Shown here: in pieces, positions 1 to 64,000 of the stretch
Position numbering within the stretch: position 1 is the stretch's first letter
How the letters are laid out: every line of letters begins with the position of its first letter
Source: Hahella sp. KA22
GTDB taxonomy: Bacteria > Pseudomonadota > Gammaproteobacteria > Pseudomonadales > Oleiphilaceae
Reading direction: 5' to 3'
Length of the DNA: 64,000 bases
Assembly (NCBI RefSeq): GCF_004135205.1
Contig: NZ_CP035490.1
Span: forward strand, 1,426,001-1,490,000
Notes under the pieces: model-generated
Told to the model about the DNA's origin: nothing
The model's database searches: none
The model's input: only the letters and a program-made list of their open reading frames with translations
Made by a program: the position numbers and the translations under genes

Positions 1-1
1 C

Positions 2-919
2 GGTGAAGTCAGAGAAGCGGAAGGCTATCGCCCCGGTTGCGCTTCATTCCCCATCCTGTATTGCGTCAGTCTGATTCGTACTGGGCCGGATCGGGAGTAC
101 TTGCTGACGGTTCACGACGTCAGTGAACTGAAAGCGGCGCAGGCGTCTTTGCTGCAGGCCAACGAAGAGCTTGAAGCGAGGGTGGAGGAGCGTACCCAGG
201 CGCTGCGTACGACTCAGGAAGCATTGATGCAGGAGCGCAAACTGGCGGCGATGGGGCGGATGTCCGCCGCCATTGCCCATGAGCTGAACCAGCCGCTGAC
301 GGCGTTGGTCAGCTATGTGGCCATGGGACGGTTGTATCTAGAGCAGGAACAAAAAGACAAAAGCGCCGCTACTCTGGATAAAATGGATGCGCTGGTGCAA
401 CGCATCGCCAGAATTTCCTCACAGCTCAAGTCGTTTGCCGGCATTCGCTCCGTCGACATACGGCCAACTGCTTTGCAGGCGGTCATGCGTTATGTGGAGG
501 AGGTGCTGGAGCATAAACTCAGTCAGCAGCGGTCTATCATTCGTACACAGATTCCCGAAGGACTTCAGGTCATTGCGGATCAGCATATGCTGGAGCAAGT
601 GATGATCAACTTGCTTGATAACGCCATTGCTGCGGTGAAGTCCGCCGTGCAACCGGAAATTTTCGTTGCGGCGGAGCCACGCGGCGATAAGGTTATGATA
701 TCTGTTCGCGACAATGGCGAAGGGATGGATGAAGAGCGCATGCGACATCTGTTCGATCCGTTCTTCACCACCAAGACAGGAAGTGAGGGGTTGGGCCTGG
801 GATTGGCGATCAGTTATAACCTGCTGCAGGACATGCATGGGGAGATAACCGTTACCAGTACACCGGGTGAAGGCAGCGAATTCACCCTTAGCTTACCGGC
901 AGTAAAACAACATGACTAA
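2..919 (+). CDS. Sensor histidine kinase, DctB-like, 5' truncated by window edge
   Basis: The reading frame is open from the first bases of the window, so only the C-terminal part of a sensor kinase is present. It begins in what looks like the end of a PAS-type sensor region (ending in HDVSELK), passes through a coiled coil, and then has a HisKA domain with the phospho-accepting His in AIAHELNQPL (codon at 278-280). The ATPase part shows the N box (INLLDNA), G1 (DNGEGMD), the F box (DPFFTTK) and G2 (GLGLGLAIS). AHELNQPL is typical of DctB/FixL-type kinases. The stop overlaps the start of the NtrC-family regulator, so the two form a two-component pair. The signal sensed is unknown because the sensor part lies outside the window. 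Confidence 0.93.
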   Translation, partial: GEVREAEGYRPGCASFPILYCVSLIRTGPDREYLLTVHDVSELKAAQASLLQANEELEARVEERTQALRTTQEALMQERKLAAMGRMSAAIAHELNQPLTALVSYVAMGRLYLEQEQKDKSAATLDKMDALVQRIARISSQLKSFAGIRSVDIRPTALQAVMRYVEEVLEHKLSQQRSIIRTQIPEGLQVIADQHMLEQVMINLLDNAIAAVKSAVQPEIFVAAEPRGDKVMISVRDNGEGMDEERMRHLFDPFFTTKTGSEGLGLGLAISYNLLQDMHGEITVTSTPGEGSEFTLSLPAVKQHD

Positions 920-2270
920 ATTGGTTTATATCATCGACGACGATAGCTCCGTCAGGGAAGCGTTGGAAGAGTGGCTGGCGCTGGCTGGCCTGGAGGCCAG
1001 GGGGTGGGCGTCCGCCGAAGCAGCCTTGCAGACCATTGATGAGCACTTCGCCGGTGTGGTGGTGTCTGACGTCAAAATGCCTGGTATGGACGGCATGGCG
1101 CTACTGCAGAAAATGCCGAAAAATATTCCTGTGCTGCTGATTACCGGCCATGGCGATATCGCCATGGCGGTTGAGGCGATGAAACAGGGCGCTTATGACT
1201 TTATCGAAAAGCCGTTTCAGCCCACTCATCTGGTGGATGCTATCAAACGGGCCTGCCGGCAGCGTTCTTTGTTATTGGAGAATGAGCGTTTACGCAAAGC
1301 ATTGGCGTCGCAGCAGGGGCTGGAATCGATTCTTATCGGGGACTCGCCGGGCATCAAACGACTGCGTCGACATGTCCATGAACTGGCGCAGTTGGATGTG
1401 GACGTGTTGATCCATGGTGAAACCGGCGTCGGCAAAGAGCTGGTGGCTCGATGCTTACATGACTTCGGCAAGCGCGTGAAACACCCTTTTGTCGCCCTGA
1501 ATGTGGCGGCGATTCCAGAAAACCTGTTTGAAAGTGAATTGTTTGGGCATACCGCGGGCGCCTTCACTGGCGCGCAGAAAGCTCAGGCGGGTAAGTTCGA
1601 ATACGCCAACAAGGGCACGCTGTTTCTGGATGAAGTGGAAAGCATGCCGCTGCATTTTCAGGTGAAGGTGCTGCGCGCTCTGCAGGAACGGGAAGTGGTT
1701 CGGCTTGGTTCGCATCAGGCGGTGGCGCTGGATGTGCGTGTGGTGGCGGCGACCAAGGAGGACCTGAAAAAAGCGGGGGATGAAGGCCGTTTCCGCAGTG
1801 ACCTTTATTACCGGTTGATGGTGGCGGAGTTGCGCATTCCTCCGTTACGGGAGCGACGTGAGGATATTGCATTATTGTTCGCGCATTTCCTGAAGCTGGC
1901 GGCGCAAAAACACGGTAAAGAGGCGCCCGAACTGCGCGGCGATGACTGGATCGCCCTCGAAGGCCATAACTGGCCAGGCAATGTGCGGGAACTCAAGAAT
2001 CTGGCCGAGCGCTATCTTTTACGCAGCCAGTTCAGCGACGAATCCATCCGGGAGGTGCTCTCCGGCGAAAAACTGGACTCGTCCAGCCCGTCGGACCAAT
2101 CTCTGGCGTCCCGCGTTGCGGAATATGAAAAAGCAGTTATCAGCGCGGAACTGACCGCTCAAAAAGGCAATATCAACCAGGTGATGGAAGAACTGGACCT
2201 GCCCCGCCGCACACTGAATCAGAAGATGCAGCGTTATGGACTGCGGCGGGAGGATTTTTTGGGAGGGTAA
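912..2270 (+). CDS. Sigma-54-dependent response regulator, DctD/NtrC family
   Basis: A 452-residue activator with the full NtrC-family layout. The receiver domain is at about 1-120 with phospho-acceptor D53 in VVVSDVKMPGMDG. The AAA+ domain is at about 140-380, with Walker A GETGVGKE and the sigma-54 contact loop GAFTGA. A Fis-type helix-turn-helix lies at the C-terminus (QVMEELDLPRRTLNQKMQ). It overlaps the upstream kinase gene by 8 bases. DctD-type regulators commonly control organic-acid uptake. A strong -24/-12 promoter with two upstream inverted repeats precedes the TAXI-TRAP genes about 4 kb downstream, so that transporter is its likely target (inference). Confidence 0.95.
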   Translation: MTKLVYIIDDDSSVREALEEWLALAGLEARGWASAEAALQTIDEHFAGVVVSDVKMPGMDGMALLQKMPKNIPVLLITGHGDIAMAVEAMKQGAYDFIEKPFQPTHLVDAIKRACRQRSLLLENERLRKALASQQGLESILIGDSPGIKRLRRHVHELAQLDVDVLIHGETGVGKELVARCLHDFGKRVKHPFVALNVAAIPENLFESELFGHTAGAFTGAQKAQAGKFEYANKGTLFLDEVESMPLHFQVKVLRALQEREVVRLGSHQAVALDVRVVAATKEDLKKAGDEGRFRSDLYYRLMVAELRIPPLRERREDIALLFAHFLKLAAQKHGKEAPELRGDDWIALEGHNWPGNVRELKNLAERYLLRSQFSDESIREVLSGEKLDSSSPSDQSLASRVAEYEKAVISAELTAQKGNINQVMEELDLPRRTLNQKMQRYGLRREDFLGG

Positions 2271-2285
2271 GCGGACTCGGCAAGA

Positions 2286-2672
2286 TCAGTTGTCGATATC
2301 CACCCACTTTTTACGCCACTCATGCGGCGCAAAGTCATCTGGCCAGTACTCAACCTGCTTGACGATCAAACCGTCTCGAACAGTACTGAAGGTGAGGGCG
2401 CGTCCTGTTATCACACCATCCGTAACAGACACATCCGTCACCACTTGGTCTCCTTCGCTCAGGATGTGATTAAGCGTAAAACGCCACTCGCCCTGTGCGG
2501 GATAATGGGCGTTGATCAGAACAAAATTCTCACGCCCCCGAATGACTTCCCCAGATTGCGGCCAATGGCAGACATAATCCTCTGACAACATCTCGCTGGC
2601 CTTGTGGAAGTCATTGGTTTGCATGAGCTGCCAGTACCTTTCAAGGGTAGACTTGGGCTCCATATTACTCAC
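2286..2672 (-). CDS. SnoaL/NTF2-like small protein
   Basis: A 128-residue protein with the look of the SnoaL-like NTF2 fold: an N-terminal helix (TLERYWQLMQTNDF), then ASEMLSEDYVCHWP and a strand-rich C-terminal half ending in KQVEYWPDDFAPHEWR. Such proteins are small cone-shaped domains used as polyketide cyclases, isomerases or orphan binding domains, and the sequence does not say which. The longest start is GTG at 2672; an in-frame ATG at 2663 gives a protein three residues shorter. Its 3' end faces the NtrC-type gene only 15 bases away, and its neighbours do not suggest a pathway. Confidence 0.75.
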   Translation of the reverse strand: MSNMEPKSTLERYWQLMQTNDFHKASEMLSEDYVCHWPQSGEVIRGRENFVLINAHYPAQGEWRFTLNHILSEGDQVVTDVSVTDGVITGRALTFSTVRDGLIVKQVEYWPDDFAPHEWRKKWVDIDN

Positions 2673-2702
2673 TTGAAAAATTAGCTTTACATAGTTATAT
2701 GA

Positions 2703-2933
2703 CTAAGAAACTGTATAATTAACTTCAACTCCCCCACCTATAACAGCAAGTACTATACTGCCTAACATTAAGTAAAGGGGGGTTCTCATTTCAGGTTCAT
2801 AAATAGCGAATATGCCTTGTGCTATAGGCGGAAAAAAGAAGTTTAGCAAAAGGCATACGAATGATACTTGAAATCCTTTTATTAACGACATTATGTAGCC
2901 AATAATGAAAATAATTGCTGCGATTGTTTCCAT
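2703..2933 (-). CDS. Small two-helix membrane protein, unknown
   Basis: A 76-residue, strongly hydrophobic protein with two or three membrane segments (about 3-17, 23-45 and 52-68) and very few charges. I do not recognise a family, though the arrangement resembles small YqaE/Pmp3-like or DUF-type membrane proteins. The ribosome binding site is weak. It lies in a run of small minus-strand genes between 2.3 and 6.0 kb whose base composition is more AT-rich here than in the flanking transport genes. Function unknown. Confidence 0.55.
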   Translation of the reverse strand: METIAAIIFIIGYIMSLIKGFQVSFVCLLLNFFFPPIAQGIFAIYEPEMRTPLYLMLGSIVLAVIGGGVEVNYTVS

Positions 2934-3022
2934 GGTGTTTACTGCGACTCATGTAATTTAGGTGATACTGGTTTTTTCTCAAATGTTTTGGCGTGTGAGG
3001 ATAATGATAATATATCCCACCA

Positions 3023-3373
3023 TTACTTAGGAGGAACTATACAGTCCATCATCCTCATTCCATACTTGCGAAAATCCTCTTTGCTGCCAATCATGTCCGG
3101 CATATCCTTTCCGATGCGGCTTCTACACATACTTTCAAAGCTCTTTGCGCGCTCCATACAGCTTGCATAATTTGGTGAGTGCTCATCCATGTTGTTGACT
3201 TCTAGACAAAGTCCTTCTTTCTGTGCAGACATCAAGTCAAGCAGTTCTTCTTTAGTTACGGGGTTCTCTGCAAGATTGCTGAAGCGGTTAGGGTGAGGCT
3301 GCGTAGAGGCTTGATTGTTATGCCAATAATAATATCCGGCCGCGATAGTTAGAATGGCAAGAAGGTACTTCAT
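3023..3373 (-). CDS. Small exported or anchored Cys-containing protein, unknown
   Basis: A 116-residue protein with an N-terminal hydrophobic segment (MKYLLAILTIAAGYYYW) that could be an uncleaved signal anchor, followed by a polar region with four cysteines (GLCLEV, YASCME, ESMCRS, MMDCIV) that could form two disulfides in the periplasm. An AGGA ribosome binding site lies 8 bases before the ATG, which supports the start. No family is recognised. It is one of several short minus-strand genes in this stretch. Confidence 0.6.
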   Translation of the reverse strand: MKYLLAILTIAAGYYYWHNNQASTQPHPNRFSNLAENPVTKEELLDLMSAQKEGLCLEVNNMDEHSPNYASCMERAKSFESMCRSRIGKDMPDMIGSKEDFRKYGMRMMDCIVPPK

Positions 3374-3724
3374 ATATGAATCCTGGTACTACAATGCTAT
3401 AAAAATAAAAGATTTAGCGAACACGGGGTACTATCAAAGATGGTGGTGCGAGAAGAGAGATGTATGAGGGCTAACTCATGGAATCCTGCATGCCAACGCA
3501 TCCGTGCCAAGTTGTCAGCATTATAAGTATCAGAACCTGGAAGGCAATATTCTGTCGAGATAATGACCGAATTATGTTGCAGTAAACGGGATGAACTGTG
3601 CGCTTGGTCTCAACATGGCGTTGCCTACAGGGCTGCGTTTAACGCTATTCTGAATGTATCTCGTTATCTATGCACTTTCGAATTTGATGTCCATAAGGAA
3701 CCGGGGTATCACGCGAATTTCAGA
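3374..3724. other. Intergenic stretch, nothing supported
   Basis: About 350 bases between two minus-strand genes. The only open frame (3563 onward, plus strand) has Cys-rich, irregular composition and runs into the antisense of the next membrane protein gene, so I do not believe it codes. I see no convincing terminator, repeat or RNA element. The 5' part must contain the promoter of the 116-residue gene. Confidence 0.5.
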
Positions 3725-4186
3725 TCAGCCCCTTCTGAGAGTCGTGCTCCTGATTCCACGCTTTTTTCGAGTAAGCATAATCAGGAAACAAGCCGCAATA
3801 ACTAACAATCCGAACTTCAGGCTAAACAAAATAGACACGCCTATCCCAAAAACAATGGAGGCGCCGGCATATACCGGACTTTCCTGTCTTCGTCTCGCCA
3901 GGAACGCAAAAAGTATGGCGGCGAGGGCGCATGAAAACGCTATGCCGTAATTGATCTGTACGGCTAACTCTTCGGTAAGTGAAAAGCCGCCAGCGATAAA
4001 AGCAGGCTCCGCGACAGGAGGCGCGATAGAGAATGCAGACAAAATATGGGCGTAGAACTGTGCGAAGAAAACATCATACTGTTCGTTAATAGACCAATAA
4101 TATTGGGTGACTCCCAGCAGAAGTACGCCTAGCGCGGCGAGAATTACGCCTGTTCCGGCTATCTTGCTGTGTCTATTTGGCTGCAT
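3725..4186 (-). CDS. Four-helix membrane protein, unknown
   Basis: A 153-residue protein with a short basic N-terminus (MQPNRHSK), a first membrane segment (GTGVILAALGVLLLGVTQYYW), a central loop, then three further hydrophobic segments (about 78-94, 104-117, 122-139) and a basic tail (TRKKRGIRSTTLRRG). This fits an inner membrane protein with a cytoplasmic C-terminus by the positive-inside rule. I do not recognise the family. The next gene downstream on the same strand is again a short unrecognised protein. Confidence 0.6.
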   Translation of the reverse strand: MQPNRHSKIAGTGVILAALGVLLLGVTQYYWSINEQYDVFFAQFYAHILSAFSIAPPVAEPAFIAGGFSLTEELAVQINYGIAFSCALAAILFAFLARRRQESPVYAGASIVFGIGVSILFSLKFGLLVIAACFLIMLTRKKRGIRSTTLRRG

Positions 4187-4258
4187 ACGTTATCCAATCT
4201 CAATAATTCATCATGGCCACAGCGGATTGTGTGGATCTATCTGCGTAACAAATCCTAC

Positions 4259-4537
4259 TTACTCAGACTTCGTAAACCTGTTTCTTAACGATTTGATATA
4301 TCTAAACAACGCTGATCCCGTCTTAACGAGCACGAGAGCGGCAAGGAGGTTGCCCACCAGAGAAAGAGGACTGACCAGCGTTGTGTGAATCTTTTCAATC
4401 TCGCCAATGGGGATAAGATACCAGTCAATGTCCTCATGGGATGGAAATACCAACGGAAAAGGAAGGCCGTAAGCGGTTCCGCCCATGCAGAATTCCCATG
4501 GAATGGCTGACAAAAGGAGCGTCACTACAAGCGTCAT
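4259..4537 (-). CDS. Small two-helix membrane protein, unknown
   Basis: The open frame extends to 4648, but the first 37 codons look like untranslated leader in composition. The ATG at 4537 gives a 92-residue protein that begins with a hydrophobic segment (MTLVVTLLLSAIPWEF), has a loop with EDIDWYLIPIGEIEKIH, a second membrane segment (LSLVGNLLAALVLVKTG) and a basic tail. An AGG about 9 bases upstream could serve as ribosome binding site. No family recognised. The start is uncertain. Confidence 0.5.
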   Translation of the reverse strand: MTLVVTLLLSAIPWEFCMGGTAYGLPFPLVFPSHEDIDWYLIPIGEIEKIHTTLVSPLSLVGNLLAALVLVKTGSALFRYIKSLRNRFTKSE

Positions 4538-4690
4538 TTGTAATGGCCTGGATATGCGCACTGGCGATGTGTCCTGATGTGAAGATGCAAGGCGGGCATT
4601 ATCGGGGCGGTCAAGCTGGTGTGCAACCAGGCGCGCGGCGCGATCCACGCCATAAATTGAATGGGATGGATCGCGTGGTGATAAAGTCGC

Positions 4691-5275
4691 TTAGAACGTG
4701 ACGGCGCGTTCGTTCATGGGATACAGCGCGCCTTTATCGATGATGGCGACGCGGGTGGGACTAACGGAGAAAGCGCCTTGATAGCCGGTCACCTTAACCT
4801 TGGGAAAGCTCTGCTTCATCGCGTCTTTCAAGCGGCTGGCCCAGGGCGCCATTTGCCCTTCGTAACCGCCGCCGCAGGCGCAAACGTGCAGGTTGACAAA
4901 GGTGCTGGGCAGCCCTTCTTTGGTCAGCGTGGAGGTGAGCTGATCCGGCGTATAACTTTTCCACTCGCCGCCTTCCCAGGTGTCGTTGCCGTTAACGTTG
5001 ACTCTTTTCTGTTTGTTTTTCCCCATGTTGCGCTCCGAGCCGATGGTCAGAGCGTCAGCGGCTCCAGTGCCGTGGGTGACGACATAGAGCGTGTCGTCCT
5101 TGGTGAGCTTACTGAGACACTTGTCAATCCAGCGATACATCGCTTTGCCTTTGCCTGAAACGCACTTGTTGGCCAGTATCTGATTGACTGGGATGCCCTT
5201 CGCTTTCGCGAATCTCTCCGCGAATTCGCTCATTTCGTCACTGTTTACAGGGATATAGATGTATTCACTTGCCAT
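4691..5275 (-). CDS. Candidate clan CD-like (caspase fold) His-Cys protein
   Basis: The ATG at 5275 has AAGG nine bases upstream and gives 194 residues; the longer frame to 5401 is less likely. The protein has a hydrophobic strand ending in His-Gly (DTLYVVTHGTG, H68) and a second hydrophobic strand ending in Cys (TFVNLHVCACGGG, C132/C134). This hhhHG ... hhhC order and the roughly 65-residue spacing are the signature of clan CD cysteine peptidases (caspases, CHAT, C80). The C-terminal part (KVKVTGYQGAFSVSPTR) could form further sheet strands. No signal peptide and no regulatory or repeat domain is fused. Family assignment is my inference from the motif pattern; substrate unknown. Confidence 0.6.
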   Translation of the reverse strand: MASEYIYIPVNSDEMSEFAERFAKAKGIPVNQILANKCVSGKGKAMYRWIDKCLSKLTKDDTLYVVTHGTGAADALTIGSERNMGKNKQKRVNVNGNDTWEGGEWKSYTPDQLTSTLTKEGLPSTFVNLHVCACGGGYEGQMAPWASRLKDAMKQSFPKVKVTGYQGAFSVSPTRVAIIDKGALYPMNERAVTF

Positions 5276-5408
5276 GGTGTTAGCCTTCTTGGTGATGATT
5301 GCGTCGCCGCTCAGAATTAGTGATAGATATTCATAACTCTGAAAGCGCTCACCTATTAGGAAGGCCGTCGCCTGAAATAAGGAAAGAATGTGCAAATGCA
5401 AGAGGTGC

Positions 5409-5627
5409 TTAAGGCTTCTGTTTCGCCAGCTCTTTTCTGCGCCTTTCGTAATCGTCGTAACTCTCGTTCGCCTGCCTCATGCAGGCTTCATACTGCGATT
5501 GTTCAATGTACTTTTCGCACTGTTGTCTCTGGTTTTCCCGCATTGCGTAATAGGCCTGCTCGGTCGAGCAGGACTGGGCTAGCAGTGCGCCGCTGACGAT
5601 AAGCAGAAGTTGGGTGGCTCTATGCAT
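5409..5627 (-). CDS. Small lipoprotein, unknown function
   Basis: A 72-residue protein with a signal peptide ending in an acceptable lipobox (GALLAQSC), then a charged helical region rich in Gln, Glu and Arg (YAMRENQRQQCEKYIEQ) with two further Cys. I prefer the ATG at 5627, two codons inside the longest frame, because GGGAG sits six bases ahead of it. Probably an outer-membrane-anchored small lipoprotein. No functional family recognised. Confidence 0.65.
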   Translation of the reverse strand: MHRATQLLLIVSGALLAQSCSTEQAYYAMRENQRQQCEKYIEQSQYEACMRQANESYDDYERRRKELAKQKP

Positions 5628-5693
5628 GTTCATCTCCCTTTATTTTTGGCCTTGTGACCCAGATTGAGCTTGTCGGATATGACTTCTGGCTCG

Positions 5694-6005
5694 CTAGTTT
5701 TTCGGTCTGTATTTATCCATCACCTGATCAAGTCTGTCGTTGGTGATCTCAGGGTTGGCTTGTTGCAGGCAGGGTAAGAGCACAGATTTATTCATACGCT
5801 CTCTGGCCTTTGTGGGCGTTTGCCCCTGTGGAACCGGGTGGACGTCGTTGAAGCAGGCGACGAATTGGTCCGGTGTTACGCCTAATTCCCGGCTGATATC
5901 AGCGACCGGGCGCTTGGGGTCGTTTTTCAGCATGGGGGCTTCCGCGGCCAGGGTCGGCAATGCGAATAGGCAGAGTGTGAGCGCCAGAATGCGTTGGTTC
6001 GACAT
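5694..6005 (-). CDS. Small periplasmic protein, unknown
   Basis: A 103-residue exported protein. The ATG at 6005 is preceded by GAGGAG at good distance, and the frame extension to 6092 has no such site. A cleavable signal peptide (ILALTLCLFALPTLAAEA) is followed by a compact domain with two cysteines (QFVACFNDVHP and VLLPCLQQANP) and the string RPVADISRELGVTPDQF. I remember similar short exported proteins in other gammaproteobacteria but no function. It is transcribed away from the TRAP transporter promoter region. Confidence 0.65.
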   Translation of the reverse strand: MSNQRILALTLCLFALPTLAAEAPMLKNDPKRPVADISRELGVTPDQFVACFNDVHPVPQGQTPTKARERMNKSVLLPCLQQANPEITNDRLDQVMDKYRPKN

Positions 6006-6099
6006 GGGAAAGGTCTCCTCATTCAACGTTCTATTACAGCTTGTATGCACGGATGGTGTCGCTACGGTTTTCAAGCATAAAGCCACATTCATTGGTCGA

Positions 6100-6150
6100 T
6101 AAGCAAAATTTTGCCTATAAAGTTTTAGCGGTAAGCCAAAATTAGCTTAT
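6100..6150 (+). promoter_or_regulatory. Two upstream inverted repeats, probable activator sites
   Basis: Two 19-base elements at 6100-6118 and 6132-6150 share 15 of 19 bases and have the form TAAGC-N9-GCYTA around an A/T core; the first contains the perfect palindrome GCAAAATTTTGC (6103-6114). Their centres are 32 bases apart, about three helical turns, and they lie roughly 60-115 bases upstream of the -24/-12 promoter. That is the usual position of NtrC/DctD-type enhancer sites. Binding by the regulator at 912-2270 is inference. Confidence 0.6.
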
Positions 6151-6211
6151 GGCGCTTTTTGTATTTTAGTTGGTTTCTTTATAAATCAGTGAGTTGTGCA
6201 AAGGCGGTAAG

Positions 6212-6227
6212 CGGCATGACCTTTGCG
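6212..6227 (+). promoter_or_regulatory. Sigma-54 (-24/-12) promoter of the TAXI-TRAP operon
   Basis: CGGCATGACCTTTGCG matches the consensus TGGCACG-N4-TTGCW closely, with GG at 6213-6214 and GC at 6225-6226, exactly ten bases between them. Transcription would start near 6238, leaving a leader of about 40 bases before the ATG at 6279. The window encodes a matching sigma-54 activator at 912-2270. Confidence 0.7.
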
Positions 6228-6278
6228 AAGCATTTGAACGCCTGTGACTTAAAAAAATAAAACTTTGAGGTATTCAGT

Positions 6279-7292
6279 ATGAATCGGTATATCCGACTAA
6301 TCTCTCTCACTCTTTCCGTTCTGTCTTTTTCTGTGTTCTCTTCCGGCCTGCGCGCCGCCGAGGAGAAGAATTACATCATGGCGACCGCCAGCACAGGAGG
6401 CACTTATTATCCTGTGGGCGTGGCGATCGCCACCCTGACCAAAGTGAAGCTGCAGCCCACCCACAAAATCGGCATCTCCGCCATCAGCTCCGCAGGGTCA
6501 GCGGAAAACATCAAATTGATGCGGGATAACGAAGCGCAGTTTTCCATCTTGCAGGGGCTTTTCGGCAAATATGCGTGGGAAGGCTCCGGTGTGTTCGCCA
6601 ATGAGGGCAAGCAGCGCAATATCCGCTCCATCACCATGCTGTGGCAGAACGTCGAGCATTTCGTGTTGGATAACAAATACGTCAAAACCGGCACCATCAG
6701 CGACTTGGTTAACGCCAAGGGCGAACGCCTGGCTCTGGGCTCCAAGAACTCCGGCACCATTGAGTCCAACCGTACTATCCTGGCTAACTTCGGTCTGGAC
6801 CTGGATAAAGACTTCGACCTGCTATACGCCGGATACGGTCCCAGCAGCCAGGCGCTGCAAGATGGTAAAGTCGTGGGTATGGGCACGCCTGCCGGCGTTC
6901 CGGTGGGTGCGGTGATTAACGCCTTCGCGCAGCGTTCCGACATTACCTTGCTGTCGTTCACGCCAGAGCAAATCCAGCAGGCGGACAATGGCTTTGATCT
7001 GTGGACGCCTTTCACGGTGAAAGCTGGCGTGTATCCTGGCGTGAACAAAGATATCGTTACTATCGCCCAGCCTAACTTCCTGGCGGTGCGTGATGATATT
7101 GATGAGGAAACCGTGTATCTGCTTACCAAAGCAATCTATGAAAATCTGCCTTTCCTGAACAGCATCCATAAAGCCACCAGTGATATGGCGCTGGAGAAAG
7201 CGATCGCAGGCCTGCCAATTCCATTGCACCCTGGCGCGATCCGCTATTACAAAGAACAAGGACTGAATATTCCTGACCGGCTGATGAGATAA
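6279..7292 (+). CDS. TAXI-family TRAP transporter solute-binding protein
   Basis: A 337-residue periplasmic binding protein. The signal peptide is at 1-26, ending LRAAEE, and the mature start IMATASTGGTYYPVG is the hallmark of the TAXI (TRAP-associated extracytoplasmic immunogenic) family. LGSKNSGTIESNR and the two-lobe alternation fit the family, whose members bind glutamate, 2-oxoglutarate or other small carboxylates. The ligand cannot be read from sequence. The gene lies 60 bases upstream of the fused permease and directly behind the sigma-54 promoter. Confidence 0.95.
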   Translation: MNRYIRLISLTLSVLSFSVFSSGLRAAEEKNYIMATASTGGTYYPVGVAIATLTKVKLQPTHKIGISAISSAGSAENIKLMRDNEAQFSILQGLFGKYAWEGSGVFANEGKQRNIRSITMLWQNVEHFVLDNKYVKTGTISDLVNAKGERLALGSKNSGTIESNRTILANFGLDLDKDFDLLYAGYGPSSQALQDGKVVGMGTPAGVPVGAVINAFAQRSDITLLSFTPEQIQQADNGFDLWTPFTVKAGVYPGVNKDIVTIAQPNFLAVRDDIDEETVYLLTKAIYENLPFLNSIHKATSDMALEKAIAGLPIPLHPGAIRYYKEQGLNIPDRLMR

Positions 7293-7352
7293 CAGCCTCC
7301 ATACCTGAGTCACATCGGGGGATGCGTCCCCCGCTTACTTTGGAGATTTGTA

Positions 7353-9440
7353 ATGAGTCAGTCTGCGACGGAGTGGAGTCAGCTCCGTGACAGCCGCATG
7401 TTTTTTTATGTGGCCGTCGTTGTATCCCTGATCCATATCGTTATCAACATGACCGGCTGGATCAGCGGTTTCTGGCCTAACGTCATTCATTTCATTGGAT
7501 TCGCCTGGCTGTGCGTGGGCTGGTATGTCTCCAAAGACGCCAGCAAAACGTTGAAAGCGTTCAACTATGCCTTGGCTGCGGCCGCAACGGCGGCGACGCT
7601 TTGGCTGTTTTTCAGCGAGGACATTATTTATGAGCGCGGTCTTCATTTAAGCTGGGCGGACTGGCTGGCCGGGTGCGTGGTGGTGCTGTCTTCGCTGGAG
7701 CTGACCCGGCGCATGGCGGGTTGGCTGATACCCACGCTGATTATCATCGCGCTGGGCTATGTCGCATGGTGGGGGCAGTACCTTCCCGGAGTATTCCGCT
7801 TCAGCGGGCTGAGCCTTGAAACTATCATGTTTCGCAGTCTTTTCGGCGATGACGGTATGTTTGGAAGCATCGCGACGATTTCTTCCAGCTTCGTGATGAT
7901 GTTCATCCTGTTTGGCGCTTTCCTGGTGCGCTCGGGCGCCGGAGATTTCATCATCGATCTGGCCAAACGCTCCGCAGGCAAGATGCACGGTGGACCGGGT
8001 TTGATTGCCGTTATCGCCTCCGGTCTAACGGGCACTATTTCTGGCTCAGCGGTGGCCAATACCGCCTCAACCGGCGTCATCACCATTCCTTTGATGAAAA
8101 AGGCGGGGTATTCGCCGCGCTTTTCCGCTGGCGTCGAAGCCGCCGCCTCTACCGGAGGGCAACTCATGCCGCCGATCATGGGCGCCGGGGCGTTTGTCAT
8201 GGCTAACTACACTCAGATTCCTTACACGGACATTGTGGTCGTGTCGTTTCTGCCAGCGTTGCTGTATTTCCTGACTATCGCGGCTTTTGTACGTCTCCAG
8301 GCTAAGAAAGAAGGCCTCAAACCGATTGAGGAAGATAACCCAGAGCCATTGTCAGTATTGATGAAGCGGGGCGGCTACTCATTTCTTATACCCATCATTT
8401 TGTTGATTGGTCTGCTTATATGGGGATTGAGTCCCACTTACGCGGCGGGCTTTGCGATTCTGGCGGTGATTGCGTCGTCCTGGCTGACGCCGAATCGCAT
8501 GGGTGTGGCGGCGATCTGCGAAGCGCTGGCGTTGGGGGCCAAGAATATGGTGATGACTGCGCTGTTACTGATCAGCGTGGGGCTGATCGTCAACGTGGTG
8601 GCCACGACCGGCATTGGCAATACTTTCTCATTCATGATCGTGCAATGGGCGGGGGGGCAATTGTGGATCGCCATCGTGCTGATCGCCCTGGCTTCGCTGG
8701 TGTTGGGCATGGGACTGCCGGTGACGGCGGCCTACATCATGGTGGCGACGATCGCTGCGCCTGCGTTGCAGCAACTGATTCTGCAAAACCAGTTGGTGGA
8801 TTTGCTGGTGGCCGGGCAGCTGCCTGAGACTGCGCGAGTGACGTTGCAGTTCATGGCGGGCGTGACGGACGTCGATCTCAGCCAGCCCATTCCTTACGAT
8901 CAAGCCGCCGCGCTGGTGGGAGGCATCAGTCGGGATATCCTGCCGACGCTGTTGGATGTGGCGATTGCGCCGGAAATGATTACCCTGGCGCTGTTATCCG
9001 CGCACATGATCATCTTCTGGCTGTCTCAGGACAGTAACGTTACGCCGCCCGTCTGTCTGACGGCTTTTACGGCGGCGGCCATCGCCAAGACCTCACCGAT
9101 GTCAGCCGGGCTGTCCGCCTGGAGCCTGGCGAAAGCCTTGTATATCGTTCCGTTCCTGTTCGCCTATACGCCGTTTCTGAGCGGTGACTGGGGCGAGGCG
9201 CTGCAGATCTTCGTGTTCTCGGCATTTGGTTTATACGCTTTCGCCGGCGTGTTTGTGGGGTGGCTGGGACAGGCGTTGAACCCAATTATGCGTTTGCTGG
9301 TTTGCGCCGCTGCGCTGTTGCTGCTGTGGCCGCTCTCGCTTTGGTGGCATCTCGGCGGCCTTGGCATGTTAATCGCACTGCGTTTATTTAATCGTTCGCG
9401 CTCCCCATCAGGAGGGGCGCCGCTTCGACAGGCGCAGTAA
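7353..9440 (+). CDS. TRAP transporter fused permease (4TM + 12TM)
   Basis: A 695-residue inner membrane protein in which the small DctQ-like (4 TM) and large DctM-like subunits are fused, as is usual for TAXI-type TRAP systems. The N-terminal part (about 15-130) holds the four DctQ-like helices. The DctM part contains conserved Gly/Ser-rich re-entrant segments such as GLTGTISGSAVANTASTG and VEAAASTGGQLMPPIMGAGA, and later LVLGMGLPVTAAYI and SQDSNVTPPVCLTAF. It uses a cation gradient, not ATP. It is co-transcribed with the binding protein upstream. Confidence 0.95.
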   Translation: MSQSATEWSQLRDSRMFFYVAVVVSLIHIVINMTGWISGFWPNVIHFIGFAWLCVGWYVSKDASKTLKAFNYALAAAATAATLWLFFSEDIIYERGLHLSWADWLAGCVVVLSSLELTRRMAGWLIPTLIIIALGYVAWWGQYLPGVFRFSGLSLETIMFRSLFGDDGMFGSIATISSSFVMMFILFGAFLVRSGAGDFIIDLAKRSAGKMHGGPGLIAVIASGLTGTISGSAVANTASTGVITIPLMKKAGYSPRFSAGVEAAASTGGQLMPPIMGAGAFVMANYTQIPYTDIVVVSFLPALLYFLTIAAFVRLQAKKEGLKPIEEDNPEPLSVLMKRGGYSFLIPIILLIGLLIWGLSPTYAAGFAILAVIASSWLTPNRMGVAAICEALALGAKNMVMTALLLISVGLIVNVVATTGIGNTFSFMIVQWAGGQLWIAIVLIALASLVLGMGLPVTAAYIMVATIAAPALQQLILQNQLVDLLVAGQLPETARVTLQFMAGVTDVDLSQPIPYDQAAALVGGISRDILPTLLDVAIAPEMITLALLSAHMIIFWLSQDSNVTPPVCLTAFTAAAIAKTSPMSAGLSAWSLAKALYIVPFLFAYTPFLSGDWGEALQIFVFSAFGLYAFAGVFVGWLGQALNPIMRLLVCAAALLLLWPLSLWWHLGGLGMLIALRLFNRSRSPSGGAPLRQAQ

Positions 9441-9509
9441 TCCCTGAGCGGTTTACGCAGTCAGGGAAGGCATTCGCTACTTTCACACTAAGCCACGGAC
9501 GGCTTCATT

Positions 9510-9525
9510 TCTCCGGCGCCGGAGA
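9510..9525. repeat. Perfect 16-base palindrome between TRAP and sheath-fusion genes
   Basis: TCTCCGGCGCCGGAGA is perfectly self-complementary with no loop. A weaker inverted repeat, TCCCTGA...TCAGGGA (9441-9467), sits just after the TRAP stop. Neither is followed by a T run, so they are not typical rho-independent terminators. The palindrome could be an operator or a cruciform/hairpin. The rest of the 240-base gap presumably carries the promoter of the downstream gene. Confidence 0.45.
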
Positions 9526-9681
9526 GTCTCCCGTTTCAACGCTTTTACTCTTTTTCACGACGCTGTATTCTCGACCGATTCAATTTGTATGACAGCAGAC
9601 GCTGGCGCGGCTGCTTTGCATAAAATATGGCGTCTACACTCTCCTCCAATGTGAGGCGCGACAACCTCAAGGGAAGCTCAT

Positions 9682-11208
9682 ATGTCCAGAACAACCATCA
9701 GTACGGGCGAAATTCAGTTTAAAACCAAAAATGCCGGCGACAAGAAAGCGACGCCACCCAATCAACCCTGTCACATCGTGGTATTGGGGGATTTCAGCGG
9801 CCGCGGACATCGTGGCGTGCATGAACCGGAGACACTGGCGAAGCGCAAAGTGATTGAAGTGGACCGGGATAATTTTGATGACGTTTTCGAGCAGCTGAAG
9901 GTGGAACTGGATATTCCCGTTATTGATGACGTCATTCGTTTTCGCGAGCTGGACGATATGCATCCCGATTACATCTATGACCGCACCGCGCTGTTTGAGA
10001 AGTTCAAAAGCCTGAAGCGTCGCCTCAAGAGTAACGATTCCTTCCAGGCGGCGGCGGACGAAATTCGTGGGTGGAGCGGCTCCGCATCGCAAGCGGAAAC
10101 GCCTGTTGCGGAGGCTAAGCCGTCTGGAGCGGGCGGCTCCAGCGACAGCGGGTCTCTGTTGGAAAGCCTGTTGGACAGCACATCTGGTGTTCAGCGTTCC
10201 AGTAACGCTTTTGACGTGCGCACGCTGGTGCAGGAAATCTTCGCGCCCTATGTGAGCCAGGGACCAGATCCACGCCAGCAGGAAATGCTGGAGGCTGTGG
10301 ATCAGGCCGCCAGCGATCTGATGCGCAAAATCATGCATCACAGCGCTTTCCATGGATTGGAGGCGAGCTGGCGCGGGCTGTATTTGCTGGTGCGCCGGCT
10401 GGAGACGGATGCAAACCTGCGCATTTTCATCGTTGATGCGACGCGACAGGAGCTGATTGCTGACGCTAATTCCGCAGAATCCATTGACGAGACGGGTCTA
10501 TACAAATTACTGGTGGAGAAGCGCAGCGCCAGCGGCGCCACGCCATTCAGCATGATCCTCGCCGATTATGCCTTTGGGCCGGAAACGGAAGCTGTGAACT
10601 TCCTGTCCACTCTGGCGGGTTCCGCTCATGTCGTAGGCGCTGCGGCGTTGACCGGCGGCTCCGCCATGCTGGCGGGATGCGGCGATCTGGCGGCGACCCC
10701 TGACCCGGATGACTGGAGCGACGCCGTCGATGCGGAATTCTCTGAACACTGGAAAACGGTGAGGGAACAGGTTTGCGCAGGCAGCCTGGCGCTGGTGGCG
10801 CCGCGGGTATTGCTGCGTATGCCTTACGGCAAGCGCACCTCCCGCACGGAGCGCTTTGATTTTGAAGAACTGCCGGAGCGTAATCGTCACGCTTTCTATC
10901 TGTGGGGGAACGGCGCCTGGCTGGCGGTGATGCTGCTGGCGCAACACTACACGGATTTCGGCTGGAGATTTACTCCGGGTAAAAAGCAACAGGTGGACCG
11001 ATTGCCTTTGCACATATACAGCGAAGATGGAGAATCTGTAGTGACGCCCTGCGCCGAGATCAACATCACTGATTCTGCGGTAAGAGCATTCAGCCAGGCA
11101 GGTCTTATGGCGGTGCGCTCCATCGTGGGCAAAGACAGTGTATTGATACCCAATTTCCGTTCAATTTCAGCAGTAAATCCCGATCTTAACGGCCCCTGGA
11201 GCGAGTGA
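9682..11208 (+). CDS. Orphan fusion of type VI sheath proteins TssB and TssC
   Basis: A 508-residue protein. Residues about 30-115 match the TssB/VipA core, with HIVVLGDFSGR and KRKVIEVDRDNFDDVFEQL. A Ser/Ala/Gly-rich linker (about 130-170) follows. The rest matches TssC/VipB, with AASDLMRKIMHHSAFHGLE, ASWRGLYLLVRRLETD and RIFIVDATRQEL. In classical type VI secretion these are two proteins that assemble the contractile sheath. Here they are one polypeptide and no other T6SS gene (tssK, F, G, H, M, L, hcp, vgrG) is nearby. It may be a free sheath-like or regulatory relative, or part of a scattered system. Confidence 0.8.
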   Translation: MSRTTISTGEIQFKTKNAGDKKATPPNQPCHIVVLGDFSGRGHRGVHEPETLAKRKVIEVDRDNFDDVFEQLKVELDIPVIDDVIRFRELDDMHPDYIYDRTALFEKFKSLKRRLKSNDSFQAAADEIRGWSGSASQAETPVAEAKPSGAGGSSDSGSLLESLLDSTSGVQRSSNAFDVRTLVQEIFAPYVSQGPDPRQQEMLEAVDQAASDLMRKIMHHSAFHGLEASWRGLYLLVRRLETDANLRIFIVDATRQELIADANSAESIDETGLYKLLVEKRSASGATPFSMILADYAFGPETEAVNFLSTLAGSAHVVGAAALTGGSAMLAGCGDLAATPDPDDWSDAVDAEFSEHWKTVREQVCAGSLALVAPRVLLRMPYGKRTSRTERFDFEELPERNRHAFYLWGNGAWLAVMLLAQHYTDFGWRFTPGKKQQVDRLPLHIYSEDGESVVTPCAEINITDSAVRAFSQAGLMAVRSIVGKDSVLIPNFRSISAVNPDLNGPWSE

Positions 11209-11234
11209 GCTGATGATTTTCTGACGACATTGAA

Positions 11235-11252
11235 AGGGAGCTCAGGCTCCCT
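11235..11252 (+). terminator. Hairpin after the sheath-fusion gene
   Basis: AGGGAGC-TCAG-GCTCCCT forms a perfect 7-base-pair stem with a 4-base loop 26 bases beyond the stop codon. It lacks a T run, so it may be a weak or factor-assisted terminator, or an mRNA 3' end. Confidence 0.4.
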
Positions 11253-11294
11253 CTCGGTCAGGAGCGAACTTGGGGTAAGCAAATAAGCAGTAGT

Positions 11295-12053
11295 ATGAAA
11301 ATAAGAGTTTTGAGCGATCTCCATCTGGAGTTTGAGGACTTTGCGCCGGGTGACGAGGACGCGGACGTGCTTGTCCTGGCGGGAGACATTCATGTTGGCG
11401 ACAAAGGCGTGCGTTGGGCTCTGGAGCAGAGTCCGGCGAAGCCGATCATTTATGTGCTGGGAAATCATGAGTACTACCGGCATATCTACCCGAAACTGGC
11501 GCGAAAGTTACGAGAGATGACGCAGGGAACGCATGTTCATGTGCTGGAGAATGAGGCCGTGGCGCTGGGCGACGTCGTCTTTTTCGGATGTACGTTGTGG
11601 ACGGACTTCGAGCTGCTCTGCGACCCTCGTGTGGCGGGTTATGAATGCCAACAGGTGATGAGCGACTTTCGTAAAATCCGCAGAGAACCCGGCTACTCCA
11701 AAGTGCGCTCATTGGATCTGGCGGTGATTCATTCTCGCTCGCTGCACTGGCTAAAAGGCGCCGTCGCCCATTGCCACGAGACACATCCAGACTGCCGGCG
11801 CGTCGTCGTCACTCATCATGCGCCAAGCAGCCATTCTCTGCCGCTGTACAGGAAAAACCATATCGTCAGCTCAGCGTATGCCTCCAATCTGGAGCCTGTG
11901 ATTGAATCCTTGCAGCCGAACCTGTGGATTCATGGCCATCTGCACAACAGCAGTGATTACCAGATAGGATCAACCCGGGTTGTCTGCAATCCCCGCGGCT
12001 ATCCCGGGGAACGCAACCTGGATTTCGACCCGGCATTCACGGTCAGTCTTTAA
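11295..12053 (+). CDS. Calcineurin-like metallophosphoesterase
   Basis: A 252-residue cytoplasmic protein with all metallophosphoesterase blocks: the first Asp/His pair in RVLSDLHLEF, GDIH, GNHEYY, a His pair in VVVTHHAPSS, and the closing GHLH in WIHGHLHNSSDY. These residues bind two metal ions and hydrolyse phosphomono- or diesters. The real substrate is unknown. It stands alone between the sheath-fusion gene and an acetyltransferase, all on the plus strand. Confidence 0.9.
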   Translation: MKIRVLSDLHLEFEDFAPGDEDADVLVLAGDIHVGDKGVRWALEQSPAKPIIYVLGNHEYYRHIYPKLARKLREMTQGTHVHVLENEAVALGDVVFFGCTLWTDFELLCDPRVAGYECQQVMSDFRKIRREPGYSKVRSLDLAVIHSRSLHWLKGAVAHCHETHPDCRRVVVTHHAPSSHSLPLYRKNHIVSSAYASNLEPVIESLQPNLWIHGHLHNSSDYQIGSTRVVCNPRGYPGERNLDFDPAFTVSL

Positions 12054-12122
12054 AAGTAATTTGTCCGGCGAACAGAAGAGCGTCATATACCTATTTGATA
12101 AATAGTTGAGAGTAATTGAGTT

Positions 12123-12599
12123 GTGAATATTGATGTGATTGATTACGACTCTCAGTATGCCGTAGCGGTGGCTGATTTGTTTCATGGGGCGGTGCATGGC
12201 GTCGACTCACAGATGTACACCCCTGAGCAGAAGGAAGCGTGGGCGCCCACGCCGCCTGATTATGATAAATGGAAATCCCGACTGGATATCAAAAAGCCGT
12301 TTTTGGCGATAAGCGATGGGCGTCTGCTTGGTTTTATCGAATTGGAGGCTGATGGCCATATTGATTGCCTGTATACCCATGTCGAGTTTCAGCGGCGTGG
12401 CGTCGCGGCTCAGCTCTATCAGCGGCTGGAGCGGGAGGCGGTTGATGCAGGTATGACGCGCCTATATGTCGAAGCATCAAGGGCTGCGCGCCCGTTCTTC
12501 GAGTCAAAAGGCTTTGTAACGACGCAACTTAATGAAATACAACGCAACGGTCAGATACTGGTTAATTTCACAATGGAAAAGAAGTTAACAAAACGCTAG
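12123..12599 (+). CDS. GNAT-family N-acetyltransferase
   Basis: A 158-residue GNAT domain starting at GTG (MNIDVIDYDS). The acetyl-CoA binding motif A is visible as YTHVEFQRRGVAAQLYQRL (Q/RxxGxA type), and the C-terminal VEASRAARPFFESKGF is the usual motif B region. Similar proteins in other proteobacteria are annotated as PhnO/ElaA-like or simply GNAT acetyltransferases. The acceptor cannot be inferred. Confidence 0.88.
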   Translation: MNIDVIDYDSQYAVAVADLFHGAVHGVDSQMYTPEQKEAWAPTPPDYDKWKSRLDIKKPFLAISDGRLLGFIELEADGHIDCLYTHVEFQRRGVAAQLYQRLEREAVDAGMTRLYVEASRAARPFFESKGFVTTQLNEIQRNGQILVNFTMEKKLTKR

Positions 12600-12841
12600 C
12601 ACATTTGGTTTTTTTATATCCATTTGATCTTATCGTCGTTATTTACAGAGTAAATCCTTTACTAAACTGTAAATAATGGCGCCGCATAAATACTGCTTCT
12701 TGGATTTTGCGCCCAAAAGGACGAGAACAGCCCGCATATTTATTCACGCCAGAACAACATATCCGTCGCAGCCCGAAGTCATGCGCAGTGAAGCGCCAAG
12801 TGGCGAGTCGGCGGGAAGTATCCTCAGAGGGGGGAGTGGAC

Positions 12842-14119
12842 ATGGCGGAAGCACCCGTATCATCGTCAGATAAGACCCGTTTAGGGGACCTGTTGCTTGA
12901 GCGGAATCTCATCACCCAGGAGCAACTGGAAAGGGCGATGTCTTTGCAGAAGGCATCCCATAAGAAGCTGGGTGAGATCCTGGTCGAAGAACATTTGGTG
13001 TCAGACCGGCAAATACGGCGCACTCTTAAGATTCAACGTAATTTACGACGCACCGTACTGACATCTGTTTTAACTTTGTCGCCGTTATTCCTTGCAGGGT
13101 GCGGGGGAGCGACGCCGGCTAGCGCCGCGCCAAAAACTCAGGCTTCAGCGGAAAGTTCCATCACCGTTTCAGAAACGGAACTGAGCGGCGATACGGTACT
13201 GGATTCGTCTTACACCACTTCCACCAATGGGGGGAAAGGCGGGACCAAGGGAGGAGGCGGCAGATGGGGCGATGGCTCCAACACCAGCACTACTGACACC
13301 ACCACGGACACTTCCGGCTCCACGACGACAACTGAAGATCCGTTTAGTCCCACTACGGATACCACTGATACTACCCAGTCATCAGATCCGTTTAGTCCAT
13401 CAGACACGACTACAGACACTAGCCAGTCTACTGACACCAGTCAGACTACGGATACCAGCACTACTGATACGTCGTCGAATCAGACCACCACGACGGATAC
13501 TACCAGTACGACTGACACATCCAGTACAACTGATACCACGGCGACGACGGATACCTCCACCACGGATACATCCACAGATCAAACTCAGACTGATGGGGTG
13601 GATATCGTCATTTCTTTGCCTCCAGCATCACAGTCTGCAGCAGTGGGCTCGTCGGTCACCTTGAACGTTAGCGCCAGCGGCAGTAATACGCTTTATTATC
13701 AATGGCGTAAAGACGGACAGAATATTCCGGATGCGGTGACCTCCAGTTACACCATACCTAATGTAAGCGAAGCGGACGCGGGCAGTTATGACGTCATGAT
13801 TGGCAACGAGAGCGGTGTTGTTATCAGTGATGCGGCGACGCTGGATGTTGTGGTCGATCGCACTGCGCTGCTGAGTTGGACGCCGCCGGCGACCCGTGAA
13901 GACGGTAGTGTGCTGGCCGCATCGGAAATTCAACTCTATCGAATCTATCACCTGTCTGAAGACGGTTCTGTGGAGACTGTATATGAAGCGTCGCCGGATG
14001 AAATCAGTTTCTCCTTCGACAATCTGCCCGTCGGCACCCACTATTTCGCTGTGTCGGCGGTGGATGTAAATGGGCTGGAGAGCGACACGTCAGATATTGT
14101 GATGAAAAAAGTCTTATAA
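12842..14119 (+). CDS. MshE-N-like domain fused to Thr/Asp-rich stalk, Ig and Fn3 domains
   Basis: The ATG at 12842 has a strong GGGGGGAG site; the upstream extension to 12707 looks non-coding. The 425-residue product has two 24-residue blocks at 13-36 and 42-65 (RLGDLLLERNLI..., KLGEILVEEHLV...) separated by exactly five residues, the layout of MshEN c-di-GMP-binding domains, although the central Gly of each block is replaced (N, H). A hydrophobic stretch ending in a lipobox-like FLAGC (Cys87) follows. Then come a long Thr/Ser/Asp repeat stalk (about 120-255), an Ig-like domain (YYQWRKDGQNI, DAGSYDV) and a C-terminal fibronectin-III-like domain. Location and function are unknown. A terminator follows directly. 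Confidence 0.8.
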   Translation: MAEAPVSSSDKTRLGDLLLERNLITQEQLERAMSLQKASHKKLGEILVEEHLVSDRQIRRTLKIQRNLRRTVLTSVLTLSPLFLAGCGGATPASAAPKTQASAESSITVSETELSGDTVLDSSYTTSTNGGKGGTKGGGGRWGDGSNTSTTDTTTDTSGSTTTTEDPFSPTTDTTDTTQSSDPFSPSDTTTDTSQSTDTSQTTDTSTTDTSSNQTTTTDTTSTTDTSSTTDTTATTDTSTTDTSTDQTQTDGVDIVISLPPASQSAAVGSSVTLNVSASGSNTLYYQWRKDGQNIPDAVTSSYTIPNVSEADAGSYDVMIGNESGVVISDAATLDVVVDRTALLSWTPPATREDGSVLAASEIQLYRIYHLSEDGSVETVYEASPDEISFSFDNLPVGTHYFAVSAVDVNGLESDTSDIVMKKVL

Positions 14120-14124
14120 AAAAC

Positions 14125-14148
14125 AAGGGCGGTGTATCCGCCCTTTTT
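14125..14148 (+). terminator. Rho-independent terminator, probably bidirectional
   Basis: AAGGGCGG-TGTAT-CCGCCCTT forms an 8-bp stem followed by a T run six bases after the stop of the Ig/Fn3 gene. The opposite strand also carries a T-rich tail (GTTTTTTATA), so it can serve the convergent vWA gene as well. Confidence 0.85.
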
Positions 14149-14168
14149 AATTATTCCCTTCAATTCCC

Positions 14169-15410
14169 TTAGTAGGCTGGGGCGCTCTCGTACTGGATGC
14201 CTTTTTCGGCCGCCTGGGCTTTAACCGTTGAGTAAATCTTGTAGTCCAGGGTTTCTTCTTCTGCGCCACTGTCTTTGAGTTTCTGTTCGATAAATTCCTG
14301 ACGCTGGCGTGACAGCTCCGCAATTTGCGTGCGCAGGGCGTCGCGTTTTTCCGCTGTTTCCTTGATGACTTTCGCCTGTTCGTCTTTTTCCAGCGCTTGC
14401 AACGGAGCGGGAAGCGTCGCCGGAGCGATACTGTCCAGGTCGACGCGGCCGCTACTGATATCATCGACCAGTTCGCTTTCTGCGAGGAAATTGCCTTCGC
14501 CCGCGGCGGAAGCGTTAAAGGCGGCCCGTTTGGCCAAAGCGGCATCGGAGCTGACCGCATTCAGTTTGTCCGTGGCGGCGCTTTTTGCGGCGAGGGTCTT
14601 ACGTTTTTCTTCGGTGCCGTAGAACATGCGGGTCTTGTCCATTTCTCTGGATAGGGATGCCAGTTGTTCATCAAAGGGCGTGGCCACGGCGACGGCCTGA
14701 CCGGATTGCTCCACCTGGAAGAAGGAGCCCTGGTTCAACTGCGCAATGCGGCGCCATTCTGTCTGCGTAAAAGGATCCTCGCCCGCCTGGATGGTGTTGA
14801 CCACGATGCCTTTGCTCAGGGCGTCTTTCAATGTTTGCGGGTATTGCTGCTCGTTCTGATAGTCCATGTGCGGAGGCGCGTCGCCAACCAGAAAGATGAC
14901 CCGATAGCTGTCTTTGTCCTGACTCCAGGAAATCTTATGCACGGCGTCGAACAACGCCTGATTGACGCTTTCCGGGCCATCGCCGCCGCCTTCAGCCTGA
15001 TAATCCATCAAGGTCGCGTACATGGAGTCCAGGTCAGGGGAAAGGTCGGTGACGCGGGTGATATAGCTGTCCCCGCGATCTCTGAACGCCACCAGCCCCA
15101 TTTTGATTTCCGGAGCCGGTTGCGCCGAAGCCATGGTGCTGGCGATGGACCAGATGTTTTCTTTCGCCGCCTGAATCAGACCACTCATGCTGCTGGTGGT
15201 GTCCAGGGCGAACACCACTTCAATCTTGGCCCGCTTTTCACTGATCGTGGCGATCGGGCTGATTGTGGTGATTGGGTTGGTTGTAGTATTCGGATGAGTA
15301 ATCTGATTGACCGCCGGTTTCGCAATGGCGAGATTCTGCAGCGTAGGGTAAAAGGCGACCACGCCGGCGGTGGCGGCAAACAGGGTGAAGGCGAACAGTT
15401 TCGATTTCAT
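14169..15410 (-). CDS. von Willebrand factor A domain protein, exported
   Basis: The ATG at 15410 is preceded by GGAGGAAC and gives 413 residues; the open frame beyond it is noise. A signal peptide or anchor (LFAFTLFAATAGVVAF) is followed by a vWA domain starting FALDTTSSMSGLI, a MIDAS-type metal site (D-x-T-x-S) with further Asp in FLVGDAPPHMDY. The C-terminal third is a charged helical region (RDALRTQIAELSRQRQEF). It is the last gene of an operon with a PspA-like protein and a membrane protein. vWA proteins in such stress operons probably act in envelope protein interactions; no specific partner is known to me. Confidence 0.85.
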   Translation of the reverse strand: MKSKLFAFTLFAATAGVVAFYPTLQNLAIAKPAVNQITHPNTTTNPITTISPIATISEKRAKIEVVFALDTTSSMSGLIQAAKENIWSIASTMASAQPAPEIKMGLVAFRDRGDSYITRVTDLSPDLDSMYATLMDYQAEGGGDGPESVNQALFDAVHKISWSQDKDSYRVIFLVGDAPPHMDYQNEQQYPQTLKDALSKGIVVNTIQAGEDPFTQTEWRRIAQLNQGSFFQVEQSGQAVAVATPFDEQLASLSREMDKTRMFYGTEEKRKTLAAKSAATDKLNAVSSDAALAKRAAFNASAAGEGNFLAESELVDDISSGRVDLDSIAPATLPAPLQALEKDEQAKVIKETAEKRDALRTQIAELSRQRQEFIEQKLKDSGAEEETLDYKIYSTVKAQAAEKGIQYESAPAY

Positions 15411-15444
15411 GGTTGAGTTCCTCCAATAAATGAATGAGCCAATG

Positions 15445-16008
15445 TCAGGAATGTCTGGATAGGCGGCGCAAGGCGGCGTCCGCATTGCGGTAGGCGCGCT
15501 CGAAATCTTCATTGCTGACGGGAGCTTCGCCGCGTCCTGATGCAGACAGTTTGCGAGGGATGTAAATGAACGCGGCTTGCACGAGAAAGAACGTCCACAG
15601 AGCCAGAAACAGGCTGTGGGTGTGTAGCGCGGCGGCCAGGGATGCGAGCAGGGCGGCGCCATTGAGGAAGGCGTCCAGCGCCGCGGCTATCAGACTGTCG
15701 TGGATATACAGGCAACGCGTCAGCCAGATAGCGGCGGTTTGTGTCGCCAGCCAGACCCAAACGCCAGGGTTAAGCAGGAACAAGGCGGCGGTCGCGGTCA
15801 TCCAGGCGGCGAACACGACCAGACGTCCGGTGCGGGCGCGACTGTCACGCAACAAGATCACTACATACGCCAGGCCCAGTGCTGAAATAAGCAGCCTGAG
15901 TCCGAAGCCTTCGCCAACCACTGGCGCGAACAGAACCAGCGCCAGCGCGCCGAAGATACTGAGCGCCAGCGCAATCGCTGCGCCGCGCCAAAAAGTAGAT
16001 TTGCTCAT
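15445..16008 (-). CDS. Inner membrane protein, YiaA-like repeat architecture
   Basis: A 187-residue protein with five to six hydrophobic segments, among them GAAIALALSIFGALALVLF, LLISALGLAYVVILL and AAWMTATAALFLLNPG, and a cytoplasmic charged tail (SNEDFERAYRNADAALRRL). The NPGVWVW and LFLALWTFFLVQAAFIYIP segments recall the YiaA/YiaB two-helix family, but that assignment is from pattern only. Its start overlaps the stop of the PspA-like gene by four bases, and the vWA gene follows 34 bases later, so it is the middle gene of a three-gene unit. Confidence 0.75.
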   Translation of the reverse strand: MSKSTFWRGAAIALALSIFGALALVLFAPVVGEGFGLRLLISALGLAYVVILLRDSRARTGRLVVFAAWMTATAALFLLNPGVWVWLATQTAAIWLTRCLYIHDSLIAAALDAFLNGAALLASLAAALHTHSLFLALWTFFLVQAAFIYIPRKLSASGRGEAPVSNEDFERAYRNADAALRRLSRHS

Positions 16009-16535
16009 GACGCCCTCCGCTTTTGTTGTTCGCGCAGCAGCGCCAGATCAATGTCTTCCTCGGTAATACTGACGTCTTTGCTATCCCAGGATTTGGGCTC
16101 CACGCTGTGATCAGTCTCAAACAAAGCGGCTTTCTGTCGCATGCTCTCAAGCCGGCGACGCTGGTCGCAAAGCGATGAGGTTTGGGCGGTAATGGCGTCA
16201 GTCAGCTGGCTGTCCTGTTGACGGAATTGCGTCAGTAGCAGCTCGCCTTCCAGTTTGCGTCGGAGCAGACTACGGGCGAGGCTTTCGTTCTCTGCTTCGA
16301 AGCAAAGATCCAGTTGGGCGTCGAGTCCGTTCAGGGACTTTTCCACTTCTTTGATGCGGCTGCTAACTTGCTGTATCTCATGCTCTTTCGCTTGCAGCCG
16401 GCGCGCGTTTTGCGATACTTCTTCTTCCATTTCCCGAATCGCCTGACGCAGAAGGGCGTCGGGTTCTTCCAGGCGGTCCAGCACGGCGTGCATATCCGCT
16501 TTGAATAAACGAGTCAGTCTGGTGATCAGCGCCAT
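16005..16535 (-). CDS. PspA/IM30-family protein
   Basis: A 176-residue, almost wholly alpha-helical protein. Its N-terminus MALITRLTRLFKADMHAVLDRLEEPD is the amphipathic and first-helix region typical of PspA/Vipp1 (ESCRT-III relatives), followed by the family phrase LLRQAIREMEEEVSQ and long coiled coil. At 176 residues it is shorter than PspA of E. coli (about 222). PspA-like proteins coat and stabilise the inner membrane under stress. It is the first gene of the minus-strand operon and is divergent from the OmpR-type regulator, its likely controller. A second, unrelated-looking PspA relative lies at 60458-61150. Confidence 0.88.
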   Translation of the reverse strand: MALITRLTRLFKADMHAVLDRLEEPDALLRQAIREMEEEVSQNARRLQAKEHEIQQVSSRIKEVEKSLNGLDAQLDLCFEAENESLARSLLRRKLEGELLLTQFRQQDSQLTDAITAQTSSLCDQRRRLESMRQKAALFETDHSVEPKSWDSKDVSITEEDIDLALLREQQKRRAS

Positions 16536-16632
16536 GTTCGTCTCCTTTCAGGGTGTTCGTTGATGTGTTTCCAGTTTAAAAAGGAGGGAGCAGGCGTCGT
16601 AGACAGGCTTTTGTAAAACCTTTGCGGCGCTG

Positions 16633-16649
16633 TTTACAAAGAATTTACA
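16633..16649. promoter_or_regulatory. TTTACA direct repeat, candidate response-regulator box
   Basis: Two TTTACA hexamers at 16633-16638 and 16644-16649 are spaced 11 bases start to start, the helical repeat typical for OmpR/PhoB-type dimers. A reverse copy (TGTAAA) lies at 16612-16617. They sit in the 200-base divergent region between the pspA-like operon and the OmpR-type regulator gene, so they could control both. Position and spacing are seen; binding is inference. Confidence 0.45.
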
Positions 16650-16736
16650 TGGCGTGACGAGGCTTGTTGTTAGACTCGTTTGTAACTACATTCGCTATCG
16701 CGAGAGTGATCTTTTCAGGTATCAATTGAGGTGGAG

Positions 16737-17441
16737 ATGCAACGCAAAGCGCGCATTCTAATCGTGGAAGATGAAACGGCGATTCGCACCGGACTGGTGG
16801 ATGTCTTCGTTTACCATGGCTATGAGGTGGACTTCGCCGTGGATGGCGACGAAGGTCTGAGCAAGTCGCTGAATGGCGCTTATGACCTGATCCTGCTGGA
16901 TGTAATGCTGCCGGGTAAAAATGGCTACGAGATATGCGAAGCCGTGCGTCTCAAGGACCGTGACCAACCCATCATCATGCTGACCGCCAAGTCTTCCGAC
17001 GAAGATGTCATCCATGGCCTGTCACTGGGCGCCGATGATTACGTCGCCAAACCTTTTTCCGTGGCGCAACTGGTGTTGCGAGTACAGGCGGTGCTAAGAC
17101 GTTCTCGCTCCACAACGCTGGATGACGCCCATATCCGCCTGGTGGGTGGGCTGGAGATCGACACTCTGAATCTGAGTTGTCAGCGCAAGGGCGAGGACGT
17201 GGCGTTTACACGCAGGGAGATGGATGTCCTGCAATATCTGCATGAGCACTGCGAGCGTCCGGTATCGCGAGAGGAGCTACTGAACAAGGTCTGGGGCTAC
17301 GCTCGGGATCTGGATATTGAAACCCGCACCGTAGATATTCATATCGCCAAGCTGCGTCGTAAGATCGAAGACGATCCGAAACAGCCGCAACGGCTGGTGA
17401 CTGTGCGCGGCGGCGGCTACCGCCTGATGACGGAGTCCTGA
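16737..17441 (+). CDS. OmpR/PhoB-family response regulator
   Basis: A 234-residue regulator. I choose the ATG at 16737, with GAGG five bases upstream, over the GTG at 16731. The receiver domain has the acidic pair (VEDE), the phospho-acceptor Asp in LILLDVMLPGKNG and Lys in DDYVAKPF. The winged helix C-terminal domain shows FTRREMDVLQYL, RTVDIHIAKLRRKIE and VRGGGYRL. It overlaps the kinase gene by one base. It probably controls the divergent PspA-like operon and itself. Confidence 0.95.
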   Translation: MQRKARILIVEDETAIRTGLVDVFVYHGYEVDFAVDGDEGLSKSLNGAYDLILLDVMLPGKNGYEICEAVRLKDRDQPIIMLTAKSSDEDVIHGLSLGADDYVAKPFSVAQLVLRVQAVLRRSRSTTLDDAHIRLVGGLEIDTLNLSCQRKGEDVAFTRREMDVLQYLHEHCERPVSREELLNKVWGYARDLDIETRTVDIHIAKLRRKIEDDPKQPQRLVTVRGGGYRLMTES

Positions 17442-19627
17442 TGGCCGCCTCGCTGCGACATGGACTGACGCCGGGACGCCTGCGTCTGTTCCTGGCGGTT
17501 TTGTTTTTGGCTCTGCTGATCCCCTTTGCGGTATTGGTTTGGCAGACCCAGCAACAGATCAAGTGGGAGGCGTTTCATCAGTACCGTTTACTGGCGGAGG
17601 AACTGTCTCAACGTATCGACTCTGAACTGCAGCGCTGGATCGCAGCGGAAGAGGCGCATTCTTACGCGGATTATCAGTTTCTGGTTCTAACCGGCGATCC
17701 TAATACCTCCAGTTACGTGCAGCGCTCCCCCTTGGCGACTTATCCTGTGGAGTCGTCCATTCCAGGGCTGCTGGGGTATTTTCAGGTGGATGCGGAAGGC
17801 GTTTTCTCCACGCCGGCGACCCCCGAGACGCTGGATAACCCTGAGCGTTGGGGCCTGAGCGCGGAGGAGCTGACCCAGCGAACCGCCCTGCGCGACACCT
17901 TGTTGGATATTCTCAGCCAGAACCAGTTGGTGCAACGCCGCAGGACGGACGACAAGCCTGTCAGTCTGGCGGATGAAGCCACGAGCCTGGCGGATGCGAT
18001 GGGGCTGTCTTCCCGCTCCTATAGCTCGTCGGCGGAATCTGGCGCAGGAGGCCTAAACGAGAGCGCGGACAGCAGCTGGAGCCGCGCTGCGGAGATGGAC
18101 AGTACGGCGCAGACCGAACCAACGCCAACGCCAACGCCAGCGACGCCGGCCGCGCTGGAGAGAGAGATCGCGCAAGGCCCGGCGCAGGAAGAATACAAAG
18201 CCAAGTCTCCGCCGGTATACGCGCAGCAGGCGTTCGATAATCTAAACTCGCCGGTATTGGAGCAACGACAGCGTAACCAGAGCGACAAGCGTCTGGAAGA
18301 TCTCAAGCTACAGAGCAGCTTCAAGAAAGAAAACGTTGCGAGCAAGTCCCTGTCGAAAGCGGCAGGTGTTTCAGCGCCAGCCCCTAATCGCTCCTCGCGC
18401 ATAGAGCAAACCGCCTTGGTCGAGGAAGTGGAGTCCGAAGCCGCCCCAGGAGAACCGGCTGTCGCTGCGCCTAAAGTCAAAATCTTTGAAAGTGAAGTTG
18501 ATCCCCTGGAGCTGGCCTTGTTGGACAGCGGCCAGTTTGTCCTGTTCAGGAAAGTCTGGCGCGATGGCCAGCGCATCATTCAGGGGGCGATCATTGAACA
18601 GAACGACTTTATCGAAGGCGCAATAGCGCAGGCGTTTCAAGGGACGGCGCTGGCGCAGATGAGCAATATGGTGGTGGCGTTTCAGGGAGATATCCTGCAA
18701 ACCGTCTCCGGCTCGACCAGACGCGGCTACATGGACCAAAGCGATGAACTAAATGGCGAGCTGCTGCATCAGGTGCGCTTGTCGGCTCCCCTTGGCGACT
18801 TTCAGTTGCTGTGGACGATTAACCGTCTTCCCGCCGGCCCTGGCGCTCAGGTTGTCATGTGGGCCAGTGTGATTCTTGGCGGCGTGCTGCTGCTGGGATT
18901 CATCATGCTGTACCGGCTTGGCCTGCGGCAGATCAAATTGGCGCGGCAGCAGCAGGACTTTGTTTCCGCCGTCAGCCATGAACTGAAAACGCCTCTGACC
19001 TCCATTCGCATGTACGGCGAAATGCTGCGGGAAGGCTGGGTTGACGAAGAGAAGAAACGGGAGTACTACGACTTCATTCATGACGAGAGCGAGCGGCTCT
19101 CCCGCCTCATCGCTAACGTGCTGCAACTGGCGAGAATGGAGCGCAACGACCTGAAGCTGGAGCTCAAATCCGTCGGCGCCCAGGCCCTGATGGATATGGT
19201 GCGCTCCAAAATCAGCAGTCAGGTTGAGCGGGCCGGATTTGAGTGCAGCTATGAACTTGATCCTTCCTGCGTGGACAGAGAGTTGCACGTGGACGCAGAC
19301 GCCTTCGTGCAAGTGATCATCAATCTGGTGGATAACGCCATTAAGTTCTCCTCTAAATCCGAGCGCAAACGTATCGAAATACACGCACGGCCGCGGGGCG
19401 CCAAGTCAGTCGCCTGGAGCGTCAGGGATTACGGCCCTGGCGTTCAGAAAAGCCAGATGAAGAAAATCTTCCAATTGTTCTACCGCTCCGGCAATGAACT
19501 GACCCGCGAAACCGTCGGCACCGGAATTGGGCTGGCGCTGGTGCGACAACTGACCCGCGCCATGGGAGGCGAAGTCGACGTGCTCAACCGCTCTCCAGGA
19601 GCGGAGTTTGAGGTGGTGTTGAGCTGA
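17441..19627 (+). CDS. Sensor histidine kinase with long low-complexity sensor region
   Basis: A 728-residue kinase. TM1 is at about 15-36 and TM2 at about 467-490, bracketing an unusually large periplasmic region. Roughly residues 190-325 are low-complexity (PTPTPTPATPAA, Ser, Gln and Lys rich) and probably disordered, between two more structured halves. The HisKA domain has the His in FVSAVSHELKTPLTSIRMYG, and the ATPase part has INLVDNAIKFSS, VRDYGPGV and GTGIGLALVRQL. It partners the overlapping OmpR-type regulator and, by position, should sense envelope conditions handled by the PspA/vWA operon. Confidence 0.93.
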   Translation: MAASLRHGLTPGRLRLFLAVLFLALLIPFAVLVWQTQQQIKWEAFHQYRLLAEELSQRIDSELQRWIAAEEAHSYADYQFLVLTGDPNTSSYVQRSPLATYPVESSIPGLLGYFQVDAEGVFSTPATPETLDNPERWGLSAEELTQRTALRDTLLDILSQNQLVQRRRTDDKPVSLADEATSLADAMGLSSRSYSSSAESGAGGLNESADSSWSRAAEMDSTAQTEPTPTPTPATPAALEREIAQGPAQEEYKAKSPPVYAQQAFDNLNSPVLEQRQRNQSDKRLEDLKLQSSFKKENVASKSLSKAAGVSAPAPNRSSRIEQTALVEEVESEAAPGEPAVAAPKVKIFESEVDPLELALLDSGQFVLFRKVWRDGQRIIQGAIIEQNDFIEGAIAQAFQGTALAQMSNMVVAFQGDILQTVSGSTRRGYMDQSDELNGELLHQVRLSAPLGDFQLLWTINRLPAGPGAQVVMWASVILGGVLLLGFIMLYRLGLRQIKLARQQQDFVSAVSHELKTPLTSIRMYGEMLREGWVDEEKKREYYDFIHDESERLSRLIANVLQLARMERNDLKLELKSVGAQALMDMVRSKISSQVERAGFECSYELDPSCVDRELHVDADAFVQVIINLVDNAIKFSSKSERKRIEIHARPRGAKSVAWSVRDYGPGVQKSQMKKIFQLFYRSGNELTRETVGTGIGLALVRQLTRAMGGEVDVLNRSPGAEFEVVLS

Positions 19628-19634
19628 TTCAGGA

Positions 19635-19685
19635 ATAAGTGGCTAACTGTAATTTTCGCTATAAAATAGCCACTTATCTGTTTTA
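19635..19685 (+). terminator. Probable terminator after the kinase gene
   Basis: ATAAGTGGCTA (19635-19645) and TAGCCACTTAT (19667-19677) form an 11-base perfect inverted repeat with a 21-base loop, followed by CTGTTTTA. The long loop makes it an atypical but plausible terminator. The remaining 200 bases before the MFS gene show no other feature. Confidence 0.5.
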
Positions 19686-19893
19686 TGACTTGTTGCAGGA
19701 CGCAAACGATGATGTATCCCCCGCTTCGCTTGTTGCGAACTTATCCCTCAAAGATTTACCTCTCATCGGCGCTATGCCCGATTAGTCGCAGATAGCAACG
19801 TTCTCTTAATTTTTCCCTCCAAACGAAACCCGTTTTTGCTGGGTCTTGCTGTCGGAGGCGATAGCGCTGAATGAATAAGGATTGAGTTGGGCT

Positions 19894-21102
19894 ATGAACG
19901 CTGTGTTGCGTATTAAAAATGACCTCGTTGCGGCCAGTATGGTCGCCAGTATTCTGTTTCTGGCTCTTGTCAGTCTGGGGCTTTCCCTGGCTGTCCTGCC
20001 GTTGTATGTAAATAAAACGCTGGGCTACTCTGCGTTTTATGTTGGATTGGTGGTAGCGATTGAGTCCATTTCTACGTTGCTTTCCCGCGCCTACGCCGGC
20101 AGGTTTTCGGACAATCATGGTCCCAGAAAAGGGATGGTGCTGGGGCTTACGCTGACCTTCAGCGCGGGGATGTTGTGCTATCTGTCATTCGCTTTATTGC
20201 CGGCGACTATTCTTACTTACGTGATTATCTGTTTCTCCAGGATCTTGATGGGGGTTGGCGAGAGCCTGATTTTTACCTGTAGCGGAACCTGGCCTATCGG
20301 GCTGGTTGGCCGGGAGCATGCTGGAAAGATCATGTCCTGGGTGGGCATCGCCATGTTTTTAGGGCTCGCCGCCGGGAATTATGTTGGCGCCTGGTCCTAC
20401 TATTCCGTTGGCATTGTCTATGCCGCGCTTTTCATGAGCCTGCTGCCAGTCATTGGCTTTGTATTTGTGGCGGTTGTCCGTCCCGTGGACGTGCATCCGG
20501 AAAGAAGCGAAATCAAGCTCGCTTATGCGATCAGTCGGATCTGGAAGTCAGGATCAGGTTTCTCTCTCGCGAATATTGGCTATGCAGCCATTACCGCTTT
20601 TCTGGTGCTGTACTTTGTGGAAAGCGGCTGGCGGGAAGAGGCGGCTTTCTCTTTATCGCTTTTTGGCGTGGGCTACGTTTGTGCGCGTTTGGCGCTGGGT
20701 TGGATGGCGGACTCATCAGGTTTGAAAATGACGTTGTTTTCTCTCGTCATTGAGGCGGTGGGGCTGCTATTGATTGGACTGGCGACATCGCCTCAGCAGG
20801 CCATGATCGGGGCTTTTCTGACTGGCTTTGGTCTATCCATGGTGTATCCGTTGCTGGCTTTGCCTGCCCTGAAAAGCCTGCCGGATAAGAACATCGGACT
20901 GGCGCTGAGCACCTATGAATCCTGCTTTGACATTGGAATTCTGATTGCGGGAATTATTGGCGGTTCGATCGTCTCCTGGTTTGGCTACGAAGCCATATTT
21001 ATTTTCTCTTTCTTTTGCTGCCTGTTAGCGATGGCGTCCACCGTGTTGGCGTTCAGACAGTTAGAAGAAGAGCAAATGGAGCCGATTGCGGCAGTGAGTT
21101 AA
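19894..21102 (+). CDS. Major facilitator superfamily transporter, YfcJ/YhhS-like
   Basis: A 402-residue, 12-helix MFS protein. The loop 2-3 motif reads YAGRFSDNHGPRKGMVLGL, and the second half repeats it weakly (ALGWMADSSGLKMT). The opening LVSLGLSLAVLPLYVNKTLGYS and the SPxKSL-type centre resemble the YfcJ/YhhS branch, putative sugar or drug exporters. I take the ATG at 19894; the open frame begins with a TTG four codons earlier. Substrate unknown. Confidence 0.85.
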   Translation: MNAVLRIKNDLVAASMVASILFLALVSLGLSLAVLPLYVNKTLGYSAFYVGLVVAIESISTLLSRAYAGRFSDNHGPRKGMVLGLTLTFSAGMLCYLSFALLPATILTYVIICFSRILMGVGESLIFTCSGTWPIGLVGREHAGKIMSWVGIAMFLGLAAGNYVGAWSYYSVGIVYAALFMSLLPVIGFVFVAVVRPVDVHPERSEIKLAYAISRIWKSGSGFSLANIGYAAITAFLVLYFVESGWREEAAFSLSLFGVGYVCARLALGWMADSSGLKMTLFSLVIEAVGLLLIGLATSPQQAMIGAFLTGFGLSMVYPLLALPALKSLPDKNIGLALSTYESCFDIGILIAGIIGGSIVSWFGYEAIFIFSFFCCLLAMASTVLAFRQLEEEQMEPIAAVS

Positions 21103-21169
21103 GTCGCTGCATAGACTGATTAAGCTGGATCAGCCGGAGCGTATGTTCATCCGCTCCAGCTTCACCGCG

Positions 21170-22450
21170 TCACTTAGGCTGCGCCTCGGGGAAGAGTAGT
21201 GCGTAGGCGTCGAAAAAGGATAGGGCGTCTTCTTCGGTGGAGGCGTCTGCGAGAGTTTTCAACTCAGGCTTGAGCGCCAGTCTATAGCCGTCCAGCAAGT
21301 GCTCAATATTATGCAGCTCGGGATTGTGGTTGACGGCGTCGGGCATCATTTTCAGGATCGCATCCACATAGTCGAGGTTGCGATGAATCGCGTCTTCAGC
21401 ATGCAGGCTGGAAGCGACCCAGAGATGATTGAGTTCCTTACCTGAGGTGCGCTTTTCCGAGTCGGCGGCTTGCACGACGGTGGTTCCATACACGACCGTG
21501 CACAGTTTTTCTTCCGCCTCAAACTCGCCATTTCTGTTGGCGTCATACCAAAACTCATAACCCAGCTCGTGGGTAAAGGCTCGGGCGTCGATGCTGATTT
21601 TGGCGACAGGCTTGCTGTCTGGACCCATCTCCAAGCCTTGATACAGGGAATAGCCATCGAACCAGCTGCGGGGACGTCCCAGGAAATTACCCGGGGGATA
21701 CTCTTCTTCTACACGATAATGAACGCCCAAAATGTTGAGGTCACTGCCCTGGTGAAAAAACAGATCTCCCAGCAAAACGCCGTCTTCCTGCGTTTCCATG
21801 AGCAATTGCTGGCGTTCGTCTTTTAACTTTGTGCCGGTGCGGATGCGTTCGCCCAATATGCCCAGCATGCCCCGGCCTTCGATGACGGTATACAGGGGTT
21901 TAATATCGTGGACGTCCCCATTGTTGATGGCGCCATACACTTCAGTCTCTTCCCGCCCAAAGGTTGGGTCATTTTCGTTGATGGCGAAGACAGGAATAAG
22001 CTGATCCTCGACGAGCACTCGACCGATCAGCGCCTCTTTGCGGCCCGCCAGACCCAGCCACTTGCGGACTTCGCGCTCTTCGGAAGAGGCCAGCAAGACG
22101 CCATTGGCGTCCTTAACCTGAAATGTTTCCACCTTGCCGTTATCGTTTGCGTTGATCTCGGCGATGACGTCGCCGCTGGGAAGGTTGATGTCGTTGTCGC
22201 CCCAGAAGTTATAAGATCCGCTTCCCCGGCTGACGCCGCTATACACTCGAATAACTGACTGATAAGGGACATCCTGATTGGCCCCTGCATTCCATGGATA
22301 GGTTGTTCGGCTTTCCGCAATGGTCAGCACGGCGTTGGAGACTGGGTAATCATTAAAAGGCAGACTGCAGATTAACTTAATAATTCCCCATAGAATGAAT
22401 GCGGGAATGATATAGATCCAATGGCTAAATATTTGATAAATAAACTGCAT
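21170..22450 (-). CDS. Membrane-anchored protein of unknown function
   Basis: A 426-residue protein if the ATG at 22450 is used (MQFIYQIFSHW); the frame runs on to 22549. One N-terminal membrane anchor (IIPAFILWGIIKLICSLP) is followed by about 390 soluble residues, probably periplasmic. The middle is strand-rich, with phrases such as GVSRGSGSYNFWGDNDINLP and FWYDANRNGEFEAEEKL; the latter, D-A-N-R-N-G-E-F, looks like a calcium-binding-type loop. The C-terminus is helical. I do not recognise a family. It is divergent from the PrsW-like gene. Confidence 0.7.
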   Translation of the reverse strand: MQFIYQIFSHWIYIIPAFILWGIIKLICSLPFNDYPVSNAVLTIAESRTTYPWNAGANQDVPYQSVIRVYSGVSRGSGSYNFWGDNDINLPSGDVIAEINANDNGKVETFQVKDANGVLLASSEEREVRKWLGLAGRKEALIGRVLVEDQLIPVFAINENDPTFGREETEVYGAINNGDVHDIKPLYTVIEGRGMLGILGERIRTGTKLKDERQQLLMETQEDGVLLGDLFFHQGSDLNILGVHYRVEEEYPPGNFLGRPRSWFDGYSLYQGLEMGPDSKPVAKISIDARAFTHELGYEFWYDANRNGEFEAEEKLCTVVYGTTVVQAADSEKRTSGKELNHLWVASSLHAEDAIHRNLDYVDAILKMMPDAVNHNPELHNIEHLLDGYRLALKPELKTLADASTEEDALSFFDAYALLFPEAQPK

Positions 22451-22615
22451 GTCTAAGTAACGGATGAGGCTTATCGGTAGTGTGTCGGATATGTGAGGCG
22501 TTAGCTGGCCGAGTATATCATAAGGTGATAGTATTTCGGCCCGGCTCATCGTCGAGTCATCACTTCTTATGCAGTTTGCGCTTATGGCGCTTTATATTTG
22601 ACGCGATATATAGCA

Positions 22616-23290
22616 ATGGAATACTGGTCTTTACTCTACCTTCCGTGTCTCTTCTGGGCCGCCTATCACTACTATAAAGACCGGCATAAGCCAGAGCCTG
22701 TTTTAATGCTGGTGCTGGCTCTTGTATTGGGATATTGCTCAGCCTATATCGGCTTATATTTGTATGAAGCGTTGGACTATATTCATTTACGTTTCGACGC
22801 CTATGAACTTGCGGAAAGTTCAAGCCTGCAGTTATTTTTATATTCCGTTTTAGCCATTGGGCCGATAGAAGAGCTGGCCAAGTTCATCCCTTTTCTTTTT
22901 ATCATCGTTAGATTGCCTCACTTTGATGAACCCATAGACGGCATTATTTACTCCTCGTTTATCGCGCTTGGATTCTCATTACATGAGAACAGCTATTACC
23001 TGACCTATCTGGAGGGCTGGGAGGCGCTGGCCAGGTCGCTGACGGCGCCAATGGTTCATGTCATGTTCGCCTCCATCTGGGGTTATGCCTACGGCTACTC
23101 TGACTCCCATGGCGGCAATCGATACCTCGTGACGTTCTGTTTTCTTCTCATCGCGATGTTTCTGCATGGCGTGTTCGACTTTTTCAGTATTGGGTTATCC
23201 CTTTGGGCGAATATTGCGCCGCCATTGCTGATCCTGACGATCTGGATGTGGCGGTTGCGCATTCTGCACCGTGTGCAAAACGAGGCTTGA
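22616..23290 (+). CDS. PrsW-family intramembrane metalloprotease
   Basis: A 224-residue membrane protein with the PrsW (abortive-infection/CAAX-like glutamic) motifs in order: EE in GPIEELAKFIPF, a Glu-Asn in LGFSLHENSYYL, His in HVMFASIWGYAYG and His-Asp in LHGVFDFFSIG. PrsW of Bacillus cleaves the anti-sigma factor RsiW in the membrane; family members in proteobacteria are mostly uncharacterised. I place the start at the ATG 22616, not the upstream TTG. The DUF5071 gene follows 10 bases later and is probably co-transcribed. Confidence 0.85.
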   Translation: MEYWSLLYLPCLFWAAYHYYKDRHKPEPVLMLVLALVLGYCSAYIGLYLYEALDYIHLRFDAYELAESSSLQLFLYSVLAIGPIEELAKFIPFLFIIVRLPHFDEPIDGIIYSSFIALGFSLHENSYYLTYLEGWEALARSLTAPMVHVMFASIWGYAYGYSDSHGGNRYLVTFCFLLIAMFLHGVFDFFSIGLSLWANIAPPLLILTIWMWRLRILHRVQNEA

Positions 23291-23300
23291 TGACTCGCAT

Positions 23301-24035
23301 ATGATTAATTCCAACGACTACGTTTATTCATTGCAGGCGCTGCGGTTCTGGCTGCAGGACATGACGCGCCGTTTACACTCCCGCGCCAACCTTGATCCTG
23401 ACGAAGAGGAATTAATGCTTCAGGTCGAGCTGTGTTATGAGGATGTCTGGCAGGCGTATGCTTCTACCTATGACCCATCGACAAACATGGTTCCCCCTGA
23501 CTTATTACAACGGTCCGCCTGGGTTCAGAGTCCAGAATGGCCGGAAGCGCTGCAGGCGCTGCGCCCGGAAGACAAACGCGATACAGATAAAGCAAAGAGA
23601 CTGCTGCAGTTGCCGTTTGAGCAGATCGAGCCTTGTTTGCCGGAGTTGCTGACGTGGTTACAGGACCCCAACTGGCCCGTCGCGGGCGCCATTGCCGGGC
23701 CTTTAGCGGCGATGGGGGATAAGTTAACTCCCGCGTTGCTGCAAGCGCTCAAAATGGCGCGTCAGGATAATGATTCCTGGTGGGTGTCCAATCTCATCCT
23801 TAACCTGATTAACAGATTACCGGCCGCCTCTGTTGAGGCTTTGCGAACGGAGCTGTCATTCTGGATCTTGAGCGAAGACCAGGAATTGGGCGTTCAGGTG
23901 ATCCAGCTTTTGCTGCGCCATAAGCTGGGCGACCAGCAGAATCTGCGCAGATGGGCGCGGATAAAGATAGATGCGTACGCGGAGTATATTGCGGAGCTGC
24001 AAGATGCTCTCAAGGAAGAGGGAAATCAGCGTTAG
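23301..24035 (+). CDS. DUF5071-domain protein
   Basis: A 244-residue soluble protein starting at ATG 23301. An N-terminal helical part (about 1-85) precedes a DUF5071-like repeat region at about 90-180, recognisable from RPEDKRDTDKAKRLL, LLTWLQDPNWPVAGAIAGPL and NDSWWVSNLILNLI. Known DUF5071 proteins are HEAT-like, often immunity or neighbour proteins in polymorphic toxin loci, but no toxin is adjacent here. It shares a transcript with the PrsW-like protease. Confidence 0.78.
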   Translation: MINSNDYVYSLQALRFWLQDMTRRLHSRANLDPDEEELMLQVELCYEDVWQAYASTYDPSTNMVPPDLLQRSAWVQSPEWPEALQALRPEDKRDTDKAKRLLQLPFEQIEPCLPELLTWLQDPNWPVAGAIAGPLAAMGDKLTPALLQALKMARQDNDSWWVSNLILNLINRLPAASVEALRTELSFWILSEDQELGVQVIQLLLRHKLGDQQNLRRWARIKIDAYAEYIAELQDALKEEGNQR

Positions 24036-24072
24036 CCAATCTCCCTTGTAATGAGCCTGCTCCGAGCAGCTA

Positions 24073-24205
24073 TTAACATGGCAATGATATTGGCATGTTA
24101 ATCACCAGGCGCATGGACGCGCCTGCGCGGCGACAAGCCGCGGGAGACAGGGCCTGACATGTGCAGGCCCTGTCGTTACAGACAAATAGAAGGAAGCTAT
24201 TTGTC
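24073..24205. repeat. Five consecutive hairpins in a convergent intergenic region
   Basis: Inverted repeats follow each other almost without gaps: 24073-24101 (TTAACATG ... CATGTTAA with an inner CAAT/ATTG stem), 24106-24125 (CAGGCGC/GCGCCTG), 24126-24142 (CGCGGC/GCCGCG), 24146-24174 (11-base stem GACAGGGCCTG with a 7-base loop) and 24181-24205 (9-base stem GACAAATAG). They fill the space between the DUF5071 gene and the convergent maiA gene. None has a classical T run. They may terminate both operons together or form a stable RNA. Confidence 0.7.
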
Positions 24206-24212
24206 TGCCTGA

Positions 24213-24863
24213 TTAATAAGTCGCGTCCGCCTGTTGTTCAGGCGTCGCCTTCTGGAAGGCCTCCAGTTTCAAGCAGTTATCGTTGATCTCACGCAGTCTT
24301 GGGAAGTTCGTCATCGGACAGTTAAAGCGGTTGGCGTTATACACTTGGGGAATCAGGCACACATCCGCCATCGTCACTTGCTCTCCGAAGCAATAAGAGC
24401 CCTTATCCGCGTAGCTCGCGGCCATCTGTTCAAGCGCCTTGAAGCCTTCAAGAATCCAGTGCTGATACCACACCAGCTTCTTCTCTTCGCTGACTTCCAT
24501 AGGGCCGGTCAGATACTGCAACACCCGCAGATTATCCAGTGGGTGAATGTCACAAGCGATGGCCTGACTGAAAGCCCGCACCTGCGCTTTGGTTTGAGCG
24601 TCCGCAGGCAGAAGAGCCGGAGTCGGATGACTATCCTCCAGATACTCAATAATGGCCAGAGACTGATTCAGACGAAACTCGCCATCAGTCAGCAGCGGAA
24701 CAAGACCCTGAGGATTCAGGGTTTTGTAGTCCGACTGATGCTGCTGGCCGCCGTCTTTCACCAAGTGCACGCTGTGGGCTTCGTAGGAAAGCCCTTTCAG
24801 ATTCAGCGCGATGCGCACCCGATAAGCGGCGCTGGAGCGCCAGTAATCGTAGAGCCGCATCAT
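24213..24863 (-). CDS. maiA: Maleylacetoacetate isomerase (zeta-class GST)
   Basis: A 216-residue glutathione-S-transferase fold protein. The N-terminus YDYWRSSAAYRVRIALNLKGL carries the zeta-class SSxxxRVRIAL motif with the catalytic Ser, and the substrate pocket phrase NPQGLVPLL follows. It isomerises maleylacetoacetate to fumarylacetoacetate in homogentisate breakdown. The start overlaps the stop of the hydrolase gene by four bases, so it is translationally coupled to it as the last gene of the operon. Confidence 0.95.
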   Translation of the reverse strand: MMRLYDYWRSSAAYRVRIALNLKGLSYEAHSVHLVKDGGQQHQSDYKTLNPQGLVPLLTDGEFRLNQSLAIIEYLEDSHPTPALLPADAQTKAQVRAFSQAIACDIHPLDNLRVLQYLTGPMEVSEEKKLVWYQHWILEGFKALEQMAASYADKGSYCFGEQVTMADVCLIPQVYNANRFNCPMTNFPRLREINDNCLKLEAFQKATPEQQADATY

Positions 24864-25843
24864 GAGTAGCGCGTCACTTTCTGGTCGATGGCGCCGAAAA
24901 TGGAGCGTCCCTGTTTATCCAACATCTCAATACGCACTTGGTCTCCGAAACGCATGAATGGCGTTTTCGGCGCGCCGCTTTCAATGATTTCCAGCATGCG
25001 CACTTCCGCCAGACAGCTTGAGCCGGTGGAACGGTCTTTATTGGAGACCGTGCCAGAACCGACGATGGCCCCGGCGGACAGCGGACGGGTTTTCGCGGCA
25101 TGGGCGACCAGCGTGGGAAAGTCGAAGGTCATATCAATGCCGGCGTTGGGTTGCCCCAGCAGCTTGTCATTCAGATGCGTGATCAAGGGTAAGTGCACTT
25201 TGCCGCCGTCCCAGGCGTCGCCCAGCTCATCCGGCGTCACCGCCACAGGGGAGAAAGCGCTGGAGGGTTTGCTTTGGAAAAAGCCGAAGCCTTTCGCCAG
25301 CTCGCCGGGAATCAGGTTGCGCAGGGATACGTCATTAACCAGCATAAGCAGACGAATATGTTTGCCTGCGTCCGCGGCGCTAACGCCCATACGAACATCG
25401 TCGGTAATCACCGCCACTTCCGCTTCCATATCGATGCCCCAGTCCTCTGAAGCCATGGCGATATCTTCGCGCGGCCCAAGGAAAGCGTCGCTGCCGCCCT
25501 GGTACATCAGTGGGTCGGTCCAGAAGCTCTCCGGCATTTCCGCGCCGCGGGCTTTGCGCACCAGCTCTACGTGATTAACGTAAGCGCTACCATCAGCCCA
25601 CTGATAGGCGCGGGGCAGAGGAGAGGCGCATTGACTGGGATCAAACGCAATCGCGTCTTTGACGCCGCCTTCGTTCAAGGCGTTGTACACCTCTTCCAGC
25701 GCGGAAGACAGGTCGTTCCACTGGTCTAAAGCGGCCTGCAGCGTGGGAGCGATCTGTGGGACGGCGACGGCCTGTTGCAGATCACGGCTGACGACAACCA
25801 GGACGCCGTCACGCGAATTGCTTTTTAATGTTGCGAATTTCAT
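24860..25843 (-). CDS. fahA: Fumarylacetoacetate hydrolase
   Basis: A 327-residue FAH-family enzyme that splits fumarylacetoacetate into fumarate and acetoacetate. Metal-binding and active-site segments are visible: PRAYQWADGSAYVNHVELV, the acidic pair in WGIDMEAEVAVITDDV, and the C-terminal GSGTVSNKD. At 327 residues it belongs to the shorter bacterial FAH type rather than the roughly 420-residue animal enzyme. It sits 23 bases after the dioxygenase gene. Confidence 0.92.
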   Translation of the reverse strand: MKFATLKSNSRDGVLVVVSRDLQQAVAVPQIAPTLQAALDQWNDLSSALEEVYNALNEGGVKDAIAFDPSQCASPLPRAYQWADGSAYVNHVELVRKARGAEMPESFWTDPLMYQGGSDAFLGPREDIAMASEDWGIDMEAEVAVITDDVRMGVSAADAGKHIRLLMLVNDVSLRNLIPGELAKGFGFFQSKPSSAFSPVAVTPDELGDAWDGGKVHLPLITHLNDKLLGQPNAGIDMTFDFPTLVAHAAKTRPLSAGAIVGSGTVSNKDRSTGSSCLAEVRMLEIIESGAPKTPFMRFGDQVRIEMLDKQGRSIFGAIDQKVTRYS

Positions 25844-25866
25844 GGATATTGCTCCTTAAACCGTCG

Positions 25867-26994
25867 CTATTTCATTTTCCAACTGTCTGCATACTCGATG
25901 GTCTCCACCTGACAGGCGGCCGGCCCGACTTCCAGCGCGTCGCGGGTGTCGAGCATCACCGCGACTTCATCGGTTTCTTTGCGGGTATATTCGAGGCCCG
26001 CCGCGAACGCTTTGGGGTGAGGCCCGTGAGTGAAACCGGAAGGATGGAAGGTCACCATGGCCGGACCGATATTGTCGCGGCTGAAGAAGTTGCCCTGATG
26101 GTAGAAAATGACCTCATCGAAGTCGTCATTGTTGTGGTAGAAGGGCACTTTCAGCGCGCCCGGATCGGACTCGATCGGACGGGGCACAAAAGTGCACACT
26201 ACAAAACGACTGGCGACGAAAGTGGAGTGCGCCGACGGCGGTAAATGATAGCGATGAGACGCCAAGGGGCGAATGTCGCGCCAGTTGATGCGCACCACGG
26301 ACAGATCGCCATGCCAGCCGAGAGCGTCCAACGGGCTGTAAGGGTAGGTCACCCTGGAAATCGCATTGCGACGCTTGATCTCCACTACCCACTGGGTGTC
26401 GTCCTGCTGGGCGAGGAAGGCGTCGTCAATGCGGGGGACGTCCAGCATGGCGGGATCAAAGATCGCCTGCGGTCCCACCAATCCTTTTTCCGGCAGCTGA
26501 TAGCTGTCGTTAGTGGCTTCGATCATCAACATGGTGATGGGAGACTTCGGCTCCAGTCGCCACATGGTGCTGCGCGGCAGCACGATATAGTCGCCTTCGC
26601 GCACGGTCAGGCGGCCATAATCACAGAAGAAATCGCCTTCGCCCTCGTGAATGAAGAACAGGTCGTCGCCGTCCGCATTGCGGGCGAGGGTGTCCATCTT
26701 TTGCGTACAACGCCAGTAGCGATACTGACAGTGCGTGTTGTGCAGCAATACCGGGGCGTCGAACGGAGATTTGGTCTCGATATTCAGCCTGTTGAGATCA
26801 AAAGCCCGGGGGCGCAGCGGCCCTTCCCAGCTATCCCAATCGGTAGGCGGACGCTTGTGGTGGAAGTGGGCGGTAGGCCCGAAGAAACCGCTGCGTCCTG
26901 CTTCTCTTTCATAGATGGCTTCGCTGGGCAGGTCTGCGTGAGCCTGTCTGGAAACAAGCCCTTCTTTATGCGGAAAAGAAATCCACTTACGCAT
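25867..26994 (-). CDS. hmgA: Homogentisate 1,2-dioxygenase, short form
   Basis: The ATG at 26994 (MRKWISFPHKEG) gives 375 residues and overlaps the end of hppD by eight bases. The protein is a cupin-type iron enzyme opening the homogentisate ring; conserved strands include FIHEGEGDFFCDYGRL and the C-terminal DEVIFYHQGNFFSRDNIGP with HPSGFTHGPHP, whose His and Glu residues would bind iron. It is clearly shorter than the 430-440-residue pseudomonad enzyme and like the form in Vibrio and Shewanella as I recall. Loss of this step leads to pyomelanin in many relatives. Confidence 0.92.
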   Translation of the reverse strand: MRKWISFPHKEGLVSRQAHADLPSEAIYEREAGRSGFFGPTAHFHHKRPPTDWDSWEGPLRPRAFDLNRLNIETKSPFDAPVLLHNTHCQYRYWRCTQKMDTLARNADGDDLFFIHEGEGDFFCDYGRLTVREGDYIVLPRSTMWRLEPKSPITMLMIEATNDSYQLPEKGLVGPQAIFDPAMLDVPRIDDAFLAQQDDTQWVVEIKRRNAISRVTYPYSPLDALGWHGDLSVVRINWRDIRPLASHRYHLPPSAHSTFVASRFVVCTFVPRPIESDPGALKVPFYHNNDDFDEVIFYHQGNFFSRDNIGPAMVTFHPSGFTHGPHPKAFAAGLEYTRKETDEVAVMLDTRDALEVGPAACQVETIEYADSWKMK

Positions 26995-28084
26995 GTTCCT
27001 TCTCTCCGGCGTTGGGTGACAACAGACCACGGCGAATCTGGTCTTCCTCGATGGATTCAAACAGCGCCTGGAAGTTACCCTCGCCGAATCCTTCATTGCC
27101 TTTGCGTTGGATGATTTCGAAGAAAATCGGGCCGATAACGGTGCTGGTGAAAATTTGCAGCAGCAGACCGTCATTATCGTGAGGCGCGCCGTCAATCAGA
27201 ATGCGCAGATCTTTCAGGTTATCGACATTTTCATCATGGCCGGGGACGCGGGTGTCGATTTTTTCGTAGTAGGTATCAGGGGTGTCCATGAACACCACGC
27301 CAGCTTCGCGCATATCGCGTACTGTCTTGTAGATATCCTCGGTAGACAGTGCAATGTGCTGGATGCCTTCGCCTTTGTACTCCTGCAGATATTCTTCGAT
27401 CTGAGACTTGTCGTCGGCTGACTCGTTGATCGGAATGCGGATCTTGCAGCAGGGGGAGGTCATGGCGCGGCTGTGCAGGCCGGTCAGCTTGCCTTCGATG
27501 TCGAAATAGCGAATCTCGCGGAAGTTGCCGATGCGCTCGTAAAAGCCGGCCCAGGTGTCCATGTTGCCGCGGAAGACGTTGTGAGTCAGGTGGTCCAGAG
27601 TGGTCAGGCCCAGGCCTTTCGGGTGTTTATCCACGCCAGGGAAATACTCGAAATCAATGTCGTAAATGCTGTCTTCGCCATATTTATCAACAAAATAAAG
27701 CACGCTGTCGCCGATACCATACACCGCAGGGATGCGGACTTCTTCGCCTTGAACATCGCCCTGGTCAAAGGGCTTGGCGCCTTGGGATACGGCGTATTCG
27801 AATGCCTTCTGTGCGTCTTTGACGCGGAACGCCATAGCGCAAGCGCAGGGACCATGATCCATGCTGAACTTGTGGAAGTAGCTGGGGACGTTTTCGTTGA
27901 CCAGGAAGTTGATATCGCCCTGACGATACAGGGTGATGGCTTTACGTTTGTGTCTGGCGATGGCGGTGAAGCCCAGCGTTTCGAAAAGAGGTTTCAGGCT
28001 TTCTGCGCCTGCTTTGTCTGGAGCTCCAAATTCAACGAATTCGAAACCATCAGTGCCAAGTGGGTTTGTATATACATTACTCAT
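26987..28084 (-). CDS. hppD: 4-hydroxyphenylpyruvate dioxygenase
   Basis: A 365-residue enzyme starting at ATG 28084 (MSNVYTNPLGTDGF). The three iron ligands are clear: His in LTTLDHLTHNV, His in GIQHIALSTEDIY and Glu in FFEIIQRKGNEGFGEGNF. The C-terminal gating helix is present too. It converts 4-hydroxyphenylpyruvate to homogentisate. It leads the hppD-hmgA-fahA-maiA operon; a 194-base gap with a small GC-rich hairpin (28138-28155) separates it from phhA upstream. Confidence 0.95.
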   Translation of the reverse strand: MSNVYTNPLGTDGFEFVEFGAPDKAGAESLKPLFETLGFTAIARHKRKAITLYRQGDINFLVNENVPSYFHKFSMDHGPCACAMAFRVKDAQKAFEYAVSQGAKPFDQGDVQGEEVRIPAVYGIGDSVLYFVDKYGEDSIYDIDFEYFPGVDKHPKGLGLTTLDHLTHNVFRGNMDTWAGFYERIGNFREIRYFDIEGKLTGLHSRAMTSPCCKIRIPINESADDKSQIEEYLQEYKGEGIQHIALSTEDIYKTVRDMREAGVVFMDTPDTYYEKIDTRVPGHDENVDNLKDLRILIDGAPHDNDGLLLQIFTSTVIGPIFFEIIQRKGNEGFGEGNFQALFESIEEDQIRRGLLSPNAGEKEHA

Positions 28085-28277
28085 GATACAGTCCTTCTGT
28101 ATTAACAATTAAAAAACGCGTAATGGAAATGTCGTCAGCCGGGGCAAAGCCCGGCCTAGCTCCATTGGGCGCGTATTTCTGCGGCTATCAGTAGCTTCAA
28201 TGCGAGTAATGCAAAATCGTTCATAACCTGAGTGGATTTAACCTGTTTCGTCTTTACGTCGTCGCCGTTCCTGCGCT

Positions 28278-29096
28278 TCAGGCGCCGGCGGCTAACTTCT
28301 CCGGATTGGTTTGTTGTTTGGGTGGAAAAGTCGGGGCGAACAGCCCAAGTTCTTTGGCTTGGCGCACTTTATCCATAATGTCGCAGTGGGCGACTTCGTA
28401 AAGCTGTTTAAGGCCATCCAGCACATAGTAAATAGGTTGCATGATATCGATGCGGTAAGGCGTTCTTAGCACATCCACGATATCGAAGGGACGGCGTTCC
28501 GGTGTATCGGAGAAGCAATATTGCGTCTCGCCAATAGAGGACAGAATGCCGCCGCCGTAAATTCGTTGCCCTTGAGCGGAGTCCATCAGTCCGAATTCGA
28601 CGGTGAACCAGTACAGCCGCGCCAGGAAGATGCGGTCTTCCTTGGAGGCCGAGTAGCCCAGTTTGCCGTACATTTGCGTGAATTCTGCGAAGTAGGGATT
28701 GGTCAACATAGCGCAGTGACCGAATATTTCATGAAATATGTCCGGCTCTTGCAAATAGTCCATCTCATCCGGCGTGCGGATAAAGGTGGCGCAGGGAAAT
28801 TTCTTATTTGAGAGCAGGTCGAAGAAGGTATCGAAGGGAATCAATGCGGGCACTTGCGCCACTTCCCAACCGGTTTCACGGCGTAATACGGAGGAAACTT
28901 CCTCTAGTTGGGGGATACGGTCTTCGGGTAAATCCAGTAACTTCAGTCCATGAAGATATTCGTCGCAGGCCACATTACGTATGACCTTGTATTGTCGTGT
29001 GATCAGCTCACGCCAGACGGCGTGCTCCGAATCGGGGTAGGCGATAAAGCCGGATGCGTCAGGCTCTCTCGCAACATACTTTGTACCTTTGCCCAT
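28278..29096 (-). CDS. phhA: Phenylalanine 4-hydroxylase
   Basis: GAGGTGAG before the ATG at 29096 decides for a 272-residue product over the frame beginning at 29135. This matches the bacterial monofunctional enzyme length. The 2-His-1-Glu iron site is at PDIFHEIFGHCAML and a Glu further on (VEFGLM). It uses tetrahydrobiopterin to make tyrosine from phenylalanine. The usual partner pterin dehydratase (phhB) and aminotransferase are not next to it. The product feeds hppD immediately downstream via transamination. Confidence 0.94.
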   Translation of the reverse strand: MGKGTKYVAREPDASGFIAYPDSEHAVWRELITRQYKVIRNVACDEYLHGLKLLDLPEDRIPQLEEVSSVLRRETGWEVAQVPALIPFDTFFDLLSNKKFPCATFIRTPDEMDYLQEPDIFHEIFGHCAMLTNPYFAEFTQMYGKLGYSASKEDRIFLARLYWFTVEFGLMDSAQGQRIYGGGILSSIGETQYCFSDTPERRPFDIVDVLRTPYRIDIMQPIYYVLDGLKQLYEVAHCDIMDKVRQAKELGLFAPTFPPKQQTNPEKLAAGA

Positions 29097-29334
29097 TTTC
29101 TCACCTCGTGACGTGTCAGGAAGGGTGTATTCCATGGCACTCTTATTATTCTACCGGCTTGTGGCCGGCTTAATCTGGCGGCCGTCAGTTGGGTTGGACG
29201 GCGCGAGGTCGGAATTTTTTCCGGCCGGGCCTTCCTCTGATTAAATGACAATCCGCAGAATTTGTCTATACATTGCTAATAACGGCTGGCGATTAGCGAG
29301 GGAGATTTAATGACAATTCTTTATCGTAGACGCC

Positions 29335-30018
29335 TTAGTCCGAGAAGGCGCGCCACAGTTTGGCGAACTCTCCAGAAAATTCCCTGACGAGGCCGGGGTG
29401 GTCGGTCACTACGATGTTTTCCTGGTTATAAGTACTGGCGCTGCGAGTCCAGTTAAAACTGCCGTGAATCAGGACGCCATCGTCGATAAGGGCGAATTTA
29501 TGGTGCATATGGTGGGGTTCATCGTCCATCTTCACCAAAATGCCAGCCTCTTTGAAACGATCGATGTCGCTGCCAAGATCAAAGGACTTGTCATTGTCCG
29601 TGATGATGCGGATTTTTAGCCCCCTTTTATGGGCGTTAATAATTTCATCCGCGATTCTGTCATCGGAAATGGTAAAAACGCAGATCTGCAGACTGCTTTG
29701 AGCATTGCGTATGCGTTCTATGATGGCGCGACGACACTCCTCTCCTGGGCTGAAATAAGCTCTGGTTAAATTGCTATCCTCCTCGCCTGAGTCCAAAGCC
29801 TTGATCACCCGCTCCAGCCATTTCAGCGCCCTGAGCGCGCCATCGCCTCCATTGACGATCAATGGACGGGTCAACTCAAAGGCGCGATTACGCATAAAGC
29901 GCACTTGATCCGGCTGTAAAGTCTCAAGCATCGCCAGCAACGCCTGTTTCTCAGCATTATCGAACCTCTCATCCGTAAGGGTTTGTTGGAGGAAGAAAGT
30001 CAGTTGGTCCAGTTGCAT
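29335..30018 (-). CDS. Phospholipase D-like (single HKD motif) protein
   Basis: A 227-residue protein with an N-terminal helical region (FLQQTLTDERFDNAEKQALL) and a C-terminal PLD-like nuclease domain containing one HKD motif, MHHKFALIDDGVLIHGSFNW, as in Nuc endonuclease and mitochondrial cardiolipin hydrolase. Such proteins dimerise to build one active site. I take ATG 30018 with GTGGA upstream over the GTG at 30030. No signal peptide, so a cytoplasmic or exported-by-other-means enzyme. It is divergent from the AT-rich pair that follows. Confidence 0.85.
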   Translation of the reverse strand: MQLDQLTFFLQQTLTDERFDNAEKQALLAMLETLQPDQVRFMRNRAFELTRPLIVNGGDGALRALKWLERVIKALDSGEEDSNLTRAYFSPGEECRRAIIERIRNAQSSLQICVFTISDDRIADEIINAHKRGLKIRIITDNDKSFDLGSDIDRFKEAGILVKMDDEPHHMHHKFALIDDGVLIHGSFNWTRSASTYNQENIVVTDHPGLVREFSGEFAKLWRAFSD

Positions 30019-30165
30019 TGTGTTTTCCACTTTGTACTAATGATAATGGGTTTTATTTATTAGAACTTTTAATGTGATACTTGTTTGTTGTTGCACATTT
30101 GAGGAAAAATAGTAAATTTTAATGCAAGTACTTTTACTTTGCTAATTTGTTAAGAGAGTCTGCCA

Positions 30166-30921
30166 ATGAGTCAAGCTAAGGTAACTAAAAGTCACATTAA
30201 CCGCAATGCGCAACAAATTCATATCATGTCTATCGATATGTTTTTGGAGATCGCAAAGAATATGCGTGAAGATATTGACTTGAGTGTTTTGAAAACAGGA
30301 GCTGGACTTGTTTCACCTACTCAAGATTTGACTCTTGTAGGAAAGATTGCAGCAGAAATTGGGCTGGCTGGGCGATTTGTTACTAGGATGGTTGAAGATA
30401 AGGCATATATTGTAATAAAAGGCTACTCTGGACTCCGAAAATCATTGACGGGTACGAGATACTTGGCGTCTAACCCTAAGGTGGTTGATATGGCTATTGG
30501 TCAGTTAGGTGTTAATAGTAATTTAATAAAAGGCGCGAGGCTTACTATCTATCTAACTGTTCCTTTGACCGTCCTTCAATTTATTTTAAGCGATGAAAAG
30601 TCGTTATCTGTGTTAATTGGCACTCTGGCTACTGACATTGTTAAAGTCGGAGTTGCTGCTACGGTTGGCTCTGCTGCCGCATATGTTGTAGGCGCTTTCA
30701 CCACTGTCGCTGTAGGCCCTTTGTTGGCTGCAGTTTTTCTTGGAGTTGCGACAAGTTTTTTACTTGAGGAGCTTGATCAAAAATATGGAGTTACTTCCGC
30801 TCTTATAGAGAGCTTGAATTCTTTGCATAATAAAACTATTGGTGAAGCGGCTCGTCAAGTCACTATATTTGAAAGTAACTTTATTGAGAGAGCGCTTATG
30901 AAAGCTACGAGTAGGTATTAA
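30166..30921 (+). CDS. AT-rich protein with hydrophobic hairpin, candidate membrane toxin
   Basis: A 251-residue protein preceded by a GAGAG site. No signal peptide. The N-terminal 120 residues are soluble and mixed. The C-terminal half has a hydrophobic segment at about 126-141 (LTIYLTVPLTVLQFIL) and a pair of Gly/Ala-rich helices at about 157-198 (VGVAATVGSAAAYVVGAF and VGPLLAAVFLGVATSFLL) that would make a membrane hairpin like colicin or Ssp6/Tme-type pore formers. It is clearly more AT-rich than its surroundings and overlaps a small polytopic membrane protein gene. Toxin function is inferred from architecture only. Confidence 0.55.
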   Translation: MSQAKVTKSHINRNAQQIHIMSIDMFLEIAKNMREDIDLSVLKTGAGLVSPTQDLTLVGKIAAEIGLAGRFVTRMVEDKAYIVIKGYSGLRKSLTGTRYLASNPKVVDMAIGQLGVNSNLIKGARLTIYLTVPLTVLQFILSDEKSLSVLIGTLATDIVKVGVAATVGSAAAYVVGAFTTVAVGPLLAAVFLGVATSFLLEELDQKYGVTSALIESLNSLHNKTIGEAARQVTIFESNFIERALMKATSRY

Positions 30922-31358
30922 TGATAGCTATGAGGAAAATTGTAATATGCGTAGCTATGTTGGTTTTAAATGTTGCTGCGTTGGCATTTGCAGCTAGATT
31001 TTTAGATGTCATTTATTTTGCTCAGCAGGAGGCGGCAAGTGGAGCTAATGTAATTGAGTTTCACGGTGGTGTGCGTTATTTGTTGCTGCCTCTAATAATA
31101 CCTCTGATTACGGTTGTGGCAATAATTGAGCGACTAATAAAATCGAACTTCTTTAAAAGAATCCAAGGTGGAATATTAATCGCCGGAGGATTCCTTTTGC
31201 TTTTCTCGGGGTGGTGGGTTGAGAGATCTTCGACGTATTATATAGAAAACCTGGGCTACCAAGTATGTGGCGAAACCTATTCGGGGATATGGCTCACGGT
31301 TACTTTATACGCTGACAGTGTAGAAAATTGCGCCAGTGGCAAAGTTGAGGGTAGCTAA
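30921..31358 (+). CDS. Small polytopic membrane protein, candidate immunity protein
   Basis: The ATG shares a base with the stop of the previous gene, indicating coupled translation. The 145-residue product has three clear membrane helices (VICVAMLVLNVAALAFAA; YLLLPLIIPLITVVAIIE; GGILIAGGFLLLFSGWW) and a C-terminal periplasmic stretch with two Cys (YQVCGETYSG, VENCASG). Immunity proteins against pore-forming toxins have this kind of size and layout and are encoded directly after the toxin. I know no named family for it. AT-rich like its partner. Confidence 0.55.
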   Translation: MIAMRKIVICVAMLVLNVAALAFAARFLDVIYFAQQEAASGANVIEFHGGVRYLLLPLIIPLITVVAIIERLIKSNFFKRIQGGILIAGGFLLLFSGWWVERSSTYYIENLGYQVCGETYSGIWLTVTLYADSVENCASGKVEGS

Positions 31359-31502
31359 GCTTTTGAAGCAATTTAACCAGTCAGAATTGTGGATAGTTGC
31401 TCTCAATTGAAAATTTTCGCCCTCAATCTCCAAACTGACTGCCTCTGCCTTGTATACTTCTCGATTAAAGATGAACTTGTGAAATGACATTCAGGATTTC
31501 CT

Positions 31503-31691
31503 ATGGCGATTAAACGCGTATCTTCTTGGCTATTGGTGGTGGGGTTGAGCTTGGGTGCTTTAGCCGGTTGCTCTCCCGAGGTGGGGAGCAAGGACTGGTG
31601 TGAGGATATGGCGACCAAGCCGAAGGGTGACTGGACGGCGAATGAGGCGACGGATTACGCCAAACATTGCCTGTTCCGCTCCGACAGTTAA
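31503..31691 (+). CDS. DUF3012-type small lipoprotein
   Basis: A 62-residue lipoprotein: signal peptide with lipobox GALAGC, then CSPEVGSKDWCEDMATKPKG and DWTANEATDYAKHCLF, which I recognise as the DUF3012 family phrase. Function unknown. A small stem AGGCGC/GCGCCT (31791-31807) lies downstream, before the riboswitch. Confidence 0.85.
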   Translation: MAIKRVSSWLLVVGLSLGALAGCSPEVGSKDWCEDMATKPKGDWTANEATDYAKHCLFRSDS

Positions 31692-31852
31692 GCGAGCAGA
31701 CTCATCTCCTAACTTATTGGGAATAGGGGGAGGCTACATTTGGATAGTTTTCAACAGGTTGCCGCGACCCTGGCGCTTGTGGTTTGGGTGAGGCGCTTTG
31801 TGCGCCTTGACTTTACAGGGGCGGCCATTTAGCTTACGCCCCCATTGCATCA

Positions 31853-32022
31853 GGTGTCCTGAGAACATTCGTTCAAGGGATGAAACGGGAAGTCGGTTTA
31901 AGTCCGACGCTGCCCCCGCAACGGTAAATGAGTCAAACGACAACCCCCTGTCACTGCGGATTCGCGGGAAGACGTTGTCGCCGGTTACACCACTCATGAG
32001 CCCGGAGACCGGCCTGACGCCT
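31853..32022 (+). promoter_or_regulatory. Cobalamin riboswitch
   Basis: The leader has the conserved core of adenosylcobalamin riboswitches: GGGAAGTCGGTTTAAGTCCG, then the B12 box-like GCTGCCCCCGCAACGGT, and the 3' conserved GAGCCCGGAGACCGGCCTG. It lies upstream of btuB and the cob genes. A possible promoter, TTGACT with TAGCTT 17 bases later, lies at 31807-31835. Ends are approximate. In gammaproteobacteria such switches repress uptake and synthesis when B12 is plentiful. Confidence 0.92.
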
Positions 32023-32142
32023 GCTTATCGCGTGGCATAGCGGAGGGCTTTGCCGGGATTCGTCTGACTCGACTCCTTTCCCTCTTTGCTTGTATCCGCT
32101 GCGCAACAATTGCATTCACTGGCGCTACTCTTTCGGAACATT

Positions 32143-34089
32143 ATGAGGCTTGTACCCCTTTTGCTTTTAGTTGGCTCACAACTGACCGGCGTTCGCGCGG
32201 AAGAGTTGGCGCCTGTTGTCGTCGAAGCCAAAGCTCCATCTGCGGATGAAATTGACGCGGAGTATCAAACTGGCTTTGTTAAGGTGATCAAGCGCGAGCA
32301 ATTTGACTCGAAAGTCGCCACCGTCGCAGACGTGCTGAAGAATGAAACCGGCGTGCAAGTGCGTCAGAGCGGCGGGCTGGGATCATACTCCGCTGTTTAT
32401 CTTCGTGGCTCCACCAGTAAGCAGGTGAACGTTTATCTAGATGGAGTATTGTTAAACGATGCGACTGGCGGCTCGGTGGACTTGAGCCAGATATTGCTGA
32501 GCGGCATTGAGCAGATTGAAATTTATAAAGGCGCAACGCCGATTCAGCTGGGCTACTCTGGCGTCGGCGGCGCGATCAATATCAAATCTCTTCGTTTCAG
32601 CAAACCCCTCAGACAATTAAGTCTTGGGTATGGCTCATTCAACAGTCGTAAAGGGGCGCTTACATTCGCCGATAGCGTTGGCGAAACCAACTACCTGGCG
32701 TCCCTTGATTATCTCGGCAGTGATAACGACTTCGAGATGCTGAACAACAACCAGACCGAATTTAATCCCTACGATGATCGTGTGGAACGTCGTCGCAATG
32801 CGGATTTCAGTCAGTTCAATGGCATGCTGACGGCGGAACGCAGCCTGTCGGATAGCACGGATTTGCAACTGATGGCGCAACATTTCAATAAAGATCAGCA
32901 TCTGCCTGACATCGCTAATCTGGAGAGCACGCGAACCAGTCTGGATACGGACTTCACTCGTCTGCAGAGCAAACTGAGCTTTGCCCGAAATACACAGGAA
33001 AATTATTCGGGGCGCATTTTCTTGTCCACACAAGAAGAGCGTTATGACGACAGTCAAAGCCGCATTGGCCTGGGCGTGCAGAAAACTCGGGCTGACACGG
33101 ATGTGGTCGGCGCCGAGTTATATGGCTCCTATTCAATCGGTCTGCATCTGCTCTCCGCTACCTTGGAGGCGCGCCGGGAAACTTATCAGGAAGAGGACCT
33201 GACCGGGCGCAGGCAAAAGCAGGAGTTCGAGCGTTTTACCTACTTGCTGGGTGTGCAAGACGAGTGGGCGGATGCTGAAGATATCTGGTTGGTGCGCCTG
33301 AGCGCGCGCCAATACTTTCTTGAAGATGAGACTCCCGCTGCATCCATGAGCGGGCGCACGGAGGTGGCTTCCGATTCCGCTCAATATCATTCATTGCAGG
33401 CTGGCGTTCGTTACCGCCTGACAGATTGGCTGTCGCTCAAGTCCAATGCATCCCGGGATGTGAGGTTCCCTCAGTTAGCGGAGAAGTTCGGCGATAGAGG
33501 ATTCTTCATTGGTAATAGTGAGTTGCACCCGGAAACAGCGTTGAATGGTGACATCGGATTTGAAGTGGGCGTAGATAGTTTTAGTGTATCTGCGGCCTAT
33601 TTCTATCGGGATTTAAAAGATGCTATCGTCCCCTCTTATGACTCAAGGGGAGTCGGCCGCTTTGAGAATGTCGGCAAAGCAAGGGTTAGCGGAGTGGAAG
33701 TGGACGCCATGTATCGACCTGTTCCCGCCTGGACGTTTATCGCCAGAAGCACCGCCCAGGACACAGAAAACCTGTCAGACGCCCGTGACCTGCACGGTAA
33801 ACAACTGGCGGGCGCCTACACCTATTCCCACTTTTTATCCGCCGCCTGGAGTATCGGGCGCATCACCACCTCCGTCGAGTATCGTCATGAATCCGGGGCT
33901 TATTACGACAGCGCTCAGGAAACGGAAGTGGAAGATCAAAACATTGTCGATGTGGTGGGGCGCTGGTCCGATGGCGAGACTACCGTTGAAGTCAGCGCAA
34001 ACAATGTGACCGATGAAGTCGTTGAAGCTTTTAACGGTTACCCTTCTCCTGGGCGACACTATTTTGTGTCTTTACAGCATTTATTTTAG
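32143..34089 (+). CDS. btuB: TonB-dependent vitamin B12 receptor
   Basis: A 648-residue outer membrane receptor with signal peptide (MRLVPLLLLVGSQLTGVRAE), a probable TonB-box region (APVVVEA), plug domain (LKNETGVQVRQSGGLGSYS; YLDGVLLNDATGG; GGAINIKS) and a beta-barrel ending in the expected aromatic residue (HYFVSLQHLF). It follows the cobalamin riboswitch, so corrinoid uptake is the likely role. The frame starts further up at a TTG, but the ATG at 32143 gives the signal peptide directly. Confidence 0.92.
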   Translation: MRLVPLLLLVGSQLTGVRAEELAPVVVEAKAPSADEIDAEYQTGFVKVIKREQFDSKVATVADVLKNETGVQVRQSGGLGSYSAVYLRGSTSKQVNVYLDGVLLNDATGGSVDLSQILLSGIEQIEIYKGATPIQLGYSGVGGAINIKSLRFSKPLRQLSLGYGSFNSRKGALTFADSVGETNYLASLDYLGSDNDFEMLNNNQTEFNPYDDRVERRRNADFSQFNGMLTAERSLSDSTDLQLMAQHFNKDQHLPDIANLESTRTSLDTDFTRLQSKLSFARNTQENYSGRIFLSTQEERYDDSQSRIGLGVQKTRADTDVVGAELYGSYSIGLHLLSATLEARRETYQEEDLTGRRQKQEFERFTYLLGVQDEWADAEDIWLVRLSARQYFLEDETPAASMSGRTEVASDSAQYHSLQAGVRYRLTDWLSLKSNASRDVRFPQLAEKFGDRGFFIGNSELHPETALNGDIGFEVGVDSFSVSAAYFYRDLKDAIVPSYDSRGVGRFENVGKARVSGVEVDAMYRPVPAWTFIARSTAQDTENLSDARDLHGKQLAGAYTYSHFLSAAWSIGRITTSVEYRHESGAYYDSAQETEVEDQNIVDVVGRWSDGETTVEVSANNVTDEVVEAFNGYPSPGRHYFVSLQHLF

Positions 34090-34120
34090 TTTCCTGTTTA
34101 ATAACTAAGAGGACGCGGGC

Positions 34121-35311
34121 ATGCAGCAGAGTATAGCAACAACGTTGAAATGGACGGGTTTAACCCTGGCGTTTGCGACGATGGCGGGTTGTGGCGGCGG
34201 AGACAGCGGTAATGGAGGAACGACGCCTGGTTCGGATTGGGTCGCGGTTATCGCCGGTGTGGCGAATGACTATTCATCAAGTGAAGTCTCGATTGCATCT
34301 GCTAAAGCGCCATACGATGTTGTAGAAGGGTATGCCAGCTCCAACAAGTCAGATATGTCTGTGGCGGCCTATGGAGACAGTTTTTATCGTATTGGTAGGC
34401 GTAGCCAGGATAATATCTCCAAGTATAACTATGACAGCCCAGGCGTGTCTGACTGGCAGTTCACCACCAATGATGATGGCGAGTCTCTGAGCAACCCTTA
34501 TGACATAATATTTGTTAGCGATACCAAGGCGTATGTGCTGAGGTACGGCGGTTCATCCATTTGGGTAGTGGATCCATCTGTTGCGTTAAGCGATGAAGAG
34601 CACTTCAAAACGGGTGAGATAGATCTGAGCAGCTACGATGATGATGGCGTTCCAGAGATGTCCGCAGGGGTGATATACAATGGCAAACTATATGTCGTCA
34701 TGCAGAACATGGACGATGAATTTGCGCCAGGAACTGCTTATCTAGCGGTAATTAATGTCGCCACTAATGAAGAAATCAATATCTCCGGCGGAGCCCAAAA
34801 AGGCTTGGCTTTAAATATCAAGAATCCTCATACCATCATAGAGCAGGGCGGCTCGCTGTTTATTGCCGGGCTTGGACGGTACGACAGCACTTTTTCAAGT
34901 CCTCCCCGACCTGCTGAGTACACGGGGGGCATAGAGATCGTAAATCCAAGCACCTATGACCACTATGTGCTCATCGACGATGGCAATGATGTCAGTCATC
35001 CGTACGGTTTGATCACGGATATGACCATCCTTTCTAATACGGTGGGCTACTTCAACGGTTATGAAGAATTCCAAAAAACGTCTCTTTATCGTTTTAACCC
35101 AAGTACGGGAGACGTTGTTGCTTCGGCGATCCCTGGCACGGCCAGTGTGGATTTACGTTCAATCGCCGCCAGTCCAACGGGCGAATTGTGGTTTGGCGTC
35201 GGTGGAGCAAATCCTGACTTGGTTATCGCTAACACATCGACTGAAACCATCATCAAAACTATCGGCGTTGATAAAAATCCAGCAAAAATAGTTTTCGCTG
35301 AAAAAGACTGA
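34121..35311 (+). CDS. Propeller-like lipoprotein in the B12 uptake operon
   Basis: A 396-residue lipoprotein, lipobox ATMAGC followed by a Gly/Thr linker. The body shows repeated blocks of the form x-Y-V-L/V-x-Y/P-x2-x-S-IWVVDP and LYVVMQNMDD, SLFIAGLGRYDS, GELWFGVGGANPD, each ending in a short strand pair, as expected for a beta-propeller (YncE/quinoprotein-like). It lies between btuB and cobQ, 31 bases from btuB. By analogy with BtuG of Bacteroides, a propeller lipoprotein that partners BtuB, it may be a surface corrinoid-binding component (inference). Confidence 0.75.
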   Translation: MQQSIATTLKWTGLTLAFATMAGCGGGDSGNGGTTPGSDWVAVIAGVANDYSSSEVSIASAKAPYDVVEGYASSNKSDMSVAAYGDSFYRIGRRSQDNISKYNYDSPGVSDWQFTTNDDGESLSNPYDIIFVSDTKAYVLRYGGSSIWVVDPSVALSDEEHFKTGEIDLSSYDDDGVPEMSAGVIYNGKLYVVMQNMDDEFAPGTAYLAVINVATNEEINISGGAQKGLALNIKNPHTIIEQGGSLFIAGLGRYDSTFSSPPRPAEYTGGIEIVNPSTYDHYVLIDDGNDVSHPYGLITDMTILSNTVGYFNGYEEFQKTSLYRFNPSTGDVVASAIPGTASVDLRSIAASPTGELWFGVGGANPDLVIANTSTETIIKTIGVDKNPAKIVFAEKD

Positions 35312-35371
35312 CGTGCTCGTGCGTGCGCCTGTTTCAGTGAGCTGTTTTGTTCTAGAAGGAAGTCTATCTGG

Positions 35372-36862
35372 ATGACCAAGAGTACGCTCATGATCCAGGG
35401 AACCACTTCCGACGCTGGCAAAAGCACACTCGTCACCGCGATATGCCGCAGTCTGTTGCGGCGTGGCGTGAAAGTGGCGCCGTTCAAGCCACAGAATATG
35501 GCGCTGAACAGCGCCGTAACGGTGGACGGTGGTGAGATTGGGCGGGCGCAGGCGGTGCAGGCGCAGGCCTGTGGCCTGCAGCCGCATACGGACATGAACC
35601 CAGTGTTGTTGAAGCCCAATACGGATATTGGCGCGCAAGTCATCATTCATGGTAAAGCCCGCGCCAACATGGATGCGGTGGCCTATCACGACTACAAACG
35701 CACCGCCATGCAGGCGGTGCTGGAATCTTTTCAACGACTCTCCTCCGCTTACGATGCGGTTCTGGTTGAGGGCGCAGGCTCGCCGGCGGAGATTAACCTG
35801 CGCGATCGAGATATCGCCAATATGGGGTTTGCGGAAGCGGTCGACTGCCCGGTTATCCTGATTGCCGATATTGACCGGGGGGGCGTGTTCGCTCATTTGG
35901 TCGGCACATTGGCTTTATTGAGCGAAAGTGAACAGCGACGGGTTCGCGGCTTTGTCATCAACCGTTTTCGCGGCGACATTGCTTTGCTTGAGCCGGGACT
36001 CCGGTGGCTGGAGGAATATACCGGCAAGCCCGTGTTGGGAGTGTTGCCTTATCTGAATGGCCTGCATCTGGAAGCGGAAGACGCCTTGCCGCGGGAAGCT
36101 ATCGTTAAGTCTGGCGCGACGCTTAAAGTTATCGCACCCTCCTTGCCCCGAATCAGTAATCACACGGACTTTGACCCGCTGCGGTTACACCCGCAGGTGG
36201 ACTTTCAGTTTATCGGGCCGGGCCAGTCGCCGCCGTCAGCTGATCTCATTATTCTTCCTGGCTCCAAATCCGTACGCAACGACCTGCAGTGGTTGCGCGA
36301 AAATGGCTGGGAAGAGGCTATTCGCAAGCACCTGCGTTATGGCGGCCGGGTTATCGGTATTTGCGGCGGCTACCAGATGCTGGGACGTAGCATCGCCGAC
36401 CCCCATGGCCTGGAAGGCGTTGCTGGAGAGAGCGTTGGCCTGGGATGGCTGGAGATCGCCACGACTCTGGAGCCGGAAAAGCAATTGCGGCGAGTGGAAG
36501 GGCGCCTTTGGTTGGATGACGCTCGGATTACCGGCTATGAGATTCATGCTGGAGTGACTCGCTGCGCAGCGTCGCAAACGTCGGCGGTGCGTCTTGCGGA
36601 CGGGCGATTGGACGGTGTCGTCAGTGATGATAATCAGGTGCTGGGGCTGTATCTGCATGGACTTTTCGAAAGCCCGCAGTCTTTGGCGGCGCTATTGCGC
36701 TGGGCGGGCCTGAACGAAGTGCAACACCTGGATTACGATGCTTTACGAGAAGCTGACATAAATCGCCTGGCGGATGTCGTGGACCAGTACTTAAACTGGG
36801 ACGAAATCGCAGGGTTTCTACAGGTAGGGCCAAACAGCGGCGACAGGGAGAGCAGGGCGTGA
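35372..36862 (+). CDS. cobQ: Cobyric acid synthase
   Basis: A 496-residue enzyme amidating corrin side chains with glutamine and ATP. The N-terminal dethiobiotin-synthase-like domain has the P-loop [15 protein letters not shown] and [10 protein letters not shown]; the C-terminal glutaminase domain has the nucleophile Cys in [13 protein letters not shown] and later [10 protein letters not shown]. The stop overlaps the start of cobU by four bases. Confidence 0.96.
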
Positions 36863-37386
36863 GGACGTTGATTCTAGGCGGCGTGAAGTCAGGGAAGAGC
36901 GCGTTGGCTGAGCAATTGGCGATTTCCCAGGAGAAACCCGTCGTCTATATCGCTACGGCTACCGCTGGCGATGGCGAAATGGCCGCGAGGATCGCTCACC
37001 ATCGCGCCCGCCGCCCCTCCGCCTGGGGATTGATTGAAGCCCCTGTCTATCTCGCCGACGCCATTCGTGACGCCAAGCAGGAAGGCAGTCTCGTATTGGT
37101 GGACTGCCTGACGCTTTGGCTTACCAATCTTTTGATTTCAGACGACAAAGAACTTTTTGGACAGCAACGGCAGGCTCTGTTGGAGATGCTGCCCGACCTC
37201 GACGGCGACATCATCTTCGTCAGCAATGAAACCAACATGGGCGTTACGCCTTTAGGGGAGCTGACGCGTCGATACTGCGATGAAGCCGGGCTCTTGCATC
37301 AGGCCCTCGCCGCCCTTTGTGATCGGGTTGTGCTGACCGTCGCGGGACTGCCCCATTGCTTGAAAGGTCGTTTGGAGCTTGCCTAA
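36859..37386 (+). CDS. cobU: Adenosylcobinamide kinase / guanylyltransferase
   Basis: A 175-residue bifunctional enzyme starting at GTG with P-loop [16 protein letters not shown] and the catalytic His region [26 protein letters not shown] and [11 protein letters not shown]. It phosphorylates and then guanylylates adenosylcobinamide to give the GDP-activated form for CobS. The start is fixed by overlap with cobQ. Confidence 0.95.
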
Positions 37387-37501
37387 GTATACTGATTACT
37401 ATTAAAAATAAGGTCTGAACCTTAGGTTGGGCCTGTTGATGTATTAGCGCGTGGGTTTGGAAAACAACAATGACTGACTATTTGACGAGAAGAGGATGAA
37501 A

Positions 37502-38548
37502 ATGGAATTTATCAGACGCTTGCGCGTTCCCCCGATAGACGACACGCTGGATGCGGCGTTGCACCAAAAAATCGATCAGAAAACCAAACCCCTGGGCGCA
37601 TTGGGGCAACTGGAAAGGCTGGCGTTTCAGGTCGCCCGCATTCAGGGCACCATGACCCCCACGTTGAAGAACCCCTACATTCTGGTATTCGCCGGCGATC
37701 ATGGCGTGGCGAAATCCGGCGTCAGCGCGTATCCACAGGACGTCACCTGGCAGATGGTGCATAACTTCCTGCAGGGTGGGGCGGCGATCAATGTCTTTGC
37801 GCGTCAGCACAATATTAATATGCGGGTGATCGACGCAGGCGTGAACCATGAATTTGAAGACCACCCGCAATTGGTGAAAGGAAAAATCGGCCCGGGGACA
37901 GAGAACTTTCTGGAGCAGCCGGCTATGTCCGAGGAGCTCTGTGAAAAGGCGTTGCGTTTGGGCGCGGCTCAAGTCGATGCGATTGCGGAAGAAGGATGTA
38001 ATGTATTGGGCTTTGGTGAGATGGGGATCGGCAATACCTCTTCCGCCTCCATGCTGATGAGTTATCTTCTGGACGTCCCACTGGAGCACTGCGTGGGGCG
38101 TGGCACAGGACTGAGCGATGAGCAATTTGAGCGCAAGGTTAAGTTACTGCAGCAGGCGGCGGAGAAGTACCCTGACCTGAAAAGCCCGATTGATATCCTG
38201 CAGACGTTCGCAGGCTTTGAAATAGTCGCCATGGTTGGCGGCATATTGCGCGCGGCGCAAAACCGCATGCTGGTGCTGATAGACGGCTTTATCGCCACCG
38301 CAGCGTATCTGGTCGCCTATAAGCTGGCGCCGGCCATTGGCGAATATGCCATTTTCTGCCACCGCTCTATGGAGCAGGGGCATCAACATATGCTGGAAGC
38401 GCTCAAGGCGGACCCCATTCTGAAGATGGACCTGCGGCTGGGAGAGGGGACCGGCTGTGCGCTGGCGTATCCTTTGTTGCAGTCGTCTCTGAATTTCTTC
38501 AATGAAATGGCCAGCTTCGCGGACGCTGGCGTCAGTGAAAAGAGCTAG
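37502..38548 (+). CDS. cobT: Nicotinate-nucleotide-dimethylbenzimidazole phosphoribosyltransferase
   Basis: A 348-residue enzyme forming alpha-ribazole phosphate for the lower ligand. Family segments FAGDHGVAKSGVSAYP, GEMGIGNTSSASML and the catalytic Glu in LGEGTGCALAYPLL are all present. I prefer the ATG at 37502, six bases after AGAGG, to the one at 37496. It is 115 bases after cobU with a small hairpin (37409-37424) between, but the orientation and context suggest the same unit. Confidence 0.95.
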   Translation: MEFIRRLRVPPIDDTLDAALHQKIDQKTKPLGALGQLERLAFQVARIQGTMTPTLKNPYILVFAGDHGVAKSGVSAYPQDVTWQMVHNFLQGGAAINVFARQHNINMRVIDAGVNHEFEDHPQLVKGKIGPGTENFLEQPAMSEELCEKALRLGAAQVDAIAEEGCNVLGFGEMGIGNTSSASMLMSYLLDVPLEHCVGRGTGLSDEQFERKVKLLQQAAEKYPDLKSPIDILQTFAGFEIVAMVGGILRAAQNRMLVLIDGFIATAAYLVAYKLAPAIGEYAIFCHRSMEQGHQHMLEALKADPILKMDLRLGEGTGCALAYPLLQSSLNFFNEMASFADAGVSEKS

Positions 38549-38560
38549 CGGATCAGGCCC

Positions 38561-39427
38561 GTGACCGAATACGAGCGCGTTGACCAAAGATCCCGAACAG
38601 TTATGGAAGGCGGCGCAACCGTGAACGAAACCGGTGTGTCCGCGGCGCAACCTTGGGCGGAAATCCTGCGTCGGCAATGGCATCTGCTGATGCTGTCCTT
38701 GCAGTTCTATACCCGTGTCCCAGTGCGCTTGCTGTACGACTTCAAAGAAGCCGATCTGAATAAGGCCAGCCGCTATATCTCTCTGACTGGGTGGCTGGTC
38801 GCCCTGGCGGCCGCCTGCGCATATTTGCTGGGCGTTTACTTCTATGGACCCTGGGGCGGAGCTGTATTGGCTGTTGCGACAGGCGTTCTTATCACGGGCG
38901 CGTTTCATGAAGATGGATTGGCGGACGCGGCTGATGGATTCGGCGGCGGACATACGCCGGAGCGTATCCTGGAGATTATGAAGGACAGCCGGGTGGGGAC
39001 TTATGGCGCGCTGGCGCTGGCGTTAAGTCTTTCGCTAAAAATCGTCATTCTAGCGCAGCTTGCCCCGGACGCCGCCCTGTTATTGCTGTGGATATCCCAT
39101 GCCTGCAGCCGCGCTGTGGCGATCAGTCTGATCGCGAGTCTGGACTATGTGCGCGCGGACCAGCTCAGCAAGGTCAAGCCGGTCGCTAAAGGCATCGCAA
39201 CGAGAGACATCGCCATTGCCGCAGTAATAGCGCTCATGCCGTTGCTGCTGGCGGGCGTCAAAGCATTTGCACTGGCGGTTGTGGGCTTGTGGTTCCTGCG
39301 TCGCGCCAGTATTGGTTACCTGTCCCGCCGTTTGGGCGGCTACACCGGAGACTGTCTGGGCGCCGTGCAACAACTGGCGGAAATTGTTTTATTCCTGTTG
39401 CTGGGGGGGCTATGGAGCTCTATCTGA
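38561..39427 (+). CDS. cobS: Adenosylcobinamide-GDP ribazoletransferase
   Basis: Up to 288 residues; a membrane protein with the conserved acidic signature FHEDGLADAADGFGG and MKDSRVGTYG, followed by several helices. It joins GDP-cobinamide and alpha-ribazole. The start is uncertain: GTG 38561 gives about 35 residues more than usual, whereas GTG 38621, with GGAAGG before it, gives a normal-length N-terminus before LSLQFYTRVPV. The gene ends inside the phosphatase gene. Confidence 0.92.
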   Translation: MTEYERVDQRSRTVMEGGATVNETGVSAAQPWAEILRRQWHLLMLSLQFYTRVPVRLLYDFKEADLNKASRYISLTGWLVALAAACAYLLGVYFYGPWGGAVLAVATGVLITGAFHEDGLADAADGFGGGHTPERILEIMKDSRVGTYGALALALSLSLKIVILAQLAPDAALLLLWISHACSRAVAISLIASLDYVRADQLSKVKPVAKGIATRDIAIAAVIALMPLLLAGVKAFALAVVGLWFLRRASIGYLSRRLGGYTGDCLGAVQQLAEIVLFLLLGGLWSSI

Positions 39428-39966
39428 TCCGCCATACTCGGGTTGCAGTCCCGAAAGGAACACTGTACGGCCAGTCCGATGTCGCTCTGGCCGATACGTT
39501 TGCGGAAGAAGCCGCCACTATTCGCGAGCAGTTGCCTGCGGCCTGGGATCTGCTATACAGCAGTCCGCTGACCCGTTGTAAAACACTGGCGGACTGGTTA
39601 GACCCCGCGCCGAGCTTTGACGACCTTCTAATGGAAATGAGCTTTGGCGACTGGGACGGGCGGTTACTAACCGACTTGCCGCAGAAGGAAGCGCGGGATT
39701 GGGGAGATAATTGGCTGACTCAACGCACTCCGGGAGGAGAAGGTTTTCCAGATCTATACCGGAGAAGCGAACAATTTATTGAACGTCTGGCGAAGGAAGC
39801 TAAGGGAAAAGTGGTGTTGGTGGTGGCGCATTCGGGCTTATTGCGTTGTCTGTGTCTGCAGCTACATCCTGAATACTGCCGCTGGGACAAGTCGAAAACG
39901 TTCAGCATTCCACTGGACTACGGCGGCGTGATCCACATTCCCGCACCGAACTTTCCTGGCGCTTAA
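39412..39966 (+). CDS. cobC: Alpha-ribazole-phosphatase-like histidine phosphatase
   Basis: A 184-residue histidine phosphatase starting at ATG 39412 inside the cobS end; the longer frame back to 39289 is antisense-like overlap with cobS. The RHG motif (LIRHTRV), YSSPLTRC and the second His in VVAHSGLLRC are present. In B12 assembly CobC removes the phosphate from alpha-ribazole phosphate or adenosylcobalamin phosphate. Position at the end of the cob unit supports that. Confidence 0.9.
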   Translation: MELYLIRHTRVAVPKGTLYGQSDVALADTFAEEAATIREQLPAAWDLLYSSPLTRCKTLADWLDPAPSFDDLLMEMSFGDWDGRLLTDLPQKEARDWGDNWLTQRTPGGEGFPDLYRRSEQFIERLAKEAKGKVVLVVAHSGLLRCLCLQLHPEYCRWDKSKTFSIPLDYGGVIHIPAPNFPGA

Positions 39967-41175
39967 CTACTCTTTAGCCGCCTCGCGGCGTTTTAGCCAG
40001 GCCTCAAAATCCTCTGGCGCCATCGGCTGGGCGATATGGAATCCTTGAGCGATATCGCAGCCCAATTTGGCGGCGTAATCCCAGTCATCCTGGTTTTCCA
40101 CTCCTTCCGCTACGATGCTCATACCCAGCTGTTTGCCCAGCGCGGCGCTGGAGTCGAAAATGGCGCGCGCCGCCTGATCACGGAAGGAGCCATGTACAAA
40201 ACTGCCGTCAATTTTGAGCTCGTCGAATGGAATGCGCTGCAAGCGCTCCAATGAGGAATAGCCGGTGCCGAAGTCGTCAATGGACAGGCCCAACCCTTTC
40301 AGTTTAATGCGGGTAAGCACCTCCAGCATCGTCACCATGTCCTGCCCCACTTGGGTCTCCGTAATCTCAAGCGTGATTCTCGACGCCTCCACTTTATGGT
40401 GCTGGCAGTAGTGTTCCAGCAAGTGCGGCAGGTCCAGGATAGATATCGATGAAGAGGAAATGTTGATGGCGACCTGCAGATTGAGCTGCTTCTGCTTCCA
40501 CTTCTGCATTTGATCTATCGCCTGCGCGATGACGGCAGTGGTGAAATCGCCAACGAGATTACTTTCTTCCGCCAACGGCACAAACGCGCCGGGGCCGAGT
40601 AAGCCATGTTGTGGGTGCTTCCAGCGCGCCAGCGCTTCGACCCCGACAACGGCTTCGGTTTTCATATCCACCTGAGGTTGGTAATAAAGCGTGAGATGGC
40701 CGTCACTCAGGCCCTGGCGCAACTCACTGGTATTGAGCAGAGAGCCGCCGGAAACGGTATTACGAGAGCGGAAATAAGACTGGTAGTGGGTGAGATAATA
40801 AGTGAGGGCGTCAACAGTGACAGGCTTCTGCAAAGACCCCAGCACATTCAGGTAGCGGGCCCGGGCCACGTTTACCGCGGCCTTCAACACTTTACTGTCC
40901 GCGCCGCTGAACAGCAGCACACCGCCCTGATACTCATGTTCAGCCAGATGGCGCAACAGTTCGATACCGTCCATGCCGGGCATCAGCAGATCCACCAGCA
41001 GGATATCGAAATGGGAGTTAGCGTCTTCCAATAAGGTCAGCGCTTCTTCTCCGCTCGCAACGCTCTCCACCCGCCCCAGATTAAGCCGCTGCAGCGTCTT
41101 GGTGATAATGCTGCGCATGAAAGCGTCGTCATCGATAATCAGGGCGTTCAGGTGACAAAACTGCTTTTCGCTCAT
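39967..41175 (-). CDS. Receiver-EAL c-di-GMP phosphodiesterase
   Basis: A 402-residue response regulator. The N-terminal receiver has acidic pair IIDDDAF, phospho-acceptor Asp in ILLVDLLMPGMDG and Lys in LQKPV. The EAL domain is complete: VVGVEALARWKHP, INISSSS, EITETQ, LSIDDFGTGYSSLERL, DELKIDGSFV and VAEGVEN. All residues usually needed for metal binding and catalysis are there, so it should hydrolyse c-di-GMP when phosphorylated. It ends one base after cobC (convergent) and lies downstream of a hybrid kinase and FIST gene on the same strand. Confidence 0.93.
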   Translation of the reverse strand: MSEKQFCHLNALIIDDDAFMRSIITKTLQRLNLGRVESVASGEEALTLLEDANSHFDILLVDLLMPGMDGIELLRHLAEHEYQGGVLLFSGADSKVLKAAVNVARARYLNVLGSLQKPVTVDALTYYLTHYQSYFRSRNTVSGGSLLNTSELRQGLSDGHLTLYYQPQVDMKTEAVVGVEALARWKHPQHGLLGPGAFVPLAEESNLVGDFTTAVIAQAIDQMQKWKQKQLNLQVAINISSSSISILDLPHLLEHYCQHHKVEASRITLEITETQVGQDMVTMLEVLTRIKLKGLGLSIDDFGTGYSSLERLQRIPFDELKIDGSFVHGSFRDQAARAIFDSSAALGKQLGMSIVAEGVENQDDWDYAAKLGCDIAQGFHIAQPMAPEDFEAWLKRREAAKE

Positions 41176-41306
41176 AACAATCAATTCTTAACTCTTTTGA
41201 ACCGTGTCGCCGGGGCTTGCTCCGCCAATATCGGCCATGTGGCCGCAATATGGGGACGGAACAATCGGGACGATGGGGCTGCGTGATGGTTGTGGTCGCA
41301 GTCGGC

Positions 41307-43799
<2,493 letters not shown>

Positions 43800-43832
43800 T
43801 TATTATCAATGCCCTACGGAAGCGCTAACGGG

Positions 43833-44987
43833 TTATTCGGATATTAACAGAAGTACATAGGTCATGTTGTGGAACAAGTTTCTTGAATAACCCTTCGCGG
43901 TCTTGAGCGGACCGATTTCCCCAAATGACGGAAACCCCGCAATCGGCAGGGCGCTGCCAAAGTGCTCCGCCAAGGCGCGGATTTCATGTTCGATTTCATG
44001 CCCCAATAGCCATTTACGGCCCACGCAGCTGACAATAAGCGCAGCGACAGGTTTCACGCCACGCTGACGGGCCTTTTCGGCGATGCTGTATACCTCGCTG
44101 ATAATGGTTTCCGGTTGCGCCAGACATACTTGTACTGTCTTGCCCTGTTCGATGCCGCCATAAAGCCCCAGAAAACGCTCGGAAACGGAAAAGTCCGGCA
44201 CGATGGATCGTAGCCGGGTGATGCCCGGCTCATCAGAATCAATAATCGACAGGGAGGTGATGCCTCGGTCCGATTGCAGCACCGGCTTGCCAGTTTCCCG
44301 TTCGATGAAATCCATGGCGTCGGTGCCGTCGATGGAGAAAATCGTGGCCCCTTCCGCTTTGTCGATAACGCCAGGTTGGCCGACAGCATTCAGGGTGTTG
44401 CCAATGGATATATCAAAATGAAGCTCGCCGGACGCCGTCATGACGACGACCGCGTCGGAGAGGGCGCGGCGGTTGGCGTACAGGGTGCAACTGGCCATCT
44501 TGTTGTCGTCGGCGGCGAAGCCTCCGACAATGGGAATGTCCGTCTCGAACTCCAGCACTTTTTCAATCTGCGAGGCGTCGGCGCGAAAATCCGACACCAT
44601 AAACATGCATGTTGGTTTGTCGTCGCCACAGGCTTGCAGCGCATCGGACAGGGCGGTGCGCGCGGTCTGCGCCGGTTGCTCGCCGACGCCCAAAGCGTGG
44701 GATGCGCGCCACCTGACCAAGCCTTCTGAATTGAGCGCCAGCGCGCAGGCGCCAATATCCCGCGGCCCTTCGCTTTCAAAGAATCCATCTCCGGTACTGC
44801 CGATAATCACCAGGTCATCATTGCCGATACTGTCATATAGCCCTTCGACAAGCTCTTGCGGGTTCTCATAGTGAACGGTGGAGAATAAGAAGATGACTTC
44901 AGGGCGTATGGAGACGAGCACGTCGCCCATCATGGTTCCCGCCCGATACGGATCGGCGGCGTTGGTGGAAGTTGAGCAGGCTTTCAT
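43833..44987 (-). CDS. FIST-domain sensor protein, NosP-like
   Basis: A 384-residue soluble protein with FIST_N (about 25-220; FLFSTVHYENPQELVEG, IIGSTGDGFFES, VGGFAADDNKM) and FIST_C (about 230-370; AALIVSCVGRKWLLG, IAGFPSFGEIGP). NosP, a haem-containing nitric oxide sensor in Pseudomonas, Vibrio and Shewanella, is a FIST protein encoded next to the kinase it inhibits (NahK type). Synteny with the hybrid kinase and EAL protein supports the same role here. I cannot identify the haem ligand by eye. Confidence 0.88.
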   Translation of the reverse strand: MKACSTSTNAADPYRAGTMMGDVLVSIRPEVIFLFSTVHYENPQELVEGLYDSIGNDDLVIIGSTGDGFFESEGPRDIGACALALNSEGLVRWRASHALGVGEQPAQTARTALSDALQACGDDKPTCMFMVSDFRADASQIEKVLEFETDIPIVGGFAADDNKMASCTLYANRRALSDAVVVMTASGELHFDISIGNTLNAVGQPGVIDKAEGATIFSIDGTDAMDFIERETGKPVLQSDRGITSLSIIDSDEPGITRLRSIVPDFSVSERFLGLYGGIEQGKTVQVCLAQPETIISEVYSIAEKARQRGVKPVAALIVSCVGRKWLLGHEIEHEIRALAEHFGSALPIAGFPSFGEIGPLKTAKGYSRNLFHNMTYVLLLISE

Positions 44988-45200
44988 GGGACACCTTCAC
45001 GGTAACGGCTGTTATTAAAATGACGGCTCAAAGCCAGTGAAATGCATCAGTTCAGGCGTTATCTAAAGTCTAGTTGGTCAATGATGAGAATTCATCCCGC
45101 CGAATTAAGTTCTCCGCGCCATATTTCGCCCTGATTTTCCCATCGGTTCGCCCTATTTGTTTGTTTTGATAGCCACAGAGCAAACAAAGGAGCGGGCAAG

Positions 45201-46562
45201 GTGAACATAAAAGAAGTAGGTTGGTTGCGGTTTGGACTGCATTCTCCCCTGGGCAAAGCCTTTGTGATTGGGGTGCTGATCCTGATATTGCAGATTCCGA
45301 TTATGGAGATTAATGGCCTGATCGGCGAGCGCAGCGTCAGATATCATGATGTCGTGACGGAGATTACGGAGAAATGGGGCGGTGAGCAGACAGTGAACGG
45401 CCCCTTTCTGGTCATACCGGTGGACACCACATCCAAAGTCGCTGCACTGGAATCCGCCACCAGGCCCGTCATGCGAATCCATTATCTGATGGTGACGCCG
45501 ACCTATCTGCACGCCAAATTCAAAGTGATCAGCGATATTCGTTACCGAGGCATTTATGAGGCGCCTCTTTATCATACGGACGCCAATTTGAGGGGGGCGT
45601 TTGATCTGCGCCCGCAATTGCAGGAGCTGGAGGAAAATCAGTCGCTACGGTTAAAAGACGCCTATCTTTCGGTAGCGATCGGGGATGTCAAAGCGATTCA
45701 AAGTCCGATTAAATTTCTTTGGAATGAGCGCGAAGCCGCGCCTTCGCCCGGCGGCGGCATGGCCGACGTCAGCGGCGTACATATCCGGTTGCCAGTGGGA
45801 TCGATTAGCGCCGATGCGCCTAATGATTTCAATCTGGCGATACGCTTAAAGGGCGCTCAGGCGCTGTATGTGTCGCCAGTCGGGCAGGAGAGCAATATCG
45901 AAATCGATGGCGACTGGTTAGATCCGAGCTTTCAGGGAAATTGGCTGCCGGTGGAGCGTAGGCTGGAAAAGGACGCCTTTTACGCCAAATGGGACATTCC
46001 ATTTTTGGCCAAAGGGGTTCCCGCTTCCTGGACGGGGTCAGCGCCGGCCTTGCTTGATCAGGTTTCGCCACTGGTCGGCGTATCGCGACCTGCTGCGGGG
46101 GCGGGATATCAGGAAATCAGTCGTTCGGTGAAGTATGCGTTACTGTTCCTTACCTGTACCTTCGCCTGTCTGTGGGTCTTTGAAGTCATCAGCGGCGTAC
46201 GTATCCATGTTATGCAATATCTGTTTACGGGCCTGACCCTGTGTTTGTTCTATCTGCTGTTTCTCTCGCTGTCAGAGCATCTGGGGACCTGGGCGGCTTA
46301 TTTGATCGCCTGTGGCGCGGTCATCGGCCAGGTGGGATGGTACGCCGGGCAGTTTATCCGGCGGAGAAAGCTAACCATCACCTTCGTCACGCTATTGATT
46401 GTGTTGTACGGCTATCTATTGTCGTTGCTGAACGAACAAGACCTGGCGCTGCTATACGGCTCTCTGGGATTGTTTGCCATCCTTAGCGCAGCGATGTTCG
46501 CCACACGCAGAATCGACTGGTATAGCCTTCGGGGCGGCGAAGGGGTAGTTGCGGAAGGTTAA
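45201..46562 (+). CDS. creD: CreD-like inner membrane protein
   Basis: A 453-residue protein with the CreD layout: one N-terminal helix (FVIGVLILILQIPIMEINGLIGER), a large soluble region with QTVNGPFLVIPV and LPVGSISADAPNDFN, and about six C-terminal helices starting at VKYALLFLTCTFACLWVFEV. CreD belongs to the CreBC regulon of E. coli and affects envelope integrity and colicin E2 tolerance; creBC is not adjacent. It is divergent from the FIST gene. Confidence 0.88.
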   Translation: MNIKEVGWLRFGLHSPLGKAFVIGVLILILQIPIMEINGLIGERSVRYHDVVTEITEKWGGEQTVNGPFLVIPVDTTSKVAALESATRPVMRIHYLMVTPTYLHAKFKVISDIRYRGIYEAPLYHTDANLRGAFDLRPQLQELEENQSLRLKDAYLSVAIGDVKAIQSPIKFLWNEREAAPSPGGGMADVSGVHIRLPVGSISADAPNDFNLAIRLKGAQALYVSPVGQESNIEIDGDWLDPSFQGNWLPVERRLEKDAFYAKWDIPFLAKGVPASWTGSAPALLDQVSPLVGVSRPAAGAGYQEISRSVKYALLFLTCTFACLWVFEVISGVRIHVMQYLFTGLTLCLFYLLFLSLSEHLGTWAAYLIACGAVIGQVGWYAGQFIRRRKLTITFVTLLIVLYGYLLSLLNEQDLALLYGSLGLFAILSAAMFATRRIDWYSLRGGEGVVAEG

Positions 46563-46583
46563 GCGGAATAACTGGCGCGAGGC

Positions 46584-47069
46584 TCAGAGGTCTTCGCGCC
46601 AGCCATCCAGTTTCAACTCCTGGCCTTCCTTGACCGTCTCCATTACGACATAGCTGCGTGACTCCCTCACGCCGGGCAACACCAGTATTTTTTCGCCCAG
46701 CAAAGCCCGGTACTGATCCATATTGGCCACCCTGGCTTTTATCAGATAGTCGAAATTGCCGGAGACAAGGTGACATTCCTGCACTTCGGGAACCTTGATG
46801 ACGGAGTCCTTGAAGTCGGCGAAAACGTCCCTGGAGGTTCGGTTCAAACCGATTTCAATAAACACCACCAAACCCACCCCCAGCTTTTTGGCGTTCAGAA
46901 CGGCTGTGTAGCGCCGAATATAGCCGTCTCTTTCCAGGCGCTTTACCCGCTCAAGGCAAGGAGTAGGGCTCAGGTTCACACGCCGGGACAGTTCACTGTT
47001 ACTAAGGCGTCCTTCACTTTGTAGTTCGCGCAAAATGGCGTGGTCTATGCGGTCCAGCTGCTTTTTCAT
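46584..47069 (-). CDS. lrp: Lrp/AsnC-family regulator
   Basis: A 161-residue regulator from ATG 47069 (MKKQLDRIDHAILRELQSEG). N-terminal helix-turn-helix (SNSELSRRVNLSPTPCLERV), C-terminal RAM ligand domain (EVQECHLVSGNFDYLI). It is divergent from alanine dehydrogenase across 132 AT-rich bases, the classic arrangement for an Lrp-type activator responding to alanine or leucine. The ATG lies well inside the open frame, whose upstream part is AT-rich leader. Confidence 0.93.
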   Translation of the reverse strand: MKKQLDRIDHAILRELQSEGRLSNSELSRRVNLSPTPCLERVKRLERDGYIRRYTAVLNAKKLGVGLVVFIEIGLNRTSRDVFADFKDSVIKVPEVQECHLVSGNFDYLIKARVANMDQYRALLGEKILVLPGVRESRSYVVMETVKEGQELKLDGWREDL

Positions 47070-47201
47070 TTTTTGCCAGTCAAATATGCTGAAAATTATA
47101 AAATAAAAGAATAAAACACTGAGTCTGATTTTAACAACAGAGATAAATTCTGCATACAAAGCGTAGACTGGAATTATTACTAACCTTGAGAGGGCTTATT
47201 A

Positions 47202-48323
47202 ATGATTGTCGGTGTACCAAAAGAAGTAAAAAACCACGAATACCGTGTCGGATTGACTCCCGCCGCTGTCCAGGAGCTGATTCGCAATGGACACAAAGTG
47301 GTGGTGCAAAAGGATGCCGGCGCAGCCATCGACTTCTCTGACGAGCAGTATGTCGCGGCTGGCGCGGAAATCGCAGCTACCGCTGAGCAAGTGTTTGAAG
47401 TCGCCGATATGATCGTCAAGGTGAAAGAACCCCAAGCTCAAGAGCGCGCTATGTTGCGTCCTGGGCAAACCCTGTTTACTTATCTGCACTTGGCTCCAGA
47501 CGTTCCTCAGACTCAAGATCTTTTGAACAGCGGCGCCACCTGTATCGCCTACGAAACTGTTACTGACGCGCAAGGCCGTTTGCCGTTGTTGTCCCCTATG
47601 TCAGAAGTCGCTGGACGCATGAGCATCCAGGCTGCTGCGCGCTGTCTGGAAAAATCCCAGGCTGGCCGTGGTCTGCTGTTGGGCGGCGTTCCTGGCGTGG
47701 AAGCGGCTCTGGTCGTGGTTCTTGGCGGCGGCGTGGTTGGTTTCAACGCCACTCAGATGGCTGTCGGCATGGGCGCGCGGGTTGTTGTGATGGACAAATC
47801 CGTTGACGTACTGAGACGCTTCGACGCGACTTTCGGCAACAGCGTACAAACCGTATTCTCCACTGCGCAAGCGGTTGAAGAGTGGGTGACTCAGGCTGAC
47901 GTCGTAATCGGCGGCGTTCTGATTCCTGGCGCGGCGGCTCCAAAACTGGTTTCTCGCGAAATGGTGAGAAAAATGAAGCGCGGCGCGGCGGTTGTCGACG
48001 TGGCGATCGACCAGGGCGGATGCTTCGAGACTTCTCACGCGACCACTCACGCGGAACCCACTTTTATCGTTGACGACGTGGTTCACTACTGCGTAGCCAA
48101 CATGCCTGGCGCTGTAGCGCGTACTTCTACTCTGGCGCTGACCAACGCAACACTGCCATTCGTTCTGCAACTGGCCAACAAAGGCGCGAAGCAGGCTCTG
48201 GAAGACAACGCCTTCCTGCTGCAAGGTCTGAACGTAGTGAAAGGTAAGCTGACCTGTCCTTCCGTCGGCGTAGCTCAGGACATCGAGTCCCTGACTCCGG
48301 AAGAAGGTTTGGCGTTGCTGTAA
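47202..48323 (+). CDS. ald: Alanine dehydrogenase
   Basis: A 373-residue NAD-dependent enzyme, L-alanine to pyruvate and ammonia. Opening IVGVPKEVKNHEYRVGLTP is diagnostic; the catalytic His is in YLHLAPD, and the Rossmann motif is VLGGGVVGFNATQMAVGMGA. The family length is 370-375. It is a plausible target of the divergent Lrp-type regulator. Confidence 0.97.
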   Translation: MIVGVPKEVKNHEYRVGLTPAAVQELIRNGHKVVVQKDAGAAIDFSDEQYVAAGAEIAATAEQVFEVADMIVKVKEPQAQERAMLRPGQTLFTYLHLAPDVPQTQDLLNSGATCIAYETVTDAQGRLPLLSPMSEVAGRMSIQAAARCLEKSQAGRGLLLGGVPGVEAALVVVLGGGVVGFNATQMAVGMGARVVVMDKSVDVLRRFDATFGNSVQTVFSTAQAVEEWVTQADVVIGGVLIPGAAAPKLVSREMVRKMKRGAAVVDVAIDQGGCFETSHATTHAEPTFIVDDVVHYCVANMPGAVARTSTLALTNATLPFVLQLANKGAKQALEDNAFLLQGLNVVKGKLTCPSVGVAQDIESLTPEEGLALL

Positions 48324-48424
48324 CAGGCGACATTGTTCTAACGGGTAAAACCGTTAAACCTCCGCAAAAGCGCTTCGGCGCTTATGCTCTCTAGTGCATT
48401 GGAGAATGGATTCTCGTCTTCCTT

Positions 48425-48452
48425 GCGGCCCTGAGTGGCCGCTTTTGTTTTT
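48425..48452 (+). terminator. Probable terminator of ald
   Basis: GCGGCC-CTGAGT-GGCCGC followed by TTTTGTTTTT, about 100 bases after the ald stop. Two further hairpins flank it: a UUCG-loop stem at 48368-48383 (AAGCGC/GCGCTT) and TTTTGCGG/CCGCAAAA at 48449-48467. The latter may serve the opposite strand. Confidence 0.75.
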
Positions 48453-48524
48453 GCGGGTGCCGCAAAACAGCGCAGAGGCAGGAGGACGTCCTTGTACTGT
48501 GCGTTTCCTGCTCGGCGGGATGCC

Positions 48525-48635
48525 TTAGTTGGCGTAATACATCCACTCAAAATACTCTCTCATTTCCTGCATAACCGTCACCTCATAGGGGTGGGTTAAG
48601 GCGAACAGCAGACTTTCGTTGGTTTCTGGTTTCAT
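48525..48635 (-). CDS. Small ORF, 36 codons, behind a sigma-54-type promoter
   Basis: Too short to be listed by ORF finders. The ATG at 48633-48635 is preceded at 8-9 bases by AAGGA, and the frame runs 36 codons to a TAA. The peptide starts MKPETNESLLFALTHPYEV and ends EYFEWMYYAN, with mixed acidic and aromatic residues and no signal peptide or helix. It contains E-x3-Y pairs (E24/Y28 and E30/Y34) and an MYYAN end that recall PqqA precursor peptides, but no pqq gene is nearby and the likeness may be chance. A near-consensus -24/-12 promoter lies upstream. Confidence 0.5.
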   Translation of the reverse strand: MKPETNESLLFALTHPYEVTVMQEMREYFEWMYYAN

Positions 48636-48735
48636 AGCTTAAATCCTTCTTCTCAGTGGTTTGATTGAGACAATCCGTCTTCGTTGGGTTGTGGGTCTAT
48701 CGTTTGGTTTGGGACACCTCTTTCACTCCAGTTTC

Positions 48736-48751
48736 AGCATAAGCCGTGCCA
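48736..48751 (-). promoter_or_regulatory. Sigma-54 (-24/-12) promoter of the small ORF
   Basis: On the minus strand TGGCACGGCTTATGCT matches TGGCACG-N4-TTGCW in all but one position, with the GG to GC spacing of ten bases. Transcription would start near 48725 and leave about 90 bases of leader before the small ORF. I saw no clear enhancer palindrome in the remaining part of the gap (48752-48939), in which nothing else is recognised. Confidence 0.65.
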
Positions 48752-48939
48752 GTGGTTTTCAACTTCCGGGCAATTCACTGAAAGCAAAGGAAAAAGCGTT
48801 AATCTTTGAATAGCTTCCATGTAATCGAGGACGTTTTTCCTTCATGTTTCCGCCCCGCATATTTGCTGTAAGCGCCAAGATGGGGCGGTAATCCCGGAGC
48901 CTGGTCAATTAATGTGCGCTTGTGCAGACAAGTGTCGCC

Positions 48940-49713
48940 TCAGTCAATCCTTGCCGCCGGCTCCATCAGCATTTGCAATCGTTCTGCGCGCATCACCAAC
49001 GCCGGGCTTTTTTCATCAAGACCTAAACGGGACAGATGCTCCGTCATCGGATGGTCTGTTTCTCCGACTGTAAGCCTCACCGTTCCCGCAGGGTAGAGCT
49101 TTCCAAATCCTTTCAAACGTACTTTGGTTTTCGTAAGTCGATGCTCCACCTGGGTGTAAATCAGGAGGTTGACGGGAATCACCGGAATGCCGGGCAGTGT
49201 CTCGCCGGTCAAAGTAAAAAGCGTTTCACCGTCAGAACGAACTTGCGCGTGTATCTGCCTGCGTTGGCTGGCGAGAGTGATCTCTGCGGGAAAACGCGGC
49301 AATCCCCACAGCTCTCTGCCTGTTGATAGCGCGCTCTCCGAAGTGACCGGGAGGTCCAAGGGGAAAAAGCCGATACGACGTTGATTAATAGGTAGATACA
49401 AATCCAGCACATTGCTCAAAGGCAAGCTTTCACCTTCTGGCAGTACGGGAATAACCAGCCCGGCCTCTTTATGCGCGCCGATGGCGCAACGCTTGTGATC
49501 ATAGATGCTGACCACAACCAACGTGTGAGAGCCTAATGCAAAAGCCGGTTTGAGCCCGCTGCCCTTTAGCAGGGATGTCGCCGCCTCCACTGAAACGGGA
49601 AAGAATGCATTGATGCAGGCGCTGTCGCGGTAATTGATCGACGCGGAGAGTGCGCCTTTGTCTGTGCTTGGCATGGGAGTTGGAGTGGTTAATCCTAATT
49701 TGACTCCGGTCAT
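48940..49713 (-). CDS. Acetoacetate decarboxylase-fold protein lacking the Lys pair
   Basis: A 257-residue protein of the acetoacetate decarboxylase superfamily. The phrase GRELWGLPRFPAEI aligns with GRELSAYPKKLG of the clostridial enzyme, where the two Lys form and tune the Schiff base. Here the position reads P-R-F, so the classical chemistry is not expected. ADC-like proteins with other residues act as dehydratase-aldolases or binding proteins. GGAGA precedes the ATG by six bases. It is divergent from the Anbu gene; no link is evident. Confidence 0.8.
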   Translation of the reverse strand: MTGVKLGLTTPTPMPSTDKGALSASINYRDSACINAFFPVSVEAATSLLKGSGLKPAFALGSHTLVVVSIYDHKRCAIGAHKEAGLVIPVLPEGESLPLSNVLDLYLPINQRRIGFFPLDLPVTSESALSTGRELWGLPRFPAEITLASQRRQIHAQVRSDGETLFTLTGETLPGIPVIPVNLLIYTQVEHRLTKTKVRLKGFGKLYPAGTVRLTVGETDHPMTEHLSRLGLDEKSPALVMRAERLQMLMEPAARID

Positions 49714-50009
49714 CGGGATGTCTCCGCAGATGGAGTGGATTGAGGCGGCGGCTCCTGGCCGGGTGATTTACACAGATTAACACGAACTTTCCCAGTGGGT
49801 TTGATGTGAGTCAGTTCGCGTAGTCGGCGCGCTTCATACTACGCCGACATCCATCCTGTTCCGCTGTATGGGGCGCGCATTATCCGGGTGAAGAGCTACT
49901 CTCACGCCGGTTGCGTCCGCATATGAATATTAACAAAGAATTTATTGCAAGCATGCGTCGCCAAGTACATTATGCAGCCGATTCCCTGTTGTTTAATGAG
50001 AGCGCGGTC

Positions 50010-50747
50010 GTGACATACTGTTTGGCGATATCCGTTGATGCCGGGTTGGTGTTTGCATCTGATTCCCGTACCAATGCAGGGGTTGATAACGTCAACACCT
50101 ATCCCAAAATGTATTCGTTCAATGTGCCGGAAAAGGCCTTTGTCACCGTGCTGACCTCTGGCAACCTGGCGACCACTCAGTCGGTAGTGAGACGCATCGC
50201 CCGTGACCTGGAAGATCCTTCTGGAGAAGGCGGGCTGGCCGCCTGTAATGATATGAGCGACGCGGCTCGCTATATCGGCGCGTTGAGCGTCGAATTGAAA
50301 AACTATTACGAAAAGGATTTGAAGCAGGGCGCCAATTTCGACTGCACCCTGATCGTTGGCGGGCAATATCACGACGGACCCCATGAGATATTCATGGTCT
50401 ATCCTGAAGGAAACTATATTCAAAGCTCGCCCTATGCGCCGTACCTGCAGATAGGGGAGACGAAATACGGCAAGCCTATTCTGGATCGAGTGATCCGCAG
50501 TAACTCCAGCCTCGAAGCGGCTGCCCGCTGCGCGCTGGTTTCCATGGATTCCACCATGCGCAGTAACTTATCTGTGGCGCCGCCGTTTGATCTTCTGGTG
50601 TATGAGACTGGTAAGCTGGAGCCGGCCCATGTCATGCATTTGAAGCTGAATTCGCCTTATTATGCGACACTGCGTAAGCAATGGAGCGAGGGACTTAAGG
50701 CGTTGTTTAATGAGTTACCGCTTTTCGAGTGGGAGAAAAATAAATAA
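50010..50747 (+). CDS. Anbu, proteasome-like peptidase
   Basis: The long frame begins at 49911, but the start is more likely GTG 50010, because the product then begins Met-Thr-Tyr-Cys-Leu-Ala with Thr exposed after Met removal, as for Anbu and other Ntn hydrolases. Counting that Thr as 1, the active-site Asp is residue 17 in FASDSRTNAGVDN and Lys is residue 32 in YPKMYSF. The 245-residue length fits the family. Anbu is the ancestral proteasome beta-subunit homologue and is usually encoded beside transglutaminase, ATP-grasp and alpha-E genes, as here. Its substrates are unknown. Confidence 0.92.
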   Translation: MTYCLAISVDAGLVFASDSRTNAGVDNVNTYPKMYSFNVPEKAFVTVLTSGNLATTQSVVRRIARDLEDPSGEGGLAACNDMSDAARYIGALSVELKNYYEKDLKQGANFDCTLIVGGQYHDGPHEIFMVYPEGNYIQSSPYAPYLQIGETKYGKPILDRVIRSNSSLEAAARCALVSMDSTMRSNLSVAPPFDLLVYETGKLEPAHVMHLKLNSPYYATLRKQWSEGLKALFNELPLFEWEKNK

Positions 50748-50922
50748 GCGCCAAGGCGCGGTAGTTGCATAAAAGCGCTGCGATAAGATGAATTAACGTA
50801 TTCTTTGACTGGGCGGTCGCCTCCTGTTCTTGTGGCGGAACAAAGGAGTTAGCGAGAGTCAGCCAGGGATGCGTCATAACAATGCAGGCGCTTACTGACG
50901 ATGACTAAGCAAGGGGGTTGCT

Positions 50923-53900
50923 ATGAGTATTCTGGTAGGGATCAGGCATCGAACGACATATACCTATGACCGACTGGTCAGTCTGTCTCCACACACTGTC
51001 CGACTTCGTCCCGCTCCGCACTGCCGCACGCCGATTATCAGTTACAGTCTGAACATTCATCCCAAACCGCACTTCATTAACTGGCTGCAGGACCCTTTCT
51101 CCAACTACGTTGCGAGGCTAGTGTTTCCAGAGAAGACGTCCAAGCTGGAAGTGGATGTGGATCTGGTGGCGGATTTGACTGCTTATAACCCTTTCGATTT
51201 CTTCGTTGAAAGCTTCGCTGAACATTATCCTTTCCAATACCCAGATAAACTGAAGGCCCAACTGGGACCGTTTCTTGTGACGCAAGAGTGGGGACCTCGC
51301 TTTGAAACTTATCTAAAGGCGATGCCCAGGAAGAAAAAGCCGATCAATGACTTTCTGGTCGAAGTGAACCAGAAGCTGTGTAAGGACATTCAGTACAACA
51401 TTCGTATGGAGCCGGGAGTGCAAACTCCGGAGCAGACACTGGAGATAGAGCGGGGCTCCTGCCGGGACACCGCCTGGTTGATGATTCAGTTGTTGCGGCG
51501 AATGGGGCTGGCGGCGCGGTTCGTATCCGGCTATCTGGTGCAATTGACGCCAGACCAGAAATCGTTGGACGGTCCCAGCGGGCCGGAGAGTGACTTCACC
51601 GACTTGCACGCCTGGTGCGAAATATTTGTTCCCGGCGCGGGCTGGTTGGGACTGGACCCAACCTCCGGTTTGTTCGCCGCGGAGGGGCATATTCCGCTTA
51701 CCTGCACTCCCAATCCGGAAGAAGCGGCGCCTATCCTGGGCTCTGTGGATGAGGCGGAAGTCGAATTCAGCTTCTTCAACCAAGTGACCCGCATAAAAGA
51801 AGATCCTCGCGTTACCCGACCCTTTACTGAGTGCGAGTGGGAAGATATTGACGCCTTGGGGCAGCATATCGATGAGACGCTGACCCGCAATGACGTGCGT
51901 CTGACCATGGGCGGCGAGCCGACATTTGTTTCCGTCGACGATATGCAGTCGGCGCAATGGAACACCGATGCAGATGGGCCGGAAAAGCGCCGTCTGGCTT
52001 TTGACCTCTCCCTGCGGCTTAAAAAGCAGTATGCGGAAAACGGTTTTATGCATTACGGTCAGGGCAAATGGTATCCCGGAGAGCCGCTGCCGCGCTGGCA
52101 GTACGCCTTGTATTGGCGCAAAGACGGCGCCCCCCTGTGGCAGGGGCCGGAAGATGCGCTGACCCACGACGCCAAGCCAGATGATGCGCGTGCGCTCATG
52201 GCGGCTTTCTGCCAGGAAATGGGGCTGTCCGACAGTGCGGTGCAACCTTGTTACGAAGACCCTTTCTACTATATGTGGCGTCATGCGCAACTGCCGGCGG
52301 GAGAGGGGCCGCACGGAGATCATGAGGAGCTGGCGCGCCGCACTTTGGCGCAGGTCATGCAAAGGGGGCTGAATCAGGCGGTGGGCTACTGCCTGCCAAT
52401 CGGCCTTAATCAGGTGACAGGCGTTTGGCGCACCTGTATCTGGCGTTTTTTACAGGGAGCGCTGTATCTGAGCCCCGGTAATTCTCCTCTTGGTTTCAGG
52501 CTGCCCTTGGCGAGCCTGTCATCCCAAGAACTCAGCGATGAGTACGAAGTGCATGAACGTGATCCGTTCGCCCCGCTGCCGCAGGAGCTAAAACCCTCTT
52601 CTAAAGCCGAGAGCCGCCCCTTGGCGGAAATGGTGGTTCATACGGCGATGTGCACGGAAGTTCGCGACGGCTATCTGCATGCCTTTATGCCTCCAGTCAG
52701 CACGCTGGAGGAATATGTCGCGTTGCTGGACGCCTTGTCCCGGGCGGCGACGCGAATCAAGCGTCCGGTGCGTATCGAAGGCTATCCTCCGCCTCATGAT
52801 AGCCGACTGGTGAAAATGGTGGTGGCGCCGGACCCTGGGGTGATTGAAGTGAATATTCAACCCGCCTCCAGTTGGAATGAGCTCAAGCAGATTACAGAAA
52901 CGCTTTACCATGAAGCGCGCCTGAGCCGGCTGGGAACGGAAAAGTTCATGTTGGATGGCCGGCACAGCGGCACTGGCGGCGGCAACCATGTGACGCTGGG
53001 TGGGCCCACAGCGGCGGACAGCCCTTTGTTGCGGCGTCCTGACCTGCTGCGCAGCCTGATTACGTTCTGGCAGCATCATCCCAGTCTGTCATACCTGTTC
53101 AGCGGCATGTTCATCGGCCCCACTAGTCAGGCTCCGCGTCTGGACGAGGGGCGGGTAGAGCGGATATATGAGATGGAGATTGCTTTCTCCCATATGCCGG
53201 CGGGAGACGTGCCGCAACCCTGGCTAGTGGACAGGCTGCTCCGCCACCTACTGACCGACCTGACCGGCAACACCCATCGCAGTGAATTCTGCATCGATAA
53301 ACTGTATTCCCCGGACAGCAGCACGGGGCGTCTGGGCATTCTTGAGTTTCGCTCTTTTGAAATGCCGCCTCATGCGCGCATGAGTCTGGCGCAAATGCTG
53401 TTGCTGCGCGCCTGTGTGGCTTTGTTCTGGGAACGCCCCTACAAGCACAAGTTGATTGAATGGGGGCACAGCTTGCATGACCGCTTTATGTTGCCTCACT
53501 TCCTGTGGCGGGATCTGACGGATGTGCTGCAGTTCCTGGCGGATAATGGCTATCCCTTTAAATCCCAATGGTATGAGTCTTTTCTGGAGTTTCGTTGTCC
53601 ACGTGTCGGAACCATGGAGCTTGAGGGCGTTGAACTGGAGCTGCGGCATGCGCTGGAGCCCTGGTTTGTGCTCGGTGAAGAAGCGGCGGCGGGCGGAACG
53701 GCGCGTTACGTGGACTCAAGCATGGAGCGACTGCAGGTCAAGCTCAGACTGGCGACGCCAGAGCGCCATGTGTTGACCTGCAATGGTCGCGTCGTCCCGA
53801 TGTCTCCTGGCGGCGAAGAAGGCTGCTTTGTCGCGGGGGTGCGTTATCGAGCCTGGCAGCCCTGGTCTGCGTTGCATCCCACCATTGGCGTTCACTCGCC

Positions 53901-54201
53901 CCTGGTGTTTGATATTTTCGATACCTGGAATGGCCGCAGCCTGGGCGGGTGCACCTACCATGTCATGCATCCGGGGGGCCGCAGTTACGAACACTTCCCG
54001 GTCAATGCGCTGGAAGCGGAAGCGCGTCGCATCAGCCGCTTTGAGGACATAGGACACACCCATGGACCTTTGATAGCGCCGCCAGTCGTCGATGGCGGCG
54101 GGCGTTTTTATCCTCGTCGCGAGCCCCGCGTCGGCGCTGCGCCGCCAAGGCCCAAGCCCAACGCCAGCTATCCCTTAACCTTGGATTTACGCTACGATTA
54201 A
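50923..54201 (+). CDS. Transglutaminase-like protease fused to DUF2126
   Basis: A 1092-residue protein. Residues 1-90 form the bacterial transglutaminase N-terminal domain (GIRHRTTYTYDRLVSLSPH). The core follows with Cys in ERGSCRDTAWLMIQLLRR, His in DLHAWCEIF and Asp in LGLDPTSGL, a complete papain-like triad. From about residue 320 on it is DUF2126, with DVRLTMGGEPTFVSVDD and HNVTLGG-like and GTGGGNHVTLGG motifs, resembling a glutamine-synthetase/amidoligase-type fold in published predictions. First gene of the five-gene unit after Anbu. Confidence 0.92.
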   Translation: MSILVGIRHRTTYTYDRLVSLSPHTVRLRPAPHCRTPIISYSLNIHPKPHFINWLQDPFSNYVARLVFPEKTSKLEVDVDLVADLTAYNPFDFFVESFAEHYPFQYPDKLKAQLGPFLVTQEWGPRFETYLKAMPRKKKPINDFLVEVNQKLCKDIQYNIRMEPGVQTPEQTLEIERGSCRDTAWLMIQLLRRMGLAARFVSGYLVQLTPDQKSLDGPSGPESDFTDLHAWCEIFVPGAGWLGLDPTSGLFAAEGHIPLTCTPNPEEAAPILGSVDEAEVEFSFFNQVTRIKEDPRVTRPFTECEWEDIDALGQHIDETLTRNDVRLTMGGEPTFVSVDDMQSAQWNTDADGPEKRRLAFDLSLRLKKQYAENGFMHYGQGKWYPGEPLPRWQYALYWRKDGAPLWQGPEDALTHDAKPDDARALMAAFCQEMGLSDSAVQPCYEDPFYYMWRHAQLPAGEGPHGDHEELARRTLAQVMQRGLNQAVGYCLPIGLNQVTGVWRTCIWRFLQGALYLSPGNSPLGFRLPLASLSSQELSDEYEVHERDPFAPLPQELKPSSKAESRPLAEMVVHTAMCTEVRDGYLHAFMPPVSTLEEYVALLDALSRAATRIKRPVRIEGYPPPHDSRLVKMVVAPDPGVIEVNIQPASSWNELKQITETLYHEARLSRLGTEKFMLDGRHSGTGGGNHVTLGGPTAADSPLLRRPDLLRSLITFWQHHPSLSYLFSGMFIGPTSQAPRLDEGRVERIYEMEIAFSHMPAGDVPQPWLVDRLLRHLLTDLTGNTHRSEFCIDKLYSPDSSTGRLGILEFRSFEMPPHARMSLAQMLLLRACVALFWERPYKHKLIEWGHSLHDRFMLPHFLWRDLTDVLQFLADNGYPFKSQWYESFLEFRCPRVGTMELEGVELELRHALEPWFVLGEEAAAGGTARYVDSSMERLQVKLRLATPERHVLTCNGRVVPMSPGGEEGCFVAGVRYRAWQPWSALHPTIGVHSPLVFDIFDTWNGRSLGGCTYHVMHPGGRSYEHFPVNALEAEARRISRFEDIGHTHGPLIAPPVVDGGGRFYPRREPRVGAAPPRPKPNASYPLTLDLRYD

Positions 54202-54204
54202 GCT

Positions 54205-56700
54205 ATGTCAGAAAACATAGCGCCTTCTTCGCAGCCCAGTCTGGATCTGACTGGGCTGCCTTACTCCCCCCTCGCCACCGCATTCGATGAAATGCTGGGT
54301 TCCGGCGGCGAGGTGCGTCCTCATTGGCGCGCTTTTGCAGACTACTTTTCCCAGGTGTCCCGGGAAGACCTGGGACAATTACGTCGTGATGCGCTGCGTC
54401 GCCTGAAAGAGCAGGGCGTCAACTACCACGTTTACGATGACCCGCAGGGCATGCGCCGAACCTGGCAGTTGGACCCGCTGCCGATGGTGATGTCTGAGAC
54501 GGACTGGAATCCGATCGAAGCGGGACTACAGCAGAGGGCGCATCTGTATTCGCGGGTGCTGGCGGATCTGTTAGGACCGCAAACCTGCCTGAAACAAGGG
54601 GTGTTGCCGCCGGAACTGGTGTTGCAGCATCCGGGTTTTTTGCGTTCGATGATGGGCTCCGCGGCGTTGCCGCTGAGTCTGTTCGCGGCGGACCTGGCCA
54701 GAGGCCCTGACGGTTCCTGGTGGGTGTTGGCGGATCGTACTCAGGGGCCTTCCGGCGCGGGCTACGTTCTGGAAGCGAGAATGGTGACCAAGCGCGTTTT
54801 GAGTCAAAACGCCGTGGATTACGCCATCGCGCCACTGGCGCAGTTTTTCTATCACTTCAAACGCCATGTGGCGGCGCTGGCGCCGGACCAGCAAAAAGAG
54901 CCCACAATCGTGCTGCTGTCGCCGGGTATCGGCAACGAAGTGTATTTCGAGCATGCCTATCTGGCGGCGCAACTGGGCATCACCTTAGTCCAGGGCGACG
55001 ATCTGACGGTGCGTCAGGGTAAGGTCTATCTCAAAACGGTGGACGACCTGCAGCAGGTGGATGTCATTATCCGCCGGGTGGACGATGCTTTCTGCGACCC
55101 TCTGAACTTTCGCGCCGACTCCATGCTGGGCGTGCCGGGACTGGCGCAGGCGCAGGCCCTTGGACGCGTGGGAATGGCCAATCCATTAGGCGGCGGCTTT
55201 TTAGAGTCGCCGGCGATGCTGCCGTTTCTCCCTGCGTTGTCGAAGCATTTCCTGGCGGAAGAACTTAAGCTGCCCAACGTGGCCACTTGGTGGTGCGGGC
55301 AGGAGAAAGAACTTAAACACGTCCTGCAGAATCTGGATGACTTGGTGATCAAAACGGTAGATCGCCATGCGTTGGTGTGTTTCGGGCCCAAAATGAGCGC
55401 ACGCGAACGTGATGCACTAAAACGGCGCATTCAGGCGGAGCCCTGGCGCTATGTTGGGCAGGAGCTGCTGAGCTTTTCCACCACGCCGACATTGGTCGGC
55501 TCCGAGATTCAGCCGCGACATCTGGTGCTGCGTGGCTTCGCCGCCGGCGATGGGGAGCAGTACGACGTCATGCCGGGCGGGTTAACCCGGGTCTCACCGG
55601 ATGCGCACACCTTCCTGGTATCCGGGCAGTCCGGCGGATGGAGTAAGGACACATGGCTGCTGAAAAGCTCGGGCTCCATGCGCGATGTGCTGCGGTTGAG
55701 TCCCACCAAACAACGGCGCATCGCCTCGGCGGTGCTTACCAGCCGGGCGGCGGAAAGCCTGTTCTGGCTGGCGCGCTATCTGGAGCGCACGGAATCGCTG
55801 CTACGCCATATTCGCGCTTATGTACGACGCCTGGAAAATTACATCGACTATGGTTTCGATACGGATAAAGCCGTGTTGGGAGGCATGTTGCCGGCCGTGG
55901 AGGCGTTTTGTTCTCTGGGCCGCGAAGGCATGCCGACAGTTGAGGATTTGAAGCAGTATGTGTTGGACTCCTCCCGCGTGGGAGGCGTCGCTTTCAATCT
56001 GCGCGGCGCCATCAACTCCGCTTACACCGTGCGGGACCTGTGGTCCGGTGACTGCTGGCGTGCAGTGGAAGAGCTTGAGGAACTGCTGGAATACAGCGAA
56101 AAGAACCGCAGCGTGCTGGCGTTGGACCAGTTTATCCAGCCTTTTCTCACCGCGCTGTTGGCGTTTTTAGGCGCGAGTCAGGAGAGTCTGGCGCTGAACC
56201 AGGGAGGGCTTTGGCTGCAACTGGGACGCCGTTTGGAGCGGGCGCAAAACACGCTTTCCAGTACCCACAAAATCTGCGCGGAATTGAACGAAGACAACGA
56301 GGCGGGGCTGCGGGAAATGTTGCTCGAAGCCCATGATTGCCTGAGCAGCCATCGTCGCCGTTATGGCACTGAGTTGCCTTTTTACACGTTATGGAAACAT
56401 TTACTACTGGAGCCTACCAACCCGCGTTCGTTGGTCTATGCTGTCAGTGAGCTGGAGCCCTTGCTGAGCTATCTCAACCCAACGCCGCAACAAGGACTGA
56501 TCGGGCTCGAGAAGAACGTTCTGGCGATTCTTACGCCACTGCGACTGGCGGATGCGGTGGAGTGGCGCGACCTCGAATTGACTCAGACAGAGTTGGCTCC
56601 CTTTTTGCAAAACCTGACACAACAACTAAATCAGTTTGGTCTGAATATTGAGCACCAATACTTCAAGCACGCCCAACCCCTCACCCGATTCATGCGCTGA
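54205..56700 (+). CDS. Circularly permuted ATP-grasp fused to alpha-E domain
   Basis: An 831-residue fusion. Residues about 60-490 form the circularly permuted type-2 ATP-grasp domain (DLLGPQTCLKQGVLPPELV, LLSPGIGNEVYFEHAYLA, DLVIKTVDRHALVCFGPKM, QSGGWSKDTWLL). Residues about 515-831 form the helical alpha-E domain starting SRAAESLFWLARYLERTE. The two activities occur as separate genes again further on (57588 and 59041). ATP-grasp enzymes ligate amines to carboxylates; substrates are unknown. It starts 3 bases after the previous stop. Confidence 0.92.
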   Translation: MSENIAPSSQPSLDLTGLPYSPLATAFDEMLGSGGEVRPHWRAFADYFSQVSREDLGQLRRDALRRLKEQGVNYHVYDDPQGMRRTWQLDPLPMVMSETDWNPIEAGLQQRAHLYSRVLADLLGPQTCLKQGVLPPELVLQHPGFLRSMMGSAALPLSLFAADLARGPDGSWWVLADRTQGPSGAGYVLEARMVTKRVLSQNAVDYAIAPLAQFFYHFKRHVAALAPDQQKEPTIVLLSPGIGNEVYFEHAYLAAQLGITLVQGDDLTVRQGKVYLKTVDDLQQVDVIIRRVDDAFCDPLNFRADSMLGVPGLAQAQALGRVGMANPLGGGFLESPAMLPFLPALSKHFLAEELKLPNVATWWCGQEKELKHVLQNLDDLVIKTVDRHALVCFGPKMSARERDALKRRIQAEPWRYVGQELLSFSTTPTLVGSEIQPRHLVLRGFAAGDGEQYDVMPGGLTRVSPDAHTFLVSGQSGGWSKDTWLLKSSGSMRDVLRLSPTKQRRIASAVLTSRAAESLFWLARYLERTESLLRHIRAYVRRLENYIDYGFDTDKAVLGGMLPAVEAFCSLGREGMPTVEDLKQYVLDSSRVGGVAFNLRGAINSAYTVRDLWSGDCWRAVEELEELLEYSEKNRSVLALDQFIQPFLTALLAFLGASQESLALNQGGLWLQLGRRLERAQNTLSSTHKICAELNEDNEAGLREMLLEAHDCLSSHRRRYGTELPFYTLWKHLLLEPTNPRSLVYAVSELEPLLSYLNPTPQQGLIGLEKNVLAILTPLRLADAVEWRDLELTQTELAPFLQNLTQQLNQFGLNIEHQYFKHAQPLTRFMR

Positions 56701-57613
56701 CGGCGTATTGCTGAGGGTGAAGCACGAGACGGTTTACCGCTATCCGGGACCGGCCTCGCTCGCTTATAACGCCGCCTGGCTGGAGCCGTTGTCCGGCGAC
56801 GGTCAGATGCGCATTGAGCATCGCTTGAAGGTGGACCCCAAACCGCAATTCCAGAACCTGAGGACTGACGCCTTCGGCAATCAGATGCACTACTTTGAAG
56901 TGCATAAGCCTCACTCTGCGCTCAAAGTGGTGAGTGAGGCGATTGTGGAGCGTCGCCCGAGACCGCATAACGAGGCCTGCGCGGCGCCTTGGGAGCGTGC
57001 GCGTTACGCCGCGGCGTCTGACCCGGCGGAACGCGCCGCGCTGTGCTCTTTCGCGTATCCGGACGCATCGATCCCTGTCATTGATGAAGTGATCGACTAT
57101 ACGTTGGTGAGCTTTATAAAAGGGCGTGCGTTAAACGAAGCAGTGAAAGACTTCGCCGCCCGCATCTATCGGGATTTCAAATATACGTCCGGCGCCACGC
57201 AGGTGGACACCAGCGTCACGGAATTCTGGGAGTTGCGCAAAGGCGTCTGCCAGGACTTCGCCAATCTGGCGGTACTGGGATTGCGGGCCATCGGACTGGC
57301 GGCCGCTTACGTCAGCGGCTATGTGCTCACGCATCCTCCGGAAGGAGAGAAAAAGCGTCAGGGCGCGGATGCTTCTCATGCCTGGTTCGCCGTGCATGCG
57401 CCGGGCTATGGTTGGATTCATGTGGACCCGACCAACAATATGTGGGTGGCGAAAGAGCATATCATCGTGGCGATAGGGCGGAATTACACCGACGTACCGC
57501 CGCTCAAGGGCGTTTGTTACGGAGGGGGCCAGCAGCAGCCTGAAGTTGCGGTAACCGTAGACATAATAAAACGAGAGGATCTCTTCCATGGGCATTCAAT
57601 GGAAAGACTATAA
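56648..57613 (+). CDS. Transglutaminase-like cysteine protease (stand-alone)
   Basis: Up to 321 residues. N-terminal domain LRVKHETVYRYPGPASLAYN, then the core with Cys in LRKGVCQDFANLAVLGLR, His in GADASHAWFAVHAPGYGW and Asp in IHVDPTNNMWV. The TTG at 56648 is inside the preceding gene; TTG 56708 or GTG 56717 would give a more normal N-terminus and I cannot decide. It is the second transglutaminase-like protein in the cluster and overlaps the ATP-grasp gene behind it by 26 bases. Confidence 0.9.
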   Translation: MSTNTSSTPNPSPDSCADGVLLRVKHETVYRYPGPASLAYNAAWLEPLSGDGQMRIEHRLKVDPKPQFQNLRTDAFGNQMHYFEVHKPHSALKVVSEAIVERRPRPHNEACAAPWERARYAAASDPAERAALCSFAYPDASIPVIDEVIDYTLVSFIKGRALNEAVKDFAARIYRDFKYTSGATQVDTSVTEFWELRKGVCQDFANLAVLGLRAIGLAAAYVSGYVLTHPPEGEKKRQGADASHAWFAVHAPGYGWIHVDPTNNMWVAKEHIIVAIGRNYTDVPPLKGVCYGGGQQQPEVAVTVDIIKREDLFHGHSMERL

Positions 57614-59039
57614 ATACCCGGAACTCTATGACGAATTGATTGACGGGAAAGGAAAGCCAAGGAAAGTGGCGGAAACACTGGCCAGTCACATGGCGGAAAT
57701 GGAGGACGAGGAGCTGGACCGGCTGAAAAGCACCTCGGAGCTGGCGATCAAGGAAATGGGCATCACCTTTACCGTCTATGATCAGGAAGGCGGCTCCATC
57801 GACCGGCAGTGGCCCTTCGACATTATCCCCAGAGTGATGAGCAAAAAAGAGTGGGATGTAGTCGACGCCGGTCTCAAACAGCGCGTCAAAGCGCTCAATA
57901 TGTTTATCGACGACATCTATCACGACCAGAAGATCGTTAAAGATAAAGTCTTCCCCAAAGAGCTGCTCAGCAAATCCAAGAACTTTCGTAAGCAATGCAT
58001 TGGCGTGAGCCCGCCCCATGGCGTGTGGGCGCATATTTGCGGTTCGGATCTGGTGCGGCACTCCGATGGACAGATATACGTGTTGGAGGACAACCTGCGG
58101 GTGCCCTCCGGCGTGTCCTATCTACTGGAAAACCGGCAGGTCATGAAACGCGTATTCGCAGACCTGTTCGGCGACTTCAGCATCTTGCCGGTGGACGACT
58201 ATCCCTCGCAGCTGTTCGATACTCTGGCGGCGCTATCGCCGCGTCCGGCGGATTATCCCCAGGTCGTGGTGCTGACGCCGGGCATCTATAACTCCGCCTA
58301 TTTTGAACACGCTTATCTCGCCCAGCAAATGGGGTGCGAGTTGGTGGAAGGCACGGATTTGGTGGTGACCGACGACGACTGCGTTTATATGAAAACCATA
58401 TATGGTCTGGAGCGGGTCGACGTGATTTATCGTCGCGTGGACGATCTGTTTTTGGACCCGGAAGCCTTCAATCCTGACTCCGTGCTGGGCGTGCGCGGCC
58501 TGATGCGGGCCTGGCTGAAGGGCAATGTGGCGCTGGCCAACGCGCCGGGCGCGGGGGTGGCGGACGACAAAGTGGTGTATGCGTTTGTGCCGGACATGAT
58601 CAAGTACTACCTGAGTGAGGAAATGATCCTGCCCAATGTGCCCACGTATTTATGTATGAAGGACGAAGACCGTAAATACGTGTTGTCGCATCTGGAGGAG
58701 CTGGTGGTGAAACCCGCCAATGAATCTGGCGGCTACGGCATGCTGGTCGGTCCCAAATCCACCAAGAAAGAGCGGGAAAAGTTCGCGGAGCTGATTGAAG
58801 CCGATCCGCGTAACTATATCGCGCAGCCGACGCTGAATCTCAGCACTGCGCCTACGCTGGTGGACGGTAAGGTGGAGCCGCGACATCTGGACATGCGTCC
58901 TTTCATTCTTTCCAGCGATCAGATTTACGTGACCACCGGCGGACTGACCCGGGTGGCGTTGAGAAAAGGGTCGCTGGTGGTGAATTCCTCCCAAGGCGGG
59001 GGGAGTAAAGATACTTGGATCATAGACGAGGAGGCCTGA
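57588..59039 (+). CDS. Circularly permuted ATP-grasp type 2 protein
   Basis: A 483-residue stand-alone version of the ATP-grasp part in the upstream fusion. Motifs: PFDIIPRVMSKKEWDVVDAGL, VFPKELLSKSKNFRKQ, LTPGIYNSAYFEHAYLAQQ, VYRRVDDLF-like DVIYRRVDDLFLDP, LVVKPANESGGYGMLVGPK and the C-terminal SQGGGSKDTWIIDEE. The KPANESGGYGM loop is the nucleotide-binding element. The ATG has GAGAGGA before it. It ends one base before the alpha-E gene. Confidence 0.95.
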   Translation: MGIQWKDYKYPELYDELIDGKGKPRKVAETLASHMAEMEDEELDRLKSTSELAIKEMGITFTVYDQEGGSIDRQWPFDIIPRVMSKKEWDVVDAGLKQRVKALNMFIDDIYHDQKIVKDKVFPKELLSKSKNFRKQCIGVSPPHGVWAHICGSDLVRHSDGQIYVLEDNLRVPSGVSYLLENRQVMKRVFADLFGDFSILPVDDYPSQLFDTLAALSPRPADYPQVVVLTPGIYNSAYFEHAYLAQQMGCELVEGTDLVVTDDDCVYMKTIYGLERVDVIYRRVDDLFLDPEAFNPDSVLGVRGLMRAWLKGNVALANAPGAGVADDKVVYAFVPDMIKYYLSEEMILPNVPTYLCMKDEDRKYVLSHLEELVVKPANESGGYGMLVGPKSTKKEREKFAELIEADPRNYIAQPTLNLSTAPTLVDGKVEPRHLDMRPFILSSDQIYVTTGGLTRVALRKGSLVVNSSQGGGSKDTWIIDEEA

Positions 59040-59040
59040 A

Positions 59041-59994
59041 ATGCTCTCACGAGTAGCCGGAAACATATACTGGATGGCCCGGTATCTTGAGCGTGCGGAG
59101 GACATGGCGCGCCTGATCAACGTCAACGCTAATCTGACCCTGGATTTGCCGAAAGGATTGTCGCCAATTTGGGGGCAGCTTATCGCTATCACGGGCGTCG
59201 GCGAACTCTATCAAGGCGAGTTTGATGAACGCTCTGTCCTGAAGTTCTTGATTGCGGAAAATAACAATCCGGTCTCCATCTTGTCCTGTATGGCCTATGC
59301 GCGGGAAAACGCCCGTACTATTCGCGATGTCATTCCCCGGGAAGTGTGGGAAGCCATTAACCGGGTTTACCTTTACGCCAAAGATCATGCGCAGCAGGCG
59401 CTGACCAAACGCGGTCGCTATCCCTTTCTTTTTGAAATTATCAGTGAATGCCAGCATATAACCGGTATTCTGGCGGGCACGATGAATCACGACGCGGGAT
59501 ATACCTTCCTGAAAGTGGGGCGTAACCTGGAGCGGGCGGACATGACCAGCCGCATTATCGATACCCGTTCCGCCAATCTGGTGCCGGACGCAGTCGTCAC
59601 TAAAGCCACCAACGATAACCTGCAATGGATGAGCGTACTTAAATCGCTGACTGGCTATCAGATGTATCGACGCGAAATGCAGGTGCGCATCCAGCGTCAG
59701 GAAGTGCTGAAGTTCCTGATTCAATCAAAGGTGTTTCCGAGGGCGATCGCCCATGCCATGTCGGAAGTTGAGAAATCGTTGGAGTCGCTGCCTAACCACG
59801 AAAAGGCGCAATTGGTGATTCATCGCATCAATCGGCAGATCGACAATGTGGAGATCGCCAAACTGAAGCAGACGGAACTGCAGAATTTTATGGATCAATT
59901 GCAGGTAGGGTTTGCGCAGACGCATGAGGAGTTGAGCGTCGCCTATTTCGGCGGGCAGGTCAGCGCCCAGTCGCAAAGTCAGGACGCAGCCTGA
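59041..59994 (+). CDS. Alpha-E domain protein
   Basis: A 317-residue all-helical alpha-E protein. It begins MLSRVAGNIYWMARYLERAED, the family start, and has conserved acidic and basic positions such as ARENARTIRDVIPREVWEA and GRNLERADMTSRIID. Alpha-E proteins always accompany circularly permuted ATP-grasp enzymes and are thought to assist or supply the second substrate. Last gene of the unit; a 9-base hairpin spans its stop codon. Confidence 0.94.
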   Translation: MLSRVAGNIYWMARYLERAEDMARLINVNANLTLDLPKGLSPIWGQLIAITGVGELYQGEFDERSVLKFLIAENNNPVSILSCMAYARENARTIRDVIPREVWEAINRVYLYAKDHAQQALTKRGRYPFLFEIISECQHITGILAGTMNHDAGYTFLKVGRNLERADMTSRIIDTRSANLVPDAVVTKATNDNLQWMSVLKSLTGYQMYRREMQVRIQRQEVLKFLIQSKVFPRAIAHAMSEVEKSLESLPNHEKAQLVIHRINRQIDNVEIAKLKQTELQNFMDQLQVGFAQTHEELSVAYFGGQVSAQSQSQDAA

Positions 59995-60005
59995 GTGCTG
60001 CGTCC
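59982..60005 (+). terminator. Hairpin spanning the last stop codon of the Anbu unit
   Basis: GGACGCAGC (59982-59990), loop CTGAGT containing most of the TGA, GCTGCGTCC (59997-60005). A perfect 9-bp stem without a T run, between converging genes. It may act as a bidirectional, non-canonical end. Confidence 0.5.
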
Positions 60006-60014
60006 CGTGCAGGA

Positions 60015-60338
60015 TTAATCTAAAAGCGATTGCGCGAAGGCGATTAATTCTTCCGCTGCTTTTTCCCGGATGGCCAGCGTGTCCTCCGGGTCAATGCCAT
60101 ACTTCTGCGCCAGCAGAGTGAAATCTTCCGAGCGCAGGGAAACGGTCAGACGCGGGCGAATCGGCGTTTTGTTGTAGGAGAGCCCCAGTATTTTGCGGAT
60201 CATGTCCGGCGGATTCAGGTCCTGGTCCAGCGCCGCTCGCTTCAACACTTGCTGCACCTCTTTGGATACGTCAAAAGCAAGTTGGGTGGCTCTTACTGCT
60301 TTTTGTTCTTCAAGCCAACGATCTTTACCTTTGTTCAA
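60015..60338 (-). CDS. Small helical protein, unknown
   Basis: A 107-residue soluble protein starting at TTG 60338 with GGGAG six bases upstream (MNKGKDRWLEEQ). Phrases AFDVSKEVQQVLKRAALDQDL and NPPDMIRKILGLSYNKT suggest a short DNA-binding-like helical unit, but I do not recognise a family. It is not part of the upstream PspA-like transcript if the terminator at 60401-60422 works. Confidence 0.6.
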   Translation of the reverse strand: MNKGKDRWLEEQKAVRATQLAFDVSKEVQQVLKRAALDQDLNPPDMIRKILGLSYNKTPIRPRLTVSLRSEDFTLLAQKYGIDPEDTLAIREKAAEELIAFAQSLLD

Positions 60339-60400
60339 CGTTATCTCCCGGCGCCGCTTCGGCCGTCTGGTCGCCTTTCATATGGTTTCTCATCGATAGT

Positions 60401-60422
60401 AAAAGCAGCCCGTGGAGGCTGC
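60401..60422 (-). terminator. Rho-independent terminator of the pspA-like gene
   Basis: On the minus strand GCAGCC-TCCACG-GGCTGC is followed by TTTTAC. It lies 36 bases after the stop of the PspA/IM30 gene at 60458 and before the start of the small gene at 60338. Confidence 0.7.
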
Positions 60423-60457
60423 GTAAATGTCATCAGCAATTTCCGTCGTAATTCAAT

Positions 60458-61150
60458 TCAGGGCTTTTGCGCTTTCAGGCGTTCAAGAATATCGCGGGCG
60501 CTGCGTGAATCCCCCGTCAGGCCGGCGGCTTCAAGACGCTTGGCTAATGGATCTTCATTGCGCTCCGCCTGCAGCTCTTCGCCGGCTTCAATCTGGTAAT
60601 CCGTCATCTGCTGACTGCGTTTGATGCGCTCCAGGGTTTCCCGCGCCGATCCCAGATTAGCGTTGTGGGCGGCGGCGTTGTCCGCAATCTGCAAGGTGGC
60701 CTTTTGCACTTTATCCGTTGTTTGCACGACAGCGAGATCGCGTTCGTTATCGGCGATTAACTTCTCGGCTTTTTGGATATTGCTCTTGAGACGTTGGATT
60801 TGCTCGTTGTAGCGCTGGCTGATCGCCAGCTGTTCATTCACGCCAGTCTCCAGCCTGGCGATGTGCTCCGCGGCTTGCAGGGCGAGCGCTTCGTCATTCT
60901 GCTTGAGCGCCGCCAGGGCTTCGGCTTCACGCTTGGCGATATCCAGGCGTAAAGACTTTGTTGTAGCGTCCGCCTCCAGTTTATGGGCTATGACATCCGT
61001 CAGACTGCGTTTTGCATCCTCAATATGGCCCTTGGCGGTATCAATCTCTCTTTCTATGGCGCGTACGCCGTCCGCATCCATCACGGCTTCTCCCATTTCC
61101 CTCACGCCCCCGCGTAATGCGGTCAGTAGCTTTTCGATGATGCTGCTCAT
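60458..61150 (-). CDS. yjfJ: PspA/IM30-family protein, YjfJ-like
   Basis: A 230-residue coiled-coil protein of the PspA superfamily (SSIIEKLLTALRGGVREMGEAV at the start, then repeated heptads such as DIAKREAEALAALKQNDEAL). The missing N-terminal PspA FSR helix and the neighbouring YjfI make the YjfJ assignment likely. Probably shapes or protects membranes. Its gene lies 17 bases after yjfI and before a terminator. Confidence 0.85.
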   Translation of the reverse strand: MSSIIEKLLTALRGGVREMGEAVMDADGVRAIEREIDTAKGHIEDAKRSLTDVIAHKLEADATTKSLRLDIAKREAEALAALKQNDEALALQAAEHIARLETGVNEQLAISQRYNEQIQRLKSNIQKAEKLIADNERDLAVVQTTDKVQKATLQIADNAAAHNANLGSARETLERIKRSQQMTDYQIEAGEELQAERNEDPLAKRLEAAGLTGDSRSARDILERLKAQKP

Positions 61151-61167
61151 GGAACACCTCCGGTGAT

Positions 61168-61575
61168 CTATTTCAAATACTCTTCAAAGGCCTGGAAACA
61201 GTCGTTGGCGTTGCGGGCCAGCGTTACCAGCTCTTTCAGGACGTTTTCGAGAATGGACAGAGGCGACAAGGCGCCGTAAATGACGTAGAAGTCGTCGACA
61301 ATGGCGAAAGCGCTAAGGGGCATCGGCAGGCTCATTTCCAGTAGCGATTCATTTAGTTCTGCGAGACGGGATTCCAGCAGTTCCCCCTTGCGAAACAAAT
61401 AGCTGATGCATAGGATTTGGGTCTCTGTAGCGGTCACGTATATCGGTAATGCATCCAGTTCCGACACTTGCACCTGCAGCACTTCCACTTCTCCCCTGAT
61501 TGGGAGGCAGTCGAACGTGTGGCCTTCGTAGGCGGCGTCGGATAACTTGAGGGCTAAATCGTTAATTAAACTCAC
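61168..61575 (-). CDS. yjfI: DUF2170 protein, YjfI-like
   Basis: GTG at 61575 with GAGGAG at six bases spacing gives 135 residues (MSLINDLALKLSD); the frame beyond it to 61629 crosses the operator region. The strand-rich N-terminal half (LPIRGEVEVLQVQVSELDALPIYV) and SMPLSAFAIVDDFYVIYGALS are typical DUF2170. Partner of the PspA-type protein in E. coli yjf loci; molecular role unknown. Confidence 0.85.
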   Translation of the reverse strand: MSLINDLALKLSDAAYEGHTFDCLPIRGEVEVLQVQVSELDALPIYVTATETQILCISYLFRKGELLESRLAELNESLLEMSLPMPLSAFAIVDDFYVIYGALSPLSILENVLKELVTLARNANDCFQAFEEYLK

Positions 61576-61589
61576 CGTTGTCTCCTCGC

Positions 61590-61754
61590 GACATAATATG
61601 TCCCGCGTCGATCCTAATGCGCGCGCCATATCATGTCAATCTAAAAAAAGCGTCGGATTTACAGCTAAGCTTAATCGCTAAACGATTTGTTTGAAGGACG
61701 AAATTTTCTGTTGACATAATATGGCCGTCCTGAGTATTAATGACATAGTATGTC
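61590..61754. promoter_or_regulatory. Four copies of a 13-base near-palindrome, candidate operators
   Basis: Sites at 61590-61602 (GACATAATATGTC), 61625-61637 (GCCATATCATGTC, i.e. GACATGATATGGC on the other strand), 61713-61725 (GACATAATATGGC) and 61742-61754 (GACATAGTATGTC) fit GACAT-N3-ATGKC. The third overlaps a -35 TTGACA at 61711 with a TATTAA-like -10 at about 61735. They occupy the divergent region between yjfI and yqiJ, so one regulator could control both units. The regulator is not known. Confidence 0.6.
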
Positions 61755-61768
61755 GTAAGAGGTGAGAT

Positions 61769-62410
61769 ATGGAAGCATACTTGGCAACAATTTTTTCGTT
61801 TCCGACTGTGGTTTTCACAGTCCTTTTAGGGATTGTCGTTTGCTATTGGATTCTCGCCATTATCGGCTTGCTTGACCTGGATCCTTTCGATTTGGATCTT
61901 GATCTGGATGTGGCCGACGCACAGGGGCTGGCGGGACTAATGGTTACCCTGGGCTTAACCGGCGTTCCATTACCCCTGGTGTTGAGTTTCCTGGCCATGT
62001 ACGGCTGGTTGCTCACCTATCTCGTTTCACTGTATATCCTGATTCCCATGTTTGGGGGCGTTATCCTCTACATTGCCGGCGCAGGCGTTATTGCTATCGC
62101 CTTTGGTATTTCGATCCTGTTGACGGCCAAGACCATACGTCCTTTGCGTCCTTTGTTTCGCAAAGCTTATGGTACGGCGAGCGCTAAAGTCATCGTCATC
62201 GGAAGAACCGGGACTGTGCGGTCAGGGAGCGTCAGTGAAACGTTTGGGGAAGCGGAAATAACCGTCGATGGCGCGCATCTCATTCTGAAGGCCAGAGGTG
62301 AAGCGGGCTTGAATCTGAAGCGTGGAGATAAAGTCATATTCATTAAATACCTGGAAGCGGAAAACGCCTATCAGGTGATGCCCGAAGAAGACTTTTTGGC
62401 GGACTCTTGA
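61769..62410 (+). CDS. yqiJ: YqiJ-family membrane protein
   Basis: A 213-residue protein with AGAGGTGAG before the ATG. About five N-terminal helices (TVVFTVLLGIVVCYWILAII; GVILYIAGAGVIAIAFGISIL) with an acidic repeat DLDPFDLDLDLDVAD, then a C-terminal soluble domain with an NfeD/OB-like fold (ASAKVIVIGRTGTVRSGSV). YqiJ is encoded with flotillin YqiK in many bacteria, as here. Confidence 0.88.
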   Translation: MEAYLATIFSFPTVVFTVLLGIVVCYWILAIIGLLDLDPFDLDLDLDVADAQGLAGLMVTLGLTGVPLPLVLSFLAMYGWLLTYLVSLYILIPMFGGVILYIAGAGVIAIAFGISILLTAKTIRPLRPLFRKAYGTASAKVIVIGRTGTVRSGSVSETFGEAEITVDGAHLILKARGEAGLNLKRGDKVIFIKYLEAENAYQVMPEEDFLADS

Positions 62411-62484
62411 TAGCCGCCGTTGCAATATTTCGAACTAATTAAATTCATAAATCAACTAGGCATAGAGCTAGGAGAAAGTGGCTT

Positions 62485-64000
62485 ATGGAAGTGGAAGCGG
62501 GAGCTTTTATTGGTGTTTCTGTTTTTATCGGAGGTGGTTTCCTAATACTGCTGGGAGTCATCGGCCTGTTTAAAGCCTTCTACAAGAAAGTAGAACAAGG
62601 ACAAGCGCTGATTGTTAACGATACGACAACTCAGCCGAAAGTGTACTTTACCGGCGCCATGGTGCTGCCGGTTGTTCACAAAGCCGAAACCATGAAGATT
62701 TCGGTTATCACGCTGGAGATTGATCGCCGCGGTAAAGACGGCCTGATCTGTCGGGATAACCTGCGTGCTGACATTACCGTCGCGTTCTATTTGCGGGTGA
62801 ATGAGACCGCGGAAGATGTGTTGAAAGTGGCGAAAGCGGTGGGCGTGTCCCGCGCGTCGGACCGCGTTGCCGTCAATGAGCTGTTTAACGCCAAGTTCTC
62901 CGAAGCGCTGAAGACGGTCGGTAAGCAAATGGAGTTTCTGGGGCTGTTTGAAGACCGTATCGGCTTCCGTGACCGCATTGTTCAGACCATCGGTAACGAC
63001 CTGAACGGTTATGTGCTCGAAGACGTCGCCATCGACTATCTGGAGCAAACGCCTAAATCCAGTCTGGATTCCAGCAACATTCTGGATTCCGAGGGCATCA
63101 AGAAGATTACCGAAATCACGGCTCAGCACAATATCCATACCAACCGTCTGGAGCGTGACGAAGAGCTGGAGATCAAGCGTAAGAACGTCGCCACGCGGGA
63201 GGCCATGCTGGAGCTGGAGCGGCAGCAGGCTGACGCTGAAGCGAAGCAGAAGCGCGAGGTGGAGTCCATCCAGGCTCGTGAAACCGCCGAAACCCAGAAA
63301 GTTCGCGAGGAAGAGCGCAAGAAAGCAGAGGAAGCGCGCATTCTGACGGAAGAGCAGCTGTCGATTGCGGAAGAGAATAAGCAGCGTCAGGTTGAAATCG
63401 CGGTTAAGAACCGTGAGCGCGCAGTAGCGATCGAACATGAGAAAGTCGAGAAAGCCCGTCAGCTGGAAATGGTTAACCGCGAGCGTGAAGTAGAACTGCA
63501 GCGCATCGCCAAAGAGAAGGAGCTGGAAGAGCAGCGCAAAGTGATCACGCTGACGATCAGCGAGCGTATCTCCGTCGAGAAGAAAGTGGCGGAAGAAGAA
63601 GAGCGCATCAAAGAAGTTCGTGAAGTGTCTATGGCGGAACGCGAGAAGCAAGTGCGCATTCTGGCGGCCCAGGCGGAAGCGGATGAGCAACTGGTCAAGC
63701 AGGTGAAAGCGGCGGAAGCGGAGAAAGAGAAAGCCCTGTTCCGCGCCCAGGAGATCAACACCATTGCGCAGGCGGAGCTGGAAGCTTCTTCCAAGAAAGC
63801 GGAAGCCAACAAGAAGGAAGCCGAGGGCATCCAGGCGATGGAAGCCGCGTCCGGACTGGCGCAAGCCCGTGTAGCGGAAGCCAAGGCGGCCGCCTACGAG
63901 CGCGAAGGTCAGGCGAAGGCGAATGCTCAGAAAGCGGAAGGCCTGGCGAAGGCGGAAGTCGTCGAGGCCCAGGCGGCGGCCAACGAGAAGAGTGGTCTGG
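62485..64000 (+). CDS. yqiK: Flotillin-like protein YqiK, 3' end beyond window
   Basis: The frame starts at ATG 62485 with AGGAGA upstream and stays open to the window edge, so at least 505 residues are present. An N-terminal helix (ISVFIGGGFLILLGVIGLF) anchors it. The SPFH/flotillin core follows (RRGKDGLICRDNLRADITVAFYLRV), then a very long coiled coil rich in Glu, Ala, Lys and Arg from about 230 on. It pairs with YqiJ and the divergent PspA-like protein as a membrane-organisation module. Confidence 0.92.
   Translation, partial: MEVEAGAFIGVSVFIGGGFLILLGVIGLFKAFYKKVEQGQALIVNDTTTQPKVYFTGAMVLPVVHKAETMKISVITLEIDRRGKDGLICRDNLRADITVAFYLRVNETAEDVLKVAKAVGVSRASDRVAVNELFNAKFSEALKTVGKQMEFLGLFEDRIGFRDRIVQTIGNDLNGYVLEDVAIDYLEQTPKSSLDSSNILDSEGIKKITEITAQHNIHTNRLERDEELEIKRKNVATREAMLELERQQADAEAKQKREVESIQARETAETQKVREEERKKAEEARILTEEQLSIAEENKQRQVEIAVKNRERAVAIEHEKVEKARQLEMVNREREVELQRIAKEKELEEQRKVITLTISERISVEKKVAEEEERIKEVREVSMAEREKQVRILAAQAEADEQLVKQVKAAEAEKEKALFRAQEINTIAQAELEASSKKAEANKKEAEGIQAMEAASGLAQARVAEAKAAAYEREGQAKANAQKAEGLAKAEVVEAQAAANEKSGL

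Follow-up and report, generated by a model that had tools for sequence, protein, structure and literature searches.

In Hahella sp. KA22, a marine gammaproteobacterium whose genome (G000) is a single contig of 6.96 Mb, a cobalamin riboswitch is followed on the plus strand by genes for a BtuB-type TonB-dependent receptor, a lipoprotein with a predicted propeller fold, and the cobyric acid synthase CobQ (Table 1; positions are those of the window, the whole 64,000-nucleotide stretch of DNA that was analysed). A genome-wide riboswitch search recovered the same site, 31835-32031. The receptor and lipoprotein genes are separated by 31 nt and the lipoprotein and cobQ genes by 60 nt, and in a consensus scan no candidate for a plus-strand terminator turned up in the stretch from the receptor gene to cobQ, so a single riboswitch-controlled operon is the simplest reading of the sequence; cobU, cobT, cobS and cobC follow cobQ according to our own reading of the genes. 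An earlier note on this DNA had placed a lipoprotein between a btuB-type gene and cobQ, directly behind the receptor and under a B12 riboswitch, and the open reading frame, its lipobox, the cobQ match above cut-off and the riboswitch were all recovered. For the receptor, ATG 32143 is a likelier start than the listed TTG, because a signal peptide reads from this ATG.

Table 1. Features of the receptor-lipoprotein-cobQ locus, with positions in the window
Feature	Position	Strand	Basis or remark
Cobalamin riboswitch, operon head	31835..32031	+	RF00174, Rfam cmscan 103.2 bits (gathering score 31.5)
BtuB-type TonB-dependent receptor	32143..34089	+	Pfam plug and barrel; listed ORF from TTG 32086
Propeller lipoprotein, proposed B12-capturing lid	34121..35311	+	ATG start, 396 aa
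Lipoprotein signal peptide, lipobox MAG and Cys24 (+2 residue Gly)	34121..34192	+	Sequence
Gly/Ser/Asn-rich tether, residues 24-39	34190..34237	+	Residues 24-31 of low model confidence
Predicted seven-bladed propeller, residues 40-396	34238..35308	+	28 strands in model
Circular permutation point of L022 and L023, codons 117/118	34469..34474	+	Between blades 2 and 3
cobQ, cobyric acid synthase, next operon gene	35372..36862	+	NCBIfam PRK00784 679.8 bits (cut-off 273); TIGR00313 501.5 bits, above cut-off

The KA22 genome also seems, from the gene names as we read them, to carry a cob biosynthesis operon; the strain thus apparently makes B12, and scavenging of the vitamin may therefore not be essential to it. 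Further cobalamin riboswitches were found on the same contig (C1) at 14641-14852 and 6951979-6952190, which have equal scores and lie near opposite contig ends, and at two additional loci (L148 and L149). Reading the gene names likewise, one of these riboswitches precedes btuF/C/D-like genes and another ribonucleotide reductase genes.

The propeller lipoprotein, called the lid hereafter for the role proposed below, is not a chance reading frame, as judged from a dN of 0.029 against a dS of 0.357 in comparison with a 94% identical ortholog and from its conservation far outside the genus. The lipidation cysteine, Cys24, is invariant in 10/10 rows of alignment A1. The AlphaFold2 model, computed from a 72-row alignment, reached a mean pLDDT of 94.8 and a pTM of 0.92, with pLDDT <50 for model residues 1-8, i.e. 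residues 24-31 of the protein. Following the order of the strands in this model, we read seven blades of four strands each, with the C-terminal strand closing blade 1, so that the propeller-like character suspected in the earlier note was retained upon fold prediction.

A net charge of -29 was calculated for the lid, close to the family median of -30, while three BtuG proteins range from -15 to -19; this acidity fits a BtuG-like surface, but may also reflect salt adaptation or a marine proteome. A single conserved face of the propeller had been expected, but the loops of the putative binding face did not prove more conserved than the opposite face (1.91 versus 1.81 bits, p = 0.29). By a post hoc look, strongly conserved polar residues (D50, S77, D78, R93, N125, Q195, D286 and D287) are located in the b-c and d-a loops, and the conserved P152, F162 and T215 sit on the opposite face.

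Comparison of the lid model with the solved structures in the PDB placed BtuG, the B12-capturing lipoprotein of Bacteroides, ahead of all other propellers. BtuG chains occupied ranks 1-13 of the Foldseek search (E = 1.4e-13 to 4.6e-12, 13-14% identity), followed by AztD at E = 4.0e-9, and entries 1-11 of the VIA-align search (Z = 33.4-31.9, rmsd 2.7-3.8 Å, 307-320 aligned residues, 13-18% identity), followed by 1l0q at Z = 29.9. At the sequence level the resemblance is marginal. Pfam DUF5074 (PF16819) matched the lid with 16.6 bits (E = 0.0041), below its cut-off of 27.2, versus 73.6 and 102.1 bits on two BtuG proteins, and a DUF5074 search of the KA22 genome gave no match. A phmmer search of the PDB chains with the lid sequence listed no BtuG up to E = 10, its one hit being a chance lectin match. 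When profiles of the lid family were searched against PDB sequences, BtuG appeared at best with E = 0.098 and 0.022, and the propellers 4a2l (7.4e-8) and 1l0q (2.6e-6) ranked above it, so that sequence alone does not single out BtuG. A direct hhalign comparison of the lid family with three BtuG sequences returned 94.8% over 337 columns, a pairwise value without a control or a database search behind it. As BtuG reference we used the plasmid-borne L150, which has the same sequence as chain 8bmx_D over 366 residues. For the pocket residues named for BtuG2 in PMC10404256 (W194, W272, Y316 and Y335), the low-identity profile alignment gave no secure equivalents in the lid.

Thus, it is the predicted fold, not the sequence, that points to a link between the lid and BtuG. 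In PMC6143338, where family membership is defined by BlastP at E ≤1e-10 and 313 gut genomes were searched, BtuG is called exclusive to Bacteroidetes. Because of its marginal similarity (13-18% identity, DUF5074 below cut-off), the lid is not filed as a BtuG here; the evidence supports a counterpart that would work like BtuG and has the anatomy of BtuG. The proteobacterial BtuG analogue that the earlier note had held possible is supported, with BtuG as the nearest solved folds, a BtuB-type neighbour, a B12 riboswitch and co-inheritance with the receptor. No literature description of a proteobacterial BtuG counterpart was found, most subscription papers and all preprints lying outside the search, and a scan of viral contigs for BtuG gave no match.

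The occurrence of the lid was followed in three genome sets. Among 58 relatives, including KA22 itself, a propeller match was obtained in 13, of which 12 were real; the match in G027 was rejected as a 55-residue signal-peptide match in a 12-kb region with no riboswitch or receptor match. The receptor type (E ≤1e-40) was found in 12/58 relatives, and these are the same 12 genomes. In a class sample of 369 genomes, own genome included, 22 carry the propeller. When the family alignment was used for a pattern scan over 84,980 species genomes, 99 lid relatives were obtained, and the 80 best were retained; since the scan is pattern-based these counts are lower bounds, and the same scan with the window protein alone returned no relative. 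The gammaproteobacterial carriers include Hahella, Oleiphilaceae, Alcanivorax, Saccharospirillum, Pseudoalteromonas, Catenovulum, Solimonas, Panacagrimonas, Granulosicoccaceae and others; outside this class, many records are titled Deltaproteobacteria or Desulfobacterales and one Bdellovibrionales, and many of the genomes are metagenome assemblies. For the lid alignment (A4), one permuted (L031) and three partial members (L106, L077 and L055) were omitted, and thinning at 90% identity reduced 76 sequences to 71, to which the window protein was then added.

A same-strand receptor gene precedes the lid gene in 74 of the 80 loci. In two others (L042 and L067) the receptor gene lies convergently next door, in L105 it follows directly downstream, and the remaining three (L040, L055 and L090) end at a contig edge, so that a receptor neighbour was found in 77/77 loci where the neighbourhood is visible. 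The largest gap between receptor and lid is 980 nt (L050) and the next 387 nt. An apparent receptor-lid fusion in L079 was rejected as read-through of a GC-rich frame. A cobalamin riboswitch stands before the receptor-lid unit in 71/80 loci when a distance of no more than 1,300 nt from the receptor is allowed, a limit of our own choice (70/80 with 600 nt); among the loci with at least 450 nt of upstream sequence it is present in 68/69, the miss being L029, and among those with less in 3/11. Of the positives, 43 were identified by Rfam and 28 by a two-block pattern, which had 0 matches when the plus strand of 513,108 bases of single-base-shuffled sequence was searched. Moreover, a riboswitch directly precedes the lid gene itself in L042 and L067 (cobalamin) and in L105 (AdoCbl-II), and L050 has a second one in the interval from receptor to lid, about 690 nt upstream of the lid ORF; in these loci the lid itself, and not just the operon, answers to B12. 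The convergent lid and receptor genes of L042 and L067 have one cobalamin riboswitch each, and the reversed order of L105 (936-3822, Bdellovibrionales) runs from the AdoCbl-II riboswitch through the lid to the receptor.

The lid of Hahella has a lipoprotein signal, a predicted propeller whose closest solved fold is BtuG, a dedicated receptor with which it is inherited jointly, and a B12 riboswitch. On this ground we consider it quite probable that it is the lid component of a two-part importer for B12 resembling BtuB-BtuG, a reading that requires the lid to be exposed outside the cell. Were it instead an inner-leaflet lipoprotein, it could serve as a periplasmic corrinoid or cobalt chaperone that accepts B12 at the receptor's plug side and passes it to BtuF. 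Such an orientation would follow the rule given in PMC12578637 that most outer-membrane lipoproteins of Pseudomonadota face inward, and no exporter is known here; a Slam search gave no match, but since no control matched either, it carries no weight. AztD, as the best non-BtuG Foldseek match, would suit a chaperone as well, but BtuG is clearly closer to the lid. The strict linkage of the lid to the receptor also speaks against the chaperone, and three further features of the family bear on the side of the membrane that the lid occupies.

Firstly, the members differ in their predicted anchors. By rule-based assignment, a lipobox alone was found in 50 of the 80 members and a CFI-type C-terminus alone in 19; no member has both, and 11 have neither. 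Among these 11, the rule overlooked the lipobox of L028, and L040, L077 and L106 are partial sequences. The CFI box is a putative sorting motif according to NCBIfam, and its letters were found in 18 of the 19 (L034, L039, L043, L046, L052-L056, L060, L061, L065, L070, L076, L083, L092, L093 and L098), with CVM in their place in L073. When ten long members were scanned with anchor models, L043 and L083 scored above the CFI cut-off, L054 just short of it, and L056 and L073 above the cut-off of a choice-of-anchor model; the other five matched no anchor model, though L034, L039, L060 and L065 carry the CFI letters. In some members PKD, Calx-beta and Ig-like domains flank the propeller. L038 (6234-7559) has no lipobox or CFI box, and its C-terminus resembles, in our own reading, a dockerin-type calcium repeat. 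These C-terminal sorting-type motifs and additional extracellular-type domains are not what a periplasmic chaperone would lead one to expect. The mutually exclusive occurrence of CFI box and lipobox may also help to reveal the function of the former.

Secondly, two loci encode circularly permuted lids. In L022 (6481-7728, the same place as L031) and L023 (913-2106), the equivalents of window residues 118-392 come first and those of 38-117 last; for L022 the two parts scored 751 and 237, whereas 200 shuffles reached 65 and 58 at best. The cut falls between model strands 7 and 8, and such a cut at a blade boundary of the predicted fold is what a closed propeller ring permits.

Thirdly, the lid gene differs sharply among otherwise similar Hahella operons. 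Elsewhere in the operon the window shares 83-100% DNA identity with L017 or L018, but the value drops to 52-68% in the lid gene (compared within 34080-35380), falling within some 60 nt before the lid start codon and recovering at the start of cobQ. Over the same gene L016 is 86-94% identical to the window, and L017 85-93% to L018. At the protein level, the window and L017 share 97.4% identity in the receptor and 95.6% in CobQ, versus 57.8% in the lid. Two lid classes thus stand over practically one receptor in four Hahella genomes, and we infer from the sequences that they arose by allele replacement. A difference confined to the allele of a single gene is usual for exposed proteins, and speaks against a periplasmic location. 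The exclusive anchors, the lid-only allele difference and the circular permutation all fit a lid at the surface, and the chaperone appears an unlikely explanation.

If the lid is exposed, it might nevertheless capture another B12-regulated ligand, for which a corrinoid precursor and a metallophore are candidates. The propeller lid XusB, a DUF4374 lipoprotein that binds siderophores and works with the receptor XusA (PMC13142918), sets a precedent. The partner receptor bears on this point. Against the classical BtuB model TIGR01779 it scored 139.4 bits, well under the cut-off of 599.7, and its profile found, among PDB sequences, BtuB1 (2.3e-52), BtuB3 (1.7e-49), XusA (3.7e-45), BtuB2 (9.4e-42) and E. 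coli BtuB (8.5e-41). With its AlphaFold2 model (pLDDT 87.1), Foldseek listed XusA in the first row and PqqU in the third, which with the profile rank of XusA between BtuB3 and BtuB2 would favour a different ligand. However, BtuB is closest both by profile and by VIA-align, in which the first 15 rows are BtuB of E. coli and Bacteroides (Z = 40.7-38.3) and PqqU follows at Z = 37.9, a tie with the last BtuB row. The receptor is therefore a BtuB in the wider sense, with BtuB proteins as its nearest solved relatives and folds.

In an unrooted tree of 28 rows with long branches, the partner receptors (support 99/99), classical BtuB (100/100) and Bacteroidota BtuB (100/100) formed separate groups; its rows comprised 11/30 classical loci plus E. 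coli, three Bacteroidota proteins and 13 partner receptors (12/80 loci plus the window), and the receptor alignment (A7) 51/70 eligible partner receptors plus the window. No propeller gene was found beside classical BtuB in the fetched flanks of about 1.5 kb on each side of 31 loci (0/31). Classical BtuB was detected at E ≤1e-80 in 42/114 genomes of a sample of the class, nine of them above the model cut-off. Mutual exclusion of classical BtuB and the propeller pair is no more than a hint: among the propeller-positive genomes, G000, G066 and G082 are listed without classical BtuB, and G109 has one.

The genes further downstream point to corrinoids too. In four loci scanned (L019, L021, L043/L084 and, in part, L065), genes for BtuF-, BtuC- or BtuD-like proteins or a corrinoid ATPase follow, with B12-specific matches that are all below the curated cut-offs. 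One long protein (L043, 8483-10495) joins a substrate-binding-protein half to a CbiS-like amidohydrolase half (NF038002, below cut-off), the latter suggesting corrinoid remodelling beside uptake. These transport genes in relatives, cobQ in the window and the cobalamin riboswitch on nearly all testable loci argue against another ligand. On the propeller side, DUF4374 is not among the Pfam matches of the lid to E = 1, and the 50 Foldseek and 50 VIA-align rows listed for it contain no XusB chain, which is no proof of absence. Altogether, a lid for another ligand seems very improbable. A last rival is a hydrolase- or isomerase-like propeller enzyme with corrinoids as its substrates at the envelope, which might for example remodel cobamides. 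In its favour, lactonases and nitrous oxide reductases appear in the lower VIA-align rows, and the CbiS-like match of L043, below cut-off, is encoded nearby. It can hardly be credited, however, with no enzyme among the closest folds, no catalytic constellation recognised by our judgement among the conserved residues, and a receptor as the fixed neighbour.

For the two-part B12 importer, which remains our preferred reading, the solved BtuB-BtuG system of Bacteroides described in PMC10404256 provides a model of action. When B12 is scarce, the riboswitch would open and the operon be expressed. The lid would be lipidated, carried to the outer membrane and exposed outside, where its flexible tether would hold it over the mouth of the receptor; in many desulfobacterial relatives, a C-terminal anchor would fix the lid in place of the N-terminal lipid. 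The acidic propeller may catch corrinoids at low B12 concentrations and then close on the receptor, whose loops would displace the ligand, so that the corrinoid passes to the receptor and is imported with TonB. BtuF-BtuCD, encoded elsewhere in KA22 and at the same locus in several relatives examined, would move it across the inner membrane, and the products of cobQ, cobU and the later operon genes would build the corrinoid, whether salvaged or synthesised de novo, into the cofactor.

Propeller lids for a B12 receptor have so far been reported in Bacteroides and its kin; most likely, about a hundred genomes of other bacteria encode them as well. We give an even chance to a broader view, namely that lidded B12 uptake is widespread in Gram-negative bacteria, with Gammaproteobacteria, Desulfobacterota and Bdellovibrionota owning a receptor-propeller pair that often replaces a solo BtuB. 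The lid would then get to the cell surface in the absence of the Bacteroidota export signal, using at least two different anchors, an N-terminal lipid or a CFI-type motif at the C-terminus. It would also tolerate permutation and be swapped over a constant receptor as a cassette of one gene, the pressure probably coming from phages, bacteriocins or competition for corrinoid types. If the lid family binds B12, lid-assisted uptake spans several phyla of importance for the ecology of seas and sediments. Some receptors now annotated as single proteins would then belong to a pair, and proteobacteria that live freely would possess a capture protein with which to compete for scarce B12. The system also makes two matters testable, i.e. 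the route by which a lipoprotein gets to the surface of Pseudomonadota, and how one receptor works with two lids of only 58% identity.

Among the known systems, E. coli BtuB resembles the partner receptor in being a B12 receptor under a riboswitch with a similar fold, but works solo, without a lid gene. AztD, a periplasmic carrier and chaperone of zinc, is likewise a propeller and the best Foldseek match outside BtuG, with an rmsd of 8.3 Å versus 3.8 Å for the first BtuG row. The XusA-XusB pair also combines a propeller lipoprotein with a TonB-dependent receptor, and differs in its ligand, a siderophore, and in its DUF4374 family. The B12-binding DUF4465 proteins, reported in PMC13398666 from eight clades and often encoded near PF16819 propellers, belong to another family than the lid. 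The closest parallel is BtuG of Bacteroides, represented by BtuG1, BtuG2 (BT1954) and BtuG3 (PDB 8bmy, 8bmz, 8bn0, 3dsm, 8okv, 8p97, 8blw and others). Like BtuG, the lid is an acidic lipoprotein with a seven-bladed propeller, as predicted, whose gene lies beside a btuB-type receptor gene under a B12 riboswitch, and the two share a short stretch around KAY...I..NP. Unlike BtuG, it lacks the Bacteroidota export signal, the lipidation cysteine being followed by GGGDSGNGG, with no lysine and one acidic residue, versus CMKWDYGEME in BtuG2; its receptor falls into another tree group than that of BtuG, and some of its relatives carry a C-terminal anchor motif or are circularly permuted.
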